From contig NC_019701.1 of assembly GCF_000317065.1 (NCBI RefSeq), positions 1,364,001 to 1,428,000 of the forward strand: 64,000 nucleotides of DNA, written 5' to 3'. A model generated the notes under the pieces. The model searched no databases. It was given only the letters and a program-made list of their open reading frames with translations, and was not told where the DNA came from. Position 1 is the first letter of the stretch; each line of letters starts with the position of its first letter. Source of the DNA: Pseudanabaena sp. PCC 7367 (GTDB taxonomy: Bacteria > Cyanobacteriota > Cyanobacteriia > Pseudanabaenales > Pseudanabaenaceae). The position numbers and the translations under genes are program-made. This document shows positions 1-64,000 of the stretch, one piece after another.

Positions 1-152
1 AAAAATTCCACAAAATCAGCACCAGCAGCCCTACCTAAGCCCAATAAAGTTGATAGGGTATCTTCCCAGCTAGCATCCAAACGGGTAATCACATTTTGAT
101 ATTGCAGGGTGGGAATTTCTTGGGTACGCAGGAGTGGGGTAGTTGCGATCAT
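1..152 (-). CDS. N-terminus of TldD/PmbA-family metalloprotease (partial)
   Basis: Only the first 50 codons are inside the window; the gene continues past base 1. The reading frame starts with ATG at 150-152 on the minus strand and contains [15 protein letters not shown], which resembles the N-terminal helix and strand of cyanobacterial TldD-type proteins. TldD/PmbA proteins are zinc-dependent proteases known for maturing modified peptides and for CcdA degradation. The metal-binding motif lies outside the window, so the call rests on this short segment and stays tentative. Confidence 0.55.
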
Positions 153-453
153 TTATGTCCTCTTGGTTCTATATATTTAGATTCTACAAAATGCTGGGAT
201 TAGCTGGTGACGATCGCACCGTTTCCTAGGCCAGTTTAAGCTTAAATATTTCCCCAGACATAGATAGCAAGAGCATTATACAAGCCTTATGCTAGGCTCA
301 GCCATACTGGTGATCAGCATTTACAAGCTATGGCTTACCTATGTCTTACCGAAGATCGCATGAAGGCCAGATATATAATATATATTGACATATCGGCTGT
401 AGGCCAGCGATCGCCTGCCAAAAAACCAATCCTAACCCTATTAATTATTAATT
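153..453. other. Intergenic spacer upstream of the TldD-like gene
   Basis: No coding frame or RNA gene is visible. It holds the leader of the minus-strand TldD-like gene and the 3' flank of the ComFB protein gene. An AT-rich alternating run lies near 371-388. I could not assign a promoter with confidence. Confidence 0.5.
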
Positions 454-1806
454 CTAGATACTGGCATGACCATTGAGGCTGGCGATCACCCCATCATCTG
501 CCATCTCTGGGCGGGTATAAGTTAGGGGAGTGGCTAGTAAGGGGTAATGCAATTCAATACAGGCCACCGAGGGAATTCGCTGGAGGGTTTTGCGAGCGAC
601 CAGGCGGGGATTATCCGCCAACCAACCAAAGGTTTGCCAATTATTTGCTTTCATCAGTAAAACATCACCCTGGCTGCTTTCAATCAATGACATATCCGCA
701 TCCCCAGGCTTCAATCGCAATGATTTATAGATTTTGCCAACGGTTTTCCAGCGGTTGCGCCAGTCTGGCCCCATCGTGCGGGCAGCTTCGAGGGCTTCTT
801 CAACCATAATTGCCACATTTCGCCAGGTAATATCATCCCGTTGCAGCAACGATCGCAGCTCAGATAATGATTTATCCTGCTCCAGGTCAAACCTAGTAAA
901 GGGCAATGGCCCAACCAGACGTTTAGGGGTTTTACTCAAGGTCAAGATCGCTTGCACCACGGCCGATTCTATTTCGTCGGCTAGCTCAAGGTGGGCACGC
1001 TGTTGCTGCCGTTTATAGCCCTGGGCAGAGGTCGCATACATCGGTGGCAATCGATTCAGGGCATAGGCAGCCACATCCTCGCCCTTAACCTGCCTGGACA
1101 CCAGGCTGCTCAGGCGCTTAAGCTGTTCTTCAGATTCTGTCAGTACCAGCTTTTCAAGCACATTGGTGATCCCATAGTCCGCGTTAAGCATATAGGAATC
1201 AAAGTCATCACGATCGGCCAGATCACCACTTGGATATTCCTCGGCGATCGCGGCTACCGAGTTGACATGATTGCTGGCATGATTAAAATCAAGCTTGCGT
1301 TCGCGCCAGGTACTTTGCCGAAACTTGGCTCGTTTTAGATAATCTTTAATGTCGCTAACCTGCTTGCGGGTACGACTGACATAGGAGTGGGGGCTAAGGC
1401 TGCCATATCTTACCCCCTCCAGTGCCACAAAGGTTGCCTGGGGTACTTCTGCCCAATTCATATGGGGCTTATTGAATATTTTTTGGAGTTGCGCCAGGGC
1501 GTGGGCGGGTGATGAGATATCTACACCGGAAAGCGGTGTCACTTCACGATCGCTATCTCTGCTCACATTCATCATCGCCTTTTGGACAGCACTAATCACC
1601 TTGGGGCGCATTTCGCTATGAGCACGCTTACGTTGCTGTAGCCAGCCACGATCGGTACTGGCATACATTGGTGGCAGTAGATTTAGCGCATAGGCAGCAA
1701 CATCGCTCAATTCAATACTTTGTGAAATACTATTCCCCAAGCGTTGCAGTTGGTGTTTGGCTTCTTCTACTACCAGATCCTCAATGGTATTTTTGAGGCT
1801 GACCAT
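454..1806 (-). CDS. Protein with two ComFB domains
   Basis: This 450-residue protein holds two copies of the ComFB (late competence development protein) domain, at about residues 7-80 and 213-285. Each copy has the diagnostic core: a helix with EDLV or EKLV, then a QL.RL segment, then DVAAYALN.LPPMYA and a downstream QQ.RAH segment. No DNA-binding or catalytic motif is visible elsewhere. Single-domain ComFB proteins are common in cyanobacteria, and members (CdgR) are reported to bind c-di-GMP, so a nucleotide-second-messenger sensor is the likeliest role; that is inference. About 130 residues separate the copies, and about 160 residues of unrecognised sequence follow the second. It starts with ATG at 1804-1806. 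No obvious operon partner. Confidence 0.75.
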   Translation of the reverse strand: MVSLKNTIEDLVVEEAKHQLQRLGNSISQSIELSDVAAYALNLLPPMYASTDRGWLQQRKRAHSEMRPKVISAVQKAMMNVSRDSDREVTPLSGVDISSPAHALAQLQKIFNKPHMNWAEVPQATFVALEGVRYGSLSPHSYVSRTRKQVSDIKDYLKRAKFRQSTWRERKLDFNHASNHVNSVAAIAEEYPSGDLADRDDFDSYMLNADYGITNVLEKLVLTESEEQLKRLSSLVSRQVKGEDVAAYALNRLPPMYATSAQGYKRQQQRAHLELADEIESAVVQAILTLSKTPKRLVGPLPFTRFDLEQDKSLSELRSLLQRDDITWRNVAIMVEEALEAARTMGPDWRNRWKTVGKIYKSLRLKPGDADMSLIESSQGDVLLMKANNWQTFGWLADNPRLVARKTLQRIPSVACIELHYPLLATPLTYTRPEMADDGVIASLNGHASI

Positions 1807-2233
1807 ATGATGTTTAGTTCACAAATAACAGATGATGAGTAGCAAACTAATGAAACCGGGCATTTTTTGTATTTTCCATGCCTGTCCTCTGGTTTCACTT
1901 CAATGAATCCCTGTGCCAGTCTCAATGATTTTCAATACTTCTAGAGCAACAAGTCTATGTAACGTATAGAATACAGTCTTTTCTTGAGCGATCGCTTCAG
2001 CATTTTCGCTGGCCAGATCGCTAATTAATAATACTTGCCCTCTAAAATTTTATTTTAGCTTTGCCGCCAACGCGGTGATCTGGGTCAAGGCTGATTAAAA
2101 TTAATTCTTCTTAATCTACTGCAACCCTATTTGACATATCGTAATTGCTAGAATTACATAAGGGATAAGTACATCAGGGACAAAGCTTGGTAAAGCATGG
2201 TAACAATCGGACTGGCGTTGGAGGAAGGGGATC
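1807..2233. other. Intergenic spacer between divergent genes
   Basis: This 427-bp stretch separates the divergently transcribed ComFB gene and the small membrane protein gene, so it should contain two outward promoters. I see no reliable -10/-35 pair, no RNA fold and no coding frame with a ribosome binding site. Confidence 0.45.
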
Positions 2234-2464
2234 ATGGCCACAATCGATATTTTTATGATCATTGCCCTGGGTAGCATGATTGGCATTATTATGTTCAGCC
2301 AGTATGCTGCACCAGGTAACAATCTGGCTAGTTGTCAGAGTACGGCCTGCCGAAGAGCGACAGTTGCTGATGCGAATTTTCTCGATCGTACCTTTCAACT
2401 CATTCCTACGATCGGCATCTCGTTTTTGTTTTTCCTGGTGCTGGCGGCGATCGCGGCTCGTTAA
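2234..2464 (+). CDS. Small two-helix membrane protein, unknown
   Basis: This 76-residue protein has two hydrophobic helices, at about residues 4-26 and 53-74, joined by a polar loop with two cysteines (NLASCQSTACRR). A strong Shine-Dalgarno (GGAGG at 2220-2224, nine bases before the ATG) supports translation and fixes this start. I do not recognise the family. A frame shifted by one (from about 2280) is also open but lacks this ribosome binding site. It stands alone, 205 bp before tocopherol cyclase on the same strand, so it could share a transcript with it. Confidence 0.55.
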   Translation: MATIDIFMIIALGSMIGIIMFSQYAAPGNNLASCQSTACRRATVADANFLDRTFQLIPTIGISFLFFLVLAAIAAR

Positions 2465-2669
2465 CCTGCAAATAACTAGCAAAAAAGGTGGCGGGTAATA
2501 TTCAATGCTATAAATACTAAAAGTCTGATCATCTGGCGCTGAACTGCCTGGATCTGATTAACCTGTCAAATTGGCTTATATTAATCATTAATCAAATATT
2601 GCTCAAATTAATTAATCTGAGCCGCATTAGAATTAGCCAGTTGTAAATACTCTACAGTTTCTTGAGCAA

Positions 2670-3938
2670 ATGGCTTTAGTGCCCCACTCTGGTTACCACT
2701 GGCATGGTGGTAGCGATCGTTTTTTTGAGGGTTGGTATTTTCGGGTGACGCTGCCCCAGGCCAGGCAGTCGTTTGTATTTATGTATGCGATCGATGATCC
2801 CCAGGGACATACCCCCTATAGTGGTGGATCGGCGCAGGTTTTGGGAATAGATGAGCAATTAATCTGGCGCACGCTGCCTAATACGGGGGATTTCCGGGCT
2901 GATTATGATGCTTGCTGGTTAGAGCATTGGGGCGCAGGCGATCAGGGCTATCGGGTTAGCGATCGCCACAACCAGGGCATGCTCAAAGACCCAGCCACAG
3001 GCAAGTTTTGCACCTGGGACTATGAAATTACCACGATTAGCACTTGGGGCAGTTTTACTAATTTAACTAATTCGACCAATGGGGTTGCCAAATCGGGGCG
3101 ATCGTCAGAGCCAGAAGCGCCGATCGATCCAGGCATTTCTAGCAACTTAGCTAATTCACCCAGACACAATCAGCAAAATAGACAAATTAACGAGCCACGA
3201 TCGAGATTAAATACTGAGCCGCTTGATCGCAACGCTAAAATTTATCGCCAGGGACAAGCAACCCCTCGTCAAACCAAAACATCCCAAAAGCCCAAAGAAA
3301 AACCCAGAGCAGTGATGGGAATCTTGTCCTATTTGAGCGTATTTGAACCGGGCTGGCAAATTTTGCAATCCCATGCGATCGCCTCTGGCCAGATCAACTG
3401 GTGCGGTGATGTTTATAAGTTTACCAATGCTCCAGCCTATAGCGAAAAGAACTGGGGGCGCACGTTTCCGGATAAATGGTTTTGGTTGCAGTGCAATTCC
3501 TTTGCCAGCCATCCCACCCTCAGCATCACGGCCGCTGGCGGGAGGCGTGAATTTGTCGGCCAACCAACTAATGTGGCAATGGTCAGCATTCATTATCAAA
3601 ATCAGTTCTGGGCTTTTCTACCGGAAGATAGCCAGATCTATTGCCAGGTCAAGCCCTGGGGAGAATGGCACATTTATGCCCACAAAAATAAAATCAATGC
3701 CGATCGCTCCTTAACCTGGGTGCAGGTAATTGGTTGGTGCGATCGCCCTGGTAATCAGGTATTGGTGCCCACCGCAACTGGCTTGAAATTGCTCAGCACT
3801 GATACCCTGAATGGACAAATTCAGCTTAATCTCTCCAGCCCTGGCTTGCAACTCAGAGCCAGTGATAATCAAGCCGCACTGGAAATTGGCGGCGATCCCT
3901 GGCCAGAGCCCTGGCAATTTAAATCAGCCCAAATTTAA
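2670..3938 (+). CDS. Tocopherol cyclase
   Basis: Tocopherol cyclase (plant VTE1, Synechocystis Slr1737) closes the chromanol ring of the phytylquinol to give tocopherol, the membrane antioxidant. The family hallmarks are present: PHSGYHWHG at the N-terminus, FFEGWYFRV at residues 18-26, FEPGWQI near 225-231, and NWGRTFPDKWFWLQCN. At 422 residues it is longer than the roughly 360-residue Slr1737. The excess is a polar, low-complexity insertion at about residues 128-213, rich in Asn, Ser, Gln, Arg and Pro, placed where the family normally has a short connector. The earlier enzyme, homogentisate phytyltransferase, is encoded in this window at 62376-63374, not next door as in Synechocystis. Confidence 0.93.
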   Translation: MALVPHSGYHWHGGSDRFFEGWYFRVTLPQARQSFVFMYAIDDPQGHTPYSGGSAQVLGIDEQLIWRTLPNTGDFRADYDACWLEHWGAGDQGYRVSDRHNQGMLKDPATGKFCTWDYEITTISTWGSFTNLTNSTNGVAKSGRSSEPEAPIDPGISSNLANSPRHNQQNRQINEPRSRLNTEPLDRNAKIYRQGQATPRQTKTSQKPKEKPRAVMGILSYLSVFEPGWQILQSHAIASGQINWCGDVYKFTNAPAYSEKNWGRTFPDKWFWLQCNSFASHPTLSITAAGGRREFVGQPTNVAMVSIHYQNQFWAFLPEDSQIYCQVKPWGEWHIYAHKNKINADRSLTWVQVIGWCDRPGNQVLVPTATGLKLLSTDTLNGQIQLNLSSPGLQLRASDNQAALEIGGDPWPEPWQFKSAQI

Positions 3939-4046
3939 CGATCTGGCTAAAATATAAGCGATCGCCTTTGTAAAATTGATCAGCATCGGCCTAGCAAAAC
4001 AAAACATACCAGCATGAGCCGATATCTTTAATCCAAGCCAGAGCGA

Positions 4047-5048
4047 CTAGCGAAACATACTGCTCACCGAGGAATCCTCATGCACCCGCCAGATCGTCTC
4101 ACCGATCAAATTGGCCACCGACAACTGAGTCAGTTGCGGGAAATGGTTATCCTTGGGGACTGGGATTGTATTAGTGACAATGATCTCCTCAAAGCCTGCC
4201 TGAGAAAGCCGTTCGATCGCTGGTGGTGAAAACACCGGATGGATCGCACAAACATATACTTGCTTGGCTCCTTCCTGACGCAGCAATTTGGCTGCCGCCG
4301 TAATGGTTCCAGCAGTATCGATCATGTCGTCCACCAGCACCGCGTTTTTACCTTCCACTTCGCCCACCACATTAAACACTTCAGCCACATTATGAGCCTG
4401 GCGACGCTTATCAATAATGGCGATCGGCGCATCATCCAGCTTTTTCGCAAATGCTCTGGCTCTGGCCACCCCCCCCACATCCGGCGACACCACCACGATG
4501 TCTTCCAGTTGTTTATCTAAAATATAGTTAATCAATACCGGCGAGCCATAGACATGATCGCAGGGGATATCAAAATAGCCCTGGATCTGGGCAGAATGCA
4601 AATCCATTGCAATCACCCGATCGGCTCCCGATTGCACAATCAAATTGGCGACTAGCTTGGCCGTAATCGATTCTCGCCCGGCTGTTTTGCGATCGGCACG
4701 GGCATAGCCATAATAGGGCAACACCGCCGTAATTTGCCGCGCGGATGCTCGACGGCAGGCATCGATCATAATTAACAGTTCGGTCAAATTATCATTGACT
4801 GGTCTACAGGTTGGTTGGAGCAAATAAACATCACAACCTCTGATCGACTCTTGTACCTGGATATAAACCTCACCATCGGCAAAGGTTTTTCTGACCATTG
4901 GGCCCAGTTCAATGCCTAAATAATTTGCCACCTCCTGAGCCAGGGGCAAATTCGCAGATCCAGCAAATAAACGCAGCCGATCTTCGCCACTGGAAGACAA
5001 GCGTGCTAACCTTGAAGCCTCACGGGAAATTTTGGTATGAGTAATCAC
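4047..5048 (-). CDS. prs: Ribose-phosphate pyrophosphokinase (PRPP synthetase)
   Basis: This enzyme makes 5-phosphoribosyl-1-pyrophosphate from ribose 5-phosphate and ATP for purine, pyrimidine, histidine, tryptophan and NAD synthesis. The 333-residue length is normal. Visible motifs are the N-terminal RLRLFAGSANLPLAQEVA, the flexible-loop RADRKTAGRESITAKLVA, the metal site DLHSAQIQGYF and the PRPP-binding loop VLVDDMIDTAGTI near residues 238-250. The start is a GTG at 5046-5048, and no clear ribosome binding site precedes it, so the first 20 residues are less certain. It faces tocopherol cyclase tail to tail across 108 bp. Confidence 0.97.
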   Translation of the reverse strand: MITHTKISREASRLARLSSSGEDRLRLFAGSANLPLAQEVANYLGIELGPMVRKTFADGEVYIQVQESIRGCDVYLLQPTCRPVNDNLTELLIMIDACRRASARQITAVLPYYGYARADRKTAGRESITAKLVANLIVQSGADRVIAMDLHSAQIQGYFDIPCDHVYGSPVLINYILDKQLEDIVVVSPDVGGVARARAFAKKLDDAPIAIIDKRRQAHNVAEVFNVVGEVEGKNAVLVDDMIDTAGTITAAAKLLRQEGAKQVYVCAIHPVFSPPAIERLSQAGFEEIIVTNTIPVPKDNHFPQLTQLSVANLIGETIWRVHEDSSVSSMFR

Positions 5049-5085
5049 AGCTAAAAAAAACCCACTGTTGGCATCGTAGCATTCC

Positions 5086-5115
5086 TTTTGGGGTTCAATG
5101 ATCGAATCCCCAAAA
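5086..5115 (-). terminator. Inverted repeat downstream of ftsZ, possible terminator
   Basis: TTTTGGGG at 5086-5093 pairs with CCCCAAAA at 5108-5115 around a 14-base loop. It lies 128 bp downstream of the ftsZ stop on the minus strand. The A/T arms could serve as the U-tract in either direction. The stem is short and it also sits in the prs leader, so a regulatory hairpin for prs is an alternative. Confidence 0.4.
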
Positions 5116-5243
5116 TGTTAAGGTATCGCCACATGTGAGTAAATCCTCACCAACCCAGTCGATCGAATGTGGGGATGGGCTGTTTGTTCTTACCAGCAAT
5201 CGGATTTTTGATCTGGCTATGTTAACAACTAACAACCAAAGAT

Positions 5244-6530
5244 CTACCTTTTGGGTCGTCTGCGTTGCAAAAAGTCGGGAATGTCCAGACCTGGCTTGCT
5301 GATCCTGGGATCGGCAGCGGTGGGACTAGGCGCAGGGGTATTTGGCACAATCGGCGACTTGACTGGTACTTGCTTTTTGATTTTAGGCGTTGGTGCAACA
5401 TTTGGCTTTTGGGAAAAACCAGTGGCGATCACGGTGATCCGAATTTCGCCTTCCATGCTGTCATCAATCACCGCCCCGAAAATAATATTGGCATTGGGAT
5501 CGACCACCTCATAGATGGTTTCGGCCGCGGCATTTACTTCATGCAAAGTCAGGTCACTACCGCCAGTGATATTGAAGACCACGCCATTGGCACCCTCGAT
5601 CGAAGCCTCCAGCAGTGGCGATGAGATCGCGGTCATGGCAGCTTCACGGGCGCGCGATTTACCGGAACCCGTGCCGATCCCCATCAGGGCTGAACCAGCA
5701 TCGGCCATTACCGCCCGAATATCCGCAAAGTCTACATTCACCAACCCAGGAATAGTAATAATATCAGAGATACCCTGTACGCCCTGGCGCAACACATCAT
5801 CAGCAACCCTAAAGGCCTCTTGGACTGGGGTTTGCTCGGAAATCACTGAAAGTAACTTGTCGTTGGGAATAATAATCAGGGTGTCTACGCGGCTTTGTAG
5901 GGATTCCACCCCGTCTTCCGATTGCTGGGTGCGTCGCCTGCCCTCGAAGGTGAAGGGTCTGGTAACTACGCCGATCGTCAGTGCGCCGGTTTCCTTGGCC
6001 ACTTCAGCAATGATTGGGGCAGCACCAGTACCAGTACCACCACCCATCCCAGCGGTAATAAATACTAAATCAGCCCCTTCGATCGCCGCCGCAATATCAT
6101 CCCGCGACTCTTCGGCAGCTTTTTGGCCGATCGCTGGATTGCCGCCTGCTCCCAGGCCACGAGTTAACTTTTGCCCCAATTGAAACCGTTGTGATGCCGA
6201 GGACTGAATCAAAGCCTGCGCATCAGTGTTGACAGACCAAAACTCAACACCAGATACCTCACTGGCAATCATTCGGTTAACGGCATTGCCACCAGCACCA
6301 CCTACGCCAATGACTTTTATCTTTGCCATACTACCCGGCGTGATTTCATCCAATTTTCCGTCAACTCCTGGTTGCTGTTTATTGCTATGCTTATGATTAA
6401 GGGAATTGCCTAAATTTAGTTCAGCATGGGGTATGTGTTCATAGGCTTCGTTAGCCATTGGGATGCCCGATAGTGCGTTGTCCCCAGAGCTATCGGACTC
6501 TAGCTCTGACCAATTATTCTCAGGTGTCAT
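5244..6530 (-). CDS. ftsZ: Cell division protein FtsZ
   Basis: FtsZ is the tubulin-like GTPase that forms the division ring at midcell. The 428 residues comprise a poorly conserved N-terminal extension of about 67 residues, then the GTPase core from [18 protein letters not shown]. The tubulin signature GGGTGTG is at residues 163-169. The synergy-loop segment [11 protein letters not shown] follows, then a Pro-rich linker and the conserved tail IPDFLQRRR, which binds FtsZ partners. N-terminal extensions are typical of cyanobacterial FtsZ. The gene follows ftsQ on the same strand with a 173-bp gap, the usual cyanobacterial arrangement. Confidence 0.98.
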
Positions 6531-6703
6531 TAAAACTGCAAAGTAGAAGTATAAAACATTGCCAGTTATACAAGATTACATGTTAAATCAAACTCAGTCA
6601 GAATTTTTAGCATGTTATAGGATTTTCGTTGGCTCTAGTTTGACTAGATTTGCCTCAATCACCAATTAAACTGGCTAGATTAATCAGCTACTAAATTGCA
6701 AGT

Positions 6704-7522
6704 CTATAACTCTATTGCCGACAAATCAACTTTAGCCGAGTCTAACATCTCCAGGACTGGGCTATTAGGGTCGCTCAAATCCAGATAGAGAAAGCTTTCG
6801 GGGTCAAGAACGCGATCGAGTTTACGCAATCGATCGAGGGTCTTTAATTGGCGCGCCAACTTATTAGGTTTATAGATACCACAATGCACTGTTCCCAACT
6901 CGGTGATCAAAATCAAGTTAGACTTATCCCGCCAGTCCACCTGAGTGATTTTGACCGGGCTGTTGCTGATGTGGTCATAGGCTTCAGCCCAAACCTCAGC
7001 CACCTGTTGATCAAAGCCCAGAATAGTTAATTGGGGCTGATCGATCGAACTGGGGTAGCTATGCAGGGGCATCCAGGCACCATTTTCATCTAATAAGCCC
7101 TCTTCGTTAAATTGCAGGGCTCTGGCAACTGGTTCCCGCTCTTCCACAATCACGGTTAGCTTAGAAGGAAAAAGAGTACGTTGCACTTCCACACTTTTGA
7201 CCGGAGCAGTCTTTTCCAACTGTTCAGCAATTTCATGGGGCTTGACCCAAAAGATGTGCTGTGGATAACTAACTGGCACCATATCCTGCAAAGTTTCCCG
7301 CGTTAACAGCTTGTTACCTTCAATATCAATTTGACTGGAGTTATCTAGCTTTAGATCGGGCAGGGAAGCCAACCAAACCAAACCAGTAGTGGCACTACTA
7401 ATAAATACAATTTGCCACATATGCTGAAAAAACTTCAATCGCCGTTTCTGCCGAATTTGCTTGCGGCGGGCGACAAAATCGTCTTCAGAATTTGGATATG
7501 GAAGAGAAAGCCACGATCTCAT
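6704..7522 (-). CDS. ftsQ: Cell division protein FtsQ/DivIB
   Basis: FtsQ is a single-pass membrane protein that links early and late divisome components. The protein has a basic N-terminus (RRKQIRQKRRLKFF), one hydrophobic helix at about residues 34-52, and a POTRA-type region starting at IDIEGNKLLTRETL, followed by the family segment VERTLFPSKL-like QRTLFPSKLTVIVEEREPVA. I chose the ATG at 7520-7522 (272 residues); a GTG two codons upstream is equally open. It lies just upstream of ftsZ, which supports the call, because FtsQ sequences diverge strongly. Confidence 0.92.
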   Translation of the reverse strand: MRSWLSLPYPNSEDDFVARRKQIRQKRRLKFFQHMWQIVFISSATTGLVWLASLPDLKLDNSSQIDIEGNKLLTRETLQDMVPVSYPQHIFWVKPHEIAEQLEKTAPVKSVEVQRTLFPSKLTVIVEEREPVARALQFNEEGLLDENGAWMPLHSYPSSIDQPQLTILGFDQQVAEVWAEAYDHISNSPVKITQVDWRDKSNLILITELGTVHCGIYKPNKLARQLKTLDRLRKLDRVLDPESFLYLDLSDPNSPVLEMLDSAKVDLSAIEL

Positions 7523-7977
7523 GGTCACAACACATTATTGGGATGGGATTGGATTTGCGGATGGGATATGCTTAAACCAGAATGCTTAGCCTATATATAT
7601 TGACCGAACAATCATAAATAAAAACAAATAGTTGGCCAATCGGTTAACAGCTACGATCGCTAATCTTGCTTATTTCATGCTTCATAGCCATTGCATTGAT
7701 AAAATGCATCACAATAACTATAAATTTATCAGTCGGCCTACGAAATAAATAGAAAAATAAATAGAATTAGTTGATTTATTCAACATCAAGTCATTAAATC
7801 AAATAGATTCAACCCAATACCGTTCAGGGAACAATATCACGGTCTTTTTATTTACTTAATCTTAAATTCGCCTTAAATAGAGCTAGAACCTTTAAGAGAC
7901 AAAATCGATCGCCTTATCTAAATCGCCCTACTTAATTCGATAGAACCACAAAATGGCAACCAAAGATATGAGGGAAT
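7523..7977. other. Intergenic spacer upstream of ftsQ
   Basis: This AT-rich 455-bp spacer presumably carries the ftsQ-ftsZ promoter on the minus strand. The sequence AAATAAATAG occurs twice, at 7743-7752 and 7755-7764. TTGCATT/AATGCAT arms at about 7692-7709 can form a small hairpin. No gene is seen. Confidence 0.45.
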
Positions 7978-8211
7978 TCAAAGATCAGTAGAGGGGCTGC
8001 TATGGAACTGGCGCTCTAGCATTTCGACGATCTCCTGGCGATCATTAGCCAGATCAACCTGACGAGTAGCAACACCAACCCTTGGCTTAAGCGATCGCTT
8101 CGCAAATGGTGCAGGCATGCGGAACATCTGCAATGCTTTTAAAAATAGCAACATTGCTGCTGCGATTAATAAAACGGAGATAAAAACGTAGGCAACTGCA
8201 GCAATCATCAT
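7978..8211 (-). CDS. Small single-pass membrane protein, unknown
   Basis: The 77-residue product has one N-terminal membrane helix (about residues 3-26, rich in Ala, Leu and Ile) and a polar tail with basic residues (FAKRSLKPRVG) and an acidic helix-like end (QEIVEMLERQF). An AAGG motif lies just upstream of the double ATG at 8206-8211. I do not recognise the family. It precedes the ftsQ-ftsZ pair on the same strand, but a 455-bp gap argues against a shared transcript. It is probably a real gene, because the topology follows the positive-inside rule. Confidence 0.5.
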   Translation of the reverse strand: MMIAAVAYVFISVLLIAAAMLLFLKALQMFRMPAPFAKRSLKPRVGVATRQVDLANDRQEIVEMLERQFHSSPSTDL

Positions 8212-8404
8212 ACTTAACCTTATGTCTAGATGGGATTTAACCTAAGATACAAAATTAGTTTACCCTGGCATACATTCTGGCAATCAAGCCCTAGATGCCT
8301 TCAGACAAATGCTGATAGTGCGATCGAGTTACTACAAAAAGATGCATGTATTTAAGCATATCTAAAACATAATTACCAAATATTTAAGCTATTGAGGCCA
8401 AAAA

Positions 8405-9415
8405 TTGCATAAGAATACCGACACAAGAATCATAAATTCAAATAAATCAATTAAACTAGCGATCGCGGCTGGATGTTTGAGTATTATTTTGGGCATGATT
8501 ACAATTGGCTTGTTTGTGTCCTTAGCTGCTCCGGCAATGGCTGAATGGGCTTACCCTGCTGCGGTAGATATTACTTGGAGCAAAAATGAAAGTCGAGGCG
8601 ATCGTTTAGCATTCTCAGTGCCAAAATTGAATTTGGTGATCGGTGCAAACCCCAAACCAACTCAAGCCGAAGCAACGATCGCCCAACTGCCAGTCTATGA
8701 CCCTGAAGTTGCCAGCCAGATAGAACCAAAGCAGGATTTTTATACTAAACACGCGCTCCATAGCCCAGATGGGATCGGTAAGTTTTACCTTGGTCGGGAG
8801 ATCGCTAAGGTGATGGGACACACTGAAGCGGTTTGGTTAGAGCGCCCCAGTCGGCAGTGGCAGGAAGATCCAGACGCAGTGATCGCCGCATTGCACCTCA
8901 AACCTACTGACGTGGTGGCAGATATTGGCGCGGGGACGGGCTATTTTAGCTTTCGGCTCAGTCAGCAGCTCACTCAGGGCAAGGTGTATGCCGTTGATAT
9001 CCAGCCAGAAATGATCGATATTTTGCGATTTTTGAAAACCGAGAATGCGATCGATAATGTGGAAACGGTGCTGAGCGATCCCCAAGATCCCCATCTTCCC
9101 AGCCAAAGCATCGATCTAGCGTTGATGGTGGATGCCTACCATGAATTTGCCTACCCCCATGAAATGATGCAGGGGATCGTTAAAGCGCTCAAATCAGGCG
9201 GCAGAGTAGTTCTGGTGGAATATCGCCGCGAAAATCCGTTTATTGCGATCAAAACCTTGCATAAAATGACCCAACGTCAAGCCAAGCAAGAAATGGCAGC
9301 GGTCGGCCTCAGTTGGCTAGAAACAGATGAGTCGTTGCCCAGCCAACACATTATGATCTTCCAGAAGCCAATGCAAGAACTGGAACAAGAGACTAGCTCA
9401 ACGGAAGTTAAATAG
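8405..9415 (+). CDS. SAM-dependent methyltransferase with N-terminal export signal
   Basis: The C-terminal half is a class I methyltransferase: motif I DVVADIGAGTGYFSFRL at about residues 166-182, then the acidic end of strand 2 (VYAVDIQPEM) and LVEYRRE. Before it lies the segment FYLGREIAKVMGH, typical of a family found with signal peptides. The N-terminus has a hydrophobic stretch at about 17-44 ending in APAMA, a good signal-peptidase site. The listed start is TTG at 8405; the next in-frame ATG is 30 residues later and would cut the hydrophobic segment. The substrate is unknown. Whether the catalytic domain really leaves the cytoplasm, where SAM is available, is open. Confidence 0.8.
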   Translation: MHKNTDTRIINSNKSIKLAIAAGCLSIILGMITIGLFVSLAAPAMAEWAYPAAVDITWSKNESRGDRLAFSVPKLNLVIGANPKPTQAEATIAQLPVYDPEVASQIEPKQDFYTKHALHSPDGIGKFYLGREIAKVMGHTEAVWLERPSRQWQEDPDAVIAALHLKPTDVVADIGAGTGYFSFRLSQQLTQGKVYAVDIQPEMIDILRFLKTENAIDNVETVLSDPQDPHLPSQSIDLALMVDAYHEFAYPHEMMQGIVKALKSGGRVVLVEYRRENPFIAIKTLHKMTQRQAKQEMAAVGLSWLETDESLPSQHIMIFQKPMQELEQETSSTEVK

Positions 9416-9770
9416 CGATCGAACGATCGTCTTTAGATAGTTAGGGCAATAGAGCCGCTGCATAACTAACTAATCTCATTAGCGCTGTTAGAGCGTTAGA
9501 GCAATCGAAGACTGCGTTAGGACAGATTTTAGGCAGATTTAAGACAGATTACAGATGTAGTTAGCTTAAAGATGCTTACAAAGATCAATTATCAATTGCG
9601 TTCTAATTATTTGGTAGTCATGCAGTAGTAAGGATAATTGGCAATCGATTTAAAATTCGGAGCTTAGTTTATTTGGGTTATGGATATTCAACTATCTCCT
9701 AGATCCTTACTTGTTCAGCACTACCAATTATTTTTATGGCTGCTATATACTGCTATATCAGATATTTGAG
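9416..9770. other. Convergent intergenic spacer with a 10-bp tandem duplication
   Basis: It lies between the methyltransferase and the minus-strand amidohydrolase. No gene is seen. Around 9530-9555 the motif GACAGATT recurs in close spacing, and at 9740-9759 a near-exact 10-bp unit CTGCTATAT(A/C) is duplicated head to tail. No strong terminator is visible. Confidence 0.5.
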
Positions 9771-11087
9771 CTACCTACAAAATTGCTCCACACAACGCAC
9801 AAAAATTTCTACCCCCATGCCCAGTGCCGTTTCATCAAAATTAAACTTGGGATGATGGTGCGGATAGGCTAAATCCTTAGCTGGATTGGCAGAACCGAGG
9901 AAAAAGTAGCAACCGGGTACTGCATTCAGGAAAAATGACATGTCTTCACCGCCCATAGTCTGGCAATCGGGTACATTACCAAGTTCAGTTGGCACCACCG
10001 CTTCTGCCACCGATCGCACCAGATCAGCAATTTCCGGGTTATTAATCACCGCTGGATAGATGCGTTGATAGTCAAATTCAAAGCTCGCCCCGTGCGCCTG
10101 ACAGATGCCAGCAATAATTTGCTCCATCCGTTTAGGAATCATTTCACCGATCGCCGGTTGAAAGTAGCGCACCGTACCCGCAAATTTCGCCGTATCCGCA
10201 ATCACATTCATGGCAGTGCCAGCATGGAGCATCCCCACAGTCACCACCGCCGATTCGATCGGGCTGGTATTACGGGCTACGATCGTTTGCAAGGCTGTAA
10301 CTATGTGCGCCGCAACCAGAATCGAGTCAACGGTTTGTTCTGGCATTGCACCGTGGCCACCTCGCCCCTGAATCAGGCAATGAAACTTTTCGCTGGCTGC
10401 CATCAATGCCCCACCGCGCACCCCCACCGCCCCCAGGGGTAAGTTATTCCACAGGTGCAGACCAATAATCGCATCAACGTTTGGATTTTCTAGCACCCCG
10501 GCTTCGATCATTGGTTTTGCGCCACCGGGCGATTCTTCGGCGGGTTGAAAGATTATTTTCACTGTACCGACAAAGCAGTCACGATGCTGCCACAGGTAAT
10601 AGGCCGTCCCCAGGGCGATCGCCGTATGGCCATCATGGCCGCAAGCATGCATCAAGCCATCAATTTGCGATCGATAGGCCACAATATTTTCTTCTTGCAC
10701 GGGCAACGCATCCATATCAGCGCGAATTGCTAGCACTGGCCCGGCGGTTGATTTACTACTGGCGATCGTGGCCACAATCCCAGTCTGGGCAATATTGGTT
10801 TGGTGGGGAATACCCCATGCTGAGAGCTTTTGGGCGATCGTAGTTGAAGTGCGTTGCTCTTTGAAGCCAAGCTCTGGCCACATGTGAAACCCGCGCCGCC
10901 ATTGCACCAGTTGCGATTGCAATTGCTCGATCGCGGTGCGAATAGAGGGCTTCAGCTTATTCTTGCTAATGGATTGGGTGGGAATAGCGACCATAGTTTG
11001 TATTAGTTCCTGGGCTCGATCGATTGCCACTCTTGGAGTTTGTAGATTGCGAGAAGTTTTGGGTTGGACGATCGATCGTATGCTCAT
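9771..11087 (-). CDS. M20-family metal-dependent amidohydrolase
   Basis: This is an M20D peptidase-family enzyme of the N-acyl-amino-acid amidohydrolase / hippurate hydrolase type, which removes acyl groups from amino acids or their conjugates. Visible motifs are the N-terminal RRGFHMWPELGFKE, the metal ligand segment HACGHDGHTAIALG, FQPAEESPGGAKPMIEAG with the catalytic and ligand glutamates, the dimerisation-lid region starting FHCLIQGRGGHGAMPE, and the C-terminal GGEDMSFF. I chose ATG at 11085-11087 (438 residues); a TTG three codons upstream and an ATG near residue 32 are alternatives. The true substrate cannot be read from sequence. It stands alone. Confidence 0.92.
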   Translation of the reverse strand: MSIRSIVQPKTSRNLQTPRVAIDRAQELIQTMVAIPTQSISKNKLKPSIRTAIEQLQSQLVQWRRGFHMWPELGFKEQRTSTTIAQKLSAWGIPHQTNIAQTGIVATIASSKSTAGPVLAIRADMDALPVQEENIVAYRSQIDGLMHACGHDGHTAIALGTAYYLWQHRDCFVGTVKIIFQPAEESPGGAKPMIEAGVLENPNVDAIIGLHLWNNLPLGAVGVRGGALMAASEKFHCLIQGRGGHGAMPEQTVDSILVAAHIVTALQTIVARNTSPIESAVVTVGMLHAGTAMNVIADTAKFAGTVRYFQPAIGEMIPKRMEQIIAGICQAHGASFEFDYQRIYPAVINNPEIADLVRSVAEAVVPTELGNVPDCQTMGGEDMSFFLNAVPGCYFFLGSANPAKDLAYPHHHPKFNFDETALGMGVEIFVRCVEQFCR

Positions 11088-11531
11088 TCTAAACAAAAAG
11101 CTGCGTAAAGTAATTTAAGCTCACTGCGGCGATCGGCTGAGAGGCATAATTTGCGCTGATCTTGATAAGTTCTCAAACTGATTACTTCACTGATTAATGC
11201 TAAAACCATCGCAACCTTTAATCTTTGCCAATAGTCTATCTACGGGAAGAGGCTAAAAGCATCAAAAAATTTTAGTAATGGGTATGGATTATCCAGTCAC
11301 GATCGCCAGATTCTTGATATATATCGCAAGAAGGCTATGATTTTGGCGCTGGTTAAAGTTATAAGCATCTTTTGAAATTTGAGGGTATCCAAGCTAGCAA
11401 ACCTTGCGGAGATTGAGCCCTAGAGCGATCGACTAATCTGGAACTATTGTTTTTTGCGGCATTCATTTGTATATGTATGCATGTATTATGCGTAGCACGC
11501 AGTTATTCACATCGGTGTGAGGGTGAGTTAA
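11088..11531. other. Intergenic spacer between divergent genes
   Basis: It separates the amidohydrolase and glmM, which are transcribed away from each other, and should hold both promoters. I see no dependable promoter pair, no riboswitch fold and no ORF with a ribosome binding site. GTGAGGGTGAG lies just before the glmM ATG and could serve as its ribosome binding region. Confidence 0.45.
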
Positions 11532-12914
11532 ATGAAATTATTTGGCACTGATGGCATTCGCGGTCATGTGGGTGATTTTTTGACCGCAGATCTGGCGCTG
11601 CAAGTGGGTTTTTGTACTGGTTTGGTTTTACGGGAAACCGGTAGTAAATTGCATCCCAATGCCACCACGGTCTTTATTGGCCAGGACTCGCGGGTTTCCA
11701 GTGATATGCTTTCAGCCGCTCTGGCAGCGGGACTGACTGCCGCAGGATTGGATGTTTCGTTAATTGGCCTGTGCCCGACTCCAGCGGTGGCCTATCTAAC
11801 TGCCCAGATGCCGGAAGCGATCGCCGGAATCATGGTATCTGCTAGCCACAATCCCCCCTGTGACAATGGGATTAAAGTTTTTGGGGCGGATGGCTGCAAA
11901 ATTAGTGCTCAGCTTCAGGATCAAATCGAGGCGCTAATCGCTGCTGGCCAAAATACCCAGGCTAGTCATGCTCATTTACAAAATGCCGATCGCCATGATT
12001 GGGGTAGTTTTGGCTCTCGATCGCAATTAATCAATGCCTATCAAGACTCTCTGGTCAGCTCAATTCGCACAGATCTAGCCAACTTAAAAATAGTGTTGGA
12101 TTTGGCCTGGGGTGCGGCAACCAGCGTGGCTCCATCGGTCTTTCGCCGCTGCGGCGCAGAAGTAATTAGTTTGCATCAGCAGGCAGACGGCAAGCGGATT
12201 AATGTTAACTGTGGCTCCACCCATCTTGATGCCTTACAACAATCGGTGCGTGAAAATAATGCTGATATTGGCTTTGCCTTTGACGGTGATGCCGATCGCG
12301 CCTTGGCCGTAGATGCCAATGGTACGGTAGTTGATGGCGATTATATTTTGTATCTGTGGGGACAGGAGTTGCTGGAGGGAGCCAGGTTGCCCGATGCCAC
12401 GATCGTGACTACGGTGATGGCAAACCTGGGTTTTGAAAGGGCTTGGCAAAAGCTGGGCGGTAACTTGGTGCGCACGCCGGTGGGCGATCGCCACGTCCAT
12501 GCGGAAATGGTCAAATCTGGTTCGATGCTGGGTGGCGAACAATCGGGGCATGTGCTGTGCCGTCACTATGGGGTTAGTGGTGATGGATTGCTAACTGCTT
12601 TGCACCTGGCCGCGATCGTCAAACAAAAAGCACCTTTGACAGAGTTATTACAACAAAGTTTTTCTACTTATCCGCAGTTACTCCACAATGTGCGGGTGGT
12701 TGACAAAGAGCGTCGCACTAATTGGCAAACCTGCGATCCAATCATGCAGGCGATCGATCATGCGACCAACAACCTGGGCGATCGGGGGCGGGTGCTGGTG
12801 CGTGCTTCTGGTACTGAACCTGTGGTGAGGGTGATGGTTGAAGCAGAATGCATGGATCTAGCTCAGCACTGGACTAATCATTTGGGTAATTTAATCAAGC
12901 TCCAGTTAGCCTAA
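11532..12914 (+). CDS. glmM: Phosphoglucosamine mutase
   Basis: GlmM converts glucosamine 6-phosphate to glucosamine 1-phosphate, the step before UDP-GlcNAc for peptidoglycan and envelope glycans. The 460 residues begin [11 protein letters not shown], which is diagnostic. The phosphoserine loop [15 protein letters not shown] places the catalytic Ser at residue 105. The metal loop FDGDADRAL and the C-terminal phosphate-binding [16 protein letters not shown] are intact. A phosphomannomutase reading is less likely, because the N-terminal GTDGIRG and SASHNP context match GlmM. The gene is monocistronic here. Confidence 0.97.
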
Positions 12915-13601
12915 ATTCAATTATTGTCGCTTAGCATTACAGGTAGCACATTGCGCCTCTACCGCCAGCCCTGGAATAGGCAGATCTTTCCCCGCACCCG
13001 CATAAATTGCCAGCGGCATCTAAGTCAGAGGGACAATCACAGTTGCCACTGCGATCATGCGATCAATAGCCAGGTCAGCCGATATCCGATTAATTCTAAT
13101 TCTGCGAACCCCAGAAATATAAAGGGGAATTGTAAACAGCCATTAATAAAACTAATCATTGTTAAGTCTTACTTAACTGATCCATTAACTATTGTGTTCA
13201 AATTGGCAACGGCTTGCTGATAGGATACTAGTGGCCTGGTTACTGTGACTATATTAGCCAAACTAATATAATTAACTTTTACAAAAACTTAATCTCTAAG
13301 CGCAAGGAATTAAAGTTTGAAGCTTAACTTGCTTAGGTATTGACAGGATTAGCTTGTAGCGATCGAGATGCCTAGCTGATGGTTAGTTATATTAATAATT
13401 GCACCGCATACCAAATAAATTAAAATTTTTAGATTCAAATATTATCCGCTATTATCCGCAAAGGATTGATTTACTCTGGTATCATAGAGAGAGTAAAATC
13501 AGTATATTATTTACAATTTATTAATTATTAAATTACCATGTGTCAAAGCAGGTAATTCATTCGCTTAACAAAGTTGGATAAGCAGAAAGAGGCAAAGGAA
13601 T
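12915..13601. other. Long intergenic spacer before the RP-repeat gene
   Basis: This 687-bp spacer is increasingly AT-rich towards its 3' end. A 98-codon TTG-initiated frame (12924-13220) is open, but its composition is not protein-like and it has no ribosome binding site. The sequence ATTATCCGC is duplicated at a 10-bp period (13441-13459), and an inverted repeat lies at 13470-13497. The promoter of the following gene is probably within the last 150 bp. Confidence 0.5.
13470..13497. promoter_or_regulatory. Inverted repeat upstream of the RP-repeat gene
   Basis: TTTACTCT (13470-13477) and AGAGTAAA (13490-13497) are perfect inverted arms around 12 bases, about 105 bp before the ATG. It could be an operator or an RNA hairpin in the 5' leader. 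No regulator is implied by the sequence itself. Confidence 0.35.
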
Positions 13602-14033
13602 ATGAGCGTTAGCAAAACTGACGAGAACCAGAATTCTACAAAGGAAAAAAGTGCCAGCACGGCTAAGTCGGCTAATGGCAATGCTGCATTAACGGTAAAG
13701 GGTGCAGCCAAGAGCAGTGAAATAGTATATGAGATGGCTCCTTTACCAAACAATCGCCCTATAGTAGCTGCTCATTTGGATGTGAAAGAATTGTACGGAA
13801 GAAATCGACCAATCATTGCCGGAAAGCACGAAATCCGCGAAACTTTCGGCGAAAGCCGCCCTGTGTTCGCCAGCACCCACCACTATAGAACTGCTGATGG
13901 ATTGCCCGGTGGTCGCCCAGTCTTTGCTAGCTCGATCGTTTTGTCTAAGCAAAATAGTGGCCTGCCCAACAATCGCCCCATGTTTCCGAATAAGTCCACT
14001 GGCGTTTCAGCACTAATGGGCTATTTAGATTAG
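13602..14033 (+). CDS. RP-repeat protein, cyanobacterial, unknown function
   Basis: The 143-residue protein has a Ser/Lys/Ala-rich N-terminal tail of about 45 residues, then five degenerate repeats centred on (N/G/S)RP(I/V/M), with RP at residues 52-53, 69-70, 86-87, 105-106 and 126-127. Three repeats begin LPNN or LPGG, and several continue (I/V)(I/V/F)A(S/A/G). The chain ends LMGYLD. No signal peptide, membrane helix or enzyme motif is present. I recall similar repeat proteins ending LMG(F/Y)(L/I)D in other cyanobacteria, none with a known role. The regular 17-21 residue spacing suggests a small repeat fold; that is inference. It is followed by a strong hairpin, so it is probably a single-gene transcript. 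Confidence 0.75.
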   Translation: MSVSKTDENQNSTKEKSASTAKSANGNAALTVKGAAKSSEIVYEMAPLPNNRPIVAAHLDVKELYGRNRPIIAGKHEIRETFGESRPVFASTHHYRTADGLPGGRPVFASSIVLSKQNSGLPNNRPMFPNKSTGVSALMGYLD

Positions 14034-14100
14034 GCTACTCAATTACCTAGTTTTGTATTACATAAGTTTTGTAGGTTTTGTAGCTTCATAATTCCTTGAC

Positions 14101-14133
14101 AACTACCTATCAGCATTTGGTTGATGGGTAGTT
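14101..14133 (+). terminator. Hairpin downstream of the RP-repeat gene
   Basis: AACTACCTATCA pairs with the 3' arm ending TTGATGGGTAGTT over 12 pairs including one G-U, with a loop of about nine bases, 68 bp after the stop codon. The following CTCGTTT is only weakly T-rich. It is the cleanest terminator-like structure in the window. Confidence 0.65.
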
Positions 14134-14285
14134 CTCGTTTATATGTGGTTATATCAAATCCTTTGGATCGCTTACAGATGCAACGTAATGGTCGTAACGA
14201 TTACAAGCATTTTAAATGTTAAATGAGGTTATTCAGCAGGATTCGGTATTACGTTCAATTTGATCGGTAAAATCTAAATCTAAGT

Positions 14286-15605
14286 CTAAGTCTGATGATT
14301 AATTGGCGATCGCCTCACCAAGGTAAATAGACATACACCTACGCCAAAACAGAGCCAGGTTATGGCCAAAGCCAAAAGGCTATCCCTTTGGCTCGACAGC
14401 GCGGCGATCGTGGCGACCATTGCGGCCCCCACCTCCCAACTTTTAAACGGAATGGCGCTGCTAACCGGGTCTGGTTTAGGCATACTTGGAGCAATCCAGG
14501 TCAAACCATATCTGGCGATCGCTGGGCTGAGCATACAACTTGCAGCCAGAATGACCAATGTTTCTAACTGGGCATTTTCTGGCCGGGGCAAAAAAAGCTG
14601 GGAGATCAAACCAACCGACAGCAAAACTAATCCCGCAAACATCCCTGCGCTCTGGGGAATCCAGATGCTGGCCAGCCCCAAAATATCACGGTTGGTATCA
14701 TGGCGTGCCAGGTGCAGAGTATCCAAGAGGGTTTGGTTTAATTCGCTTTCCTCTTGACTAGCGGTTGGTTGGGTCATAATTGTCCAGGGCAGGGTCACTT
14801 CACGGTTATATCCAGCCAACTGGAGCCAATGGAGTTCCCCCTCACGCAGCTTAATGATTTCCAAACGAGAAATATTATGCATGTTGATCGTGTAGCTGGA
14901 GGCAAAGCCCCAAATACCACTAAAGCTAAAACGGAGCAACTTGACATCAGGATATAACTGTACCTGCCAAGTATATAAACCAGCCAACCCGAAAAAGGCC
15001 GTTACGATCACCGCCACATTACTACCAGGGAAGTCTGCCGTAGTCAGAATCACCAAGCTGAGGATAAGCGACATTAATCGACTGAATTGGCGCGGTTGCT
15101 GCACTGGGCTGGTGGGGCTGATCACCACGCTTTGATCGGAGTAAGTAATAATGCTGAGGTGTTGGGCAGCAGCTTTTTCCTGTTCCAGGATTAAATTGGC
15201 GCGACTAGGAGCCAGTCTGATTGCAATGCCAATCAAGCCAAACCCCACGATCGCCCAGAAGCTTTCTAAGTAAATTTGTGCCACATCCAAAGCCAACATC
15301 GTGAGCAACCCTAGCCATAATATCGCGGTCACGATCAATAGCTGGGGCGAAAAGCTGGCGGGTAAATTTTGACGACAGTCGGCCACCAGAACCTTAGCGA
15401 TCGAACCAGAGCTGATAATTGCGCCAAACCCGATCGCCAACGTAGCCATGATTAAGGCACTATTTTTTGACTGCCATAATGGAAATGCCACGCCCATTAC
15501 TAGCAATAAGCCAGTGAGCATGGCAGTTACGGAAATTATGCCGATCGCTTGAGTCCAGCCCCAATCCAGCTTGCCCGAAACCATCTGTCGGGGAGAGGTG
15601 TGCAT
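14286..15605 (-). CDS. Multi-pass membrane protein, unknown
   Basis: This 439-residue protein has four predicted membrane helices near the N-terminus (about 20-42, 50-70, 88-107 and 115-132), one or two around 182-222, and three or four near the C-terminus. Between them lies a soluble stretch (about 222-300) with alternating strands and charged turns such as INMHNISRLEIIKLREGE, which looks like a small beta-rich domain inserted between membrane blocks; a PH-like fold is possible. No catalytic motif is seen. It lies 81 bp downstream of the PIN/TRAM membrane gene on the same strand, so co-transcription is likely. The function is unknown. Confidence 0.75.
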   Translation of the reverse strand: MHTSPRQMVSGKLDWGWTQAIGIISVTAMLTGLLLVMGVAFPLWQSKNSALIMATLAIGFGAIISSGSIAKVLVADCRQNLPASFSPQLLIVTAILWLGLLTMLALDVAQIYLESFWAIVGFGLIGIAIRLAPSRANLILEQEKAAAQHLSIITYSDQSVVISPTSPVQQPRQFSRLMSLILSLVILTTADFPGSNVAVIVTAFFGLAGLYTWQVQLYPDVKLLRFSFSGIWGFASSYTINMHNISRLEIIKLREGELHWLQLAGYNREVTLPWTIMTQPTASQEESELNQTLLDTLHLARHDTNRDILGLASIWIPQSAGMFAGLVLLSVGLISQLFLPRPENAQLETLVILAASCMLSPAIARYGLTWIAPSMPKPDPVSSAIPFKSWEVGAAMVATIAALSSQRDSLLALAITWLCFGVGVCLFTLVRRSPINHQT

Positions 15606-15686
15606 ACGCCAGTCCTGTGAACTATCTGCTTAATATGTTGTACTTATTTTTGTACTTTTTGTACTTACCCCTAATCAAAAAACATC

Positions 15687-16763
15687 TCAAACCGTGGCGA
15701 TCGCCTCAGGGCGAGCAAAAATCATCCGACCCGCTGAAGTTTGGAGGGCACTGGTAACAACTACACCAAGCTGTTTACCCATATGTTGCATCCCTTCTTC
15801 CACTACCACCATCGTGCCATCGCTGAGATAGCCAACCCCTTGAGCCGGTTCTTTGCCTTCCTTGAGCACCTTGATGTTCAAAGTATCACCAGGTAAATAG
15901 GTGGGGCGGAGTGCTTGAGCCAGGTCATTAATATTCAGCACTTCAATTTGCTGCAAACTGGCTACTTTGTTGAGATTGTAGTCATTGGTGACCAGGGTGC
16001 CATCTATTTCTTGCGCCAATCGCACCAGCTTAGCATCGACCGTACTCAGGTCATCGTAGTCGGCAGAATGGATCACAATTCGATCGCCAAATTCTTCGCG
16101 CATGTCGTTGAGAATATCCAGACCCCGACGACCGCGAATCCGTTTTTGATCGTTGGAACTATCGGCGATCGTTTGTAGTTCTTGAATCACAAATTGGGGG
16201 ATCAAAAACTGTCCTTCCAGGAAACCCGTTTGCATCAATGACTCAATCCGGCCATCAATTACACAACTGGTATCAACTACCTTGGTGGCGGCTGGTTTGA
16301 GAGTGCCCTCAGCGATCAAAGAACTCTCCATATTATTAGGATTAATCAATCGCATCATGGCGCGACCGTGGGTATCCATCAGGGTCATGCCAGTGTAGGC
16401 AAACAAAATACTAACCAGGATCGCGGCCAAGGGCTTGAAGAAGGCAAAATCTTCGGCGATCGGCACCAAGAATAATGGCGCTAGCATTAAGTTGGCCACC
16501 AATAGACCAACCACCAGGCCAACGGCACGACTGAGCAGGATTTCCAGCGACAGCGATCGTACCTTTACCTCCAGGCGGCGATAGGCATTTTGCACCAGCA
16601 GCCCCATAATCAGGCCAAAGAAGGAGCCAAAGCCAAGACAAACCCAGTGCAGACCTGGGGTGTTGATCTTTTCGATCAATTCAATTGGCAACAGGTCGAT
16701 TCCGTGGAATCCGGTGCCTGCACCAGCGAGAATGAATGTAATAACGATGAGTGCATCAAGCAT
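15687..16763 (-). CDS. PIN/TRAM-domain membrane protein (YacL-like)
   Basis: The 358 residues contain four membrane helices at about 2-20, 39-58, 78-101 and 108-130, then a PIN domain. It begins KVVDTSCVIDGR with Asp164 and Asp170 as likely metal ligands, and continues with RIRGRRGLDILN and a later LVTNDYNLNKVA acidic cluster. A TRAM RNA-binding domain occupies about 285-350 (YLPGDTLNIKVLKEGKEPAQGVGYL). PIN domains are usually ribonucleases and TRAM binds RNA, so membrane-tethered RNA cleavage is inferred; the family (YacL in Bacillus) has no settled substrate. Length and order are typical for the family. Confidence 0.92.
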   Translation of the reverse strand: MLDALIVITFILAGAGTGFHGIDLLPIELIEKINTPGLHWVCLGFGSFFGLIMGLLVQNAYRRLEVKVRSLSLEILLSRAVGLVVGLLVANLMLAPLFLVPIAEDFAFFKPLAAILVSILFAYTGMTLMDTHGRAMMRLINPNNMESSLIAEGTLKPAATKVVDTSCVIDGRIESLMQTGFLEGQFLIPQFVIQELQTIADSSNDQKRIRGRRGLDILNDMREEFGDRIVIHSADYDDLSTVDAKLVRLAQEIDGTLVTNDYNLNKVASLQQIEVLNINDLAQALRPTYLPGDTLNIKVLKEGKEPAQGVGYLSDGTMVVVEEGMQHMGKQLGVVVTSALQTSAGRMIFARPEAIATV

Positions 16764-17674
16764 AACGATTGCGGGGCTCCGCTTTGATTACGTTTAGATT
16801 ACGCCTTTGATCTACTAGATTCAGTTATCTATATTTAAATGTCCCTCAAAGCTATTTATTCAATCTTTAACAATGACGTGTTAACAATAAATATATGATT
16901 TGGAGACACAATCAATTAACTAATAACTAAATGCTCAAGATCAAATTTGTAATTGGTGTGGTGCAACTGCAAGTATTTAAAGGCATTCAGGTTAGCTCAA
17001 GGGTAATTAAAGGCACAAATGAATTGAGTTAGTCCTCAATCAAATGAGTTGCCCATAATCACCAAGTTAAGGCTGATTAAAGCTGATTAGAGCTAATTAA
17101 GTATTAAGTGCGAATTATATGGAAGCCTAAACTTACTTAATTTAACTTGATTAACAGATTATGCCTTTTCAATTTAAGTTCAGTTGGACACCATCGACTA
17201 TGTAGTTGATAAGTATGTTTTAAGTTAAGGTTCTAGTTCATCAATTTGATTCTGAATTAGAGCCGACCTAGTTACTACTCAGTTTTACTACTTATTTTTA
17301 CTACTTAGTTACTGGCTGAATAAGGGAATGAATTGAAATGGATGTAAGATATGAATGAGCAAAGATGAATTAGATATGAATGAGTGAGAATGAATTAGGT
17401 ATGAATGAGATTAATCAGGGCGATCGCACCAACTTAACTAATTAAATTAATTAACCGGCTCGATCGAAATATGTATTAAACATACCCCTGGATAGATGAA
17501 TCATAACTATGATAGACAAAATAAGCCCTCTCTGATGGTTATGACCACATCCTTTAACCTTTCTCAATGCCGTATATACAATTCTACACAACTCTTGAAT
17601 TGGTTGCCAATCGTTCAGGGGCGGACATCACCGCCTGGATTAGGTAGGGAAAACCGTTGCCGAGGTAAAGTTTT
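16764..17674. other. Long AT-rich spacer with two tandem-repeat patches
   Basis: This 911-bp gene-free stretch separates divergent genes. It carries three consecutive 10-bp units of the form (A/G)GCT(G/A)ATTA(A/G) at 17071-17100, and a 25-bp repeat at 17350-17409. A 62-codon frame at 17496-17684 overlaps the start of the next gene and has no coding character. Promoters for the PIN/TRAM gene (minus) and the SbcC-like gene (plus) must lie here. Confidence 0.5.
17350..17409. repeat. 25-bp tandem repeat, about 2.4 copies
   Basis: TATGAATGAG recurs at 17350, 17375 and 17400, exactly 25 bp apart. The two full units share the 3' part ATGAATTAG and differ only in the middle five or six bases. The patch is non-coding. 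Confidence 0.75.
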
Positions 17675-20104
17675 ATGCGCTTGATTGGTTTAGAGCTAAC
17701 CAACTTTCGCCAGCACAAATCAACTGAGATCCAGTTCCCGTCAGGGCTAACTGGCATTTTGGGTGAAAATGGTTCCGGCAAAAGCACAATCCTCGAAGCG
17801 ATCGCCTGGGTGTTGTATGGCAATCAAAAGGGGGTGGCCAGGGGTGATGTAGACTCTTTGATCTGGCGGCAAGCCCCAGGTAAGTCAGCCGCGAGCGTAA
17901 TGTTGAAGTTTGCGTTTGGCGATCGCCACTATCAAATCAAACGCAGCCAATCCAGTTCGCGTGGCACAGTTGACTTGCAGCAGGATGGTCGCACGATCGC
18001 TAACTCAAACAAGGCCGTAGCCGAAAAGCTAACCGAAATCATCGGCATGAGCCACACCGAATTTTTTAATAGCTATTTCACTGGCCAAAAGGATCTTAGC
18101 TTCTTGGGCTCGATCAAAGGGGCAACCGAGCGAGAACGGTTTATTGCCAAAATGCTCGGCTATGAAAAAATTACCGCTGCCCAGGGCGAGGCTGGTAAAG
18201 CGGGTTCAATTCGCAGCGATCGCCGCAATCAACAACGCCAGGTCGATCGGCTGGAAGGGAGTCGGGGCGATCTAGACAAAATCAAAGCCCAAATTACATT
18301 TCAGCAAACCGAGTTGGAAGCTGCCCAATCTAGCTCCGAGGCGGTAACTGTGGTTTTGATGTCTGCCCTGGAGCAAAAGCAAGCCCTGGAGCCACAGCTA
18401 ACCGAGCTAGAACAAAAACGCGATCGCCATGTTGAGCTAGATAAGCAACAGCAAATTAAAACCGCAGCCCTGACTAAATTAACTCAGCAGATCGATCGCC
18501 TCGGCCAGGAGCAAGTCCGCCGCCGTGAGGCCGTAGGCAAATATGATCGACTCTCCCAGGCTTTACAAAATTATGATCAGATCAAGGCTCAACATAACCA
18601 TCTGAGTGAACTCAAGCAGGCGGCTACTCGGCGTAATGATCTAAGTGTGCGCTTGCCCAAACTACGGGCGGAGATTACGGAACTCAAGCAAAACCTCGAT
18701 CGGCTGGATCAGGTTGAATCGCGCTTAGCTAAGACGAAACAAGCGATCGCCCATTTTCAGCAAGAGCTGGAAACGACCGAGGCTGAAATTAGAACCCAGA
18801 CCAGAAGCTGGCAGGAGCAACAGGCCAACCTCCGCGCCCAGATCACCAGTGAACAGAAAAATCTGCGCAATATAACTAAGCAAAAAAATGTGATTGTACA
18901 AGCTGGACATGATGGCATCTGCCCCACCTGCGAGCGTCCCTTGCAAGCGGAATATGACACCGTGGTGGGTAATTTTGCCAGCCAGGTTGTCCATTTGGAA
19001 TCACACATTAAAGAATGGCAGCAACAGTTAAGCGCGATCGATGCCCCACCACCATCTTTGCAGCAATCGCAACAACAACAGTTACAGCTAAAACAGGACT
19101 ATCAAAATGAGCAACGGCTCGAACAACAACTGACTGCAGATCTGGCCAAGCGGCAACTGTGGCAAAAAGCACAGGATGAAAAGCAAGCCGAGGTTACCAA
19201 TGTCACTGCCCAGATCGCGGCGATCCCATCGGGTTTTGATGCCCAAACCCATACTCAACTAGAGCAACAATTACAGCAGCTTGAACCACAGCGGGAAGAG
19301 TTTTTGCGGTTGGCCAATGCCCCACAGCAACTACAAGACATCAATGCCCAGTTAAGTGAATTAACCCAGGAAAAGGCGCAAGTTGAAACCGCGATCGCTG
19401 AATTAAATGACCAAATCCAGCTTCTAAAGTTCGATCCGGCGGCCTATGCCCAGGTTAAACAAGCGATCGCCACCGCTAGCCAGGAACTTGAGGCGGCCAG
19501 AATTGCCCAGATCGAGGCCAAGGCGAAAGTAGAGAATACTCAAAAAATGCTGGAGCTAGCTCAACAGCAAGAAGTAGAGTTTCATCGCCGCGATGCTGAA
19601 TATCAAAAGGCCAAGCAGGAATTGATCCTCTTAGATGAATTGGACAGTGCCTTTACGGAGCTACGCCAATACCTAACTGAGCAAATTCGCCCCCAATTAG
19701 CGGAAAGTGCCAGCATTTTCCTAACCCAGTTGACCGACGGCAGGTATGACGCGATCGAAATTGATCCCAAATACAACATCCTGGTGCTGGATCATGGCGA
19801 TCCCAAACCGGTCATTTCTGGTGGTGAGGAGGATATTGTTAACCTGTGCCTAAGGTTAGCGATCTCGCAGATGATTACGGAACGCAGTGGCCAGCCTTTT
19901 TCGCTTTTAATCCTGGATGAGGTGTTTGGCTCGCTTGATCAAGGCCGACGTGAAAATGTAATTGGTTTGCTGCACAGCCTGGAGCAACAGTTTGAACAGG
20001 TTTTGATTATTTCTCACATTGAAGCGATCAAGGAAGGGGTAAATCAGGCGATCCGTCTGGAGTTTGATCCCCAGGAACAATGCTCAAAGTTAGTGAGTGC
20101 TTGA
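17675..20104 (+). CDS. SbcC/Rad50-like SMC-family ATPase
   Basis: The 809-residue protein has a Walker A loop GENGSGKST at residues 30-38, long Gln/Glu/Lys-rich coiled coils, a zinc-hook CPTC at residues 416-419, an ABC signature-like ISGGEEDIVNLCLRLA, and a Walker B LLILDEVFGSLDQGRRE followed by the switch IISHIE. This is the Rad50/SbcC layout: an ATPase head, two coiled-coil arms and a Zn hook. These proteins work with an Mre11/SbcD nuclease in processing DNA ends and hairpins. It is shorter than E. coli SbcC (about 1050 residues) but normal for the short bacterial form. No SbcD gene is adjacent. A GAGG sits 10 bases before the ATG. Confidence 0.9.
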   Translation: MRLIGLELTNFRQHKSTEIQFPSGLTGILGENGSGKSTILEAIAWVLYGNQKGVARGDVDSLIWRQAPGKSAASVMLKFAFGDRHYQIKRSQSSSRGTVDLQQDGRTIANSNKAVAEKLTEIIGMSHTEFFNSYFTGQKDLSFLGSIKGATERERFIAKMLGYEKITAAQGEAGKAGSIRSDRRNQQRQVDRLEGSRGDLDKIKAQITFQQTELEAAQSSSEAVTVVLMSALEQKQALEPQLTELEQKRDRHVELDKQQQIKTAALTKLTQQIDRLGQEQVRRREAVGKYDRLSQALQNYDQIKAQHNHLSELKQAATRRNDLSVRLPKLRAEITELKQNLDRLDQVESRLAKTKQAIAHFQQELETTEAEIRTQTRSWQEQQANLRAQITSEQKNLRNITKQKNVIVQAGHDGICPTCERPLQAEYDTVVGNFASQVVHLESHIKEWQQQLSAIDAPPPSLQQSQQQQLQLKQDYQNEQRLEQQLTADLAKRQLWQKAQDEKQAEVTNVTAQIAAIPSGFDAQTHTQLEQQLQQLEPQREEFLRLANAPQQLQDINAQLSELTQEKAQVETAIAELNDQIQLLKFDPAAYAQVKQAIATASQELEAARIAQIEAKAKVENTQKMLELAQQQEVEFHRRDAEYQKAKQELILLDELDSAFTELRQYLTEQIRPQLAESASIFLTQLTDGRYDAIEIDPKYNILVLDHGDPKPVISGGEEDIVNLCLRLAISQMITERSGQPFSLLILDEVFGSLDQGRRENVIGLLHSLEQQFEQVLIISHIEAIKEGVNQAIRLEFDPQEQCSKLVSA

Positions 20105-20248
20105 TGGATTCAAAAAATCGATCCAATCAACTATAGATTAATTAGCAGAGTGCAGAGTATCGGATTTTAAGGCAATCAATCGCTTGAACTATCTACTTCA
20201 GGTCGATCGATAATTAAGCTTTGCATTGTACTTAAAGCATTCAAAGTA

Positions 20249-20722
20249 TTAAGGAGTCAACCTTGCCATACATTCCAACATCAACCTTTGATTGATCAAG
20301 GCATGGGGTTGAATGGCGATCGCCCGTCGGAATGCTTGACTAGCCTCACCATATTCACCCATCTCCGCCAAGCACAACCCCAACCCATGCCAAGCACCAA
20401 AATGATAGGGAGCCAGCTCGACTACCTTTTGACAATCGGCGATCGCCTTTTCATATTTGCCTTCGGTGTAATAAAGGATGGCGCGGCGATTCCAGGCTTC
20501 GGCAAAATCGGGATGAGTTTCGATTAAATCATTCAATAATTCTTCTGCCGCTAATATATGACTAAACGACATCAGGGTATCTGCCCGTTGCAGTTGTTCC
20601 CGGCCATGCTCACCTTTTTGACCAAACCAGATCTGCCAGAGCCTGCGAGTGGCTCGATCGCGCACCGCTTCATCATCTTGCTTCAAGTCATCTAGCAACT
20701 GGGGAATCTCAGGGTTATACAT
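20249..20722 (-). CDS. Small TPR-repeat protein
   Basis: The 157-residue protein has an N-terminal charged helix region (LDDLKQDDEAVRDRATRRLWQIWFGQKG) and then three TPR-like helical pairs at about residues 48-148, with the TPR pattern W..R..ILYYTEGKYEKAIADCQKVVELAP and G.CLAEMGEYGEASQAFRRAIAIQP. No signal peptide or enzyme domain is visible, so it is likely a cytoplasmic protein-interaction adaptor. It converges on the SbcC-like gene across 144 bp. The partner is unknown. Confidence 0.85.
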   Translation of the reverse strand: MYNPEIPQLLDDLKQDDEAVRDRATRRLWQIWFGQKGEHGREQLQRADTLMSFSHILAAEELLNDLIETHPDFAEAWNRRAILYYTEGKYEKAIADCQKVVELAPYHFGAWHGLGLCLAEMGEYGEASQAFRRAIAIQPHALINQRLMLECMARLTP

Positions 20723-21315
20723 TTAAAGACAACTAAGCTCGACTGGCTTGGACATGGATTTACTGATCAGCGATGGAATTGTGACGGGCGTGACCTAGTC
20801 AGGCTTTGCTAAGAATCGATTACAAGCCATCATATCTGAATTGGTCTGGTACTAAATTTAGGTATAGCTAGGGCAATCAATGCTTGAGATTAGGCTTTTT
20901 AAACCTCTTGGCTTTTAATTGATCAGCTAATTGATCAGCATTTGCCAGCATTTATTGTCAGCATCTAACATCTAACGGCCTGCCAAGCCCAGGGTTAATC
21001 TATCTTACCGAGCTAGTTATCCCCATAGTGCCCCATAGTGTTAGGAGCGATCGCCCGATTGAAGCATGACTTTGCGGCTAGGTAAATGAGTATATATATG
21101 GATTGAGTATCTATCAGCCAGTAATTAATAGAGTCAATTATATAGATTCGGAATTAATAAATAGGTCGGCGATCGATCGCCACAAATTATTGATTGTGTA
21201 GCTACTAAGCTTTTTGAGCTAAGGTCGCATATTTGGCCAAACTATTGCTAGGAGAGCTTTGCAGGAATTTCGATCGCCATTGGGTGCATTGGTTTTAAGG
21301 GAATTAAAAAATTTA

Positions 21316-21345
21316 TAGACAAAGACATTAAAGGTGCGCTACACT
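21316..21345 (+). promoter_or_regulatory. Candidate sigma-70-type promoter of the ribosomal operon
   Basis: TAGACA (21316-21321) and TACACT (21340-21345) are separated by 18 bp, about 210 bp before the rplC ATG and immediately upstream of the inverted repeat. The match is fair, not strong. Confidence 0.35.
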
Positions 21346-21353
21346 AGTTAGCC

Positions 21354-21402
21354 GTGACACAAAACGGAAACTGCAAGGTAAAGACTTTGTAAGTCTTGTC
21401 AC
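21354..21402 (+). promoter_or_regulatory. Nested inverted repeat in the rplC operon leader
   Basis: The outer arms GTGACA (21354-21359) and TGTCAC (21397-21402) enclose a tight hairpin, AAGACTT (21381-21387) with AAGTCTT (21391-21397), loop TGT. The two folds share one base, so they are partly exclusive. Leaders of ribosomal operons often carry autoregulatory structures; that role here is inferred. Confidence 0.4.
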
Positions 21403-21554
21403 AAAGGATAGCAATCAGCTACCTGAACAGGCTTTTAGTTTCTAAAAATCTACATTTCCGTAAGAACCGCGATCGCTTAACCAAATACATAAGCTAACCC
21501 TCTAGCGGCTTCACCGTAGAGCTTAATCTTAAGATAGAAGAGGACAGAATCACC

Positions 21555-22196
21555 ATGTCTGTTGGAATCCTTGGCACCAAATTGGGAATTACCCAAGTCT
21601 TCGATGACGAAGGCAACGTTGTTCCCGTCACCGTAGTACAAGCCGGCCCATGTAAAATCACCCAAATCAAAACGGAAGTCAAGGAAGGCTATAACGCCAT
21701 TCAAGTTGGCTTTGGTAATACCCGCGAAAAGCTGTTGACCAAGCCCGAATTGGGGCACTTAGCCAAATCGCAAACTTCTCCGGTCAAGCATTTGCATGAA
21801 TATCGGGTTGATGATACTGGCACTTACGATTTGGGTCAGGAAATAGATGTTTCCATTTTTAATGATGGCGATCTAATTGATGTTTCTGGGGTCAGTGTTG
21901 GTAAAGGTTTTTCCGGTTACCAAAAACGACACAATTTTCGCCGTGGGCCAATGTCGCATGGTTCCAAGAACCACCGCCAACCTGGTTCAACTGGTGCAGG
22001 TACTACTCCTGGCCGGGTTTATCCAGGTAAGAAAATGGCAGGTCGCCTTGGCGGTGTCAAAGTTACGATCAGAAAGCTGACTGTGTTTCAGGTCGATAGC
22101 GAAAAGAACATTTTGCTGGTGAGGGGATCAGTACCCGGCAAACCCGGAGCGCTCCTCAATATCACCCCTGCCAACATTGTGGGTGGCAAAAAATAA
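21555..22196 (+). CDS. rplC: 50S ribosomal protein L3
   Basis: L3 (213 residues) is an early assembly protein of the large subunit, and its central loop reaches towards the peptidyl-transferase centre. It begins [22 protein letters not shown] and has the conserved loop [22 protein letters not shown] followed by [17 protein letters not shown]. It opens the cluster: rpsJ, first in many bacterial S10 operons, is not upstream, as is usual in cyanobacteria. The next gene, rplD, starts 38 bp downstream. Confidence 0.98.
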
Positions 22197-22234
22197 GCCA
22201 TCAACTAGCTTAGACGAAGGAAGTTTTAGAGATT

Positions 22235-22897
22235 ATGCCGACAGTAATTGATTGGACCGGAAATCAGGTTGGGGAAGTTGAGTTGCAGCTCAAAGTCGCT
22301 AAGGAATCCACCGCCGCAGACTTGGTGCACCGCGCTGTGGTCAGACAGCTTAATAATGCCAGACAGGGTAATGCCAGCACCAAAACCCGTGCCGAAGTGC
22401 GTGGTGGTGGGCGTAAACCTTGGCGGCAGAAGGGTACTGGTCGAGCCAGAGCTGGTTCTAGCCGATCGCCACTGTGGAGTGGTGGTGGTGTGATCTTTGG
22501 CCCCAAACCGAAAGATTACAACCTCAATATGAACCGCAAAGAAAGACGCTTGGCGCTAAGAACTGCGTTTCAAAGTCGGCTTGAGGATATGGTAGTGGTT
22601 GAAGATTTTATTGGCAATCTACCTCAGCCAAAAACTGCTGAGTTGGCTAAGGCTCTAGAACGATGGGGTGTAGAACCTGGCCAAAAAACTCTATTAATTA
22701 TCGATCAAAGGCAGGAAATGGTTTATCTTTCAGCTCGAAATATGCCAAAGCTAAAGCTAACCGTTGCCGATCAGCTCAGCGTCTATAACATTGTGATGGC
22801 AGACAAGATTGTCGTTACCGCACCTGCCCTGGAAAAGATTAAGGCTGTTTATGGTGGCGATCGCACTGAATTGGCAGCTACCGTGGAGGAAAAATAG
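22235..22897 (+). CDS. rplD: 50S ribosomal protein L4
   Basis: L4 (220 residues) lines the peptide exit tunnel and in E. coli also represses its own operon. The conserved tunnel loop is visible as [25 protein letters not shown], with [18 protein letters not shown] after it. Only three bases separate it from rplW, so translation is probably coupled. Whether it controls this operon through the upstream hairpin is not shown by sequence. Confidence 0.98.
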
Positions 22898-22900
22898 ATC

Positions 22901-23215
22901 ATGGCAAAAATCCCAACTGAATTTGACCAGCGTCGTCTGCCCGATTTGATCAAGCGACCATTGATCAATGAAAAGGCCACCCGCATGTTGGAGCTGAACA
23001 AATATACCTTTGATGTTGATCCCAAGGCGACCAAGCCAGAAATCAAAGCTGCGATCGAAAGTTTGTTTGATGTGAAAGTGATTAAGGTTAATACCCATAA
23101 TCCCCCTGCTCCCGCCCGCCGCGTTGGTAGGTTTGCCGGCAAGCGCCCCCACTATAAACGTGCGATCGTGACCCTGGCCGCCGAAGACGAGATTGATTTG
23201 TTCCCCGACGTATAG
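22901..23215 (+). CDS. rplW: 50S ribosomal protein L23
   Basis: L23 (104 residues) sits at the tunnel exit and is the docking site for trigger factor and SRP. Family features are [23 protein letters not shown], the segment [22 protein letters not shown], and a C-terminal strand [15 protein letters not shown]. It follows rplD by three bases. A 132-bp gap to rplB comes next, unusually wide for this operon, and contains a 10-bp tandem duplication. Confidence 0.98.
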
Positions 23216-23347
23216 ATCGCATCCACTTAAGTTAGCAGTAGTTAGCAGTTTTAAATTAGTAATTAATTATTTAGTAATTGATTTAATCCTGGATTTAATT
23301 CTGCGCACAACAGCCGAAACCTAGCACACACAAGCAAAGTAAAGATT
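23216..23347. repeat. rplW-rplB spacer with 10-bp tandem duplication
   Basis: GTTAGCAGTA (23231-23240) is followed directly by GTTAGCAGTT (23241-23250). TTAGTAATT also recurs shortly after. No ORF is present. Confidence 0.6.
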
Positions 23348-24211
23348 ATGGGCGTTCGTTCATACAAACCATATTCCGCCGGCACCAGACAGTTAACAAC
23401 TTCTGATTTTGCCGATGTTACCAAAGCAACTCCGGAGAAGTCCCTAACCAAGCGATCCCATCGCAAGAAGGGTCGGAATAATCGTGGTGTGATTACCAGC
23501 CGCAGACGCGGTGGTGGCCACAAGCGACTATATCGGGTGATTGACTTCAAGCGAGATAAGCGAAATATTCCGGCGCGGGTAGCAGCGATCGAATATGATC
23601 CCAACCGGAATGCCCGCATTGCGCTGTTGTTCTACAAAGATGGCGAAAAGCGTTATATCCTGGCACCTCGCAATCTTAAGGTTGATGACTTTGTGCAGGC
23701 CGGTGAAGATGCACCATTTGAAGTTGGTAACTCCTTGCCACTCTATCGGATTCCGCTGGGTACGATGGTACACAACGTGGAACTGACCCCCGGCAAGGGT
23801 GGGCAAATTGTGCGATCGGCTGGGTGTGGTGCGCAAATTGCCGCCAAAGAAGGTGACTTTGTTACCCTCAAGCTACCTTCCTCTGAAGTGCGCTTAATTA
23901 GACGAGAATGCTACGCCACGATCGGCCAAATTGGTAATTCTGAACATGCCAACCAGAGTGCTGGTAAAGCTGGCCGGAATCGTTGGAAAGCTCGCCGTCC
24001 AAAGGTACGTGGTTCGGTGATGAACCCATGCGATCACCCCCACGGTGGTGGTGAAGGTCGCGCGCCGATCGGTCGCAGTGGCCCAGTTACCCCCTGGGGC
24101 AAGCCAACCCTTGGGTATAAAACTCGCAAGAAGCGTAAGGCTAGCGATGCCCTGATTGTCCGCCGTCGTCGCAAAGGCTCGAAGCGGGGCAAGGGCGGCC
24201 GGAACGCATAA
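23348..24211 (+). CDS. rplB: 50S ribosomal protein L2
   Basis: L2 (287 residues) is needed for subunit joining and peptidyl-transferase activity. It begins [17 protein letters not shown], as in chloroplast and cyanobacterial L2. It carries the conserved C-terminal loop [20 protein letters not shown] with the functionally important histidine, and ends in a basic tail. The OB-fold region holds [22 protein letters not shown]. The upstream AAGCAAAG region is a weak ribosome binding site. Confidence 0.98.
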
Positions 24212-24367
24212 AGCGCTTGGGCTGGGCAGGTTAGGTCATAGATTTTTTGGCAAGTTGATTCAAGTTAATTAAATTATTACCTTCTCAACGCTCAGCGCAG
24301 TTAAACATTCACTATTAGACATTTAGACATTAAGTATCAAGTATAGCTAGGAAACAGATTAGACCTC

Positions 24368-24646
24368 ATGGCTAGATCCCTTAAAAAAGGTCCGTTTATC
24401 GCCGATTCATTGTTGAGCAAAGTAGAAAAGCTCAATGCCAAAGGCGATAAGCAAGTAATAAAAACCTGGTCGCGGGCATCAACGATCGTGCCCCAGATGA
24501 TCGGCCATACGATCGCTGTCCATAATGGCAGGCAGCATGTGCCCGTATTTATTACTGACCAGATGGTAGGACACAAACTGGGTGAATTTGCCCCCACCCG
24601 TACGTTTCGTGGCCATGCCAAAAGCGACAAAAAGGCAAGGAGATAG
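24368..24646 (+). CDS. rpsS: 30S ribosomal protein S19
   Basis: S19 (92 residues) binds the 30S head near the decoding site. It begins [16 protein letters not shown] and contains [22 protein letters not shown] and [13 protein letters not shown], all family signatures. A 156-bp gap precedes it, containing an exact 8-bp tandem duplication TTAGACAT at 24315-24330. rplV follows after five bases. Confidence 0.98.
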
Positions 24647-24651
24647 GTGCA

Positions 24652-25008
24652 ATGCTATTGGAAACAGATGAAGTTAAAGCTCAGGCTAAATACGTGCGGA
24701 TGGCTCCTAGCAAGGCTCGGCGCGTCCTAGACCAAATTCGGGGTCGCAGCTACCGTGAGGCTCTGGTAATTCTAGAGTTTATGCCCTACCGCGCCTGTGA
24801 GCCAATCACTAAGGTATTGCGATCGGCGGTGGCCAATGCTGAGCATAACCGAGGCATGAATCCGGTTGATCTAGTCATCAATCAAGCCTTTGCAGACATG
24901 GGGCCCAGCTTCAGACGCTTCAGGCCAAGAGCCCAGGGGCGAGCCTTCAAAATCAAGAAACCCACCTGCCACATTACGATCACCGTCAAGCCAATGGAGG
25001 AAGCATAA
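24652..25008 (+). CDS. rplV: 50S ribosomal protein L22
   Basis: L22 (118 residues) contacts all 23S domains, and its beta-hairpin reaches into the exit tunnel. Visible are [24 protein letters not shown], the loop region [20 protein letters not shown] and the end CHITITVKP. It is separated from rpsC by only three bases. Confidence 0.98.
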
Positions 25009-25011
25009 ATA

Positions 25012-25767
25012 ATGGGACAGAAAGTTCACCCCAATGGTTTACGGGTCGGCGTAATCAGGCCACATCTATCGCGCTGGTTTGCCGATGGCGATCGCTATCC
25101 AATTCTAGCTTCCGAAGATTTTGAAATCCGCAAATACATCACCAAAACCCTCGATAACGCTGGCGTTGCTGATGTACGGATCGAGCGCAAAGCTGACCAG
25201 GTAGACATCGAAATTCGTACCGCCCGCCCTGGCGTGGTAGTTGGCCGTGGTGGTTCGGGAATCGATCAACTGCGCCAAGGTTTGCTAAAGCATCTGGGCA
25301 AAGTAGGCACCAAAGAGAAAACCGGCACCAGCCAAATTCGGATCAATGTCGTAGAAGTGGCCAGGGTTGATGCTGAAGCGGCGCTGATCGGTGAGTATAT
25401 TGCCCAGCAGATCGAACGCCGGGTTTCGTTCCGACGAGTGGTACGCCAAGCGATTCAACGTGCCCAAAGAGCTGGTGTAGAAGGGATTAAGGTACAAGTT
25501 GGCGGTCGCCTCAACGGCGCTGAGATCGCCCGGACTGAATGGGTCAGAGAAGGCCGCGTCCCCCTCCATACAATCCGTGCTGATATTGATTATGCCTATC
25601 GCACTGCCAGCACTGTCTACGGCATCATCGGTGTCAAGGTTTGGATATTTAAGGGTGAGATAGAGCCTGGTCAAGAAGCAGCAGCACCGGCACAACCACA
25701 ACCTCGTCGTCGCCAACAACAGCGTCGTCGCCCCCAATTTGAAGATCGATCTGGAGCTGAGGGATAG
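25012..25767 (+). CDS. rpsC: 30S ribosomal protein S3
   Basis: S3 (251 residues) helps form the mRNA entry channel. It starts [16 protein letters not shown] and has the KH-domain loop [14 protein letters not shown], followed by the C-terminal S3 domain [27 protein letters not shown]. After the domain comes a tail of about 25 residues rich in Gln, Arg, Pro and Ala, which is longer than in many bacteria and likely disordered. rplP follows after four bases. Confidence 0.98.
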
Positions 25768-25771
25768 ATAA

Positions 25772-26188
25772 ATGTTAAGTCCTAGACGTACTAAATATAG
25801 AAAACAACAGCGCGGTCGGATGCGCGGCATGGCCAGTAGTGCCAACAAGCTAGACTTTGGCGACTTTGGCATGCAGGCACTAGAGCCAAGCTGGATTACT
25901 TCGAGGCAAATTGAGGCCGCCAGACGGGCAATCAACCGCTATATCAAGCGGGGCGGAAAAATCTGGATTCGTTTGTTCCCCGACAAGCCAGTTACGATGC
26001 GAGCGGCAGAAACCCGCATGGGTTCTGGTAAGGGCGCACCTGAATATTGGGTGGCAGTGGTCAAGCCGGGGCGAATTATGTTTGAAATTACTGGGGTGAG
26101 TGAGCCAGTGGCCAAAGAAGCACTGCGCCTAGCATCGGCCAAGATGCCGATCAAAACCCGATTCGTAAAGCGTGAAGAGAAGGTGTAG
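25772..26188 (+). CDS. rplP: 50S ribosomal protein L16
   Basis: L16 (138 residues) sits near the A site and organises tRNA accommodation. Its start [48 protein letters not shown] and the segment [28 protein letters not shown] are diagnostic. Its TAG overlaps a possible GTG start of rpmC by one base. Confidence 0.98.
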
Positions 26189-26190
26189 TG

Positions 26191-26460
26191 ATGGCTCTAC
26201 CAGATATTAAAGACATAAAAGCACTCAGTGATGACGATCTGCAAGCAGAGGTGCTAGCGCTTAAGAAGGAATTGTTTCAGTTGCGCTTAAAAAGGTCAAC
26301 AAGGCAACCCTTTAAGCCCCATGAGTTTAAGCATACTAAGCATCGCCTAGCTCAGCTGTTGACGATCGAACGGGAACGGCAACTAGCCGAGGCGAAGGTA
26401 GATAATTCTAATAGTTCTGATAGTTCTAGCACAACTGAAAGCACGGCAGAGGAGGCGTAA
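26191..26460 (+). CDS. rpmC: 50S ribosomal protein L29
   Basis: L29 lies at the tunnel exit beside L23. The two-helix core is clear: [24 protein letters not shown] and [19 protein letters not shown] chose the ATG at 26191 (89 residues); a GTG one codon upstream overlaps the rplP stop. A Ser/Thr/Glu-rich C-terminal tail of about 20 residues is not part of the core fold and is probably disordered. Confidence 0.97.
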
Positions 26461-26463
26461 GCA

Positions 26464-26715
26464 ATGGCAGTTAAAGAAAAAGTTGGCCAAGTGGTCAGCA
26501 CCAAAATGCAAAAAACAGTGGTGGTGGCAGTGGAAAACCGCTCCGCTCATCCTAAATACGGCAAGATTGTGGTGCAAACCAAGCGGTTCAAGGCTCACGA
26601 CGGCGAAGAAAAATGCCAAGAAGGCGATCGCGTCCGGATTCGGGAAACTCGCCCCCTCAGTCGAACCAAGCGCTGGGAAGTAATTGAAATATTAAGCACT
26701 ATCTCAGCTCAGTAG
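26464..26715 (+). CDS. rpsQ: 30S ribosomal protein S17
   Basis: S17 (83 residues) is a primary 16S-binding protein with an OB fold. Signatures are [36 protein letters not shown] and [20 protein letters not shown]. It follows rpmC by three bases and is separated from rplN by 71 bp. Confidence 0.98.
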
Positions 26716-26786
26716 CTTAAGCCTATCAAGCGAGATCGAGCAGTTAGGCAAACATTCTTTTTAAGATTTGAGAGTAAGTCAAGGCC

Positions 26787-27155
26787 ATGATTCAGCAAGA
26801 AACAATCCTAAACGTGGCAGATAACAGCGGTGCAAAGAAGCTTCTCTGTATCCGCGTGATCGCTGGTGGTAATCGCAAAGTTGGCCGAGTAGGCGATTTA
26901 ATTGTTGCCACGGTCAAGGATGCCGCCCCCAACATGCCAGTCAAAAAATCAGACGTTGTTAAAGCGGTGATCGTACGCACCCGTAGCAATATCAATCGTG
27001 ATAGTGGCATGAGTATTAGATTTGACGATAATGCCGCCGTGATTGTCAACCAGGATGGGAATCCCAGAGGCACCCGCGTATTTGGCCCGGTGGCGCGTGA
27101 ATTACGCGACAAAAACTATACCAAAATTATCTCGTTAGCGCCGGAGGTACTATAG
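26787..27155 (+). CDS. rplN: 50S ribosomal protein L14
   Basis: L14 (122 residues) forms intersubunit bridge B8 and binds the silencing factor RsfS. It shows [39 protein letters not shown] and [21 protein letters not shown]. The rplX ATG comes five bases after its stop. Confidence 0.98.
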
Positions 27156-27160
27156 TCACC

Positions 27161-27529
27161 ATGGCAATTAGAAAAGTTAAAGCCAAGCCCCATGGCAATC
27201 GCAAAACCTTCAAAATGCATGTTAAGCAGGGTGATACCGTGCAGATAATCTCTGGCTCTTACAAGGGCAAGGTGGGCACTGTGCTGCAGGTATTTCCCAA
27301 AAACAGTTTTGTGTTGGTCGAAGGTGTAAACATCAAAACCAAACATGTAAAACCCCAACAAGACGGTGATAGCGGCCAAATCATCACCAGGGAATATCCG
27401 ATCCATAGCTCTAATGTGATGCTTTATTCCGAGAAAGAGAAGGTGGCCAGTCGGATTTGCTACACCTACACAGAAGCTGGCAAGAAGGTGCGCATGTTGA
27501 AAAAAACAGGCGAAATCTTGGACAGTTGA
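27161..27529 (+). CDS. rplX: 50S ribosomal protein L24
   Basis: L24 (122 residues) is an assembly initiator of the large subunit. The KOW motif is visible in [24 protein letters not shown], followed by [16 protein letters not shown]. The body is normal for cyanobacteria. A 90-bp gap follows before rplE. Confidence 0.97.
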
Positions 27530-27619
27530 ATGAACAGTTGAACGAACTAATTCACCGCATCAATTAGTCCTGAATTAATCCTGACCAAGCCCAGGAACAA
27601 ACTAATAAAGTTAAGCACA

Positions 27620-28165
27620 ATGGCAAAACAACGATTTTTAGAATCATATCAAACTCAGGCCGTACCTAAGCTGATCGAACAGTTTAAGTATACCAATTCA
27701 CATCAAGTTCCTAAGTTCAACAAAGTTGTGGTGAACCGTGGTCTTGGCGAGGCTTCCCAGAATGCTAAAGCCCTTGAATCTTCGATTACAGAGATCTCAG
27801 TAATTACTGGCCAAAAGCCGGTAGTAACCAGAGCCCGTAAGGCGATCGCAGGGTTTAAACTCCGCGAAGGGATGCCCGTGGGTGTGATGGTGACATTACG
27901 GCGGGAGCGGATGTATGCATTTTTAGATCGCTTAATCAATTTCTCTTTGCCTCGGATTCGAGACTTTCGTGGGATCAGTGCCAAAAGCTTTGATGGCAGA
28001 GGCAACTATACCCTTGGGGTCAGAGAACAGCTTATTTTCCCAGAAATCAGCTACGACTCGATCGATCAAATTCGAGGCATGGACATTTCAATTATTACCA
28101 CCGCTAATACCGATGAAGAAGGTCGAGCTTTATTAGCAGCTATGGGTATGCCCTTTCGCAAATAG
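27620..28165 (+). CDS. rplE: 50S ribosomal protein L5
   Basis: L5 (181 residues) binds 5S rRNA and contacts the P-site tRNA. Visible signatures are [42 protein letters not shown] and [18 protein letters not shown]. rpsH starts 13 bp downstream. rpsN (S14), which follows rplE in many bacteria, is absent here; in cyanobacteria it is normally encoded elsewhere. Confidence 0.98.
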
Positions 28166-28178
28166 GTAGGAGATCAAA

Positions 28179-28580
28179 ATGGCAACCAACGATACTATTG
28201 CCGATATGCTGACGCGCATTCGCAATGCCACCCAAGCAAGGCATTCAGTTACGGCAATCCCGGCAACCAAAATGACCAATAACATTGCCCGGGTGCTCAA
28301 GCAAGAAGGATATATCGACAGCTATGAAGAAGTGGGCGAAGGAGTCGATCGTCGCTTGATGGTAGCGTTGCGATATCGTGGCAAACATCGCCAACCAATT
28401 ATTACCAAACTCCAACGGGTCAGCCGACCAGGGTTGCGGGTTTACTCCAATCACAAAGAGCTACCCAGGGTACTTGGTGGAATTGGGATTGCGATTATCT
28501 CTACCTCTAGTGGCATCATGACCGATCGTGAAGCCAGACGAAAAGGGGTAGGCGGCGAGGTACTTTGCTACGTCTGGTAG
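28179..28580 (+). CDS. rpsH: 30S ribosomal protein S8
   Basis: S8 (133 residues) is a primary 16S-binding protein and in E. coli the repressor of the spc operon. It begins with the [19 protein letters not shown] segment and ends with [31 protein letters not shown], both diagnostic. A GTAGGAG precedes the ATG. An 87-bp gap follows. Confidence 0.98.
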
Positions 28581-28667
28581 CTAAACCCTAGTCTTAGATC
28601 AGGCTTTTAAATAAGCTCTTTGAATCAGCTTCAGTAATCACACATAGCAAGTCAGTTAGCAAAAGTC

Positions 28668-29207
28668 ATGTCACGTATTGGTAAACTACCGATCCCAATT
28701 CCTAAGAAAGTCCAGATTACAATCGCCGGTCAACAAGTGACCGTGAAAGGCCCCAAGGGTGAATTGCAACGCACCCTTACTGATTATGTGGACATTGAGC
28801 AGGAAGGCGAAGAAATCCTGGTCAAGCAACGTAGAGAGAGCCGCATCTGCCGCCAGCAGCATGGCCTCAGTCGCACCCTGATCGCCAATATGGTAGAAGG
28901 GGTCACCAATGGTTTTGAGCGTCGCCTCCAAATCCAAGGTGTGGGTTATCGGGCCCAATTACAGGGGAAAAATTTAATCCTCAATGTGGGTTACTCCAAC
29001 CCGGTTCAAGTTGAGCCTCCCGACGGCATTCAAATCCAGGTGGAAAATAACACCAATGTGATCGTGACCGGAATTAACAAAGAGGTGGTTGGCAACACAG
29101 CAGCGCAGATTCGCGCCGTGCGTCCCCCAGAAGTATATAAGGGCAAAGGGATTCGCTACCTTGGTGAAAATGTCCGTCGTAAGGCTGGTAAGGCTGGCAA
29201 GAAATAG
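28668..29207 (+). CDS. rplF: 50S ribosomal protein L6
   Basis: L6 (179 residues) lies near the factor-binding centre. It has two related beta-sheet domains: [46 protein letters not shown] and [15 protein letters not shown]. It is followed by a 149-bp spacer with an exact 11-bp tandem duplication. Confidence 0.98.
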
Positions 29208-29356
29208 GTTCTAGGCTCTTGCTTAATCTTATGTTTATCTTATGTTTAGGTGTTTTGAGCCAGCTAGCCAATTGTTTAAGTAAGCCACTCTCTTACACGC
29301 AGCAATACAGGGCTTATAGAGTTTTATAGATAATATTGGGAAAGGGTTGAATTGAA
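29208..29356. repeat. rplF-rplR spacer with 11-bp tandem duplication
   Basis: ATCTTATGTTT is repeated exactly at 29226-29236 and 29237-29247... with the unit boundary at 29236/29237. No gene is present. The gap is wide for neighbouring spc-operon genes and could hold an internal promoter. Confidence 0.6.
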
Positions 29357-29719
29357 ATGAAAGGTACACGTAAACAGGCAACTCGCAGTCGACATAAGCG
29401 CATAAGACGTAAAATGTCTGGTACGGCGGCTAAGCCAAGATTGTCAATATTTCGTTCCAATAATCATATCGTGGCACAATTGATTGATGATGTGGCGCAG
29501 GAAACCCTGGCTGCTGCCTCGACTTTAGAGCAAGAAATCAAACAGGGACTCGATACTACTGCTAATTGTGCAGCAGCAACTAAAGTAGGCGAATTAATTG
29601 CCCAACGGGCGATCGCCAAGGGGCTAAATAATGTCGTCTTCGATCGCGGTGGCAAACTCTATCATGGTCGAGTTAGGGCATTGGCTGAAGCAGCTCGCTC
29701 CGGCGGCCTAGAATTTTAA
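29357..29719 (+). CDS. rplR: 50S ribosomal protein L18
   Basis: L18 (120 residues) carries 5S rRNA into the central protuberance with L5. It shows [33 protein letters not shown], then [28 protein letters not shown], and ends [17 protein letters not shown] as expected for the family. Confidence 0.97.
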
Positions 29720-29788
29720 AGCCCACAATTAATTTAAGTATTAATTTCAAATTATTAGCAACGTAAAAGCAACTGGATCTAAATCAAG

Positions 29789-30385
29789 ATGGCAGAACGC
29801 GAACGCAAAGGTAAAAGAGGCGATTCCAACACCAGCAGCGGTGATGATAATAAGCGCCGTGGCGGCAAACGTGGTGATTCACGCAAAGGCCGCGCCGAAA
29901 AAGACTCCGAATGGCAAGAACGGGTAGTGCAGGTACGCCGGGTCACCAAGGTGGTTAAGGGCGGTAAAAAACTGAGCTTCCGGGCGATCGTGATCATTGG
30001 CAATGAAAAGGGTCAAGTAGGTGTTGGTGTTGGTAAAGCTGGTGATGTGATTGGCGCAGTCAAAAAAGGCGTAGCCGACGGCAAAAAACATCTGGTTACA
30101 GTACCACTAACCAAAAGCAACTCAATTCCGCACCCTAGCTATGGTGTGGGCAGTGGTGCATCGGTGATGATTCGCCCCGCCTCTCCTGGTACTGGTGTAA
30201 TTGCTGGGGGCGCAGTCCGTACTGTTTTGGAACTGGCTGGGGTCAAAAATATTCTGGCCAAACAGCTAGGCTCCAAAAATCCACTTAATAATGCCCGTGC
30301 TGCTGTCAATGCCCTCGATTCTCTGCGCACCTTTAAGGAAGTGGCACAGTCCAGGGATCTGACTCTAGAACAACTGTTTAGTTAG
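29789..30385 (+). CDS. rpsE: 30S ribosomal protein S5
   Basis: S5 (198 residues) governs translational accuracy and the mRNA entry site. The core begins at [24 protein letters not shown] and continues [17 protein letters not shown] and [23 protein letters not shown]. The first 45 residues form a charged, Gly/Arg/Lys/Asp-rich extension that looks disordered. rpmD (L30) does not follow, in keeping with cyanobacteria. Confidence 0.98.
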
Positions 30386-30483
30386 TTTTAGTTAGTTGTT
30401 GAGCGGCTAGATATCACCACAAAATCCGATTATCCGATTATCCGATTAATTGACTTACACGATTGACGTAATTAATAAGAACT
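30386..30483. repeat. rpsE-rplO spacer with an 8-bp tandem triplication
   Basis: TCCGATTA occurs three times in direct succession at 30425-30448. The remainder is AT-rich leader to rplO. Confidence 0.6.
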
Positions 30484-30960
30484 ATGAGATTAGTAGACTT
30501 AAAACCACAGGATGGGGCAAAGCGCCGTCGTCGTCGCGTCGGGCGTGGTATTTCGGCTGGACAGGGTGCTAGCTGTGGCTTTGGTATGCGTGGCCAAAAC
30601 TCCCGATCGGGTCGGCCAACCAGACCTGGCTTTGAGGGTGGTCAACAACCCCTCTATCGCCGCGTGCCCAAGTTAAAGCATTTTCCGATCGTTAACCCCA
30701 AAAAATTTACGATCATCAATATCGATCAACTCAGCCAACTACCTGCCAACACAGAAGTGAGTCTGGAATCGCTAATCGATGCAGGGATCATCACTCAGGA
30801 TAATGGCGTATTGAGAGTATTGGGACGGGGTGAAATTGAAGTCGCCTTAACCGTTCATGCCAATTCCTTTTCCAGTGGAGCCAAGCAAAAAATTGAGGCT
30901 GCTGGCGGTACCTGCATTACTCACGTTCCACAAAAGTGGACTCGTGCACCTAAGCAATAG
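30484..30960 (+). CDS. rplO: 50S ribosomal protein L15
   Basis: L15 (158 residues) is a late assembly protein with a long basic N-terminal arm. It begins [22 protein letters not shown] and has [25 protein letters not shown], then [25 protein letters not shown]. secY follows after 149 bp, the standard neighbour in the spc operon. Confidence 0.98.
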
Positions 30961-31109
30961 CTTTGGTTAATAGTTAATAGTTAATAGTTGGTTAATCGAT
31001 CGATTAATTCAGCTAGTTAATCCAGCTAAGCAATCAAGATCGAGATTAAGGCTAGTATTATATAAATATTGGTGAGATTTTCCAGCATTGCAAAGAGGCA
31101 AGCGCAGCT
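30961..31109. repeat. rplO-secY spacer with a 7-bp tandem triplication
   Basis: GTTAATA is repeated three times at 30966-30986 and is followed by further TTAAT-type motifs. The size and sequence resemble the short tandem repeats described in cyanobacterial genomes. No ORF is seen. Confidence 0.6.
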
Positions 31110-32417
31110 ATGGTAGTTAACAGAAGTAAATCCCCATCCGCTCAGGAAACGTTTATGCAAATGGCGCAGGCCGCCGGATTGCGGAGTCGGCTCCTGGTCA
31201 CGATCGGCATGTTGGTGCTAATTCGACTTGGCATGTATATCCCCCTGCCGGGAATCGATCGTAGTGTATTAGAAACATTGGCCAGAAGCAGCAACACGCT
31301 GGGGTTTTTGAATACATTTGCCGGTGGTGGTTTTACCTTGCTCGGTGTATTTGCACTGGGAATTTTGCCATTTATTAATGCCTCGATCATCATGCAGATT
31401 TTGGCAGCAGCCCTGCCCAGTCTGGAGAACCTGCAAAAAAATGAAGGGGAAGCAGGCAGGCGCAAAATCTCTCAATATACTCGCTATGTGGCACTCTTCT
31501 TTGCCGTGTTGCAGGGCATTGGCATTTCGCTATTTTTAATTAATATCAACGCTACAACTATCCCTGATCCAGGGTTCCAGTTTATTTTTGAAACTGCGAT
31601 CGCCCTGGTGGCAGGTTCCATGTTTGTGATGTGGGCCGGTGAATTAATTACCGAGCGGGGCGTGGGAAATGGTGCCTCGCTGCTGATTTTTATTAACATT
31701 GTGGCTGTCTTGCCTTCCTCTTTGGGCGATACAATTAGTTTGACCCAACAGGACAGTGCCATGCTGGGTGGTGTATTGCTACTGCTGGTTATTTTCCTGG
31801 CCATGATCGTAGGAATTGTGTTTGTGCAAGAGGGAGAACGCCGAATTCAAATTATCTATGCCCGTCGTCAGGTTGGCCGCAAAATGTACCGGGAGCAATC
31901 GAGCTATTTGCCGCTGAAGTTAAATCAGGGCGGAGTGATGCCGATCATTTTTGCTTCGTCGGTGTTTTTCCTGCCAGCGATCCTCTCCGATGTGTTCAGC
32001 AGCGTAGCAATGCAAAGGGTTAGCAGCTTCTTAACCCCTGGCAGTTGGGGCTATGTGGTAACTTATTTAGTCTTGATCCTGGCCTTTAGTTATTTCTATT
32101 CTTCGATCGTGCTTGATCCGGTTGATCTGTCCCAGAACCTCAAAAAAATGGGGGCATCGATCCCCGGAGTACGACCAGGTACTGCCACTTCAACCTACAT
32201 TAGTAGTGTATTGAATCGTCTGATTTTCCTTGGTGCGATCTTCCTTGGTGCAGTTGCAATCATTCCCACCGCCTTTGAACAGGCCACTGGGGTGACAACT
32301 TTCCAGGGGATTGGTGCTACATCGTTGTTGATTATTGTGGGTGTAGCGATCGAAACGGCACGCCAGATCCAGACCTATGTTATTTCCCAACGCTATGAAG
32401 GAATGGTGAAGCAATAA
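31110..32417 (+). CDS. secY: Preprotein translocase subunit SecY
   Basis: SecY (435 residues) is the channel subunit of the Sec translocon. Ten hydrophobic helices are visible, with family segments IPLPGIDRS, GGGFTLLGVFALGILPFINASIIMQ, ITERGVGNGASLLIFINI, and RRQVGRKMYREQSSYLPLKLNQGGVMPIIFASS. Cyanobacterial SecY serves both plasma and thylakoid membranes. Its stop overlaps the adk start by one base (TAATG), so translation is coupled. Confidence 0.98.
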   Translation: MVVNRSKSPSAQETFMQMAQAAGLRSRLLVTIGMLVLIRLGMYIPLPGIDRSVLETLARSSNTLGFLNTFAGGGFTLLGVFALGILPFINASIIMQILAAALPSLENLQKNEGEAGRRKISQYTRYVALFFAVLQGIGISLFLININATTIPDPGFQFIFETAIALVAGSMFVMWAGELITERGVGNGASLLIFINIVAVLPSSLGDTISLTQQDSAMLGGVLLLLVIFLAMIVGIVFVQEGERRIQIIYARRQVGRKMYREQSSYLPLKLNQGGVMPIIFASSVFFLPAILSDVFSSVAMQRVSSFLTPGSWGYVVTYLVLILAFSYFYSSIVLDPVDLSQNLKKMGASIPGVRPGTATSTYISSVLNRLIFLGAIFLGAVAIIPTAFEQATGVTTFQGIGATSLLIIVGVAIETARQIQTYVISQRYEGMVKQ

Positions 32418-32980
32418 TGCCGAGAATTATCCTAATGGGGCCGCCGGGCTCTGGCAAAGGCACCCAGGGCGATCTACTTGCTAAAAGCTGGCAAATCCCG
32501 CGTATTTCTCCAGGAGATATATTCAGGGCGGAAATCAAAAGCAATTCTCCCCTTGGCCAGCAGGTAGTTGCCTTTAGCAATGCCGGTAAGCTAGTACCTG
32601 ACCGCGTGGTGATTGGTGTAATCCGCGATCGATTAACTCAACCCGACGTTCAAGCCGGTTGGATTCTAGATGGTTTTCCGCGTACTATTCCTCAGGCTGA
32701 AGCACTCGATCAAATGCTTACGGATCTTAACCAGGCCTACGATCGAGTAATCAATCTGGAAGTGCCTGATCAGATCTTGATCGATCGATTGCTAAATCGG
32801 GCAAAAGAATCAGGGCGGGCTGATGATACGGCAGAGGTAATTGAGCAACGTTTGCAGGAATATCATGCCAAGACCAAACCGCTGCTAGATTTTTATGGCG
32901 CGAAGGTGGTGCAAATTGATGGCACCAAAACAGTTGAAGAGGTAACTGCCCAAATCCTGGCTGGCTTTTCACCAGTCTAA
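32417..32980 (+). CDS. adk: Adenylate kinase
   Basis: Adk (187 residues) interconverts ATP + AMP and 2 ADP. The P-loop GPPGSGKGTQGD is at residues 8-19, and the AMP site includes ISPGDIFRAEI and GWILDGFPRTIPQAEAL. It is the short form: no zinc-binding LID insertion appears between DRLLNRAKESGRADDTAEVIEQRL. Position after secY and before infA is the conserved order. Confidence 0.98.
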   Translation: MPRIILMGPPGSGKGTQGDLLAKSWQIPRISPGDIFRAEIKSNSPLGQQVVAFSNAGKLVPDRVVIGVIRDRLTQPDVQAGWILDGFPRTIPQAEALDQMLTDLNQAYDRVINLEVPDQILIDRLLNRAKESGRADDTAEVIEQRLQEYHAKTKPLLDFYGAKVVQIDGTKTVEEVTAQILAGFSPV

Positions 32981-33182
32981 TTACAATTACCTGGCACGCT
33001 AAACTAGCAATTTAGATCGATAACTAAATCATGTGACAAGCTGCTGTATTGCTCAATGCATTAAAATTAAATAGATTGCATTATTTATATTTTCTTAATG
33101 TTTTAATGGTGGTCTTGGCGGCTCTGTTGCCAAAAAGTCCAGTATATTGCTTAAACTTGCTCAGAAAATCAGGAGAAATAAC

Positions 33183-33419
33183 TTGTCTAAGGAAGATTCG
33201 ATCGAAATGGAGGGCACAGTAACTGAGTCCTTGCCTAATGCTATGTTTAGGGTTGATTTGGAAAATGGATTTAATGTGTTAGCACATATTTCCGGTAAAA
33301 TCCGCCGTAACTATATCAAGATCCTGCCTGGCGATCGCGTCAAGGTAGAACTCACCCCCTATGATTTAACCAAAGGGCGCATTACCTATCGCCTGCGGAA
33401 CCAGGGTAGTAAGAAGTAA
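33183..33419 (+). CDS. infA: Translation initiation factor IF-1
   Basis: IF-1 (78 residues) blocks the ribosomal A site during initiation. The single OB domain is clear: [63 protein letters not shown] set the start at the TTG at 33183 because AGGAGA (33171-33176) lies six bases upstream and the resulting MSKEDS-type N-terminus matches the family; the longer open frame from 33147 would add 12 unrelated residues. It is the last gene of the operon here: rpmJ does not follow. Confidence 0.95.
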
Positions 33420-33789
33420 ATTGTAAATTACTTGCATTTTAGAGCTTTTACAAAATAGAGCGATCGCAATAGCCTCATATGCGCTGAGAGAATTATGCTC
33501 CCAGCCTATATTCGATTATTTATGTGATGCCAAATCCAGTTAAATATCCTTGACAAAAATGTATAACTATTGTTTTTACTAGGTTGCTTATGGGGGGCAT
33601 CTAGAGGACTTGATATAACTTGATATAAGAAGTCTAATGATTGCCTTTTGCTTTTTCAAGGTCAGTTCAAGGCAAAGTAATCGCTACCAAATTGCTAACA
33701 AAAAATAGAGTTTACAGGCGATCGCCAATAGCACCAAGTTAGGGATTGCAAATATCGATCGAATTTAGGTTTTGGTTTTTAGAGCCAGT
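33420..33789. other. Convergent spacer at the operon break
   Basis: I looked for rpmJ (a 37-38 codon Cys-rich frame) directly after infA and found none. TTGTAAA (33421-33427) and TTTACAA (33447-33453) could form an AT-only hairpin just after the stop, a weak terminator at best. Otherwise the 370 bp hold no recognisable feature. Confidence 0.5.
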
Positions 33790-35661
33790 TCAAAGAATGC
33801 CAGAGGATTCGTAGAGATAGCGCAGGATCGCCATGATCTTTTCCGCATAGAACGGATCTACTGCCCAACGACCGCTCAATTGACCAACCAATGGCGCAGT
33901 GCCACGGATCACAAATCGAAATCGGCTATCTACCAGTGGTTGAACTAATGGTTCAGTGCTGGCATAGGCCTTGAGATGTTGCACATGGGCCCTGATCCCG
34001 ATCCGGATCGTGGGAAAGCGATCGCCACCATTGCCCAGCTCGATCGCACCCAAACCAGCAAAGTTATTCTGCTGCGGTTCCACATCCCCGCCAAACCGCA
34101 GGAAACCAGTTTCCAGGCACATCTGACAAAAGGCGATGTCGTGATTAATCCCTTCGATCGCTGCTTCTTCGCGGTAGACATTGGGTAAATTCGCAAATTC
34201 CCGCAGGGCAAGATCGTTATTTTGGCGCAGAAAACTAAGTAACTGGGTGGCAGAGGTTAATCCCTGTCCCATAATCCGATCGATTTGTCCCAGCCAGATC
34301 CGGTACGTGGTTTTGACAATTACGGTATTATTTGCACCATCCCAATAGAGCGACAGATTAAAATTACGCAATTCCAGTGCCCGTAAATACTTTTCATGGG
34401 CATAGCTGAGCCGTTGCATATTTTGGATATGCTTAGCAGCGATCCCCAGATAGGCGGCCATATCCTCTGGTACATACACATTGCCATTTACTAAAATGCC
34501 AGGTCTGGGGTAGGGTTTATTATTAATAATAATTTTGAGATATTGATACTTATCAACCAGGCCGCGTGAGTTGGGTTGGGTTGGCTGATTGCGGGGGCGA
34601 TCGCCAAATTCACTTGGCTCACGGGTAATCGAGCTTAATTGCTCAGAGCGATCTAAATCTGCCTGGTTTAGATTTTTAGAATCTGGCTCCGTTTGGTTTG
34701 CCTGATCAGCAGCATTAATATCAGAAATATTAGAAATATCAGAAGTATCAGAGGCATCGATCGCACCCTCTAAGTTCTGTTGTGGGTTTTGTTCTGGCTC
34801 CCTAGACGATCGATCGCTGAGTTGTTTAACCCGCTCTGGCTCAGCCTGGCTAATAATTTCGGGATTAATGGTGGGATTTTCATAGTAGTCGGGGCTGGGC
34901 AAATCTTCGGCCACACTGGGCAAAATCATTTTGCCGCTGATAATCGTGTCCAGGGCATCAGCAATTGCGATCGCAATATTCCGGCGATAGGTTTGCAACA
35001 GCCTTAGATCGGTGGGGTTACTAATAAATCCCAACTCAATGAATAGTGATCTTGGCGCAATATCTCGGCAGAAGGCCAATCGCCCCAAAGCCGTAGCTGA
35101 ATCGGGCTTGATGCCACGGCTAGCTAATTGAGGCACACCAATCAGCAATGACTCCAGCATCAATTCGGCATGTTGCTGGCGCTCTTCGTTAAACGAAATA
35201 TAGTAAACGCGCACCCCCCGCAAACTGGCATTATCATAGGCTCCCATATGAATTTCGATCGCCAGATCTCGATAAGAACCGCGATTGTTGATCCAGCTCA
35301 CGGTTTCTGGCAGGCTGAGCTGGTCATCGGGTAATGCAACCCTGAACCCACGCGATCGCAACTCTTTGGCGATCAAATCCTTGGTTACAATCATTTCTGC
35401 TGCTTCAGTGGTGCCCCCTGCCCTAGCGCCAGGATTACGAAAGCGAGCATCAAAGCCACCATGCCCAGCGGATACAAAAATCTGTCGCCCCGGATGATGG
35501 GCGATCGGCTCGGCGCAATTACTAGTCAGCGAAGCCAATAACAAACCCGCTCCCGTTTGCAGGAGCCGACGGCGCTGAATTCGGTAATTATGACCTGTTG
35601 CTCTTTTGGGCGATCCTTGTGGCGATCGCTTGAATGGATCAGGTCTAGACGATAACCCCAT
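33790..35661 (-). CDS. Amidase_3 / glucosaminidase fusion, peptidoglycan hydrolase
   Basis: The 623-residue protein begins with a Tat-like export region (RRRLLQTGAGLLLA, residues 30-43). An N-acetylmuramoyl-L-alanine amidase domain follows at about 60-230, with zinc-ligand candidates His67 (SAGHGGFD), Glu86 (TTEAAEM) and His138 (IEIHMG) and the catalytic Glu in LFIELGFISNP. Then comes a disordered Asp/Ser/Asn-rich linker at about 265-355, a segment resembling a copper-amine-oxidase-N/SLAP-like fold (VNGNVYVPEDMAAYLGI), and a C-terminal glucosaminidase-like domain (EEAAIEGINHDIAFCQMCLETGFLRFGG). Two different cuts, the peptide stem and the glycan chain, are predicted from one exported chain. 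It lies 21 bp after the next gene upstream, probably in one operon. Confidence 0.87.
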   Translation of the reverse strand: MGLSSRPDPFKRSPQGSPKRATGHNYRIQRRRLLQTGAGLLLASLTSNCAEPIAHHPGRQIFVSAGHGGFDARFRNPGARAGGTTEAAEMIVTKDLIAKELRSRGFRVALPDDQLSLPETVSWINNRGSYRDLAIEIHMGAYDNASLRGVRVYYISFNEERQQHAELMLESLLIGVPQLASRGIKPDSATALGRLAFCRDIAPRSLFIELGFISNPTDLRLLQTYRRNIAIAIADALDTIISGKMILPSVAEDLPSPDYYENPTINPEIISQAEPERVKQLSDRSSREPEQNPQQNLEGAIDASDTSDISNISDINAADQANQTEPDSKNLNQADLDRSEQLSSITREPSEFGDRPRNQPTQPNSRGLVDKYQYLKIIINNKPYPRPGILVNGNVYVPEDMAAYLGIAAKHIQNMQRLSYAHEKYLRALELRNFNLSLYWDGANNTVIVKTTYRIWLGQIDRIMGQGLTSATQLLSFLRQNNDLALREFANLPNVYREEAAIEGINHDIAFCQMCLETGFLRFGGDVEPQQNNFAGLGAIELGNGGDRFPTIRIGIRAHVQHLKAYASTEPLVQPLVDSRFRFVIRGTAPLVGQLSGRWAVDPFYAEKIMAILRYLYESSGIL

Positions 35662-35682
35662 GGATGCTGGTTCTAATCAAAT

Positions 35683-36459
35683 CTACTCAGGTCTGTCAGG
35701 CATGGTCAGTTTTTGTCGGGCCGCCTGCCAGAAAATGCGACTAACTTGGGAATCGGCGGTATTCAGTCGATCGGGATAGTAGTTAGTCACAACTGAACTA
35801 ACCTGGGTAATGAGCCGATCTACTCGCCCTTGATCCTGTAGTTGGCCGATCGCCAGCCAGAATGCCTTGGCCTCTGCCTCACTGCAATGATCGAGCCAAT
35901 CCGTAATTTGATTAATTACCGCTTCCACGCTGGTGGTATAGCTGACATGGCTAATCGGCTGATTTGGTTGCTCGCCCGCAGAAGGAGCGGCGGGATCGCC
36001 CAAATTACGATCACGATTTGAATTAGCAAAAGCTCGATCGCCTAGTGCCAATGACCCTGAATGCGGCGATCGTTTTTTTCGTTCTACCTCAGCCCAATTT
36101 ATTGAATTTGCTGAATTTGCTGGCTGTGAGAGATCTAATGAATCCCCCTGTCTAGAGATTGCATCACTTACCAAATCGACATTCTCTGGTGCCGCAGGAT
36201 TACAATTAGTACAATTAGCAGCCTCAGCCATAGCGATCCGATCGCTAATACTGCTGACTTTGCTAGTGGTGGCGATCGCCTGCCTTGGTTGGATTGCCCG
36301 TGCTTGTTTGGGTTGGATTTGCTTTGCTTGATATTGCAACCGCAGATTATGCCAACTAGCCTGCTCCAACCATTGCGGTTGATCGAGATAGTTAAATAGA
36401 TCAACGGTGGTTTTAGAATTCGGATCGATCGGTGGTGTTGGTTGTTGATCACCTTGCAT
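35683..36459 (-). CDS. Unknown protein upstream of the amidase
   Basis: The first 22 codons of the longest frame start with TTG at 36525. I prefer the ATG at 36457-36459, which has a GGGGGA seven bases upstream and gives 258 residues. The N-terminal 170 residues are polar and low-complexity (Gln, Asn, Ser, Pro). The last 85 residues look folded and helical (VEAVINQITDWLDHCSEAEA, KAFWLAIGQLQDQGRVDRLI, SRIFWQAARQKLTM). There is no signal peptide, membrane helix or known motif. Its tight 21-bp spacing to the peptidoglycan hydrolase gene suggests a linked role; the function is unknown. Confidence 0.65.
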   Translation of the reverse strand: MQGDQQPTPPIDPNSKTTVDLFNYLDQPQWLEQASWHNLRLQYQAKQIQPKQARAIQPRQAIATTSKVSSISDRIAMAEAANCTNCNPAAPENVDLVSDAISRQGDSLDLSQPANSANSINWAEVERKKRSPHSGSLALGDRAFANSNRDRNLGDPAAPSAGEQPNQPISHVSYTTSVEAVINQITDWLDHCSEAEAKAFWLAIGQLQDQGRVDRLITQVSSVVTNYYPDRLNTADSQVSRIFWQAARQKLTMPDRPE

Positions 36460-36619
36460 GGTGTCATCCCCCGCTAATTTTTTTTGCGTTGTTTTGTGCT
36501 CACCACCCTGAATTCCAGGTTTCAAAATATCCAGATTATTTAAATCATCTAGATTCTCTAAATCATTTGACCCAGTCCGAAGGCATAATGCCTGTACTCT
36601 TCTGCCCTTTTACGGCAAG

Positions 36620-36769
36620 TTATTTCAAGCATGGTGGCGCACTGGGAAATGGCAATTTCGGATCACCGCAACTGCGCGGATCGATCGAATAGGCTTGGGT
36701 TGCTCCTATGGGCAGGATCAGCACGGTCAGGATTACGGCAGCGATCGCCAGTAGATTTAAATTTTTCAT
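36620..36769 (-). CDS. 49-residue exported peptide with two cysteines
   Basis: The frame starts MKNLNLLAIAAVILTVLILP and has a textbook Sec signal: a Lys near the start, a hydrophobic core, and ATQA before a predicted cleavage after residue 26. The mature part would be only 23 residues, beginning YSIDP, with Cys34 and Cys47, five prolines and the end PPCLK. A strong Shine-Dalgarno (GAGGAG at 36780-36785 on this strand) lies ten bases upstream of the ATG. No homolog comes to mind. It sits inside a run of five co-directional genes with peptidoglycan hydrolases at both ends. It is short enough to be missed by automatic annotation. Confidence 0.6.
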   Translation of the reverse strand: MKNLNLLAIAAVILTVLILPIGATQAYSIDPRSCGDPKLPFPSAPPCLK

Positions 36770-36836
36770 CGTGTAATTACTCCTCATGTTTAGTTAAGCC
36801 AAATCCAATACCTGCAGGGATCAAATATTCCTGCGC

Positions 36837-37208
36837 TCAAAAAAATTCATCCCAGATCTGCTCCTTACTGATCTTCTTGCCACCACCGCGATTGGGCGAG
36901 AACTGCAACCGGCAGCCAAGGGTTGCAACTGCCTCCAGCAGGCGATTAGTATCGCGGCGAGAGCGACGACGCACCAGAAATTCGGGCAACCGTTGCTGGG
37001 TATATTGGGGATGATATTTAGTTTTAAGGGTTTCGTAGAAGGCATAAAAATCAGCTACTTCTTCATTGCTACAGGTCGCCAAGAACAGCTCAATCTCCCG
37101 CAGTAGGTTATTAGCGCGACTAGGTTTGGCAGCAGACTTGGCTGCATACTTAGATCGCCTTGGCTTAAATTGATGTACATCTAACGGTGGAATCGGCTCT
37201 GCTTTCAT
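36837..37208 (-). CDS. Small basic protein, unknown
   Basis: The 123-residue protein has a Lys/Arg/Pro/Ala-rich N-terminus (about residues 1-32), then a helical region (NNLLREIELFLATCSNEEVADFYAFYETLKTKY) and a basic patch LPEFLVRRRSRRDTNRLLEAVATLGC, with the end ISKEQIWDEFF. No signal peptide or membrane segment is seen. The VRRRSRR patch could bind nucleic acid or acidic lipid; that is speculation. It lies 67 bp from the exported peptide and 63 bp from the M23 gene, all on the minus strand, so it probably belongs to the same transcription unit. Confidence 0.65.
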   Translation of the reverse strand: MKAEPIPPLDVHQFKPRRSKYAAKSAAKPSRANNLLREIELFLATCSNEEVADFYAFYETLKTKYHPQYTQQRLPEFLVRRRSRRDTNRLLEAVATLGCRLQFSPNRGGGKKISKEQIWDEFF

Positions 37209-37271
37209 GTTCTCTTCCCCTGGCAGCTAGATCTTTGGGCGCGATCGCCTTGCTTCTAATTACTTGTCCCC

Positions 37272-38495
37272 TTAGCTTGGCCGAATCACTTTGGGGCTGT
37301 AGCCGGAATGGGTACTAAGCAATTCGGATTCAACCAGACCCACCCCAGCAGCAGGTAAGCCACCACTAACTTGCGTGTTTAGGTGGGGAGCGATCGCCTC
37401 ATTGATGGTGTTCGCGGTATTAACAACCTGGGGCGAAAGATTTACGGCATTAAGCGCCAGGTAAAGCTCCTCCCTGGTCATTGGCGGTAGATAGTCAACG
37501 GGATTAGCGCTGTGTTTGCCATCGGGCAAAATTTCAAAATGCAAGTGGGACTCAAGACTTTTGCCCGTGCTACCAGTGAGGGCGATCGGTTGGCCTGCTT
37601 CTACCTGTTCGCCTTGGCGTACCAGCAATTTATGGTTATGGCCATAAAGGGTTTTGCTGCGATCGCGGTGTTCAATCACCAGCAAGTTGCCATAGCCAGA
37701 ATTATTCCAACCAGCAAAAATCACATTGCCCGCCGCCGCCGCACCGATCGGCGTTTGTGGGGGGGCAGCAATATCAATGCCGCGATGAAACTGCCAATCC
37801 TTAAAAATCGGATGAATCCGCCAACCATAGCTAACCCGAATTTCACCCACCAGCGGCGCAACATATTTAAGTCGGGGCGGATGCCGACTGGAATATTGCC
37901 GATCGCACATCGATCGCCAATTTGCTAATTGCACCAACCAGTAGTTAGGAGCCTGGGGCACTAATTCAATTAAATGGGGCTTCAGGGCGGTGGTCGTAGC
38001 CATCTCTAGCCAGATCCTGGTGCTGGATTGATCGATCGGGCTGACTTGAATAAACTTGATCGTTGGCCCCGTTTGCGTTTGCACTGCAGTGCGATCGACT
38101 GCCACATTAACCAAATCCAGCCAGAGCTGATGGGATTGTTCAGATAGATAGAGCTGCGGCAACAGAGCTTGGGCAGCCAGGATTTCGAGGCGATTGCGGC
38201 GCTGATCAAACTGAACCGTGAGCAGGCGATTGACGGGACGGGGTGAAATATTTTGCGGCAGTTCAACATGCGGTAGTTCAACATACTGATGCGATCCAGG
38301 GATTGCTGAGCTGCGATCGTTTATTTGGGCTAAAGACTGGGCTTGGTAACTATCAACTTGGGGCGATGTTGATGCCAGCTCCATAGGCTCAGCAGACTCA
38401 ATCTCAGTTTCCGCGATCGTTAGGGCGGGAACGGTGAAAGCTTGGCGATCGGGATGATTTAAACCTTGGTGATGGTGGTTAATTAATTGGTTCAT
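37272..38495 (-). CDS. M23-family metalloendopeptidase
   Basis: The C-terminal third is an M23 (LytM/NlpD-like) domain that cuts peptide cross-links in peptidoglycan. It shows VSYGWRIHPIFKDWQFHRGIDIAAP with the HxxxD ligands, IAAAAAG-like GAAAAGNVIFAGWNNSGYGN, VIEHRDRSKTLYGHN and SHLHFEILPDG with HxH. All metal ligands appear intact, so it is probably an active enzyme, not a degenerate NlpD type. The N-terminal 230 residues have no recognised domain. Surprisingly, no signal peptide or membrane helix is visible at the N-terminus, and the frame upstream is closed by a stop. It is first of five co-directional genes. Confidence 0.88.
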   Translation of the reverse strand: MNQLINHHHQGLNHPDRQAFTVPALTIAETEIESAEPMELASTSPQVDSYQAQSLAQINDRSSAIPGSHQYVELPHVELPQNISPRPVNRLLTVQFDQRRNRLEILAAQALLPQLYLSEQSHQLWLDLVNVAVDRTAVQTQTGPTIKFIQVSPIDQSSTRIWLEMATTTALKPHLIELVPQAPNYWLVQLANWRSMCDRQYSSRHPPRLKYVAPLVGEIRVSYGWRIHPIFKDWQFHRGIDIAAPPQTPIGAAAAGNVIFAGWNNSGYGNLLVIEHRDRSKTLYGHNHKLLVRQGEQVEAGQPIALTGSTGKSLESHLHFEILPDGKHSANPVDYLPPMTREELYLALNAVNLSPQVVNTANTINEAIAPHLNTQVSGGLPAAGVGLVESELLSTHSGYSPKVIRPS

Positions 38496-39734
38496 TAATC
38501 TCTGTTCCCGAAGTTATAAATCATGGGCGGAGTTAGGCTTCAGATGAGCTGCTAAACAATCGATCGACCAAAGTGGTTCAAAGTGAGCTTATGTGAGGAC
38601 GACCATATCCTTGAGCAGGGGCTTACTACCTTTTCTATGCAATTACCACAATACTTGCGTAAAGGAGGCTAGCCAGATTGCACCTAGACCACCCAATCAT
38701 CGATCCAGGCAGGCTTCAGCAGATCTTCGCCCCCAATAAGAGTCCCTCTGCTGAGGCACTTTGATCAGCGATCGCCACAGGTACAATCAGCAACTTAGGC
38801 AAACTCAAAGAATTTTAATCAATTAAGTGAGGCTAAGTGAGGATAATCGTGTATCCTATAGCGAAATGGCTTAGTCAAAATCGCTGATTGATTAATCCAG
38901 AGCTTCAAATCTGTTTAGGCTCATGGTTGCTTGAGTAACTAAATCAGGCTAGTAAGCAATTTCTGAATAATATTCATCCTGCGGTGTTTATTCCTTGAAC
39001 CATAAGCAAAAGTAGCCAAATATCAATTACTCCTATTCAAGGGTAAAATTCCTGCCTTAGTTTGTAGACCATAAAAAGCCAGCGATTTTGTCCTAAAAAA
39101 CATGAAAGCTATTTATTCCTGCCTTTGATCCAAATCACCAACTTATCAATCCATACATTTAATAATCATAATTAAGGCTTTAGATTGTTTTAAAAAGCTA
39201 GATTTTTAAGCTAGTAATCCAAATAAAAATGTTAAGCGATCGCAAATTTTTAACTTGCGATAGTTTTTGCTGATTAATGACAAATAAGAGAGTTCTTAAT
39301 AGCTAACCTGAGTAATTGCCGATCGCAAAATGTCGGTTTAAATACGATCGCAACCTAACAAATAAATCTGACTTTAAATGATTAATCCTTTAAATGACTT
39401 ATTCAACAAGGCTTATGTACTAATAAAGTCAGTAACCAGATCAATAAGAAACGGCAAAAAAGTACAAATGGGTATTGCAAATAATAAAAAGTATGCTATT
39501 TATCTTACAAGATTTATGAATTCATAAAACCTATAATGAATTAGCAATAATTTGCCTGATTATGACCCTACTTAAAAATAGTTGACTCCAGATTTTTAAT
39601 ATATCTAGAAAACAAATTAAATTTCTAATCACAGTTGCTTAAAACTGTTTATTTAGTCTTACTGAATACCAAAGGCTATTTACTTGAAGACAGATAAAGA
39701 CTGGTTTTGGTATTAGTTGAGGAAAGAGAAAACA
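38496..39734. other. Longest gene-free stretch in the window
   Basis: This 1.24-kb AT-rich region separates the divergent M23 and STAND genes. The 10-bp unit TAAGTGAGG(C/A) is duplicated at 38824-38843. I found no tRNA, no known small-RNA signature and no frame with a ribosome binding site. An uncharacterised small RNA or a long 5' leader for the STAND gene would fit, but nothing in the sequence proves it. Confidence 0.5.
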
Positions 39735-42503
39735 ATGAACATTGAAGACGCACTATTAATTGTCGATCGAGCATTGCCACACAAAGGGCTTAGTAATGTC
39801 CAGGAGCTACTATTTCGCCAGGCTTGGGAGGGGAAAACCTATCCAGAGATCGCAGAAAATTCTGGCTATGATTCTTCTTACATCAGGGATGTCGGCTATA
39901 AACTATGGCAATCGCTTTCAAGATCCCTGGGCGAAAAGGTGACTAAGAATAATTTACAGGTGGTGTTACGGCGTTATGGGCTGAAGCTGGCCAAACACGA
40001 TCGCCAAGCTCATCAAGCTCATCAAGCTCATCAAGCTCATCAAATCATATCCCTACCCCAGGGCTCTGGCTCGGTGGTGATGCCTTTCCCAGTGGCGGGG
40101 ATGAATAATGGCGCGATCGGAATATCTGGAATATCTACCCATCCGGCGAGTAATGGTAGGTACCCTTCTAATTCCATCAATCCTGGTGGTTCAGGTGATC
40201 AGGGCGATCGCCATGCTCAAGCCAGCTATAGCAATAACCTGCATTACCTCTCGACCAATAATCGCCCAGGCCAAGCTCTGCCAGAGGCACCGAATAATCC
40301 GGCTCCCCACCACCCAAGTGACTTAAATCTGGTAGACAATAGCTCAAGGGAAATACCTAGAGCAAATGGTGTTGCCAACAGAAGTAGCGATCGGCTCCAC
40401 AATGCTAATGTTGTTGATTTTAAGCGCACCAATTCCCCAGCTATTATTCGCAATCCTGGTTCTACACAATTTAACAATATTGCCAATCTGAATGGCTCCA
40501 GGTTAGCTACAACTGAATCAACCGCCAAGCCAGCGAAGCGATGTGATTGGGGTAGTGCGATCGATGCATCGGTCTTCTATGGCCGTAACTCTGAGTTGGC
40601 TACTGTACAAAGCTGGATTTTGGCGCAGGAATGTCGGTTGGTGGGAGTTCTGGGTATTGGTGGCGTGGGCAAGACCACCTTTGCGGTTAAGCTGGCGGAG
40701 CAAATTCAAACTGAGTTTGATCTAGTGATCTGGCGATCGCTACGGCATACACCCAGTCTCGATTATTTATTGATTGACTTGCTTCAGTTTTTACAAGGAC
40801 GTGATGTGATTGCCCTGGCCACCACCGAGCAGTTAATCGCCCAATTAATTAACTTGCTGCGATCGCATCGCTGCCTGATTGTGCTGGATCATGTTGAAGC
40901 CTTAATGCTGGGGGGGGCTACCACTGGCACTTATCAGCCTGAATATGCTGACTATGGTGAGCTATTCCGCCAACTTGGTGAGATGCGCCATCGCAGTTGT
41001 GCGATCGTGGTCAGCCGCGAGAAACCCCTGGAGCTCAATTCGCCCGACCTGGATCTGCCCAAGAGTAAATCCATTCAACTGGGTGGGCTGGCCGCTGCGG
41101 CAACAAAAATTCTAACTCAGCCATCATCGCCAATTAATCCGCAATGGATTGAAAATAATCCAAGTAGTCAGGACGATCGTGATCAAAGTGAGCTAAATAA
41201 TCACAATCAGGCAAAACAAAAACTAATTGACTATTACAGCGGCAATCCCCTGGCCCTGAGGGTGGTATCAAGATCGATCCAGGATTTGTTTGATGGCAAT
41301 ATTAATGAGTTTTGGCAGCAAGGCCCAGTGGTCTTCGGTCAAATTCGGCATTTATTACTGCAACAATGCGATCGCCTCAGCGATTTAGAAATGCGGATCA
41401 TGTATTGGCTGGCGATCCTGCAATTACCTGCCCCAGTCACAACCTTGCAAGAATGCCTGGTGCCGCTCGTGGCTAAGGCGGAATTACTAGAGGCGCTATC
41501 TTCGCTGCGGTGGCGATCGCTGATCGAAAGAGCTAACAATGGTTTTAGCCAGCAACCACTGGTGGGCACATATATGATTGAGCAACTATTGGAAAATGCG
41601 GTTGAGGCAATTATTTCTGGCGATCTGACTTTTTTATGCCAATATCGATTGCATTCTAGCGAACAAATGGGCAAGCTGAGCGGCGATCGTAATATTGCAA
41701 CGCCCCTACTCACCAAGCTGCTAGATCACTATGGCAATGGGCAAAATTTGAGCGATCGATTATGCCAATTGCTCCAATCATTTCAACCACCAGGGCAATT
41801 AACAGGGCAATTAACAGGGCAATTAACAGGGCAATTAACAGGGCAACTGGGGCAACTACCTGCAACCGCTCAACCAGGATATTACGCCCCCGCCAACCTC
41901 AAATATTTACTGCAATTAACCGGGCAGTCTTCTAATCCGCAGAATAGAATAAATTCTAATCTCCATGACGTGAATAAAGACATAAATGCGGCCGGATTCC
42001 CACAGCAAGTGAATGAATCCAGCGATCTGCAACTATTACAGCGATTGATCACCAGCGATCGGCCAGGGGGGATCGCCACCTGGGATCATCGCATTCCCTG
42101 GGTGAATAATCCGCTTACCCAACAGACAGCGGAAACTAAAACTCAAATTCGCCAGAAAGACCTTTATTATCAATGGCCCGCCAATGAGCTAGCAGCTTTG
42201 CAGCAGGAATTACGCCAGCAAACCAAATTGCGTAAACGTTATTGCGCCTGGCTGAATGATCATGAATTTGCGGAAATTGATGCTGATTTTGAGGCGGTGC
42301 AAATTACCGATGCCCTCAATTGTCTGGTTGATGCCCGCTTGGTGTTCATGAATGAGGTAAAAATTATTACCCCACCACCAGGAATGCTGCGACCTTCTCA
42401 ACGCATGGCGCTAGAGCAAATGCACCAGCTAAATCAAATAGACCAGAGCGATCGCCGATCGGCTCAGTTACTAAACACCGAGGTTGGCTCCCATGCTTCT
42501 TAG
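39735..42503 (+). CDS. STAND NTPase (NB-ARC) with N-terminal vMAP-like helical domain
   Basis: The 922-residue protein starts with the about 85-residue HTH-like domain common at the N-terminus of cyanobacterial NB-ARC proteins (MNIEDALLIVDRAL, LSNVQELLFRQAWEGKTYPEIAENSGYDSSYIRD). A 200-residue low-complexity linker with a QAH repeat follows. The NB-ARC domain holds GIGGVGKT at about residues 307-314, a Walker B-like CLIVLDHVEAL and GNPLALRVV. A winged-helix region follows (LSDLEMRIMYWLAILQLP). The C-terminal part carries a GQLT repeat, and I see no WD40 or TPR sensor there. I chose the ATG at 39735 over a TTG six codons upstream. Such proteins are signal-transduction or defence ATPases; the specific role is unknown. 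Confidence 0.82.
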   Translation: MNIEDALLIVDRALPHKGLSNVQELLFRQAWEGKTYPEIAENSGYDSSYIRDVGYKLWQSLSRSLGEKVTKNNLQVVLRRYGLKLAKHDRQAHQAHQAHQAHQIISLPQGSGSVVMPFPVAGMNNGAIGISGISTHPASNGRYPSNSINPGGSGDQGDRHAQASYSNNLHYLSTNNRPGQALPEAPNNPAPHHPSDLNLVDNSSREIPRANGVANRSSDRLHNANVVDFKRTNSPAIIRNPGSTQFNNIANLNGSRLATTESTAKPAKRCDWGSAIDASVFYGRNSELATVQSWILAQECRLVGVLGIGGVGKTTFAVKLAEQIQTEFDLVIWRSLRHTPSLDYLLIDLLQFLQGRDVIALATTEQLIAQLINLLRSHRCLIVLDHVEALMLGGATTGTYQPEYADYGELFRQLGEMRHRSCAIVVSREKPLELNSPDLDLPKSKSIQLGGLAAAATKILTQPSSPINPQWIENNPSSQDDRDQSELNNHNQAKQKLIDYYSGNPLALRVVSRSIQDLFDGNINEFWQQGPVVFGQIRHLLLQQCDRLSDLEMRIMYWLAILQLPAPVTTLQECLVPLVAKAELLEALSSLRWRSLIERANNGFSQQPLVGTYMIEQLLENAVEAIISGDLTFLCQYRLHSSEQMGKLSGDRNIATPLLTKLLDHYGNGQNLSDRLCQLLQSFQPPGQLTGQLTGQLTGQLTGQLGQLPATAQPGYYAPANLKYLLQLTGQSSNPQNRINSNLHDVNKDINAAGFPQQVNESSDLQLLQRLITSDRPGGIATWDHRIPWVNNPLTQQTAETKTQIRQKDLYYQWPANELAALQQELRQQTKLRKRYCAWLNDHEFAEIDADFEAVQITDALNCLVDARLVFMNEVKIITPPPGMLRPSQRMALEQMHQLNQIDQSDRRSAQLLNTEVGSHAS
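40005..40045 (+). repeat. In-frame 9-bp repeat in the STAND gene
   Basis: CAAGCTCAT is repeated four times from 40005 to 40040, then decays to CAAATCAT. It encodes QAH units in the linker between the helical domain and NB-ARC. Confidence 0.85.
41793..41840 (+). repeat. In-frame 12-bp repeat in the STAND gene
   Basis: GGGCAATTAACA occurs four times in perfect tandem, followed by two degenerate 9-bp pieces GGGCAACT(G/A). Each unit encodes GQLT, giving a flexible segment in the C-terminal half. Perfect identity suggests recent slippage. Confidence 0.88.
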
Positions 42504-42543
42504 CTTTTGCAAGCAGGTTAAAAGCAGGGTAAGCATTAAAATC

Positions 42544-44478
42544 CTAAATTAATTCCTCGGTCACAACTCGGCGCAAAATTTCGGTCACCGCCGCCGCCAT
42601 TTGGGCATCAACCTCCATTGCCTCTTGTCTGGGGCTACTACGATCGATCGCGGCTCTGAGGGTAAGCGCCACCGATCGTAACTTAGCTGGTTGCGGTTCG
42701 GTTGGAGTCTGGCTCTGGGGTAATTGGTCTACAAACTGTACCAAGGCCGTATAGACCGCCTCAGTGCGCTGGCGTTGATCACTATAACCAAAACCCATTT
42801 TGGATATAATCACTGGCTTGGCGATCACACTCTGTAAACCCAGGGTAGCGATCGCCACATCTACATATCTGGCCGTGTCGGTGCCCATTGCCCGCACCAC
42901 ACTTTCTAAGCTATGCCATTGAGCACCTGGCAATCGCGCTGCCTGCAATATATGGTGATGCCACCCCAGCATCGAGATAAATCGGGTCATGTCATAGGCA
43001 GAGAGCAAATTCTCACCGCGATGCAATTCATTGGCACTGGCCAGCAATACTTTGCGCGTTACCGCATCGACTAATACTGGTTGCTCAATGTAGGGCCATT
43101 CGCCATAGCGCCCCTGGAACTTCAAGTTCTGATTGCCAGTGATTTGCTTAACCCAGTTTTCCAGTTTGAGCGGGGTTTCAAATTGCTTGAACATGGCCGC
43201 CAGCGAGTTAGAAGTTAACTCCGAGTCGGCATAGTTAACCACCTTTTCAATCAGGTCAAAAAACGATCGCTTCCGCTTGATTTCCTGGCGATCCCTAACC
43301 ACGCAATTATCAATGTCTATGTGAGGATCAACCTGATTAGCCCGACAAACCACATGCAAAATTGGCAGCAGTTTGGTAATGCTCCACATCTGCACCGGTG
43401 CCAGGGCATTCTTACCAGACCAATGCCCCATCATTTGACCATCGACATAGGCTCCAACACAAACGCAGGCTTCCTCGATCGGATCGGGCAGAAAATCCAA
43501 GCCCACCACATCGATCGCTGGAGTTTTACCCACCACTGGATAGGGACTAAACCTGACTCGCACAGTGCTGTTGGCCAGGGTAGACACCTGGCGATAGGAA
43601 ACGACTTCGGCGTTGATTGGCTTGGTGGCAAGGCGATCGGGGTAATGTTCGATTTCAGATTTAAACACCGAGGCGGCAATGCTTCGATTGGGCAAGCTGC
43701 TAATACTGCCAGTGGGGGTAGCCTCAACGCCGCGATCGAGAAAGGCCAGGTGCATATCATCAGCCTGACCTTGTGCAAACCAATTAGTTTGAATATTGAG
43801 GAATTTTAAAAAGACCTGCTCAGGATCGTTAGCTTTACCCAGGATAAAAGGCACCACTGAGGCTGGATCAAGTAACTTCTCGGCTACCGAGTGATCTAGC
43901 TTACCGTCACGGATCTGATTAAAATTTAAGGTGTCGGCCAGCTCAAACAGGGCATTTTGAGTTAATTGGCCATAGATACCATCCACGGGCGCGCTGTACA
44001 TCCCCAGGGTTTGCAGTTGGCTTTGCACTTGCCTGGTCAAGGTGGCATTAGCACTGAGGTCAGTAAGTGGCAGGGTCACCCGGTGCTGCAAAATATCATC
44101 TAGCGTAGTAATCCGCGCTGGTGCGATCGGCGTTACGGGCGTTACTGGATTAATCGGTGCTGGAGTTGGATTAGGTACAGGAGGCTCTACTGGTGGTTGG
44201 GTTGGGAACGGCGATGGCGTTACTGGTGTGACGGGTGGAAATGGGTTGGGCTGCTCTGGTTGATTTATTTGCTCAGGGTGATCGAGAGTTGTCCAGGTTT
44301 GAGCGCCCACAATTCCATCAACTGTGAGTTTATGAAGGGATTGAAACCGCTTCACGGCGATCAGGGTACGCCTGCCAAACTGACCATCGATCGCACCAGG
44401 CGAACAATTGGCCGCCCTCAGCTTTTGCTGCAATTGGGTCACTTCTGCACCGCGATCGCCATACCTGAGCGTTCTCAT
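42544..44478 (-). CDS. Peptidoglycan-binding protein with serine-hydrolase-like domain
   Basis: The 644-residue protein starts directly with a PG_binding_1 domain (LRYGDRGAEVTQLQQKLRAA, GAIDGQFGRRTLIAVKRFQ, VDGIVGAQTW). A Pro/Thr/Val-rich linker follows (about 72-122), then a second, weaker PG-binding repeat (about 145-185, VQSQLQTLGMYSAPVDGIYG). The C-terminal 400 residues resemble a class A beta-lactamase/transpeptidase-like fold: MWSITKLLPIL supplies an SxxK and ISKMGFGYSD a possible K-[ST]-G-like strand. Activity is not certain. No signal peptide is present, and an in-frame stop closes the frame upstream. It lies 71 bp after the GT9 gene on the same strand. Confidence 0.75.
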   Translation of the reverse strand: MRTLRYGDRGAEVTQLQQKLRAANCSPGAIDGQFGRRTLIAVKRFQSLHKLTVDGIVGAQTWTTLDHPEQINQPEQPNPFPPVTPVTPSPFPTQPPVEPPVPNPTPAPINPVTPVTPIAPARITTLDDILQHRVTLPLTDLSANATLTRQVQSQLQTLGMYSAPVDGIYGQLTQNALFELADTLNFNQIRDGKLDHSVAEKLLDPASVVPFILGKANDPEQVFLKFLNIQTNWFAQGQADDMHLAFLDRGVEATPTGSISSLPNRSIAASVFKSEIEHYPDRLATKPINAEVVSYRQVSTLANSTVRVRFSPYPVVGKTPAIDVVGLDFLPDPIEEACVCVGAYVDGQMMGHWSGKNALAPVQMWSITKLLPILHVVCRANQVDPHIDIDNCVVRDRQEIKRKRSFFDLIEKVVNYADSELTSNSLAAMFKQFETPLKLENWVKQITGNQNLKFQGRYGEWPYIEQPVLVDAVTRKVLLASANELHRGENLLSAYDMTRFISMLGWHHHILQAARLPGAQWHSLESVVRAMGTDTARYVDVAIATLGLQSVIAKPVIISKMGFGYSDQRQRTEAVYTALVQFVDQLPQSQTPTEPQPAKLRSVALTLRAAIDRSSPRQEAMEVDAQMAAAVTEILRRVVTEELI

Positions 44479-44549
44479 GGTTGATGTTGATTAGTTGATT
44501 AACTAATTGAGGAATGACTGGATCTCAGATTTGGATCTCAAATCGCATT

Positions 44550-45509
44550 CTAGATCGCCGCCAGCACATCATCGGGAGCGATCGCGCCAATCGGTTGCCC
44601 CTCAGCGGATTGGATTGCCTTGATTTGGTCGTTGCTGGGGAGCAATTTAGCTGGTTCAGTGGGGCCAAAGAGAGCTACTAGTTTAATACCAGTCGCCACA
44701 CCAATATGCATCGGGGCGCTGTCGGTACATAGCAATAACTGAGCCGACATAATCAAAGCTGCCAGTTTACCAATGTCGGGCGGATTGATCACCTTTAATT
44801 GCGGCTGCAACTCAGTTAGCGCTTTGATCAATTTGCGATCGTCTGGCCCACCAATTACCACCAGGGGTGCATCATACAGCTTGGCCTGTACCCCGTTGAT
44901 AATTGTTTTCCAGCTTTCTACTGGGTAAATTTTATTGATGCCCTTGCGCTGGGAAAGTTCACTAGCGCCGCCATGGATCAGTACATAGCCTTTCCCTTCA
45001 ATGCCCATCCGTTTTAGTTCAGACTTGACCCAGGCAACATCACCCTGGGGAATTGCCAGCTTGATCGGTGGACAGGGTTGATCGATGCCCAGCCCTTTAC
45101 TAGCCAGATCGTGATACATCGCCGCAGCATACTGATTTTGCTCCAATGGGACTGGCTGGGTTAGCAAGAAACTACCGGCCCCCGAAAAAGCAATTCGCTC
45201 TGGAATGCCCGTTAACCACAGCAGCAGCCCCACTGAGAAGCTTTTACCCAACGACAGCACCACATCATATTCGCAATCGCGGATCGTGCCCAGCAGGTTG
45301 CCCCAGTCGGCAAAGCTGTTACTGCCTTTAAAATCAAATTTCCAAATATTATTTACATATGGGCAAACTCGATATGCGCCAACCGATCGAGGCTCAACCA
45401 CCACATCGATCGCCGCCTGGGGGTAAGTTTGTTTGAGGGTTTCTAGGGTTGGGAAAAACAAGAGCTGATCGCCAATACCACCTGGAACCAAAGCCAGCAA
45501 ACGCATCAT
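44550..45509 (-). CDS. Glycosyltransferase family 9 protein (heptosyltransferase-like)
   Basis: GT9 enzymes transfer heptose or related sugars to lipopolysaccharide or other envelope glycans. The 319 residues show the family start MMRLLALVPGGIGDQLLFFPTLETLK, the middle YVLIHGGASELSQRKGINKIYPVESWKTII, VVIGGPDDRKLI, and the acceptor/donor region LLLCTDSAPMHIGVATGIKLVALFGPTEPAKLLP. The donor sugar is unknown; many cyanobacteria lack heptose in LPS, so the WaaF name is avoided. It probably shares a transcript with the peptidoglycan-binding gene downstream. Confidence 0.9.
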   Translation of the reverse strand: MMRLLALVPGGIGDQLLFFPTLETLKQTYPQAAIDVVVEPRSVGAYRVCPYVNNIWKFDFKGSNSFADWGNLLGTIRDCEYDVVLSLGKSFSVGLLLWLTGIPERIAFSGAGSFLLTQPVPLEQNQYAAAMYHDLASKGLGIDQPCPPIKLAIPQGDVAWVKSELKRMGIEGKGYVLIHGGASELSQRKGINKIYPVESWKTIINGVQAKLYDAPLVVIGGPDDRKLIKALTELQPQLKVINPPDIGKLAALIMSAQLLLCTDSAPMHIGVATGIKLVALFGPTEPAKLLPSNDQIKAIQSAEGQPIGAIAPDDVLAAI

Positions 45510-45904
45510 TTCGGTTAAATACTCTCTTAGACTTAAGCAATATTATCGCATCGTCAACATTTGACCTATGCCAAAGGACACAAAATCCCAACTTTATTAA
45601 CCATACGGCATCTTGGGCTGCATATGCGCTGCAATATTGACTATGATCGAAGAAGATGAGCAATTTTCATAATAATTATGTCCAACGCTTTTTCAAGTAA
45701 GATCCTGTGCAAGCTTGATATAACTATTGTTAATTGTGTTAATTGCACCGAATCGATCGCCATGCCAGAGATATCTTGAAGCTGCATTAATTAACTGGAA
45801 CCAAAGAGCAGATTTTGAGTTGGCTTTAGATCTAGGCATTTACTGATTTGATTTACGCATTACTTTAAAAATTACTTTACAAATTACCGAATAATTAAAC
45901 CCGA
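45510..45904. other. Intergenic spacer upstream of ribBA
   Basis: No gene is seen in these 395 bp. I looked for the conserved blocks of an FMN riboswitch, a common ribB leader, and did not find them. ATTACTTTA(A/C)AA is duplicated at a 12-bp period at 45859-45882, close to the ribBA start. Confidence 0.5.
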
Positions 45905-47668
45905 ATGCAATTCAAGTTTGATTCGATCCCAGAAGCCCTAGCCGAGCTGAGAGCAGGTCGGTTGATTGTGGTAGTAGACGATGAAAATCGTGAAAACGAG
46001 GGCGATCTGATCGGTGCGGCTCAGTTTGCCACCGCTGACATGATTAACTTCATGGCCACCCATGCCAGGGGGTTAATTTGTCTGGCAATGATGGGCGATC
46101 GCCTGGATGCACTGGATTTACCACTGATGGTCGATCGCAATACCGATAAGAATCAAACTGCATTTACGGTTAGTATTGATGCCGCCGAGGGGATTACTAC
46201 TGGCATCTCCGCCGAGGATCGCGCCCTCACTATCCAAGTGGCACTCAACCCCCAGAGCCGCCCTGGTGATCTGCGTCGTCCTGGCCATATTTTCCCACTG
46301 CGGGCAAAAAATGGCGGGGTCTTGAAACGGGCTGGACATACGGAAGCGGCCGTAGATCTGGCCAAAATGGCGGGGCTAAGTGGTGCGGGGGTAATTTGTG
46401 AAATTCAAAATCAAGATGGCTCCATGGCGCGATTGCCGCAACTGGCAGAATATGCCAAACAGCACCATCTCAAATTAATTAGCATTGCCGATTTAATTAG
46501 CTATCGCCTCGAACATGAGCGATTTGTACATCGAGATTCGATCGCCAATCTGCCTTCTTTGTTCGGTGATTTTAAGATCTATGCCTATCGTAATAACCTC
46601 GACGATCGTGAGCATATTGCGATTGTGAAGGGAAACCCCAAGGATTTTCCCCACCAAGAAGTGCTGGTGCGGGTTCATTCTGAATGCTTAACTGGCGATG
46701 CGCTGGGATCGCTGCGGTGCGATTGTCGTGGCCAATTACAAAGCGCCATGAAAATGATTGAATATGCTGGCTGTGGCGTGGTGGTGTATTTGCGCCAGGA
46801 AGGTCGGGGGATTGGCTTACTGAATAAGCTCAAAGCCTATGAACTACAAGATCAGGGCTTGGATACGGTGGAGGCCAACGAAAGGCTAGGGTTTGCGCCG
46901 GATTTGCGTACCTATGGTGTGGGAGCCCAGATTTTGCATGATCTGGGGGTCAAAAAAATGCGGTTGATTACCAATAACCCGCGCAAGATCGCTGGCCTGC
47001 GAGGGTTTGGCATCGAGGTGGTGGGGCGATTGCCACTGCTGATTGAATCCAATGACTACAATTTGCGTTACCTGGCCACCAAGGCGGCTAAGCTGGGGCA
47101 TTTACTATTGCAATCGAAACTGCTGACCCTGGCGGTTTGTTGGCGGGATATGCCAAATCAAAGTAATCGCCAAGCCCAGATCGAAAAACTGCGCACGATC
47201 GCCACCAAGCTAAATTTGCTGTTGCAGGAAGCTGGTGATGCCTCCGTTGCCGCCCAATTCCAACTGCCACCGGAAGCAGTTAGGTCGATCGCTGCGACCA
47301 AGATTCAGGCCAATCAGGCCCATCAGACTGATCAATCTAGTTTTGCCCAATTGGACTCAGCTTGTGCCTACTCGATCGTGCATATTGGCTTCGATCAACC
47401 GGATATTGTGGAAGATGATTGGTATGCCCAACCGCAACACCCCTACAAAGATGCAGCGGTGCGATTGTTGCACCAACTTACGAAGTGGGAGCTGTTAAAT
47501 GAGTTTATGTTTTTTATCCCCAGCTCCCAGGGACTGGTTGGCTCTGATATGCCCATGCCATTGCAGGAATTTTCAGGACAACAGCCCTGGCAAACCGATA
47601 CAATCTACCGCTGGAGTAGTCAGACAGCTAAGCCAACGGTTAGTGCTGGCTCAACCGCGATCGATTAG
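45905..47668 (+). CDS. ribBA: Bifunctional DHBP synthase / GTP cyclohydrolase II
   Basis: RibBA supplies both precursors of riboflavin: DHBP from ribulose 5-phosphate, and the pyrimidine from GTP. The N-terminal RibB domain shows [21 protein letters not shown] and the later [27 protein letters not shown]. The RibA domain from about residue 210 shows the zinc site [40 protein letters not shown] and the C-terminal [10 protein letters not shown]. The 587-residue length includes a further 170 or so residues after RibA, as in other cyanobacteria. That tail is degenerate, and no RibB/RibA catalytic residues recur in it. Confidence 0.97.
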
Positions 47669-47777
47669 AAATCTTGGCTCTAAATATCTAAATATCAAAA
47701 GCATAGATCTCCCATCCCAAGGCGATCACAGCGATCGGCACTTTGCAGCATCGTTCCCAGGGCAATAATTGTTCAAT

Positions 47778-47915
47778 TCACCTGCGTTTTTCCCTTTCCC
47801 TTTTCCGCTTCTCATTCCATTCAATCAAAGTCAAATAGGCAACCCCGCCCGTAACCACAACCAGCAGCAAAAGGGCAATCCATATTAAACCGTTATAGAC
47901 TATCTCTTCTGTCAT
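47778..47915 (-). CDS. 45-residue single-pass membrane protein, unknown
   Basis: The frame MTEEIVYNGLIWIALLLL starts at ATG 47913-47915 and has one membrane helix (about residues 9-30), followed by a highly basic tail (EWNEKRKREREKRR). The topology (acidic outside, basic inside) and the GGVAYLTLIEW end of the helix resemble small thylakoid subunits such as NDH-1 subunit NdhP; I cannot confirm that from memory. Ribosome binding is weak (GAG about four bases before the ATG). It converges on ribBA. It is short enough to be missed by gene callers. Confidence 0.5.
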   Translation of the reverse strand: MTEEIVYNGLIWIALLLLVVVTGGVAYLTLIEWNEKRKREREKRR

Positions 47916-47920
47916 AACTC

Positions 47921-47947
47921 AAAAGTCAAACGTTAAAAGTCAAACGT
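47921..47947. repeat. 14-bp tandem duplication
   Basis: AAAAGTCAAACGT(T) occurs twice in direct succession just upstream of the 45-residue membrane protein gene. Confidence 0.75.
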
Positions 47948-48010
47948 GAATAAACTTAGCAAGGTCTGATCTGGACTTTTGCGGTATCTTCTTGTCACCA
48001 ACCAGATCAA

Positions 48011-48301
48011 TTACTTACCACCATAATAAAAGGCAATTTCCTTGTCCTTGAGGGGCGCAAAATCAGCATCCGCAAGCATTTGATTTAGCTGATCCTGGGC
48101 AATGTGCTTCGCGCCAATCCGCACAATCCGCGATCGCATGGTATTACTCACACCGCTACGCTGCCTACCTGCTTCCAGCGCCATCACTTTGGTATAGAGG
48201 TCTAATTTGGCGGCCGGGATTTTAGAGCCATCGAGATCTAAGCCCTGAGCGATCGCGGCATCAACGGCATCTGCGCCTAAGGACTTGTTAGCTTCTGACA
48301 T
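48011..48301 (-). CDS. Small conserved-looking cyanobacterial protein, unknown
   Basis: The 96-residue protein is soluble and probably helical. It has LGADAVDAAIAQGLDLDGS near the start, a basic SGVSNTMRSRIVRIGAKHI centre, and an end FAPLKDKEIAFYYGGK. I believe related proteins occur in other cyanobacteria, but I know no function for them. There is no signal peptide and no known motif. It lies downstream of dapL on the same strand, 216 bp away, and upstream of the small membrane protein. Confidence 0.7.
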   Translation of the reverse strand: MSEANKSLGADAVDAAIAQGLDLDGSKIPAAKLDLYTKVMALEAGRQRSGVSNTMRSRIVRIGAKHIAQDQLNQMLADADFAPLKDKEIAFYYGGK

Positions 48302-48517
48302 ATTTTTTAATTATTTTTGGTTATGAGATTAGTTGTTAGATTAAAAGAATTAAGCAATTAAAAATCAAGATCCCAAAGCTGGAATCAAGTCTAGTAGACC
48401 CAAAAGATGTAACTGCTATATCGCCACATTAATCTTTAACAAGATCGGCAACAGCCTGGGGAAATTAACGATCGATCGCTGCCGATCCTGCGATCACAAT
48501 GCCCAAAACTAACAAAA

Positions 48518-49690
48518 CTACTGGTAACGAATACCCGCTTCGGTCATGCGTTTGATTGCCTCATGGATGCGATCGTCCTCAACCGTGAGCGCAATCCGAA
48601 AATAGCCTTCGCCATATTCACCATAGCCATTGCCCGGTGGCACAATGATGCCGCATTTTTCCAATAGCAAAGTCACAAACTCCGTGGAAGTATAACCACT
48701 CGGCACCCTGGCCCAAATATACAGGGTGGCTTTGGGTGCTTCGATTTGCCAACCTAGCGATCGCAATCCTTCAATCACAATGTCACGGCGTTTTTGATAG
48801 ACCGACATCAATGCTTGTAAATCTGCTTCGGAGGTTTGGAACGCCGCGATCGCCGCCCGTTGGATCGCCTTAAAGATGCCAGAGTCCACATTGGTTTTCA
48901 CCTGACCTAGACCCTTGATCCCTTTGGCGCAACCAGCCACAAAGCCAACCCGCCAACCAGTCATGTTATAGGACTTGGAGCAGCTATGGTATTCGATCGC
49001 AATGTCGCGGGCTCCTTCCACTTGCAAGATGCTGGGCGGTTTATAGCCATCATAGGCCATTTCCGTGTAGGCATTGTCATGACAGAGCAGGATCTCATAT
49101 TTCTTACAAAAATCCACCAGCTCCTTAAAGTATTCCAGGCTGGCCAATGCTCCGGTGGGGTTGTTGGGATAGTTAATCCACAGCAGCTTAGCTTTTTGGG
49201 CGATTTCGGTGGGGATTTTGCTCAAGTCTGGCAAGAAGCCATTTTCCTCAACCAACGGCATAGTGTGATAATCGCCGCCTGCAAAGATCGTCGCCGTGCG
49301 ATAGACCGGATAGGCCGGATCGGGAATCAGGGTATAGTCACCTGGTTCGACAAAGGCCAGAAAAATATTATGGATCGCTTCCTTGGAGCCGATCGAAGAG
49401 ACGATCTCGGTATCCGGATCAAGCCCAGTCACGCCAAACCGCTTGGCCATATAATCAGCGGCAGCGGTGCGAAATTCCTTGGTGCCCTTATAGGGGGGGT
49501 AGTCGTGGGTGCTGGGATCTTGAATCGCCTCGATCGCAGTTTTGACCACATGGTCGGGCGTGGGTTTGTCGGGATCACCAACGCCCATATTGATGATGTC
49601 AACTCCTTTGGCGAGCAACTCTTCGCGCTTGCGATCGATTTCCGCAAACAGGTAAGGGGGGATTTTGTCGAGGCGCTTGGCAAATTGCAT
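48518..49690 (-). CDS. dapL: LL-diaminopimelate aminotransferase
   Basis: DapL converts tetrahydrodipicolinate directly to LL-2,6-diaminopimelate with glutamate as amino donor, the lysine/meso-DAP route of cyanobacteria and plants. It is a fold-type I PLP enzyme. Visible are MQFAKRLDKIPPYLFAEIDRKREELLAKG, INMGVGDPDKPTPDHV, YPNNPTGALA, and the PLP-lysine motif SCSKSYNMTGWRVGF. I chose the ATG at 49688-49690 because MQFAKRL is the family N-terminus; the longer frame adds 19 unrelated residues. Its product meso-DAP feeds the peptidoglycan that the hydrolases and PBP in this window act on. Confidence 0.95.
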   Translation of the reverse strand: MQFAKRLDKIPPYLFAEIDRKREELLAKGVDIINMGVGDPDKPTPDHVVKTAIEAIQDPSTHDYPPYKGTKEFRTAAADYMAKRFGVTGLDPDTEIVSSIGSKEAIHNIFLAFVEPGDYTLIPDPAYPVYRTATIFAGGDYHTMPLVEENGFLPDLSKIPTEIAQKAKLLWINYPNNPTGALASLEYFKELVDFCKKYEILLCHDNAYTEMAYDGYKPPSILQVEGARDIAIEYHSCSKSYNMTGWRVGFVAGCAKGIKGLGQVKTNVDSGIFKAIQRAAIAAFQTSEADLQALMSVYQKRRDIVIEGLRSLGWQIEAPKATLYIWARVPSGYTSTEFVTLLLEKCGIIVPPGNGYGEYGEGYFRIALTVEDDRIHEAIKRMTEAGIRYQ

Positions 49691-50005
49691 ATGCGGTTTC
49701 TGAACGGTGTTTGATTTGGGTCTGGTGTATGTTGATGGGTCTCTCACGCGTAAATGCTCGACAAGTAGATAGGTGCATCAGCGATCGATTTTTCAACCTA
49801 GCTTTTTATTTTAGTTTTAATCGCGGCTTTTGGGCAGTCGATTTGTTTGGGCTTGGGGGCGACAGGGGCGGCAACTGGTTTAGTTCCGGCAATGGGGCAA
49901 CTGGATAAGGCGAGGGGAAGAGTTGGATTGAAGGCTTGAGCGATGCTTTCTTGCTATTTTTTGAAGCAGTTTTTTCAATTAGTTGCTTAATTAGTTACTT
50001 GACAA
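49691..50005. other. Spacer between PBP1C and dapL genes
   Basis: This 315-bp same-strand gap holds no supported gene. A plus-strand 65-codon frame (49711-49908) has no ribosome binding site and is rich in Gly and Phe in a non-protein-like way. It should contain the dapL promoter. Confidence 0.45.
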
Positions 50006-52942
50006 TCACTTAACGATCGAAAAGCCCCGCTTCAGCGACGGTGGTGGGGCTAGCTCAACCGTGAAACTAACCTGATCGCGGCGATCGCCACTTGCCACTT
50101 CTAATTGCCATTCACCGGGTTGCAACTGCCAGAACACCGATTGAGCCTTTCCCGTTGCCAGCTTTTGACCATTTAAATACCAATCCACCGATTGTGATGG
50201 CGCTCTGGCCAGCTTGAATTCCAGCTTCTGGGCAGCGATCGCGGCGGGGACATCTTGAGCCTGATCTTGCTCTTGATCTTGGTCTAAGTAATCAGGCTGA
50301 TTACGATTAGCGATTTGCTCAGATTTATCAGATTTACGGGATTGCTGGGATTGCTGGGATTGCTCATAACTAGCTGCCACAATCCGATCGAGCACAAAGT
50401 AGTCGTCATTGCGAGGCGACACAATCCGGAGCCCCTGTTTTTTAAGATTACTGGGGTAAGCAGCAAGTTCGGCGGATTCAGGGCGATCACTAGTTGTGGT
50501 GGTGGCGATCGCAGCTTGATTGATTTGCTCAAGCTTAGAGGTTTCAGATGCGGTGTGGTTTGAATTATGGGGAATGGCGACGATCGTCTGGGTAGGATTA
50601 ATCAGGCTGGCGATCGATTGCTGGGCTAACCACTCGTTATATTCCGGTGGCAAACTCAGTTGATATTCAGCCAGGGTATTTGACTCTAATTGGTCTAAGT
50701 CTAAGGAGTCGAGGCGATCGCCATGCTCCAACGAAACTAATTCATAAAATGGGTCGGCATTATTTTCATATTCAGCCAAAGTCTCTGGCCACAAATACTC
50801 CTGCACCACCACCGGACAGGGCGGCGATGGCTTCGCGCCGGAGATCGCACAGATCGGCTTTTTCACCATTTCGCGCGGTGGTGAGAATGGTTGGGGCTGC
50901 TGATTTTTATACTTACCGCTTTCATATAAATGCATCATAATGCGTTGCCACAGGGGCGCAGCACCACTCACCCCAGACACCTGCCGCATTGGTTCACCAT
51001 TAAAATTACCCACCCAGGTGGCCACGGTGTAATCCTGGCTAAACCCAACTGTCCAGGTATCGCGGAAATTAGAGGACGTGCCAGTTTTGACCGCTGCCGG
51101 GAAGGGCAGATCCAGGGCAGAATTAGTGCCAAATGAACTAACCCTGGCATGGCGATCGCTGAGCATGTTCACAATCAGTGCCCAGGTATCTGGGGCTATG
51201 GGCAATTCGGGCTGATCGATGGACTGAGCGGCTTGATTATTAATATTCTTAATCGATCGATTTGTTGACTGATTTAACTGGTTCAACCGATTCAATCCAA
51301 GGCGATCGATATTCTGCCCAGACCTGTGGTGATTGCGGCGATTGTTGTGGCGATTACTATTGCGATCGTTACTAGTCTCATCACTATGATCAGCACTTTG
51401 ATCAGACTGATGCATCACTGCCGACAGGGGGAGTGGTTCGCCTAACCGTGCCATCGTGACATAAGCACCAGCCAACTGCCACAGACTCACCTCACCACTC
51501 CCCAAACTCAAGCCCAGACCATAGTAATTTGCTGGCCGATCGAGGTCTTTAAAACCCAATTGCTGCAATCGAGCCAGAAAATTAGCCACCCCCACCTTTT
51601 CCAAAACCCTGACCGCCGGAATATTTAAAGAATTAGCCAGGGCAGAACGAACCCGCACTGGCCCTAGGAAATTACCGCTATAGTCGATCGGGTTATAGAG
51701 CCTGGCTCCAGGGATCGCATAGTAGGCGGGGACATCGGCCAGGATTGTGTTTGGTTGAATCAGGCGTTTTTCCAATGCCAATTGATATAAAAACGGCTTC
51801 AGGGTTGAACCCGGTTGTCGCAGTGCCTGCACGCCATCATTGCGGCCACGTCTAGCCTGAGCAAAATAATCGGTCGATCCAGCATAGGCCAGCACTTCGC
51901 CAGTGTGATTATCGATCGCCAGAGCCGCAGCATGGCTCACATTTTGCGCCGTCAGGGAGGCGACAATTTGCTGGATTTGAGCGGTGGTAAATTCTTGCAG
52001 TTCTCGATCGATCGTGGTGTGAATCGGGATCGCTGGATTGGCAGGCAGGCGATCGGCCAACCAAAACAAAAAATGAGGCGCGGCCATAATGCCCTGTTGG
52101 TCAAGGGGTTGAAATACCACCTGTTCGCGGGCAACCCGATCGGCAAGGTCGGGGGCAATATAATGATCTGCGACCATCCGATCTAAAATATAGCGCTGCC
52201 TTTGTTTGAGTCGATCGCCAATTTTCGCTTGCCCCTGTGCAGTATAGGGATCAAGACGCACCGGATCATTGGGCAATGCCGCCAGGATTGTAGCCTGAGC
52301 CAGATTTAGCTCACTGGCTGGTAAGCCAAAATATAATCTTGCCGCCGCTTCCACGCCATAAACATTGCCGCCCATCGGCAAGCGATTGATATAGGCTTGC
52401 AAAATATCCGGTTTGCTCATGCCTGCGGCCAAACGCCAGGCTAGCCAGATTTCCTTTAGTTTATTGTTCAGGTTGCGATCGGGATGGTCAGATAACAATC
52501 GTGCCAATTGCATCGTAATCGTTGAAGCACCGCTAATAATCCGCCTTGCCCGGATCGCGGTGATTGTGGCTCTGGCGATCGCCCTGAGATCTACGGCACC
52601 ATGCTGATAAAAACGCTTGTCCTCAGCAGCAATAATTGCATTGATAAAATTAGGCGCAACCCGATCGAGGTCCACAACCGCAGTATGTTCTTGATCGCGG
52701 GTCAAGATCGTGCCCAGTGGCAAACCATTACGATCGACAAATTCCAGGGCAGTTTGATTTTGGGTAATATCCTTGGCTTTAATTGGCGCTAGGTAGGGTA
52801 GCGATCGCACCAGGAAAAACAACGCCACCAGAGAAACCAACAATCGGGCACTGAAGCGAGCAAACTTTTGACGGCGCGATCGCTTGCCCTTTATCCGCAT
52901 TAGCCTGCCAATGGATTTAATTAACCTGGCTAGCCGCCTCAT
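50006..52942 (-). CDS. pbpC: Penicillin-binding protein 1C-type transglycosylase/transpeptidase
   Basis: This is a class A-like bifunctional PBP of the PBP1C group, 978 residues. A basic cytoplasmic start leads to one membrane helix (about 33-50). The GT51 transglycosylase has AAEDKRFYQHGAVD at 105-118. The transpeptidase has SxxK as STLKPF (about 378), SLN as ANSLNIP and KTGTS near 616. A C-terminal BiPBP_C domain shows LRIVSPRNDDYFVLDR and WYLNGQKLATG. About residues 509-577 form an Asn/Arg/His/Ser-rich insertion between the transpeptidase motifs, and a second polar insert interrupts the C-terminal domain. It polymerises glycan; cross-linking capacity is inferred from intact motifs. Confidence 0.93.
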   Translation of the reverse strand: MRRLARLIKSIGRLMRIKGKRSRRQKFARFSARLLVSLVALFFLVRSLPYLAPIKAKDITQNQTALEFVDRNGLPLGTILTRDQEHTAVVDLDRVAPNFINAIIAAEDKRFYQHGAVDLRAIARATITAIRARRIISGASTITMQLARLLSDHPDRNLNNKLKEIWLAWRLAAGMSKPDILQAYINRLPMGGNVYGVEAAARLYFGLPASELNLAQATILAALPNDPVRLDPYTAQGQAKIGDRLKQRQRYILDRMVADHYIAPDLADRVAREQVVFQPLDQQGIMAAPHFLFWLADRLPANPAIPIHTTIDRELQEFTTAQIQQIVASLTAQNVSHAAALAIDNHTGEVLAYAGSTDYFAQARRGRNDGVQALRQPGSTLKPFLYQLALEKRLIQPNTILADVPAYYAIPGARLYNPIDYSGNFLGPVRVRSALANSLNIPAVRVLEKVGVANFLARLQQLGFKDLDRPANYYGLGLSLGSGEVSLWQLAGAYVTMARLGEPLPLSAVMHQSDQSADHSDETSNDRNSNRHNNRRNHHRSGQNIDRLGLNRLNQLNQSTNRSIKNINNQAAQSIDQPELPIAPDTWALIVNMLSDRHARVSSFGTNSALDLPFPAAVKTGTSSNFRDTWTVGFSQDYTVATWVGNFNGEPMRQVSGVSGAAPLWQRIMMHLYESGKYKNQQPQPFSPPREMVKKPICAISGAKPSPPCPVVVQEYLWPETLAEYENNADPFYELVSLEHGDRLDSLDLDQLESNTLAEYQLSLPPEYNEWLAQQSIASLINPTQTIVAIPHNSNHTASETSKLEQINQAAIATTTTSDRPESAELAAYPSNLKKQGLRIVSPRNDDYFVLDRIVAASYEQSQQSQQSRKSDKSEQIANRNQPDYLDQDQEQDQAQDVPAAIAAQKLEFKLARAPSQSVDWYLNGQKLATGKAQSVFWQLQPGEWQLEVASGDRRDQVSFTVELAPPPSLKRGFSIVK

Positions 52943-53581
52943 TTTTAAATGACTCCCAGCATGACATAGACCTAATTAATAATCTGTCTGGATTGAATTG
53001 AATTGATTGCTCCGATCCTAAATCTGCTGATCCAATACTTGCAACACAACCATTCCCAAATTTAGCTACCCCTGGTAATGGGCATTGCAAATTAGTGCAT
53101 AAGTGCTACAGATGAATAAATTAGAGTCTACTATTGCGACGTTAGCAGCAAGCAAGTTGTTGCCTAATCATTACTAAACTAATAACCGGCTAATAAGCGG
53201 TAAATTACTTCTGTTCGTTGTGCCAGGGGCAATCGCTGCCATGCTCGCTAAGCATAAATACCAAAAAGTTATTGCGACCAGAGTATAATCGCCCAAATCT
53301 GGTTTATGGTTATGTAGGCATATTTACTATTTATATGTGTAACTTGCTTAAATATTAATAACTGATATACCCCAAAATTCCGTTATTCAAATCCTGAATC
53401 GAGTCATAGGATTATTAATGCACGATATTCAATGTGTTATCGATCATTTTAGGGGGTGTCAAAGTTGGTTGTTTGGTTAAATCAGTAAACTGGCTGGAAT
53501 GATTAGGATTTGGCGATCGATGCCTTTAATACCTTCCGCTAATCAATGGATCAAATTAGTAAATTCAAGGTGTGAGCAGTA
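52943..53581. other. Intergenic spacer between divergent genes
   Basis: No supported coding frame, RNA gene or clear repeat was found in these 639 bp between the PBP1C and DUF2470 genes. It is AT-rich throughout and should contain both promoters. Confidence 0.45.
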
Positions 53582-53902
53582 ATGAGCGGTTCAATTTCTA
53601 AAAACATTAGCGATCGCATTTGTAAACATATGAACGAGGATCATATAGATGCTTTGTTAATCTATGCCCAGGTTTATGGCAGTGTTGAAGATGCCTCGGC
53701 TGCCCAAATGCAGGCGATCGATAATCATGGTATGGATCTGAATGTCCAAGTTTTCGATGGTGCAGCAGTGCCAGTGCGGATTAATTTTGATCATACGCTC
53801 AGTGATGCAGAAGATGCCCATCATACCCTGATTGAAATGGTGAAGCGAGCCAGGCAATCGCCCCGATCGCCCCACCAAGCTATGAGCAAATCTAGACTCT
53901 AG
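53582..53902 (+). CDS. DUF2470-domain protein
   Basis: The 106 residues are a single DUF2470 domain: [22 protein letters not shown], then the pattern [13 protein letters not shown] and [23 protein letters not shown]. This domain is found alone or at the C-terminus of heme-oxygenase-like and pyridoxamine-oxidase-like proteins (HugZ type, plant GluBP), and contributes to heme or tetrapyrrole binding there. A heme- or tetrapyrrole-linked role is inference. The [10 protein letters not shown] histidine pair is intact. Its 3' end overlaps the convergent methyltransferase gene by four bases. Confidence 0.85.
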
Positions 53903-55005
53903 CTTTTTCTGACTAGATAATAATTGTTTTGGAAATCATGCTCTAGTTTTTTGATCTCAACCTGATTAAAGCCAGCCTCTTGCAACATTTCCTGGGCTTT
54001 TTCTTCGCCCCACATTGCCCCCAAGCCATCTCCACCTGTTGCCAATGACACAGACATGCAATGCATACAGGAGATCGTGTACATAAATGGTCCTGCTGGG
54101 TTATCTAGATTGCCATCCACATGACTATGGGCATAGATGTCCTGCATCAAGAACAATCCATCAGCCTTAAGCGCTTGATTAATTTTGGCTAGCACCAGAT
54201 CTGGCTTGGCCTGGTCATGGATTGCATCAAAAGCAGTAATCAAATCAAACTGCTCCACCGCTTCGATCGCTGCTGCATCCTTAACCTGGAATTGAATATT
54301 AGTTAGTCCTAATTCTCTGGCCTTACAGACAGCAGCTTCGATCGTTTCGCGGGAAATGTCATAACCCACAAAGCGACTATTGGGGAACAGGGCTGCCATT
54401 TTGTTGAGGGCGCGGCCACTACCACAACCTACATCCATCACCTCAATCCCTGCCTCAAGAGCCTCCACCAGACCAGGCACCAACGGCAGGATCGCCTCCT
54501 CTAGGGCTGATACCACCGTTTGTTCGCTATCCTCTGCCATCACCTCATGGAAACGGCCATAGGCCGAGTAGGGAACACCACCACCCTGTTTAAAGCATTC
54601 CACGATTTTATCTTCCACACTGCCCAGCACCGCAATATATTGGGCAAATGCGGCTATGTTGTTGGGGGAGGCGGCTCTGGTCAGAACTGCTGCATGTTCG
54701 CGGGGCAGGAAATAGGTCTGTGCCTTGGGGTTATATTCAATGATGCCACCTGTGACCATTGCCCCCAGCCATTCTTTGATGTAGCGCTCGTTTAAACCAG
54801 ATGCTCTGGCAATTTGCAGGGTGGTTACGGGCGGGAAGTTGGCCATCACATCAAATAGGCCAGTGCGATGCCCGATCGAAGTCATCATTGCAATCGAGCC
54901 GCCATTGATCATATCCATCATTCTTTGAGCAAATGCATCGGTTCTGGATTCATCGAAGTCGGCTTCTGGTGAATTTTTTTCTAGTTTTACGGTTTGAGTT
55001 GTCAT
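53899..55005 (-). CDS. Two-domain SAM methyltransferase with N-terminal winged helix
   Basis: The 368-residue protein has a winged-helix dimerisation domain ([43 protein letters not shown] at about 45-88) and then a class I methyltransferase ([20 protein letters not shown] near 188-207, [31 protein letters not shown]). This layout is shared by O-/N-methyltransferases such as the Rv2258c group and plant caffeate methyltransferases. The acceptor is unknown. The [28 protein letters not shown] segment is typical of the bacterial subgroup. Its stop overlaps that of the DUF2470 gene. Confidence 0.88.
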
Positions 55006-55394
55006 GGTTAATCTCTATTTATGGATTGCAATTAACGATCCCAGCACTTTTTGGATCATTGATTTGCATAGTTAATTTGTATAGTTCTCTCCGCCTGTAT
55101 GGTTTATTATGGGCTACCGATCGATCGCCTGCCGTGATGGGGAGGGGTGGCGATCGGTGATTCTAAAGTTGTCTTCTGGTGATGCAGGGGCAATCAAAAG
55201 GTGAGCTAGGGCACAAATTTACTGTTTGAGAAGAAAGCTTTAGGCAATGTCTCCTTGCTTAACTTATATTATTAAATGGCCATCTCGCCAAGCCAGCCTG
55301 AGTTTTGCAACACCTTTCACACATATGTGAACATGTTTTCGGCTGCTAATTCTGTAAGATAGGTATTGGGTTTTTTGAGGTTTTGCGTAACTTA
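55006..55394. other. Divergent intergenic spacer with a palindromic site
   Basis: The 389 bp lie between the methyltransferase and HTH-protein genes, both reading outward. Apart from the TTCAC-N6-GTGAA site listed separately, I see no gene or RNA. Confidence 0.45.
55316..55331. promoter_or_regulatory. TTCAC-N6-GTGAA inverted repeat, candidate operator
   Basis: A symmetric site, with the inner ten bases CACATATGTG also a perfect palindrome, lies 64 bp before the ATG of the HTH protein. It has the size of a dimeric HTH-regulator site. The cognate regulator is unknown, though autoregulation by the next gene is possible. Confidence 0.35.
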
Positions 55395-56429
55395 ATGGCT
55401 GCTACTAAGCTATCGGTAAAAGATAAAAAAGAGATTTTGCGCCTGTACTGTGATACGGACGCATCAACTACGAGTTTAGCTAAGCAGTATGGAGTTAGCT
55501 CTAGCACTGTATTGCGATTGCTCCAGGAGTTAATGTCCCCGGAGGAATATCGGCAAGTTGTATCTCAGAAACAGACAAAAGGCAAGAAACGAACTAAGTC
55601 AAAGTCTCGATCGACTGCTGCTAAGCCAGCTAAGCCAATTCCGGCAGAAGCAGAAACTAAATCTAAAGCCAAGCCAAGTAAGGCCAAAGGCACCAAAGGT
55701 AAGGATGTTGATCAAGATCAAAATGGCGAACAACTAAATTTAATTGAGGCGGAGCAAGACACCCCCTCCAAGCCAGCTAAATCAAATCGGCGGCGGCGGT
55801 CAAATTCGGCCGATCGCAGCAGCACCGGAAACAAAGAGCAGTCGAAGGAAGCAGATAGTCCGGTAAAACTGGTAGAGCCTGATGATGAAGCAGGTGACCG
55901 GGGTCAAATCCAATCCAGCGCTAATCTTGATCAGGAAAACATCGACGATGAGATCGCTGAGGATTTAGCTAGTGAACTGGCGATTGACGATCTGGTTGGC
56001 GATGAATTTGGTGATGAAGATGATCTTGACGACGACGACGAAGATGAAGATGAAGATGATCTAGATGACGATGAGCCTGAAGATTCAGAAGAAATTACGC
56101 GTCCGACTACCAAAACTCGTGATCAAATCGCAATTTTGCCCCTCGATGCGGCTGAATTACCCAATACTTTGTATGTGGTGATCGATCGCGCCGCAGAAAT
56201 TATTACCAAGCCCCTGAAAGACTTTAGGGAATTGGGGCAAATTCCCACCGAAGAATTACATCTGGCCACGATGCCAGTATTTAACAATCATCGGGTGGCA
56301 CGACGTTTTTCCAATCGCAATCAAAAAATCATCAAGTTTTCCGGTGGTCTGCTCCATGCCGCTCAACAGAAACTAGCGGAAAAGGGGATTATGCGATTGC
56401 TATTCGACGGCCAGGTTTATGCGTTGTAA
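55395..56429 (+). CDS. HTH protein with acidic linker and conserved C-terminal domain
   Basis: The 344 residues divide into three parts. At about 1-55 is a transposase-like helix-turn-helix (LSVKDKKEILRLYC, TTSLAKQYGVSSSTVLRLLQELM). A long charged linker is first Lys-rich (KGKKRTKSKSRS) and then strongly acidic, with a run of about 35 residues almost all Asp/Glu near 195-235. The C-terminal domain of about 100 residues (RDQIAILPLDAAELPNTLYVV, EIITKPLKDFRELGQIPTEE, IMRLLFDGQVYAL) has the look of a conserved fold I do not recognise. No transposase catalytic residues are present, so a transposase label would be wrong. I chose ATG at 55395 over TTG four codons upstream. Confidence 0.75.
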   Translation: MAATKLSVKDKKEILRLYCDTDASTTSLAKQYGVSSSTVLRLLQELMSPEEYRQVVSQKQTKGKKRTKSKSRSTAAKPAKPIPAEAETKSKAKPSKAKGTKGKDVDQDQNGEQLNLIEAEQDTPSKPAKSNRRRRSNSADRSSTGNKEQSKEADSPVKLVEPDDEAGDRGQIQSSANLDQENIDDEIAEDLASELAIDDLVGDEFGDEDDLDDDDEDEDEDDLDDDEPEDSEEITRPTTKTRDQIAILPLDAAELPNTLYVVIDRAAEIITKPLKDFRELGQIPTEELHLATMPVFNNHRVARRFSNRNQKIIKFSGGLLHAAQQKLAEKGIMRLLFDGQVYAL

Positions 56430-56508
56430 TAATTGCGATCATTTAACTAAGTTGACCAATGTGACTGATTTGACTGATTGACTGATTTTCCCTAGCCCGT
56501 AATTTCTC

Positions 56509-57348
56509 ATGTCCGAATTTAATTTATCGCCGGCACGGCAAAAGTTTTTGCAGATTGCCCGCTTGCCCGATCGCCAACTGGAGTTTAATCACCTGTTGGA
56601 AGCGACCTTGGCGATCGCCTGGGAAGAATATCCCCGCATTGACCTGGAGCATTATCGCCAGCAATTAGTGCAAATGAGTGCCGAGCTAGAGCCGCGTTTG
56701 GCCGGAGTTACCTATCCGCTCAAAATTATTAAGATTATTAATCAATACCTTTGTCAGGAGCAGGGCTTCAAGGGCAATCAACAGGACTACTACGATCCCC
56801 GTAATAGTTTTATTACCGATGTGATCGATCGACGTAAAGGCATTCCGATCACGTTGTCGCTGGTTTATATGGCGATCGGCGAGCAAGTAGGTTTTCCACT
56901 TGAGGGGGTGAGCTTGCCTGGGCATTTTATTATTCGACCACAACGGGATGATGTGGCAGTGTTTCTTGATCCATTTAATTGCGGTGAGATTATGTTTCCG
57001 GAAGATTGTGCCGCAAAGCTGGAAGAGGTTTATGGCCAGGCGATCGCCTTGCGATCAGAATATCTTGAGCCCGTCGGCATCAGGCGGATTCTGGAGCGGA
57101 TTTTGATGAATCTAAAATTGATTTATTTACGCCGGAATGAACCAGCCAAAGCCCTGGCGGCGATCGAGAAAATTTTAATGCTGTTGCCCGATGCACCAGT
57201 GCAGCTAAGGGATCGCGGCTTGCTCTACTATCAAATGGAGCGATATATCGAAGCAAAGATCGATCTAGAAACCTACCTTGCCCATGCTCCTGATGCCCCG
57301 GATGCGGGGATTGTCAGCCGTTTGATCGCAGAAATGCCGACTAGCTAA
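56509..57348 (+). CDS. SirB1-family transglutaminase-like/TPR protein
   Basis: The 279-residue protein matches the SirB1 family: an N-terminal transglutaminase-like fold (YDPRNSFITDVIDRRKGIPITLSLVYMAIGEQVGFPLEGVSLPGHFIIRP) followed by a C-terminal TPR-like region (NEPAKALAAIEKILMLLPDAPVQLRDRGLLYYQMERYIEAKIDLETYLAHAPDAP). The LSLVYM, GVSLPGHF segment includes the conserved histidine, but the family usually lacks a full catalytic triad. The biological role is unknown. It lies 80 bp after the HTH protein on the same strand, so it may be co-transcribed. Confidence 0.92.
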   Translation: MSEFNLSPARQKFLQIARLPDRQLEFNHLLEATLAIAWEEYPRIDLEHYRQQLVQMSAELEPRLAGVTYPLKIIKIINQYLCQEQGFKGNQQDYYDPRNSFITDVIDRRKGIPITLSLVYMAIGEQVGFPLEGVSLPGHFIIRPQRDDVAVFLDPFNCGEIMFPEDCAAKLEEVYGQAIALRSEYLEPVGIRRILERILMNLKLIYLRRNEPAKALAAIEKILMLLPDAPVQLRDRGLLYYQMERYIEAKIDLETYLAHAPDAPDAGIVSRLIAEMPTS

Positions 57349-58044
57349 TTGCCAATAAGTATCCAATGGCATTAAGCTTCAATTCTTGCTAATTATTTAT
57401 TCAGGGTCAAGTCCGGTAAATAATCATTACCAAAAACATGTAACCGTTGTGCTTGAAATGTTTTTCCGGCATTACGTGATCTAGATCAAATAACCTCTAT
57501 AGGCAGAGGATGCTTACACTACAATTAGCAGCCAACACAACAACCATGCAGCAATAACAAACAGATAAGTTACCGCTAACCTGAGGGGAGCATAAATATA
57601 TTCTATTTTGGGAAGATAAAGTATCCCTTCGGCATCAATAACTGTCCGTGCCAAATGTAGAGGTGGTTTAGGACTATTGATTTGCGCCTACCCTTTTCAA
57701 AGCAGTTGCCATTTTCGGGGATATGTGGGCTACACGGGGGGGAATAGGATAGCCCTGTACATAATATAAGCCAGCGTCCCAAATTAATCAAGGGGGTATT
57801 AGTAAAAAAGGCTACTTTTTACGATCGCAGTTTTTTTATTGCTATACCTAAGTTTTAATCAGTTCAGGCGAAATTATCTGTAGCGATCGACTCTTTTTTA
57901 ATTTTTTCTTTATAAACTACTGCGTAAGGCTAGAATTACAGTCAAGTGCATAACTGAGCGATCGCTCATGGCAAAATCAGCTTTAATCTTAATTTCCGGC
58001 AATTACTAATCAAATAATCAAACTCACGTATTCTAAAATTCAGC
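57349..58044. other. Long spacer upstream of the antiporter gene
   Basis: These 696 bp contain no supported gene; a 62-codon minus-strand frame (57603-57791) is open but has no ribosome binding site. GGGCTA (57727-57732) pairs with TAGCCC (57750-57755) around an 17-base G-rich loop. The region at 57590-57760 is more GC-rich than its flanks, which could mark a structured leader or small RNA; no known riboswitch class was recognised. Confidence 0.45.
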
Positions 58045-59481
58045 ATGTTTAACCCAACCCATCTTGCCGCCGTTTCCGTCGAAACCTCCAACACCTTTAT
58101 TCTTACCGCCGTACTCCTCACCTTAACAGTGGTTTATTTAGCCAGTAAATTGGGTGGTGCTGTCTGCTCGCGGTTGGGTTTGCCGGAAGTTTTGGGGGAA
58201 CTCTTGGGTGGTGTTTTGGTGGGTATTTCCGCTTTGCATGTGGTGATTTTTCCGGAACAGGGGGTTACGGCGGCGGACTCTTCAATCATTGCCCTGCTGG
58301 AGCTAACCTCCGATCTCACCGATCAGGGCGCAGGCGTAGTATTTCAGACCCAGGCGGCAATCATTGATTTGCTGTCGGAAATTGGCGTGGTGGTATTACT
58401 GCTGGAAGTGGGCTTAGCTTGCAATCTGGATGAATTAATTAAAATTGGCCCCAAGGCTGCCCTGGTGGCGATCGCTGGGGTGGCAACGCCATTCTCGATC
58501 GGTGCATTGGGTTTGATTTATTTATTCGGGGTAGCACCAATCCCGGCTGTGTTTGTAGGCGCAGCCCTCACTGCCACCAGTATTGGCATCACCGCCAAGG
58601 TACTCTCGCAATTGGGTAAGATCGCCACCACCGAAGGGCAAATAATCATTGGCGCAGCAGTATTAGATGACATCCTGGGAATTATTTTGCTAGCCGTAGT
58701 GGCAAGTCTGGCTAAAACAGGCGAAGTAGACGTAGTAAATATTGGCTATTTGGTAGTGGTGGCCAGTTTGTTTCTGGGGGGGGCAATCCTGCTGGGGCGG
58801 CAATATAGCAATTGGATAGTGAGAGTATTTGGCGAGAATCAGGGACAGTTATTGGTTTCAGCGCTGATCTTTGCGCTGCTGATGTCCTATTTGGCTTCAG
58901 CGATCGGCCTGGAAGCTTTGTTGGGAGCATTTGCGGCTGGCTTAATTCTAGGCGAAACTACCAAGCATAAAGAACTCCAACAGCAGGTTATGCCGCTGGC
59001 CTATGCATTGGTGCCGATCTTTTTTGTAACGGTGGGCGCAAGGACTAATATTGGGGTGTTAAATCCCCTGGTGCCGGAAAACCAACAGGGTTTGGTGATT
59101 GCTTTGTTTCTGGCGGTGGCGGCGGTCATCTCCCAACTGGCAGCCGGATATGTGTTGCCAGCCAAAGATAACCTCAATCGCCTGGCGATCGGCATTGGCA
59201 TGATTCCACGGGGCGAAGTGGCACTGGTGTTTGCCGGGATGGGGTTGAGCAGTGGTGTATTGAGTGAGTCGTTGAATGTATCGATCGTGGTGATGGTGAT
59301 TATGACTACGTTTATTGCGCCGCCATTGGTGAAATGGGCAATGAGCGATCAGCGCTTCCCACCGGATCAGGGCGAAGAAAATAACGATCATGGCGATCCT
59401 GTTGATCATGCTGAAGAGACTGCCAATAACTCCAAACCATTGGAAGATCAGGGCTTAGAGAACCAAGGCGCAGGGGTTTAG
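58045..59481 (+). CDS. CPA2-family cation:proton antiporter
   Basis: The 478 residues have about 12 membrane helices and belong to the CPA2 (KefB/NapA/NhaS3) sodium or potassium/proton antiporters. Visible are LASKLGGAVCSRLGLPEVLGELLGGVLVG near the start, the paired-helix core GAALTATSIGITAKVLSQLG, GAAVLDDILGIILLAVV with the transport Asp-Asp pair, and GMIPRGEVALVFAGMGL. It ends in an acidic hydrophilic tail of about 40 residues without a RCK/TrkA domain. The similarity to NhaS3-type thylakoid antiporters is suggestive; the cation is not readable from sequence. Confidence 0.93.
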   Translation: MFNPTHLAAVSVETSNTFILTAVLLTLTVVYLASKLGGAVCSRLGLPEVLGELLGGVLVGISALHVVIFPEQGVTAADSSIIALLELTSDLTDQGAGVVFQTQAAIIDLLSEIGVVVLLLEVGLACNLDELIKIGPKAALVAIAGVATPFSIGALGLIYLFGVAPIPAVFVGAALTATSIGITAKVLSQLGKIATTEGQIIIGAAVLDDILGIILLAVVASLAKTGEVDVVNIGYLVVVASLFLGGAILLGRQYSNWIVRVFGENQGQLLVSALIFALLMSYLASAIGLEALLGAFAAGLILGETTKHKELQQQVMPLAYALVPIFFVTVGARTNIGVLNPLVPENQQGLVIALFLAVAAVISQLAAGYVLPAKDNLNRLAIGIGMIPRGEVALVFAGMGLSSGVLSESLNVSIVVMVIMTTFIAPPLVKWAMSDQRFPPDQGEENNDHGDPVDHAEETANNSKPLEDQGLENQGAGV

Positions 59482-60036
59482 TGATTTAGACCCTACAGCA
59501 TCGCAATCTTACCAAGTATTTCAAAGTATTTCAAAGTATTTGTTGGTCGATCGCCCTTGCCATCAATCGGGGCAAACTTAAGCCAACCAGTGTGAACTGA
59601 GTGGGAACTTTGAGATTGAATTTCCAGTCAGCGCCACTAGATCAAATGGCCTAAGGGCTTGCTATGAGTATCTACGAATATGGCTAAGGATATAGCGATC
59701 GCCTCGGTATGATTATGATCGATAGTTGCACTTTGGGATGCTTAGCGGTATGGCAAGCGATAGATTAGAGATCAAAACATCTACCGATCGGCTGAGATAC
59801 ATTACATCATCTCCAGCTTGCTTAATTACTGATGTTTGGCAACCTGGCCAAGCAACCCACTTAGAAACACCTAGGCTGGATGGGGGAGGATTTGTGCGCC
59901 AATTTTAGCTAAAATAAGGTTTCGCATAGCGCGTATATGTACCTATTTCTTAAGTTTAAGTAGTTATTAATTTGGCTAAGTCATAAGTGCTTTTATCCTC
60001 CTATCCACACTCTAGAAATCTAGACAAACTATCCTC
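59482..60036. other. Spacer with a 10-bp tandem triplication and a palindrome
   Basis: Right after the antiporter stop, three consecutive 10-bp units ending (A)AAGTATT lie at 59511-59540, the last two identical. A 14-bp perfect palindrome ATTTTAGCTAAAAT is at 59902-59915. A 60-codon frame (59726-59908) has no ribosome binding site and is not convincing. Confidence 0.5.
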
Positions 60037-61656
60037 ATGACGATGCGAATCAATGGGATCGCCCTAGCCAGCCTCACCATGCTAGCGGCCGGTTTTACCG
60101 ATATTTCAACTTTTCAAGCTAACGCACACATTACTGAGCGGGCTTTGGATCGCGGCAATGTGATTGCTCCTATTGCGGTCGAGCGATCGCTAAAACTAGA
60201 GCCAATTGCCCAGGCCAATAATGCCAATACGCCCCTGGCTCTGGTTGAAGAAGCCAATCGCCGCCGGGAAGCAAATCAACTCGATCGGGCGATCGCTCTG
60301 TACCGCGAAGCAATTGAGAAAAATCCGGTGTTTGTACCTGCCCACTATGGGTTGGGCGTAACATTGCGCCAGCAGGGAAATCTAGATGGGGCGATCGCCT
60401 CCCACAATCGCGCGATCGAAATTGAAGCCAGTTATACACCTGCCTACTATGGTTTGGGGATTGCCAAATATCAAAAAGGGGATTTTACTGGTGCGATCGC
60501 CGCCTATCAAAAAGTGATTGAACTGAGCGAGGCCGATGCAGCGTTAGCTCCCACCTACTACAATTTGGGGCTGGCGGAAGAAAGACAAAATAATTATCGT
60601 CAGGCAGCCGCAGCCTTCAGGCAAGCAATTACCCTAGATCCCAGTTATGCCTTAGCCCATAATGGCTTGGGTTCTGTACTACGCCAGCAAGGCAATCTAG
60701 ATCAGGCGATCGCTGCCTACCGTCAGGCAACCACTTTGTCGCCCAATTTTGCTACTGCCCACTATGCCCTGGGAGTGGCTTTGTATGAGCGTAATGACTA
60801 CAACGGCGCGATCGCTGCCTACGAGAAAGTAATCGCCATTAATAGCCAGTTCCCCAATGTGCACTACAACCTGGGAGTGGCTCTGACCGCCAATGACCAA
60901 ATCGATCGGGCGATCGTTGCCTATCAACGGGCCACTGAATTGGATGTTAGTAATGCCGATGCCTTTGCTGCCCTGGGTAAAAACCTGCTAGAAAAACGCA
61001 GACTCAATGAAGCCGCTAATGCATTTCGGCGTAGTGTGGAACTCAATCCCAATGAGCCGATCGCCTATAATGGCCTGGGTTTAACGCTCCGTCGCCAGGG
61101 GAATCTAAGTGGGGCGATTACGGCCTATGAACAAGCCATTGCCCTCAATCCTCGCTATGCTTCTGCCTATAATAATTTGGGTCGTGCCCTTTCTGACCAG
61201 GATCGACCCGCCGATGCGATCGTTGCCTTCCGCAGTGCAACTGAGTTAGATCCTAACAACAGCGTCGCCTTTAGTAATCTGGGACAATTGCTTCGCACCC
61301 AAGGGGATAGCACCGAAGCGATCGCCGCCCTAGAACAGGCAATCAGCCTCGGTAAGCCGGAACTCTGGTCGGACTATACCAATCTTGGTTTAGCTCTGGC
61401 TGACCAGGGTGATCTCACCAAAGCGGAAGCAGCCTACCAGAAGGCGATCGAATTGCAGCCCACCTTTGCTAGAGCCCATTTTGGCATGGGGGCATTGCAA
61501 ACCGCCCAGGGTAATATCCGTGATGCGATCGCTGCCTACAAAGAAGCGCTCCGGCTCTATGAAGCAGAAGACAGCACCGAATGGGTACAGCGCACCCAGC
61601 GTGCATTACAGGCTTTACAGGGTACGATGCAATCGCAGTATCAGATTATTTATTAG
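60037..61656 (+). CDS. TPR-repeat protein with putative signal peptide
   Basis: The 539-residue protein has an N-terminal hydrophobic stretch (about residues 6-22, LASLTMLAAG) suggesting export, then about 13 consecutive TPR units at about 60-520. They follow the pattern A.YGLG..L..QGN...AI..Y..AI.L.P, for example AYNGLGLTLRRQGNLSGAITAYEQAI. TPR arrays bind other proteins, and exported ones act in envelope or thylakoid assembly. No enzymatic domain is fused. The partner is unknown. Units are close enough in DNA to permit recombinational gain or loss. Confidence 0.9.
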   Translation: MTMRINGIALASLTMLAAGFTDISTFQANAHITERALDRGNVIAPIAVERSLKLEPIAQANNANTPLALVEEANRRREANQLDRAIALYREAIEKNPVFVPAHYGLGVTLRQQGNLDGAIASHNRAIEIEASYTPAYYGLGIAKYQKGDFTGAIAAYQKVIELSEADAALAPTYYNLGLAEERQNNYRQAAAAFRQAITLDPSYALAHNGLGSVLRQQGNLDQAIAAYRQATTLSPNFATAHYALGVALYERNDYNGAIAAYEKVIAINSQFPNVHYNLGVALTANDQIDRAIVAYQRATELDVSNADAFAALGKNLLEKRRLNEAANAFRRSVELNPNEPIAYNGLGLTLRRQGNLSGAITAYEQAIALNPRYASAYNNLGRALSDQDRPADAIVAFRSATELDPNNSVAFSNLGQLLRTQGDSTEAIAALEQAISLGKPELWSDYTNLGLALADQGDLTKAEAAYQKAIELQPTFARAHFGMGALQTAQGNIRDAIAAYKEALRLYEAEDSTEWVQRTQRALQALQGTMQSQYQIIY

Positions 61657-61761
61657 TTCTTAGTTATTTATTAGCAAATCAACTAAGTTTGATAATTAGG
61701 TTGCTTGCAGTGAAATATAGAAGTCTTTGACGTTTTGAGGCGATCGGCGACTGCTTGGTCA

Positions 61762-62319
61762 TCAACTAAACACTGCATCAATTTGGGCAGCTTCAGCTAG
61801 TTCTTCTTCAATTCCTTCTATTTCTGCCTGAGCCATATTCTCCGCCACTAGAATATCTCTGTAGTCGATCGGTAGCACCAAATCGTCAGGATTTATCAAT
61901 TCTGGTAACTCATCGTGGAGTAGTTTAACTAATTCCCATTGATTTAGATTTCCATACTTTTCAAAAACTGACTCGATAATATTGTGCTCCGCTTCGCTTA
62001 AAAAGTCTTGATCTATAATTTCCTTTCTCAGCCGCATATTATGCGCATCAACTGCCTCAATATATATATCCCAATGGGAGAGTTCATTGGGTGGGTGCCC
62101 AGCATTAATCAGAGCTAAGGTGGTGTTCAGGACTGGGCCATATTTCATCAAGATATAGGTATCAAAAGTGATCGGGGCACCAAGTTTGATCAAAGCAGTT
62201 CGATCGCAGAGGTACATTAGCTTCATCAACTTTAAGTAAGTGATGCTGCCATCGGCAAGTTGAATTAGTCTAACAGCCAGTTGGGTGGCTTTGGTTTCGC
62301 TAAATTTAGGACGTTTCAT
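61762..62319 (-). CDS. Panacea-domain (DUF4065) protein
   Basis: The 185-residue protein matches the Panacea/DUF4065 domain (SocA-like): AVRLIQLADGSITYLKLMKLMYLCDRTALIKLGAPITFDTYILMKYGPVLN, then ESVFEKYGNLNQWELVKLLHDELPE. Panacea domains act as antitoxins that neutralise diverse toxins, usually encoded next door, and SocA is a ClpXP adaptor. Here the neighbours are a TPR protein (tail to tail) and homogentisate phytyltransferase (57 bp upstream, same strand). No toxin-like frame is seen, so it may be an orphan antitoxin or a repurposed adaptor. An acidic tail (EGIEEELAEAAQ) follows the domain. Confidence 0.85.
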   Translation of the reverse strand: MKRPKFSETKATQLAVRLIQLADGSITYLKLMKLMYLCDRTALIKLGAPITFDTYILMKYGPVLNTTLALINAGHPPNELSHWDIYIEAVDAHNMRLRKEIIDQDFLSEAEHNIIESVFEKYGNLNQWELVKLLHDELPELINPDDLVLPIDYRDILVAENMAQAEIEGIEEELAEAAQIDAVFS

Positions 62320-62375
62320 AGTGTAACTATCGTTTGACCGTTATTATGATTTTATCCTGGCTACATTCAGCCAAG

Positions 62376-63374
62376 CTACAAATAAGCCAGCATACAGGCG
62401 ATCGGGAAAACAATATATTCCAGGTAAAACAGCTTCCAGATAAATTGATAAAAGCTAGCGATCGAGGGGCGATCGCCCAAACGTACCTGCCGACTTCGCC
62501 ACCACATTAATGCTCCCAACAAGCTATGGGCAACTAGCATTGCTATTGGACTTACACCAATCTCGATTTTGGTAAAAAATGGTAATAACCCCACGACAGC
62601 AAAAGCAAGGTAAAGCCACAGCAAAATCTGGCGCGAGAGATTAAACACTACGCTCTGCCCCAGACTGATCGATAGGGTCATGATATTAAATTTGGCATCC
62701 CCTTCAATGTCGGGCATGTCCTTGAAGATGGCGATCACATAGGTGAAAATCAAAATAAACGCGGTCAGGAGCCAGATTGAAAGCGGTATTCGCCAACTCT
62801 CGCCCAGAGACAGCCCCAATTTAAGCTGCTGGAAATGCAGAAATAACCCCAGGTTCACGATTACGCCACGCACCGTAAAAATGCACAACGAAGCCCAAAA
62901 TGGAAACCGCTTCAATCGAATTGGTGGTAGTGAGTAAACTGTACCAATTAGTAAGCTAATAATTACGGTCAGGGTCAAGAACCAGCCTTGCATCAGCGCG
63001 ATCGCCACTGCCATAATGCCAGTAATCGCTACGATCGCCTTAGCCTGTGGTGGCGAAAAGTCTCCTGCGGCCAATGGCAAATGCGGTTTATTGATTTTGT
63101 CGATCTCAATGTCCAGAATTTGATTTAGACCCACAATATAAACATTGCCGCATAAGCAGGCAAACCATGCCCAGAGCAAATTAGAGATAATGGTTAGGTT
63201 AGTCAAGCCCAGTGCATCAGTAGCTTGTAGATTCAGCAAGTTAGTTAAATCCGCAGCATGGGCGATCGCAAATAGGGCAAACACACTCAGGCTGGTGCCA
63301 ATGATCGTATGGGGGCGGCTGAAGCGACGCAGGGCATCTAGCTTATTGGTAGTGAAGGCGGCAAAATTAGTCAC
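62376..63374 (-). CDS. hpt: Homogentisate phytyltransferase
   Basis: This UbiA-superfamily prenyltransferase (Synechocystis Slr1736, plant VTE2) condenses homogentisate with phytyl diphosphate, the committed step of tocopherol synthesis. The 332 residues show the first Asp-rich motif NQILDIEIDKINKPHLPLAAGDFS, the second motif FKDMPDIEGDAKFNIMTL, and eight or nine membrane helices. The N-terminal SRPHTIIGTSLS is typical of the HPT group. The start is a GTG at 63372-63374 without a clear ribosome binding site. The next enzyme of the branch with a gene here, tocopherol cyclase, is at the other end of the window. Confidence 0.93.
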   Translation of the reverse strand: MTNFAAFTTNKLDALRRFSRPHTIIGTSLSVFALFAIAHAADLTNLLNLQATDALGLTNLTIISNLLWAWFACLCGNVYIVGLNQILDIEIDKINKPHLPLAAGDFSPPQAKAIVAITGIMAVAIALMQGWFLTLTVIISLLIGTVYSLPPIRLKRFPFWASLCIFTVRGVIVNLGLFLHFQQLKLGLSLGESWRIPLSIWLLTAFILIFTYVIAIFKDMPDIEGDAKFNIMTLSISLGQSVVFNLSRQILLWLYLAFAVVGLLPFFTKIEIGVSPIAMLVAHSLLGALMWWRSRQVRLGDRPSIASFYQFIWKLFYLEYIVFPIACMLAYL

Positions 63375-63641
63375 GGTTGAAGCTGTAGGTAAAAACTAGA
63401 ATTTTGAATTGATGATTGATTAATAATCTAATTATCGCTAATCAAATTAGCTCCTAATCGATCGTTGAGCTGGCTCTGGCTGAGGCTCTCTATTATTGGG
63501 GGGATTGAATTATGCTATTGGCGATCGCTGGCTTAACCACCCGCCATATTCAACCGGATCATGCTTGAAAGTGTTTGTATATTGCTCATTAGTAGGCTGC
63601 TTAGAAAATTTAAGTTAATCCTAATCGCTATTGAGGCTAAA

Positions 63642-64000
63642 TTATGAGGGGGCTTCAGCATCACTACTAGTTGGGGTAGTCTCTAAATCAGGGTTTTGCG
63701 CTGGTTGATTTGTACTCTCCTGGTCGATCGGCTGTTTAGGATCATCAAGGTTGATATTACCAATGCCTAAATAAAGTTCGGCAATCTTGGGATCATTGAG
63801 TAAATCAGTGCCTTTGCCCTCAAACCGATCGCGGCCAGAGTCTAGTACATACCCCCGATCGGCGATCGCCAGCGCCTTGCGGGCATTCTGCTCCACCAGA
63901 ATAATCGCCGTGCCAGTGGCATTAATCCGTTGCACCAGGTCAAAGATATCCTGCACCAGAATTGGTGAAAGTGCCGCCGAAGGCTCATCCAGGATCAATA
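63642..64000 (-). CDS. C-terminal part of a branched-chain amino acid type ABC ATPase (partial)
   Basis: The frame runs in from beyond base 64000. It starts with the Walker B LLILDEPSAALSP, followed by the H-loop region GTAIILVEQNARKALAIADRGYVLDSGR, and the family end LLNDPKIAELYLG. This is the LivF/UrtE pattern (high-affinity branched-chain amino acid or urea transporters). The last about 35 residues are a polar Pro/Gln/Asp/Thr-rich tail not present in most LivF. P-loop and signature are outside the window, so the substrate class is a family inference. Confidence 0.88.
   Translation of the reverse strand, partial: LILDEPSAALSPILVQDIFDLVQRINATGTAIILVEQNARKALAIADRGYVLDSGRDRFEGKGTDLLNDPKIAELYLGIGNINLDDPKQPIDQESTNQPAQNPDLETTPTSSDAEAPS

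Follow-up and report, generated by a model that had tools for sequence, protein, structure and literature searches.

A TftA-type wall hydrolase of Pseudanabaenaceae is linked to a small, predicted exported peptide that phages and mobile elements carry alone

Introduction

How a filamentous cyanobacterium confines cutting of its wall to a chosen cell or pole is an open question, and it is raised by a locus of Pseudanabaena sp. PCC 7367 in which wall-hydrolase genes are packed around a gene for a very small peptide. In Nostoc, the parts of PMC10710843 that concern tftA describe the gene as monocistronic and report that its deletion abolishes tapering, while lysed cells are seen in the complemented strain; the authors call it unclear how TftA is spatially limited. 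The window analysed here is a stretch of 64,000 nucleotides (NC_019701.1, positions 1,364,001 to 1,428,000), and all positions below refer to it unless otherwise given. An earlier note on this DNA had proposed that five same-strand genes form a wall-cutting cluster with its own exported peptide. We compared the locus with that of 26 genomes of a neighbouring genus, which we take to be Pseudanabaena; these are called Pseudanabaena-like below.

Results

A five-gene cluster with one local neighbour

Checking of the reading frames confirmed five ORFs at 33790–38495, all on the minus strand and all where the note had placed them. From the M23 gene, through the genes for a 123-residue protein, the peptide and a 258-residue protein, to the hydrolase gene, they are separated by 63, 67, 160 and 21 bases. 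Pfam matched Peptidase_M23, Amidase_3 and Glucosaminidase among the five products and returned nothing for the 123-, 49- and 258-residue proteins. Terminator-like sites were at background (5 found vs 6.9 expected), Rfam gave no match, and comparison of eight proteins, taken from the locus and from its relatives, with the PADLOC defence models found no match at E 0.01.

The M23 gene (37272..38495, minus strand) encodes a peptidase of 407 residues (PF01551, 1.7e-31) with a weak AMIN-like part and no signal peptide obvious by eye in its translation. The note had counted it as part of the system; it is missing from the conserved locus in 26/26 relatives, and on this comparison is clearly a lineage-specific, purely local neighbour. 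Its translation contains HxxxD and HLH, presumably the M23 active-site motifs. We considered an EnvC/NlpD-type LytM activator and rejected it, as the site is not degenerate and the scores fall far below the activator cut-offs.

The hydrolase is a TftA relative with a Tat-like signal

The hydrolase gene (33790..35661, minus strand) encodes 623 residues in which an Amidase_3 domain (6.9e-22) and a Glucosaminidase domain (5.7e-12) are joined in the amidase_3–linker–glucosaminidase order of TftA, the hormogonium tapered terminus morphoprotein of Nostoc punctiforme (NCBIfam NF050040). It scores 580 bits against that model, above the curated cut-off of 500. Nostoc TftA has Gln (Q152) at the amidase Glu position, according to the section of PMC10710843 on this residue; unlike it, the window hydrolase keeps an intact amidase H/E/H/E set when aligned with canonical TftA, and it has a long, low-complexity, Ser/Asn/Asp-rich linker, operon partners and an export signal of its own. 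The signal, read by eye at the N-terminus, is Tat-like (QRRRLLQTGAG) and absent from canonical TftA. A canonical TftA, again lacking a signal, is encoded elsewhere in the same genome (C2:1746836-1748260; 696 bits), and the window protein is set apart from canonical TftA in a tree with weak support. Judged from its sequence, we regard it as a second, Tat-like-exported TftA paralogue rather than an ortholog of canonical TftA. An AlphaFold model made without an alignment was too poor for a fold search (mean pLDDT 31.1).

Its Pseudanabaena-like counterpart reaches only 259 bits against the TftA model, and the relative scanned differs from TftA in being a glucosaminidase alone, without the amidase domain; both hydrolase types begin with twin-Arg signals by eye. 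The window glucosaminidase domain is up to 66% identical to canonical TftA. A closest relationship to the Pseudanabaena-like domain was considered and dropped, since the tree did not uphold it: the two are not clearly sisters (support 0.78–0.79), so each operon may have recruited its own TftA relative in a separate event.

Two of the unrecognised proteins belong to one family

The note had listed three proteins as unrecognised. This holds in that Pfam has no model for them, but two are related to each other. The 123-residue protein (A; 36837..37208, minus strand), basic and helical, matches the A profile at E 6.5e-13 and the B profile at E 4.6e-9, with an A-like core and C-terminus and a B-like N-terminus. 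The 258-residue protein (B; 35683..36459, minus strand) matches the B profile at E 4.1e-5 (probability 70) and a joint A/B profile at E 4.6e-6, the shared core lying at about residues 177–223. Its first residues, MQGDQQPTPPI, resemble the MQSDAFPTPPI of the B family, which supports the start at 36459. These profile matches place the two proteins, diverged as they are, in a single small family of Pseudanabaenaceae. AlphaFold drew A as all helical at low confidence (mean pLDDT 56.6), too poor for a fold search, and the A/B profile, run against PDB sequences, found nothing better than chance (best E 0.075). In a further genus, A and B stand apart from TftA, and in one of its genomes (G037) they adjoin relA.

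The peptide is a genuine gene, kept and lost with the hydrolase

The 49-residue peptide (36620..36769, minus strand) is as the note had described it: AGGAG stands ten bases upstream of the ATG, and the translation reads as a plausible signal, predicted by eye, followed by a mature part of 23 residues, two of them cysteines, YSIDPRSCGDPKLPFPSAPPCLK. Across its relatives the mature part reads Y[ST]QDPRSCxDPRTQ[YF]PSxPPC. Those in Pseudanabaena-like operons were found at E 8e-10 to 2e-7, and in the mature part pairwise comparison of 12 copies counted 407 codon differences that are synonymous and 103 that are not, as against 545 and 450 in the signal part. The relatives and the synonymous excess in the mature part together argue that this is a genuine gene and no chance ORF. 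The peptide resembles no model tried, and a PDB search with its profile brought up nothing but short chains of PsbX, which align with the hydrophobic part. Its gene also contains a synonymously fixed stretch, for which we found no consistent pairing partner in other parts of the operon and no further occurrence in the 9 genomes scanned.

In 20 relatives the order is A–B–peptide–glucosaminidase, with flanks so variable that no flanking family occurs in more than seven loci. The window keeps A, B, peptide and an exported TftA relative together in another order, with the B gene between those for peptide and hydrolase. Peptide and hydrolase are both present in 20 of the 26 genomes and neither is intact in five; no genome has only one, and one is unreadable at a contig end. 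In the five, the hydrolase is absent genome-wide, and three retain peptide remnants. The joint losses fall at four places in the A+B tree, in about four lineages, and because all 26 genomes retain A and B, the loss affects the peptide and the hydrolase specifically. The persistence of A and B without the hydrolase also led us to set aside a role for them as Tat-export chaperones. As a control, among 80 TftA-family loci of named genomes only two, both of this type and from Pseudanabaena, had A, B and the peptide. On these comparisons the peptide–hydrolase linkage is well supported. The proposal of a cluster with its own peptide is thus upheld, the pair being present or gone together in 25/25 readable Pseudanabaena-like genomes, and relatives of the peptide and a conserved neighbourhood, on whose existence the note had staked it, were both found.

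A divergent ATPase adjoins the operon

Outside the five-gene stretch, on the plus strand, lies a gene for a divergent NB-ARC (STAND) ATPase (39717..42503, with a start at 39717 or 39735), recognised by PF00931 (1.8e-11) and by its conserved flank position. The protein has a helix-turn-helix-like N-terminal region and is 46% identical to its Pseudanabaena-like counterpart, a single-copy gene divergently adjoining A in 24/26 relatives. An apparent loss in two genomes (G013 and G014) proved wrong, the gene lying elsewhere in both; another genome (G025) has an ATPase without its C-terminal part. A DNA-binding-like N-terminus, the NB-ARC domain and a divergent position beside a presumed target operon recall MalT/AfsR-type regulators; unlike these, the ATPase has a lineage-specific C-terminal domain, found in 30/388 cyanobacterial genomes, of which 28 belong to the family of the window. 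This gene, the identity of the hydrolase as a TftA paralogue, the unity of A and B, and the mobile copies described below go beyond the earlier note.

Phages and mobile elements carry the peptide alone

Extra peptide copies, with no hydrolase, occur in mobile elements of 7/26 genomes, and the peptide is found in five viral contigs of very different backbone. Neither hydrolase, A nor B lies beside these copies in the stretches read. In all, the peptide occurs on at least five mobile backbones unrelated to one another, the tailed-phage copies lying in the replication region. Several mobile copies are identical at 19–21 of 21 residues, with about 60% of the shared residues in different codons, which argues that selection, and not recent exchange, keeps the peptide the same. 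As single small accessory genes between replication genes they resemble phage morons or satellite cargo; they differ from these in near-identity of residues, with diverged codons, to a host operon gene. Mobile copies were not significantly associated with holding the operon (7/21 vs 0/5). A DNA-pattern scan of viral sequence gave 12 stretches: three encode the peptide in viral contigs counted above, and nine were chance by reading frame. No peptide match came from collections of phage and plasmid records, and a weak match in a further genome (G080) was dropped, as it overlaps a chemotaxis-like gene. A phage lysis peptide or holin was rejected: with its hydrophilic, proline-rich mature part the peptide does not resemble a holin or pore former, and phage copies lie among replication genes, not lysis genes.

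Discussion

The reading that we favour, at about even chances, is that the locus is a lineage-specific exported wall-remodelling module in which the peptide is the periplasmic partner of the hydrolase, most likely a restraint, and that phages imitate it. The TftA-type glucosaminidase, still fused to its amidase in the window, would be exported by Tat, probably folded, and would cut peptidoglycan. The peptide, exported by Sec and probably looped by a disulfide, would meet it in the periplasm as a dedicated partner, most likely an immunity factor holding it back and less likely an activator. A and B would be small helical cytosolic proteins on the control side, as would the ATPase, whose probable task is to set transcription. 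By carrying the peptide alone, phages and satellite-like elements would hold the same hydrolase in check during infection or lysogeny, or might exploit the peptide's control point otherwise at those stages. The direction in which the peptide acts is what we infer, as are the physical interaction, the export route and the roles of A, B and the ATPase. Several observations tell against this reading: the B gene that intervenes in the window, glucosaminidase domains that are not clear sisters, the persistence of A and B where the hydrolase is missing and their distance from TftA in a further genus, and the lack of a significant tie between mobile copies and the operon. Known periplasmic regulators of peptidoglycan hydrolases, such as the activators EnvC and NlpD and the proteinaceous lysozyme inhibitors, are likewise small or dedicated exported partners encoded with or for a wall hydrolase. 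Those regulators fold into proteins at least 100 residues long; the peptide here has 23 residues and two cysteines.

More tentatively, and with the balance leaning against it, we suggest that the peptide founds a new class of exported microproteins with cysteines and acts as a portable brake on a cyanobacterial wall hydrolase, used by the host in an ATPase-controlled operon and carried by at least five unrelated phage or satellite-like backbones to stop wall cutting programmed by the host or to time it to their own ends.

A rather unlikely alternative sees in the hydrolase no more than a second TftA, at work in the shaping of filament ends or in filament breakage, with the peptide activating it or targeting it to terminal or septal wall. 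The family score of 580 bits and the Nostoc phenotypes of deletion and complementation (in the parts of PMC10710843 cited above) speak for this, and joint loss suits an activator as well as an inhibitor; nevertheless, the genome already has a canonical, signal-less TftA, and a phage that encoded an activator among its early or replication genes would run the risk of premature lysis.

We think it unlikely that the peptide is primarily a phage factor, for superinfection exclusion or another accessory purpose, captured by hosts with the hydrolase as no more than the capture site. The range of mobile backbones and the replication-region position would fit, but in about four lineages the peptide was lost together with the hydrolase, and in two genera it has the same partners in its operon, both of which speak against such a capture. 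Still less probable is an exported signal common to host and prophages, akin to phage communication peptides. The peptide is short and predicted to be exported, and its mature sequence stays fixed whether a host, a phage or a satellite-like element encodes it; yet known phage communication peptides differ between phages, no receptor-like gene repeatedly accompanies the mobile copies, and two fixed cysteines with a tie to a wall hydrolase suit periplasmic binding better. Least probable, by a little, are neighbours with no functional link beyond a common operon, a view to which the survival of A and B without the pair and the purely local M23 gene lend something, but which sits badly with an order conserved in 20 relatives amid variable flanks and with the joint loss.

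On the favoured reading of a periplasmic partner, an exported peptide that comes and goes with a TftA-type hydrolase offers a control element open to direct test, its 23 residues being accessible to synthesis. That its residues stay fixed while its codons diverge on phages and satellite-like elements points to a host process important enough during infection for unrelated elements to retain one and the same peptide. The occurrence of nearly the same peptide, alone, on several unrelated viruses and mobile elements suggests that host and viruses both use it to control wall cutting.

The window genes and the hydrolase

The five minus-strand ORFs that the earlier note had described as one peptidoglycan-hydrolase cluster lie in the window where it placed them: an M23 gene (37272–38495), gene A (123 aa; 36837–37208), the peptide gene (49 aa; 36620–36769), gene B (258 aa; 35683–36459) and an amidase/glucosaminidase hydrolase (33790–35661). 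The genome comprises 4.89 Mb in two contigs. Pfam recognized the M23 peptidase, and amidase_3 and glucosaminidase domains in the hydrolase; neither A, B nor the peptide had a match in Pfam, NCBIfam or PADLOC, and the peptide, also lacking a match in PHROGs, is unnamed in the family libraries searched. The M23 protein has no obvious signal peptide at its start, though its domain acts on the wall.

The hydrolase is of a kind already known, scoring 580 bits (cut-off 500) against the NCBIfam model for TftA, the hormogonium tapered terminus morphoprotein (NF050040); a separate canonical TftA is encoded elsewhere in the genome (696 bits). Canonical TftA proteins open straight into the amidase domain, whereas the window hydrolase has an N-terminal twin-arginine export signal, as judged by eye, and a long low-complexity linker. 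In an alignment with canonical TftA, its amidase residues H, E, H and E are all standard. A domain tree sets the window hydrolase apart from the canonical TftA of its relatives, with weak support. In Nostoc punctiforme, according to the TftA paper (PMC10710843), tapered filament ends require TftA, tftA is monocistronic, Lys and Gln occupy two amidase positions, and a zymogram left hydrolytic activity unsettled. L117, a contig that carries a Bacteroidales assembly label, encodes a glucosaminidase 54% identical to that of the window (residues 463–619); misbinning of cyanobacterial DNA or a transfer is the likely cause.

A conserved locus in the neighbouring genus

In g6, the neighbouring genus (apparently Pseudanabaena; 26 genomes), the gene order is A-B-peptide-glucosaminidase, with a divergent NB-ARC ATPase gene adjoining A. 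A and B are kept in all 26 genomes; the ATPase gene adjoins the locus in 24 and lies elsewhere in the genome in G013 and G014, while the ATPase of G025 is without its C-terminal part. The window ATPase (39717–42503, plus strand) is 46% identical to that of g6 across most of its length. Only in the window does an M23 gene lie between ATPase and A, and its proposed membership of the system is not sustained. Outside the locus, genes vary by genome, no flanking family occurring in more than seven loci. Among 80 TftA-family loci from named genomes, just two carry A, B and the peptide, both being Pseudanabaena loci of this type. The C-terminal domain of the ATPase was found in 30 of 388 genomes (two matches weak and outside the family), almost always in single copy.

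The g6 glucosaminidase is ∼215 aa long, with the signal MRRKQ[FL]LQ in the sequences inspected; it and the window hydrolase may not be strict counterparts. Peptide and hydrolase are present together in 20 of the 26 genomes, including G029, whose hydrolase is cut at 201 residues in its named record, and neither is intact in five (G009, G013, G014, G021 and G025); G032, in which the contig stops ∼170 bases past the peptide, was left out of this count. A g6-type hydrolase was absent genome-wide from the five, three of which (G009, G013 and G014) retain peptide remnants. The five fall in four places of the A+B protein tree, which is a tree of the locus with several weak nodes. By a simple count that ignores kinship, the chance of 20 genomes with both, five with neither and no mixed case is 1 in 53,130.

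The A and B proteins

With the 123-aa protein as query, a search of 38 genomes from the order returned relatives in 30, where most of them form tandem pairs. Profiles showed this protein to be A-like in its core and C-terminus and B-like in its N-terminus, while the 258-aa protein is B-like in its N-terminus and core (probability only 70%, E 4e-5). A profile search recovered the A/B family in 32 of 388 cyanobacterial genomes, one marginal and 31 in the family of the window (26/26 in g6, 2/2 in each of the genera g7 and g8, plus the window). The predicted structure of A is helical, at low confidence. The A/B pair of G037 (g8; L169, 3837–6755) is divergent from an adjoining relA/spoT-type gene; in G034 (g7; L170, 4756–8793) dnaA, an A-like gene whose core is repeated twice, a gene for a Tat-signal NMT1-like (transporter-like) protein and a diverged TftA-like gene lie in that order on a single strand.

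Selection on the peptide

The peptide profile matched in 27 of 388 cyanobacterial genomes: 24 in g6, that of the window, G034 and G080. The last two matches are weak, and at least that in G080 was rejected as chance. The mature sequence is fixed among the g6 relatives (alignment A1); the window peptide departs further from the other copies (YSIDPRSCGDPKLPFPSAPPC). In pairwise comparison of 12 copies, the mature part showed 407 synonymous versus 103 non-synonymous codon differences, and the signal part 545 versus 450.

Synonymous sites vary freely in the first half of the mature coding sequence of Pseudanabaena-like operon copies (L138–L157 and others) and are almost fixed in the second half, at codons 14–20 (CAATATCCGTCAAATCCCCCTTG). 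This stretch is not fixed in the window and mobile copies; it had no further occurrence in nine genomes scanned and no consistent pairing partner within the operon.

Copies on mobile elements

Extra peptide copies, lying away from the operon, were found in 7 of the 26 g6 genomes. Nearby lie D5-type primases with DUF3854 (L158 and L165, of a family shared with L160), a VapE-type protein (L163), or, in L162/L273, the portal and tape-measure genes of a prophage. The L160/L270 element (G019:C1, ∼239500–251500) encodes the peptide together with an HTH repressor, a member of the D5-type primase family and an HNH nuclease, and resembles a phage satellite; no structural gene was recognized in the small number of its proteins that were scanned, save for one odd partial match to a portal profile.

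A scan of viral contigs found the peptide in five. L203, L205 and L207 are of one temperate type, L205 sharing peptide and neighbours with the G026 prophage, so that these two are not independent; L204 is AT-rich; and the polymerase of L206 has podoviruses of filamentous cyanobacteria as its closest records. In the tailed types the peptide gene lies among replication genes, downstream of a DnaD-like loader in L203 and adjoining Cas4-type exonuclease and clamp-loader-like genes in L206. In the mobile-copy stretches read, neither a hydrolase gene nor A or B was found.

Compared with 21 operon copies, eight mobile copies agree on average at 14 to 20 of the 21 mature residues, and where the residue agrees the codon differs in 53 to 65% of cases (L162, L166, L205, L206 and L207, of other length or changed motif, were left out). 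L203 and its best host copy are identical at 21/21 residues and differ at 9/63 bases. Such agreement of residues in different codons indicates that the DNA of the mobile copies separated from that of the host copies long ago, and that selection on amino acid sequence has kept the two alike. Mobile copies occur in 7/21 genomes with the peptide operon versus 0/5 without, a difference in the expected direction that is not significant.

Proposed working of the system

In the open-licence literature searched and in the available part of PMC10710843, we found nothing that describes this family of peptides, a link between it and the hydrolase, or its presence on unrelated mobile elements. The divergent place and DNA-binding-like N-terminus of the ATPase point to control of the operon by this protein. 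Some further role must belong to A and B, because both stay when peptide and hydrolase go. Given the joint presence and loss of peptide and hydrolase, the predicted export of both (signals judged by eye) and the hydrophilic two-cysteine form of the peptide, the simplest reading is that the peptide would be a periplasmic partner of the hydrolase. Indirect arguments favour restraint of the enzyme over activation: phages have the peptide in early gene regions but do not carry the enzyme, and the remnants found derive from the peptide, none from the enzyme, as would be expected if the enzyme were lost first and the peptide then became needless.
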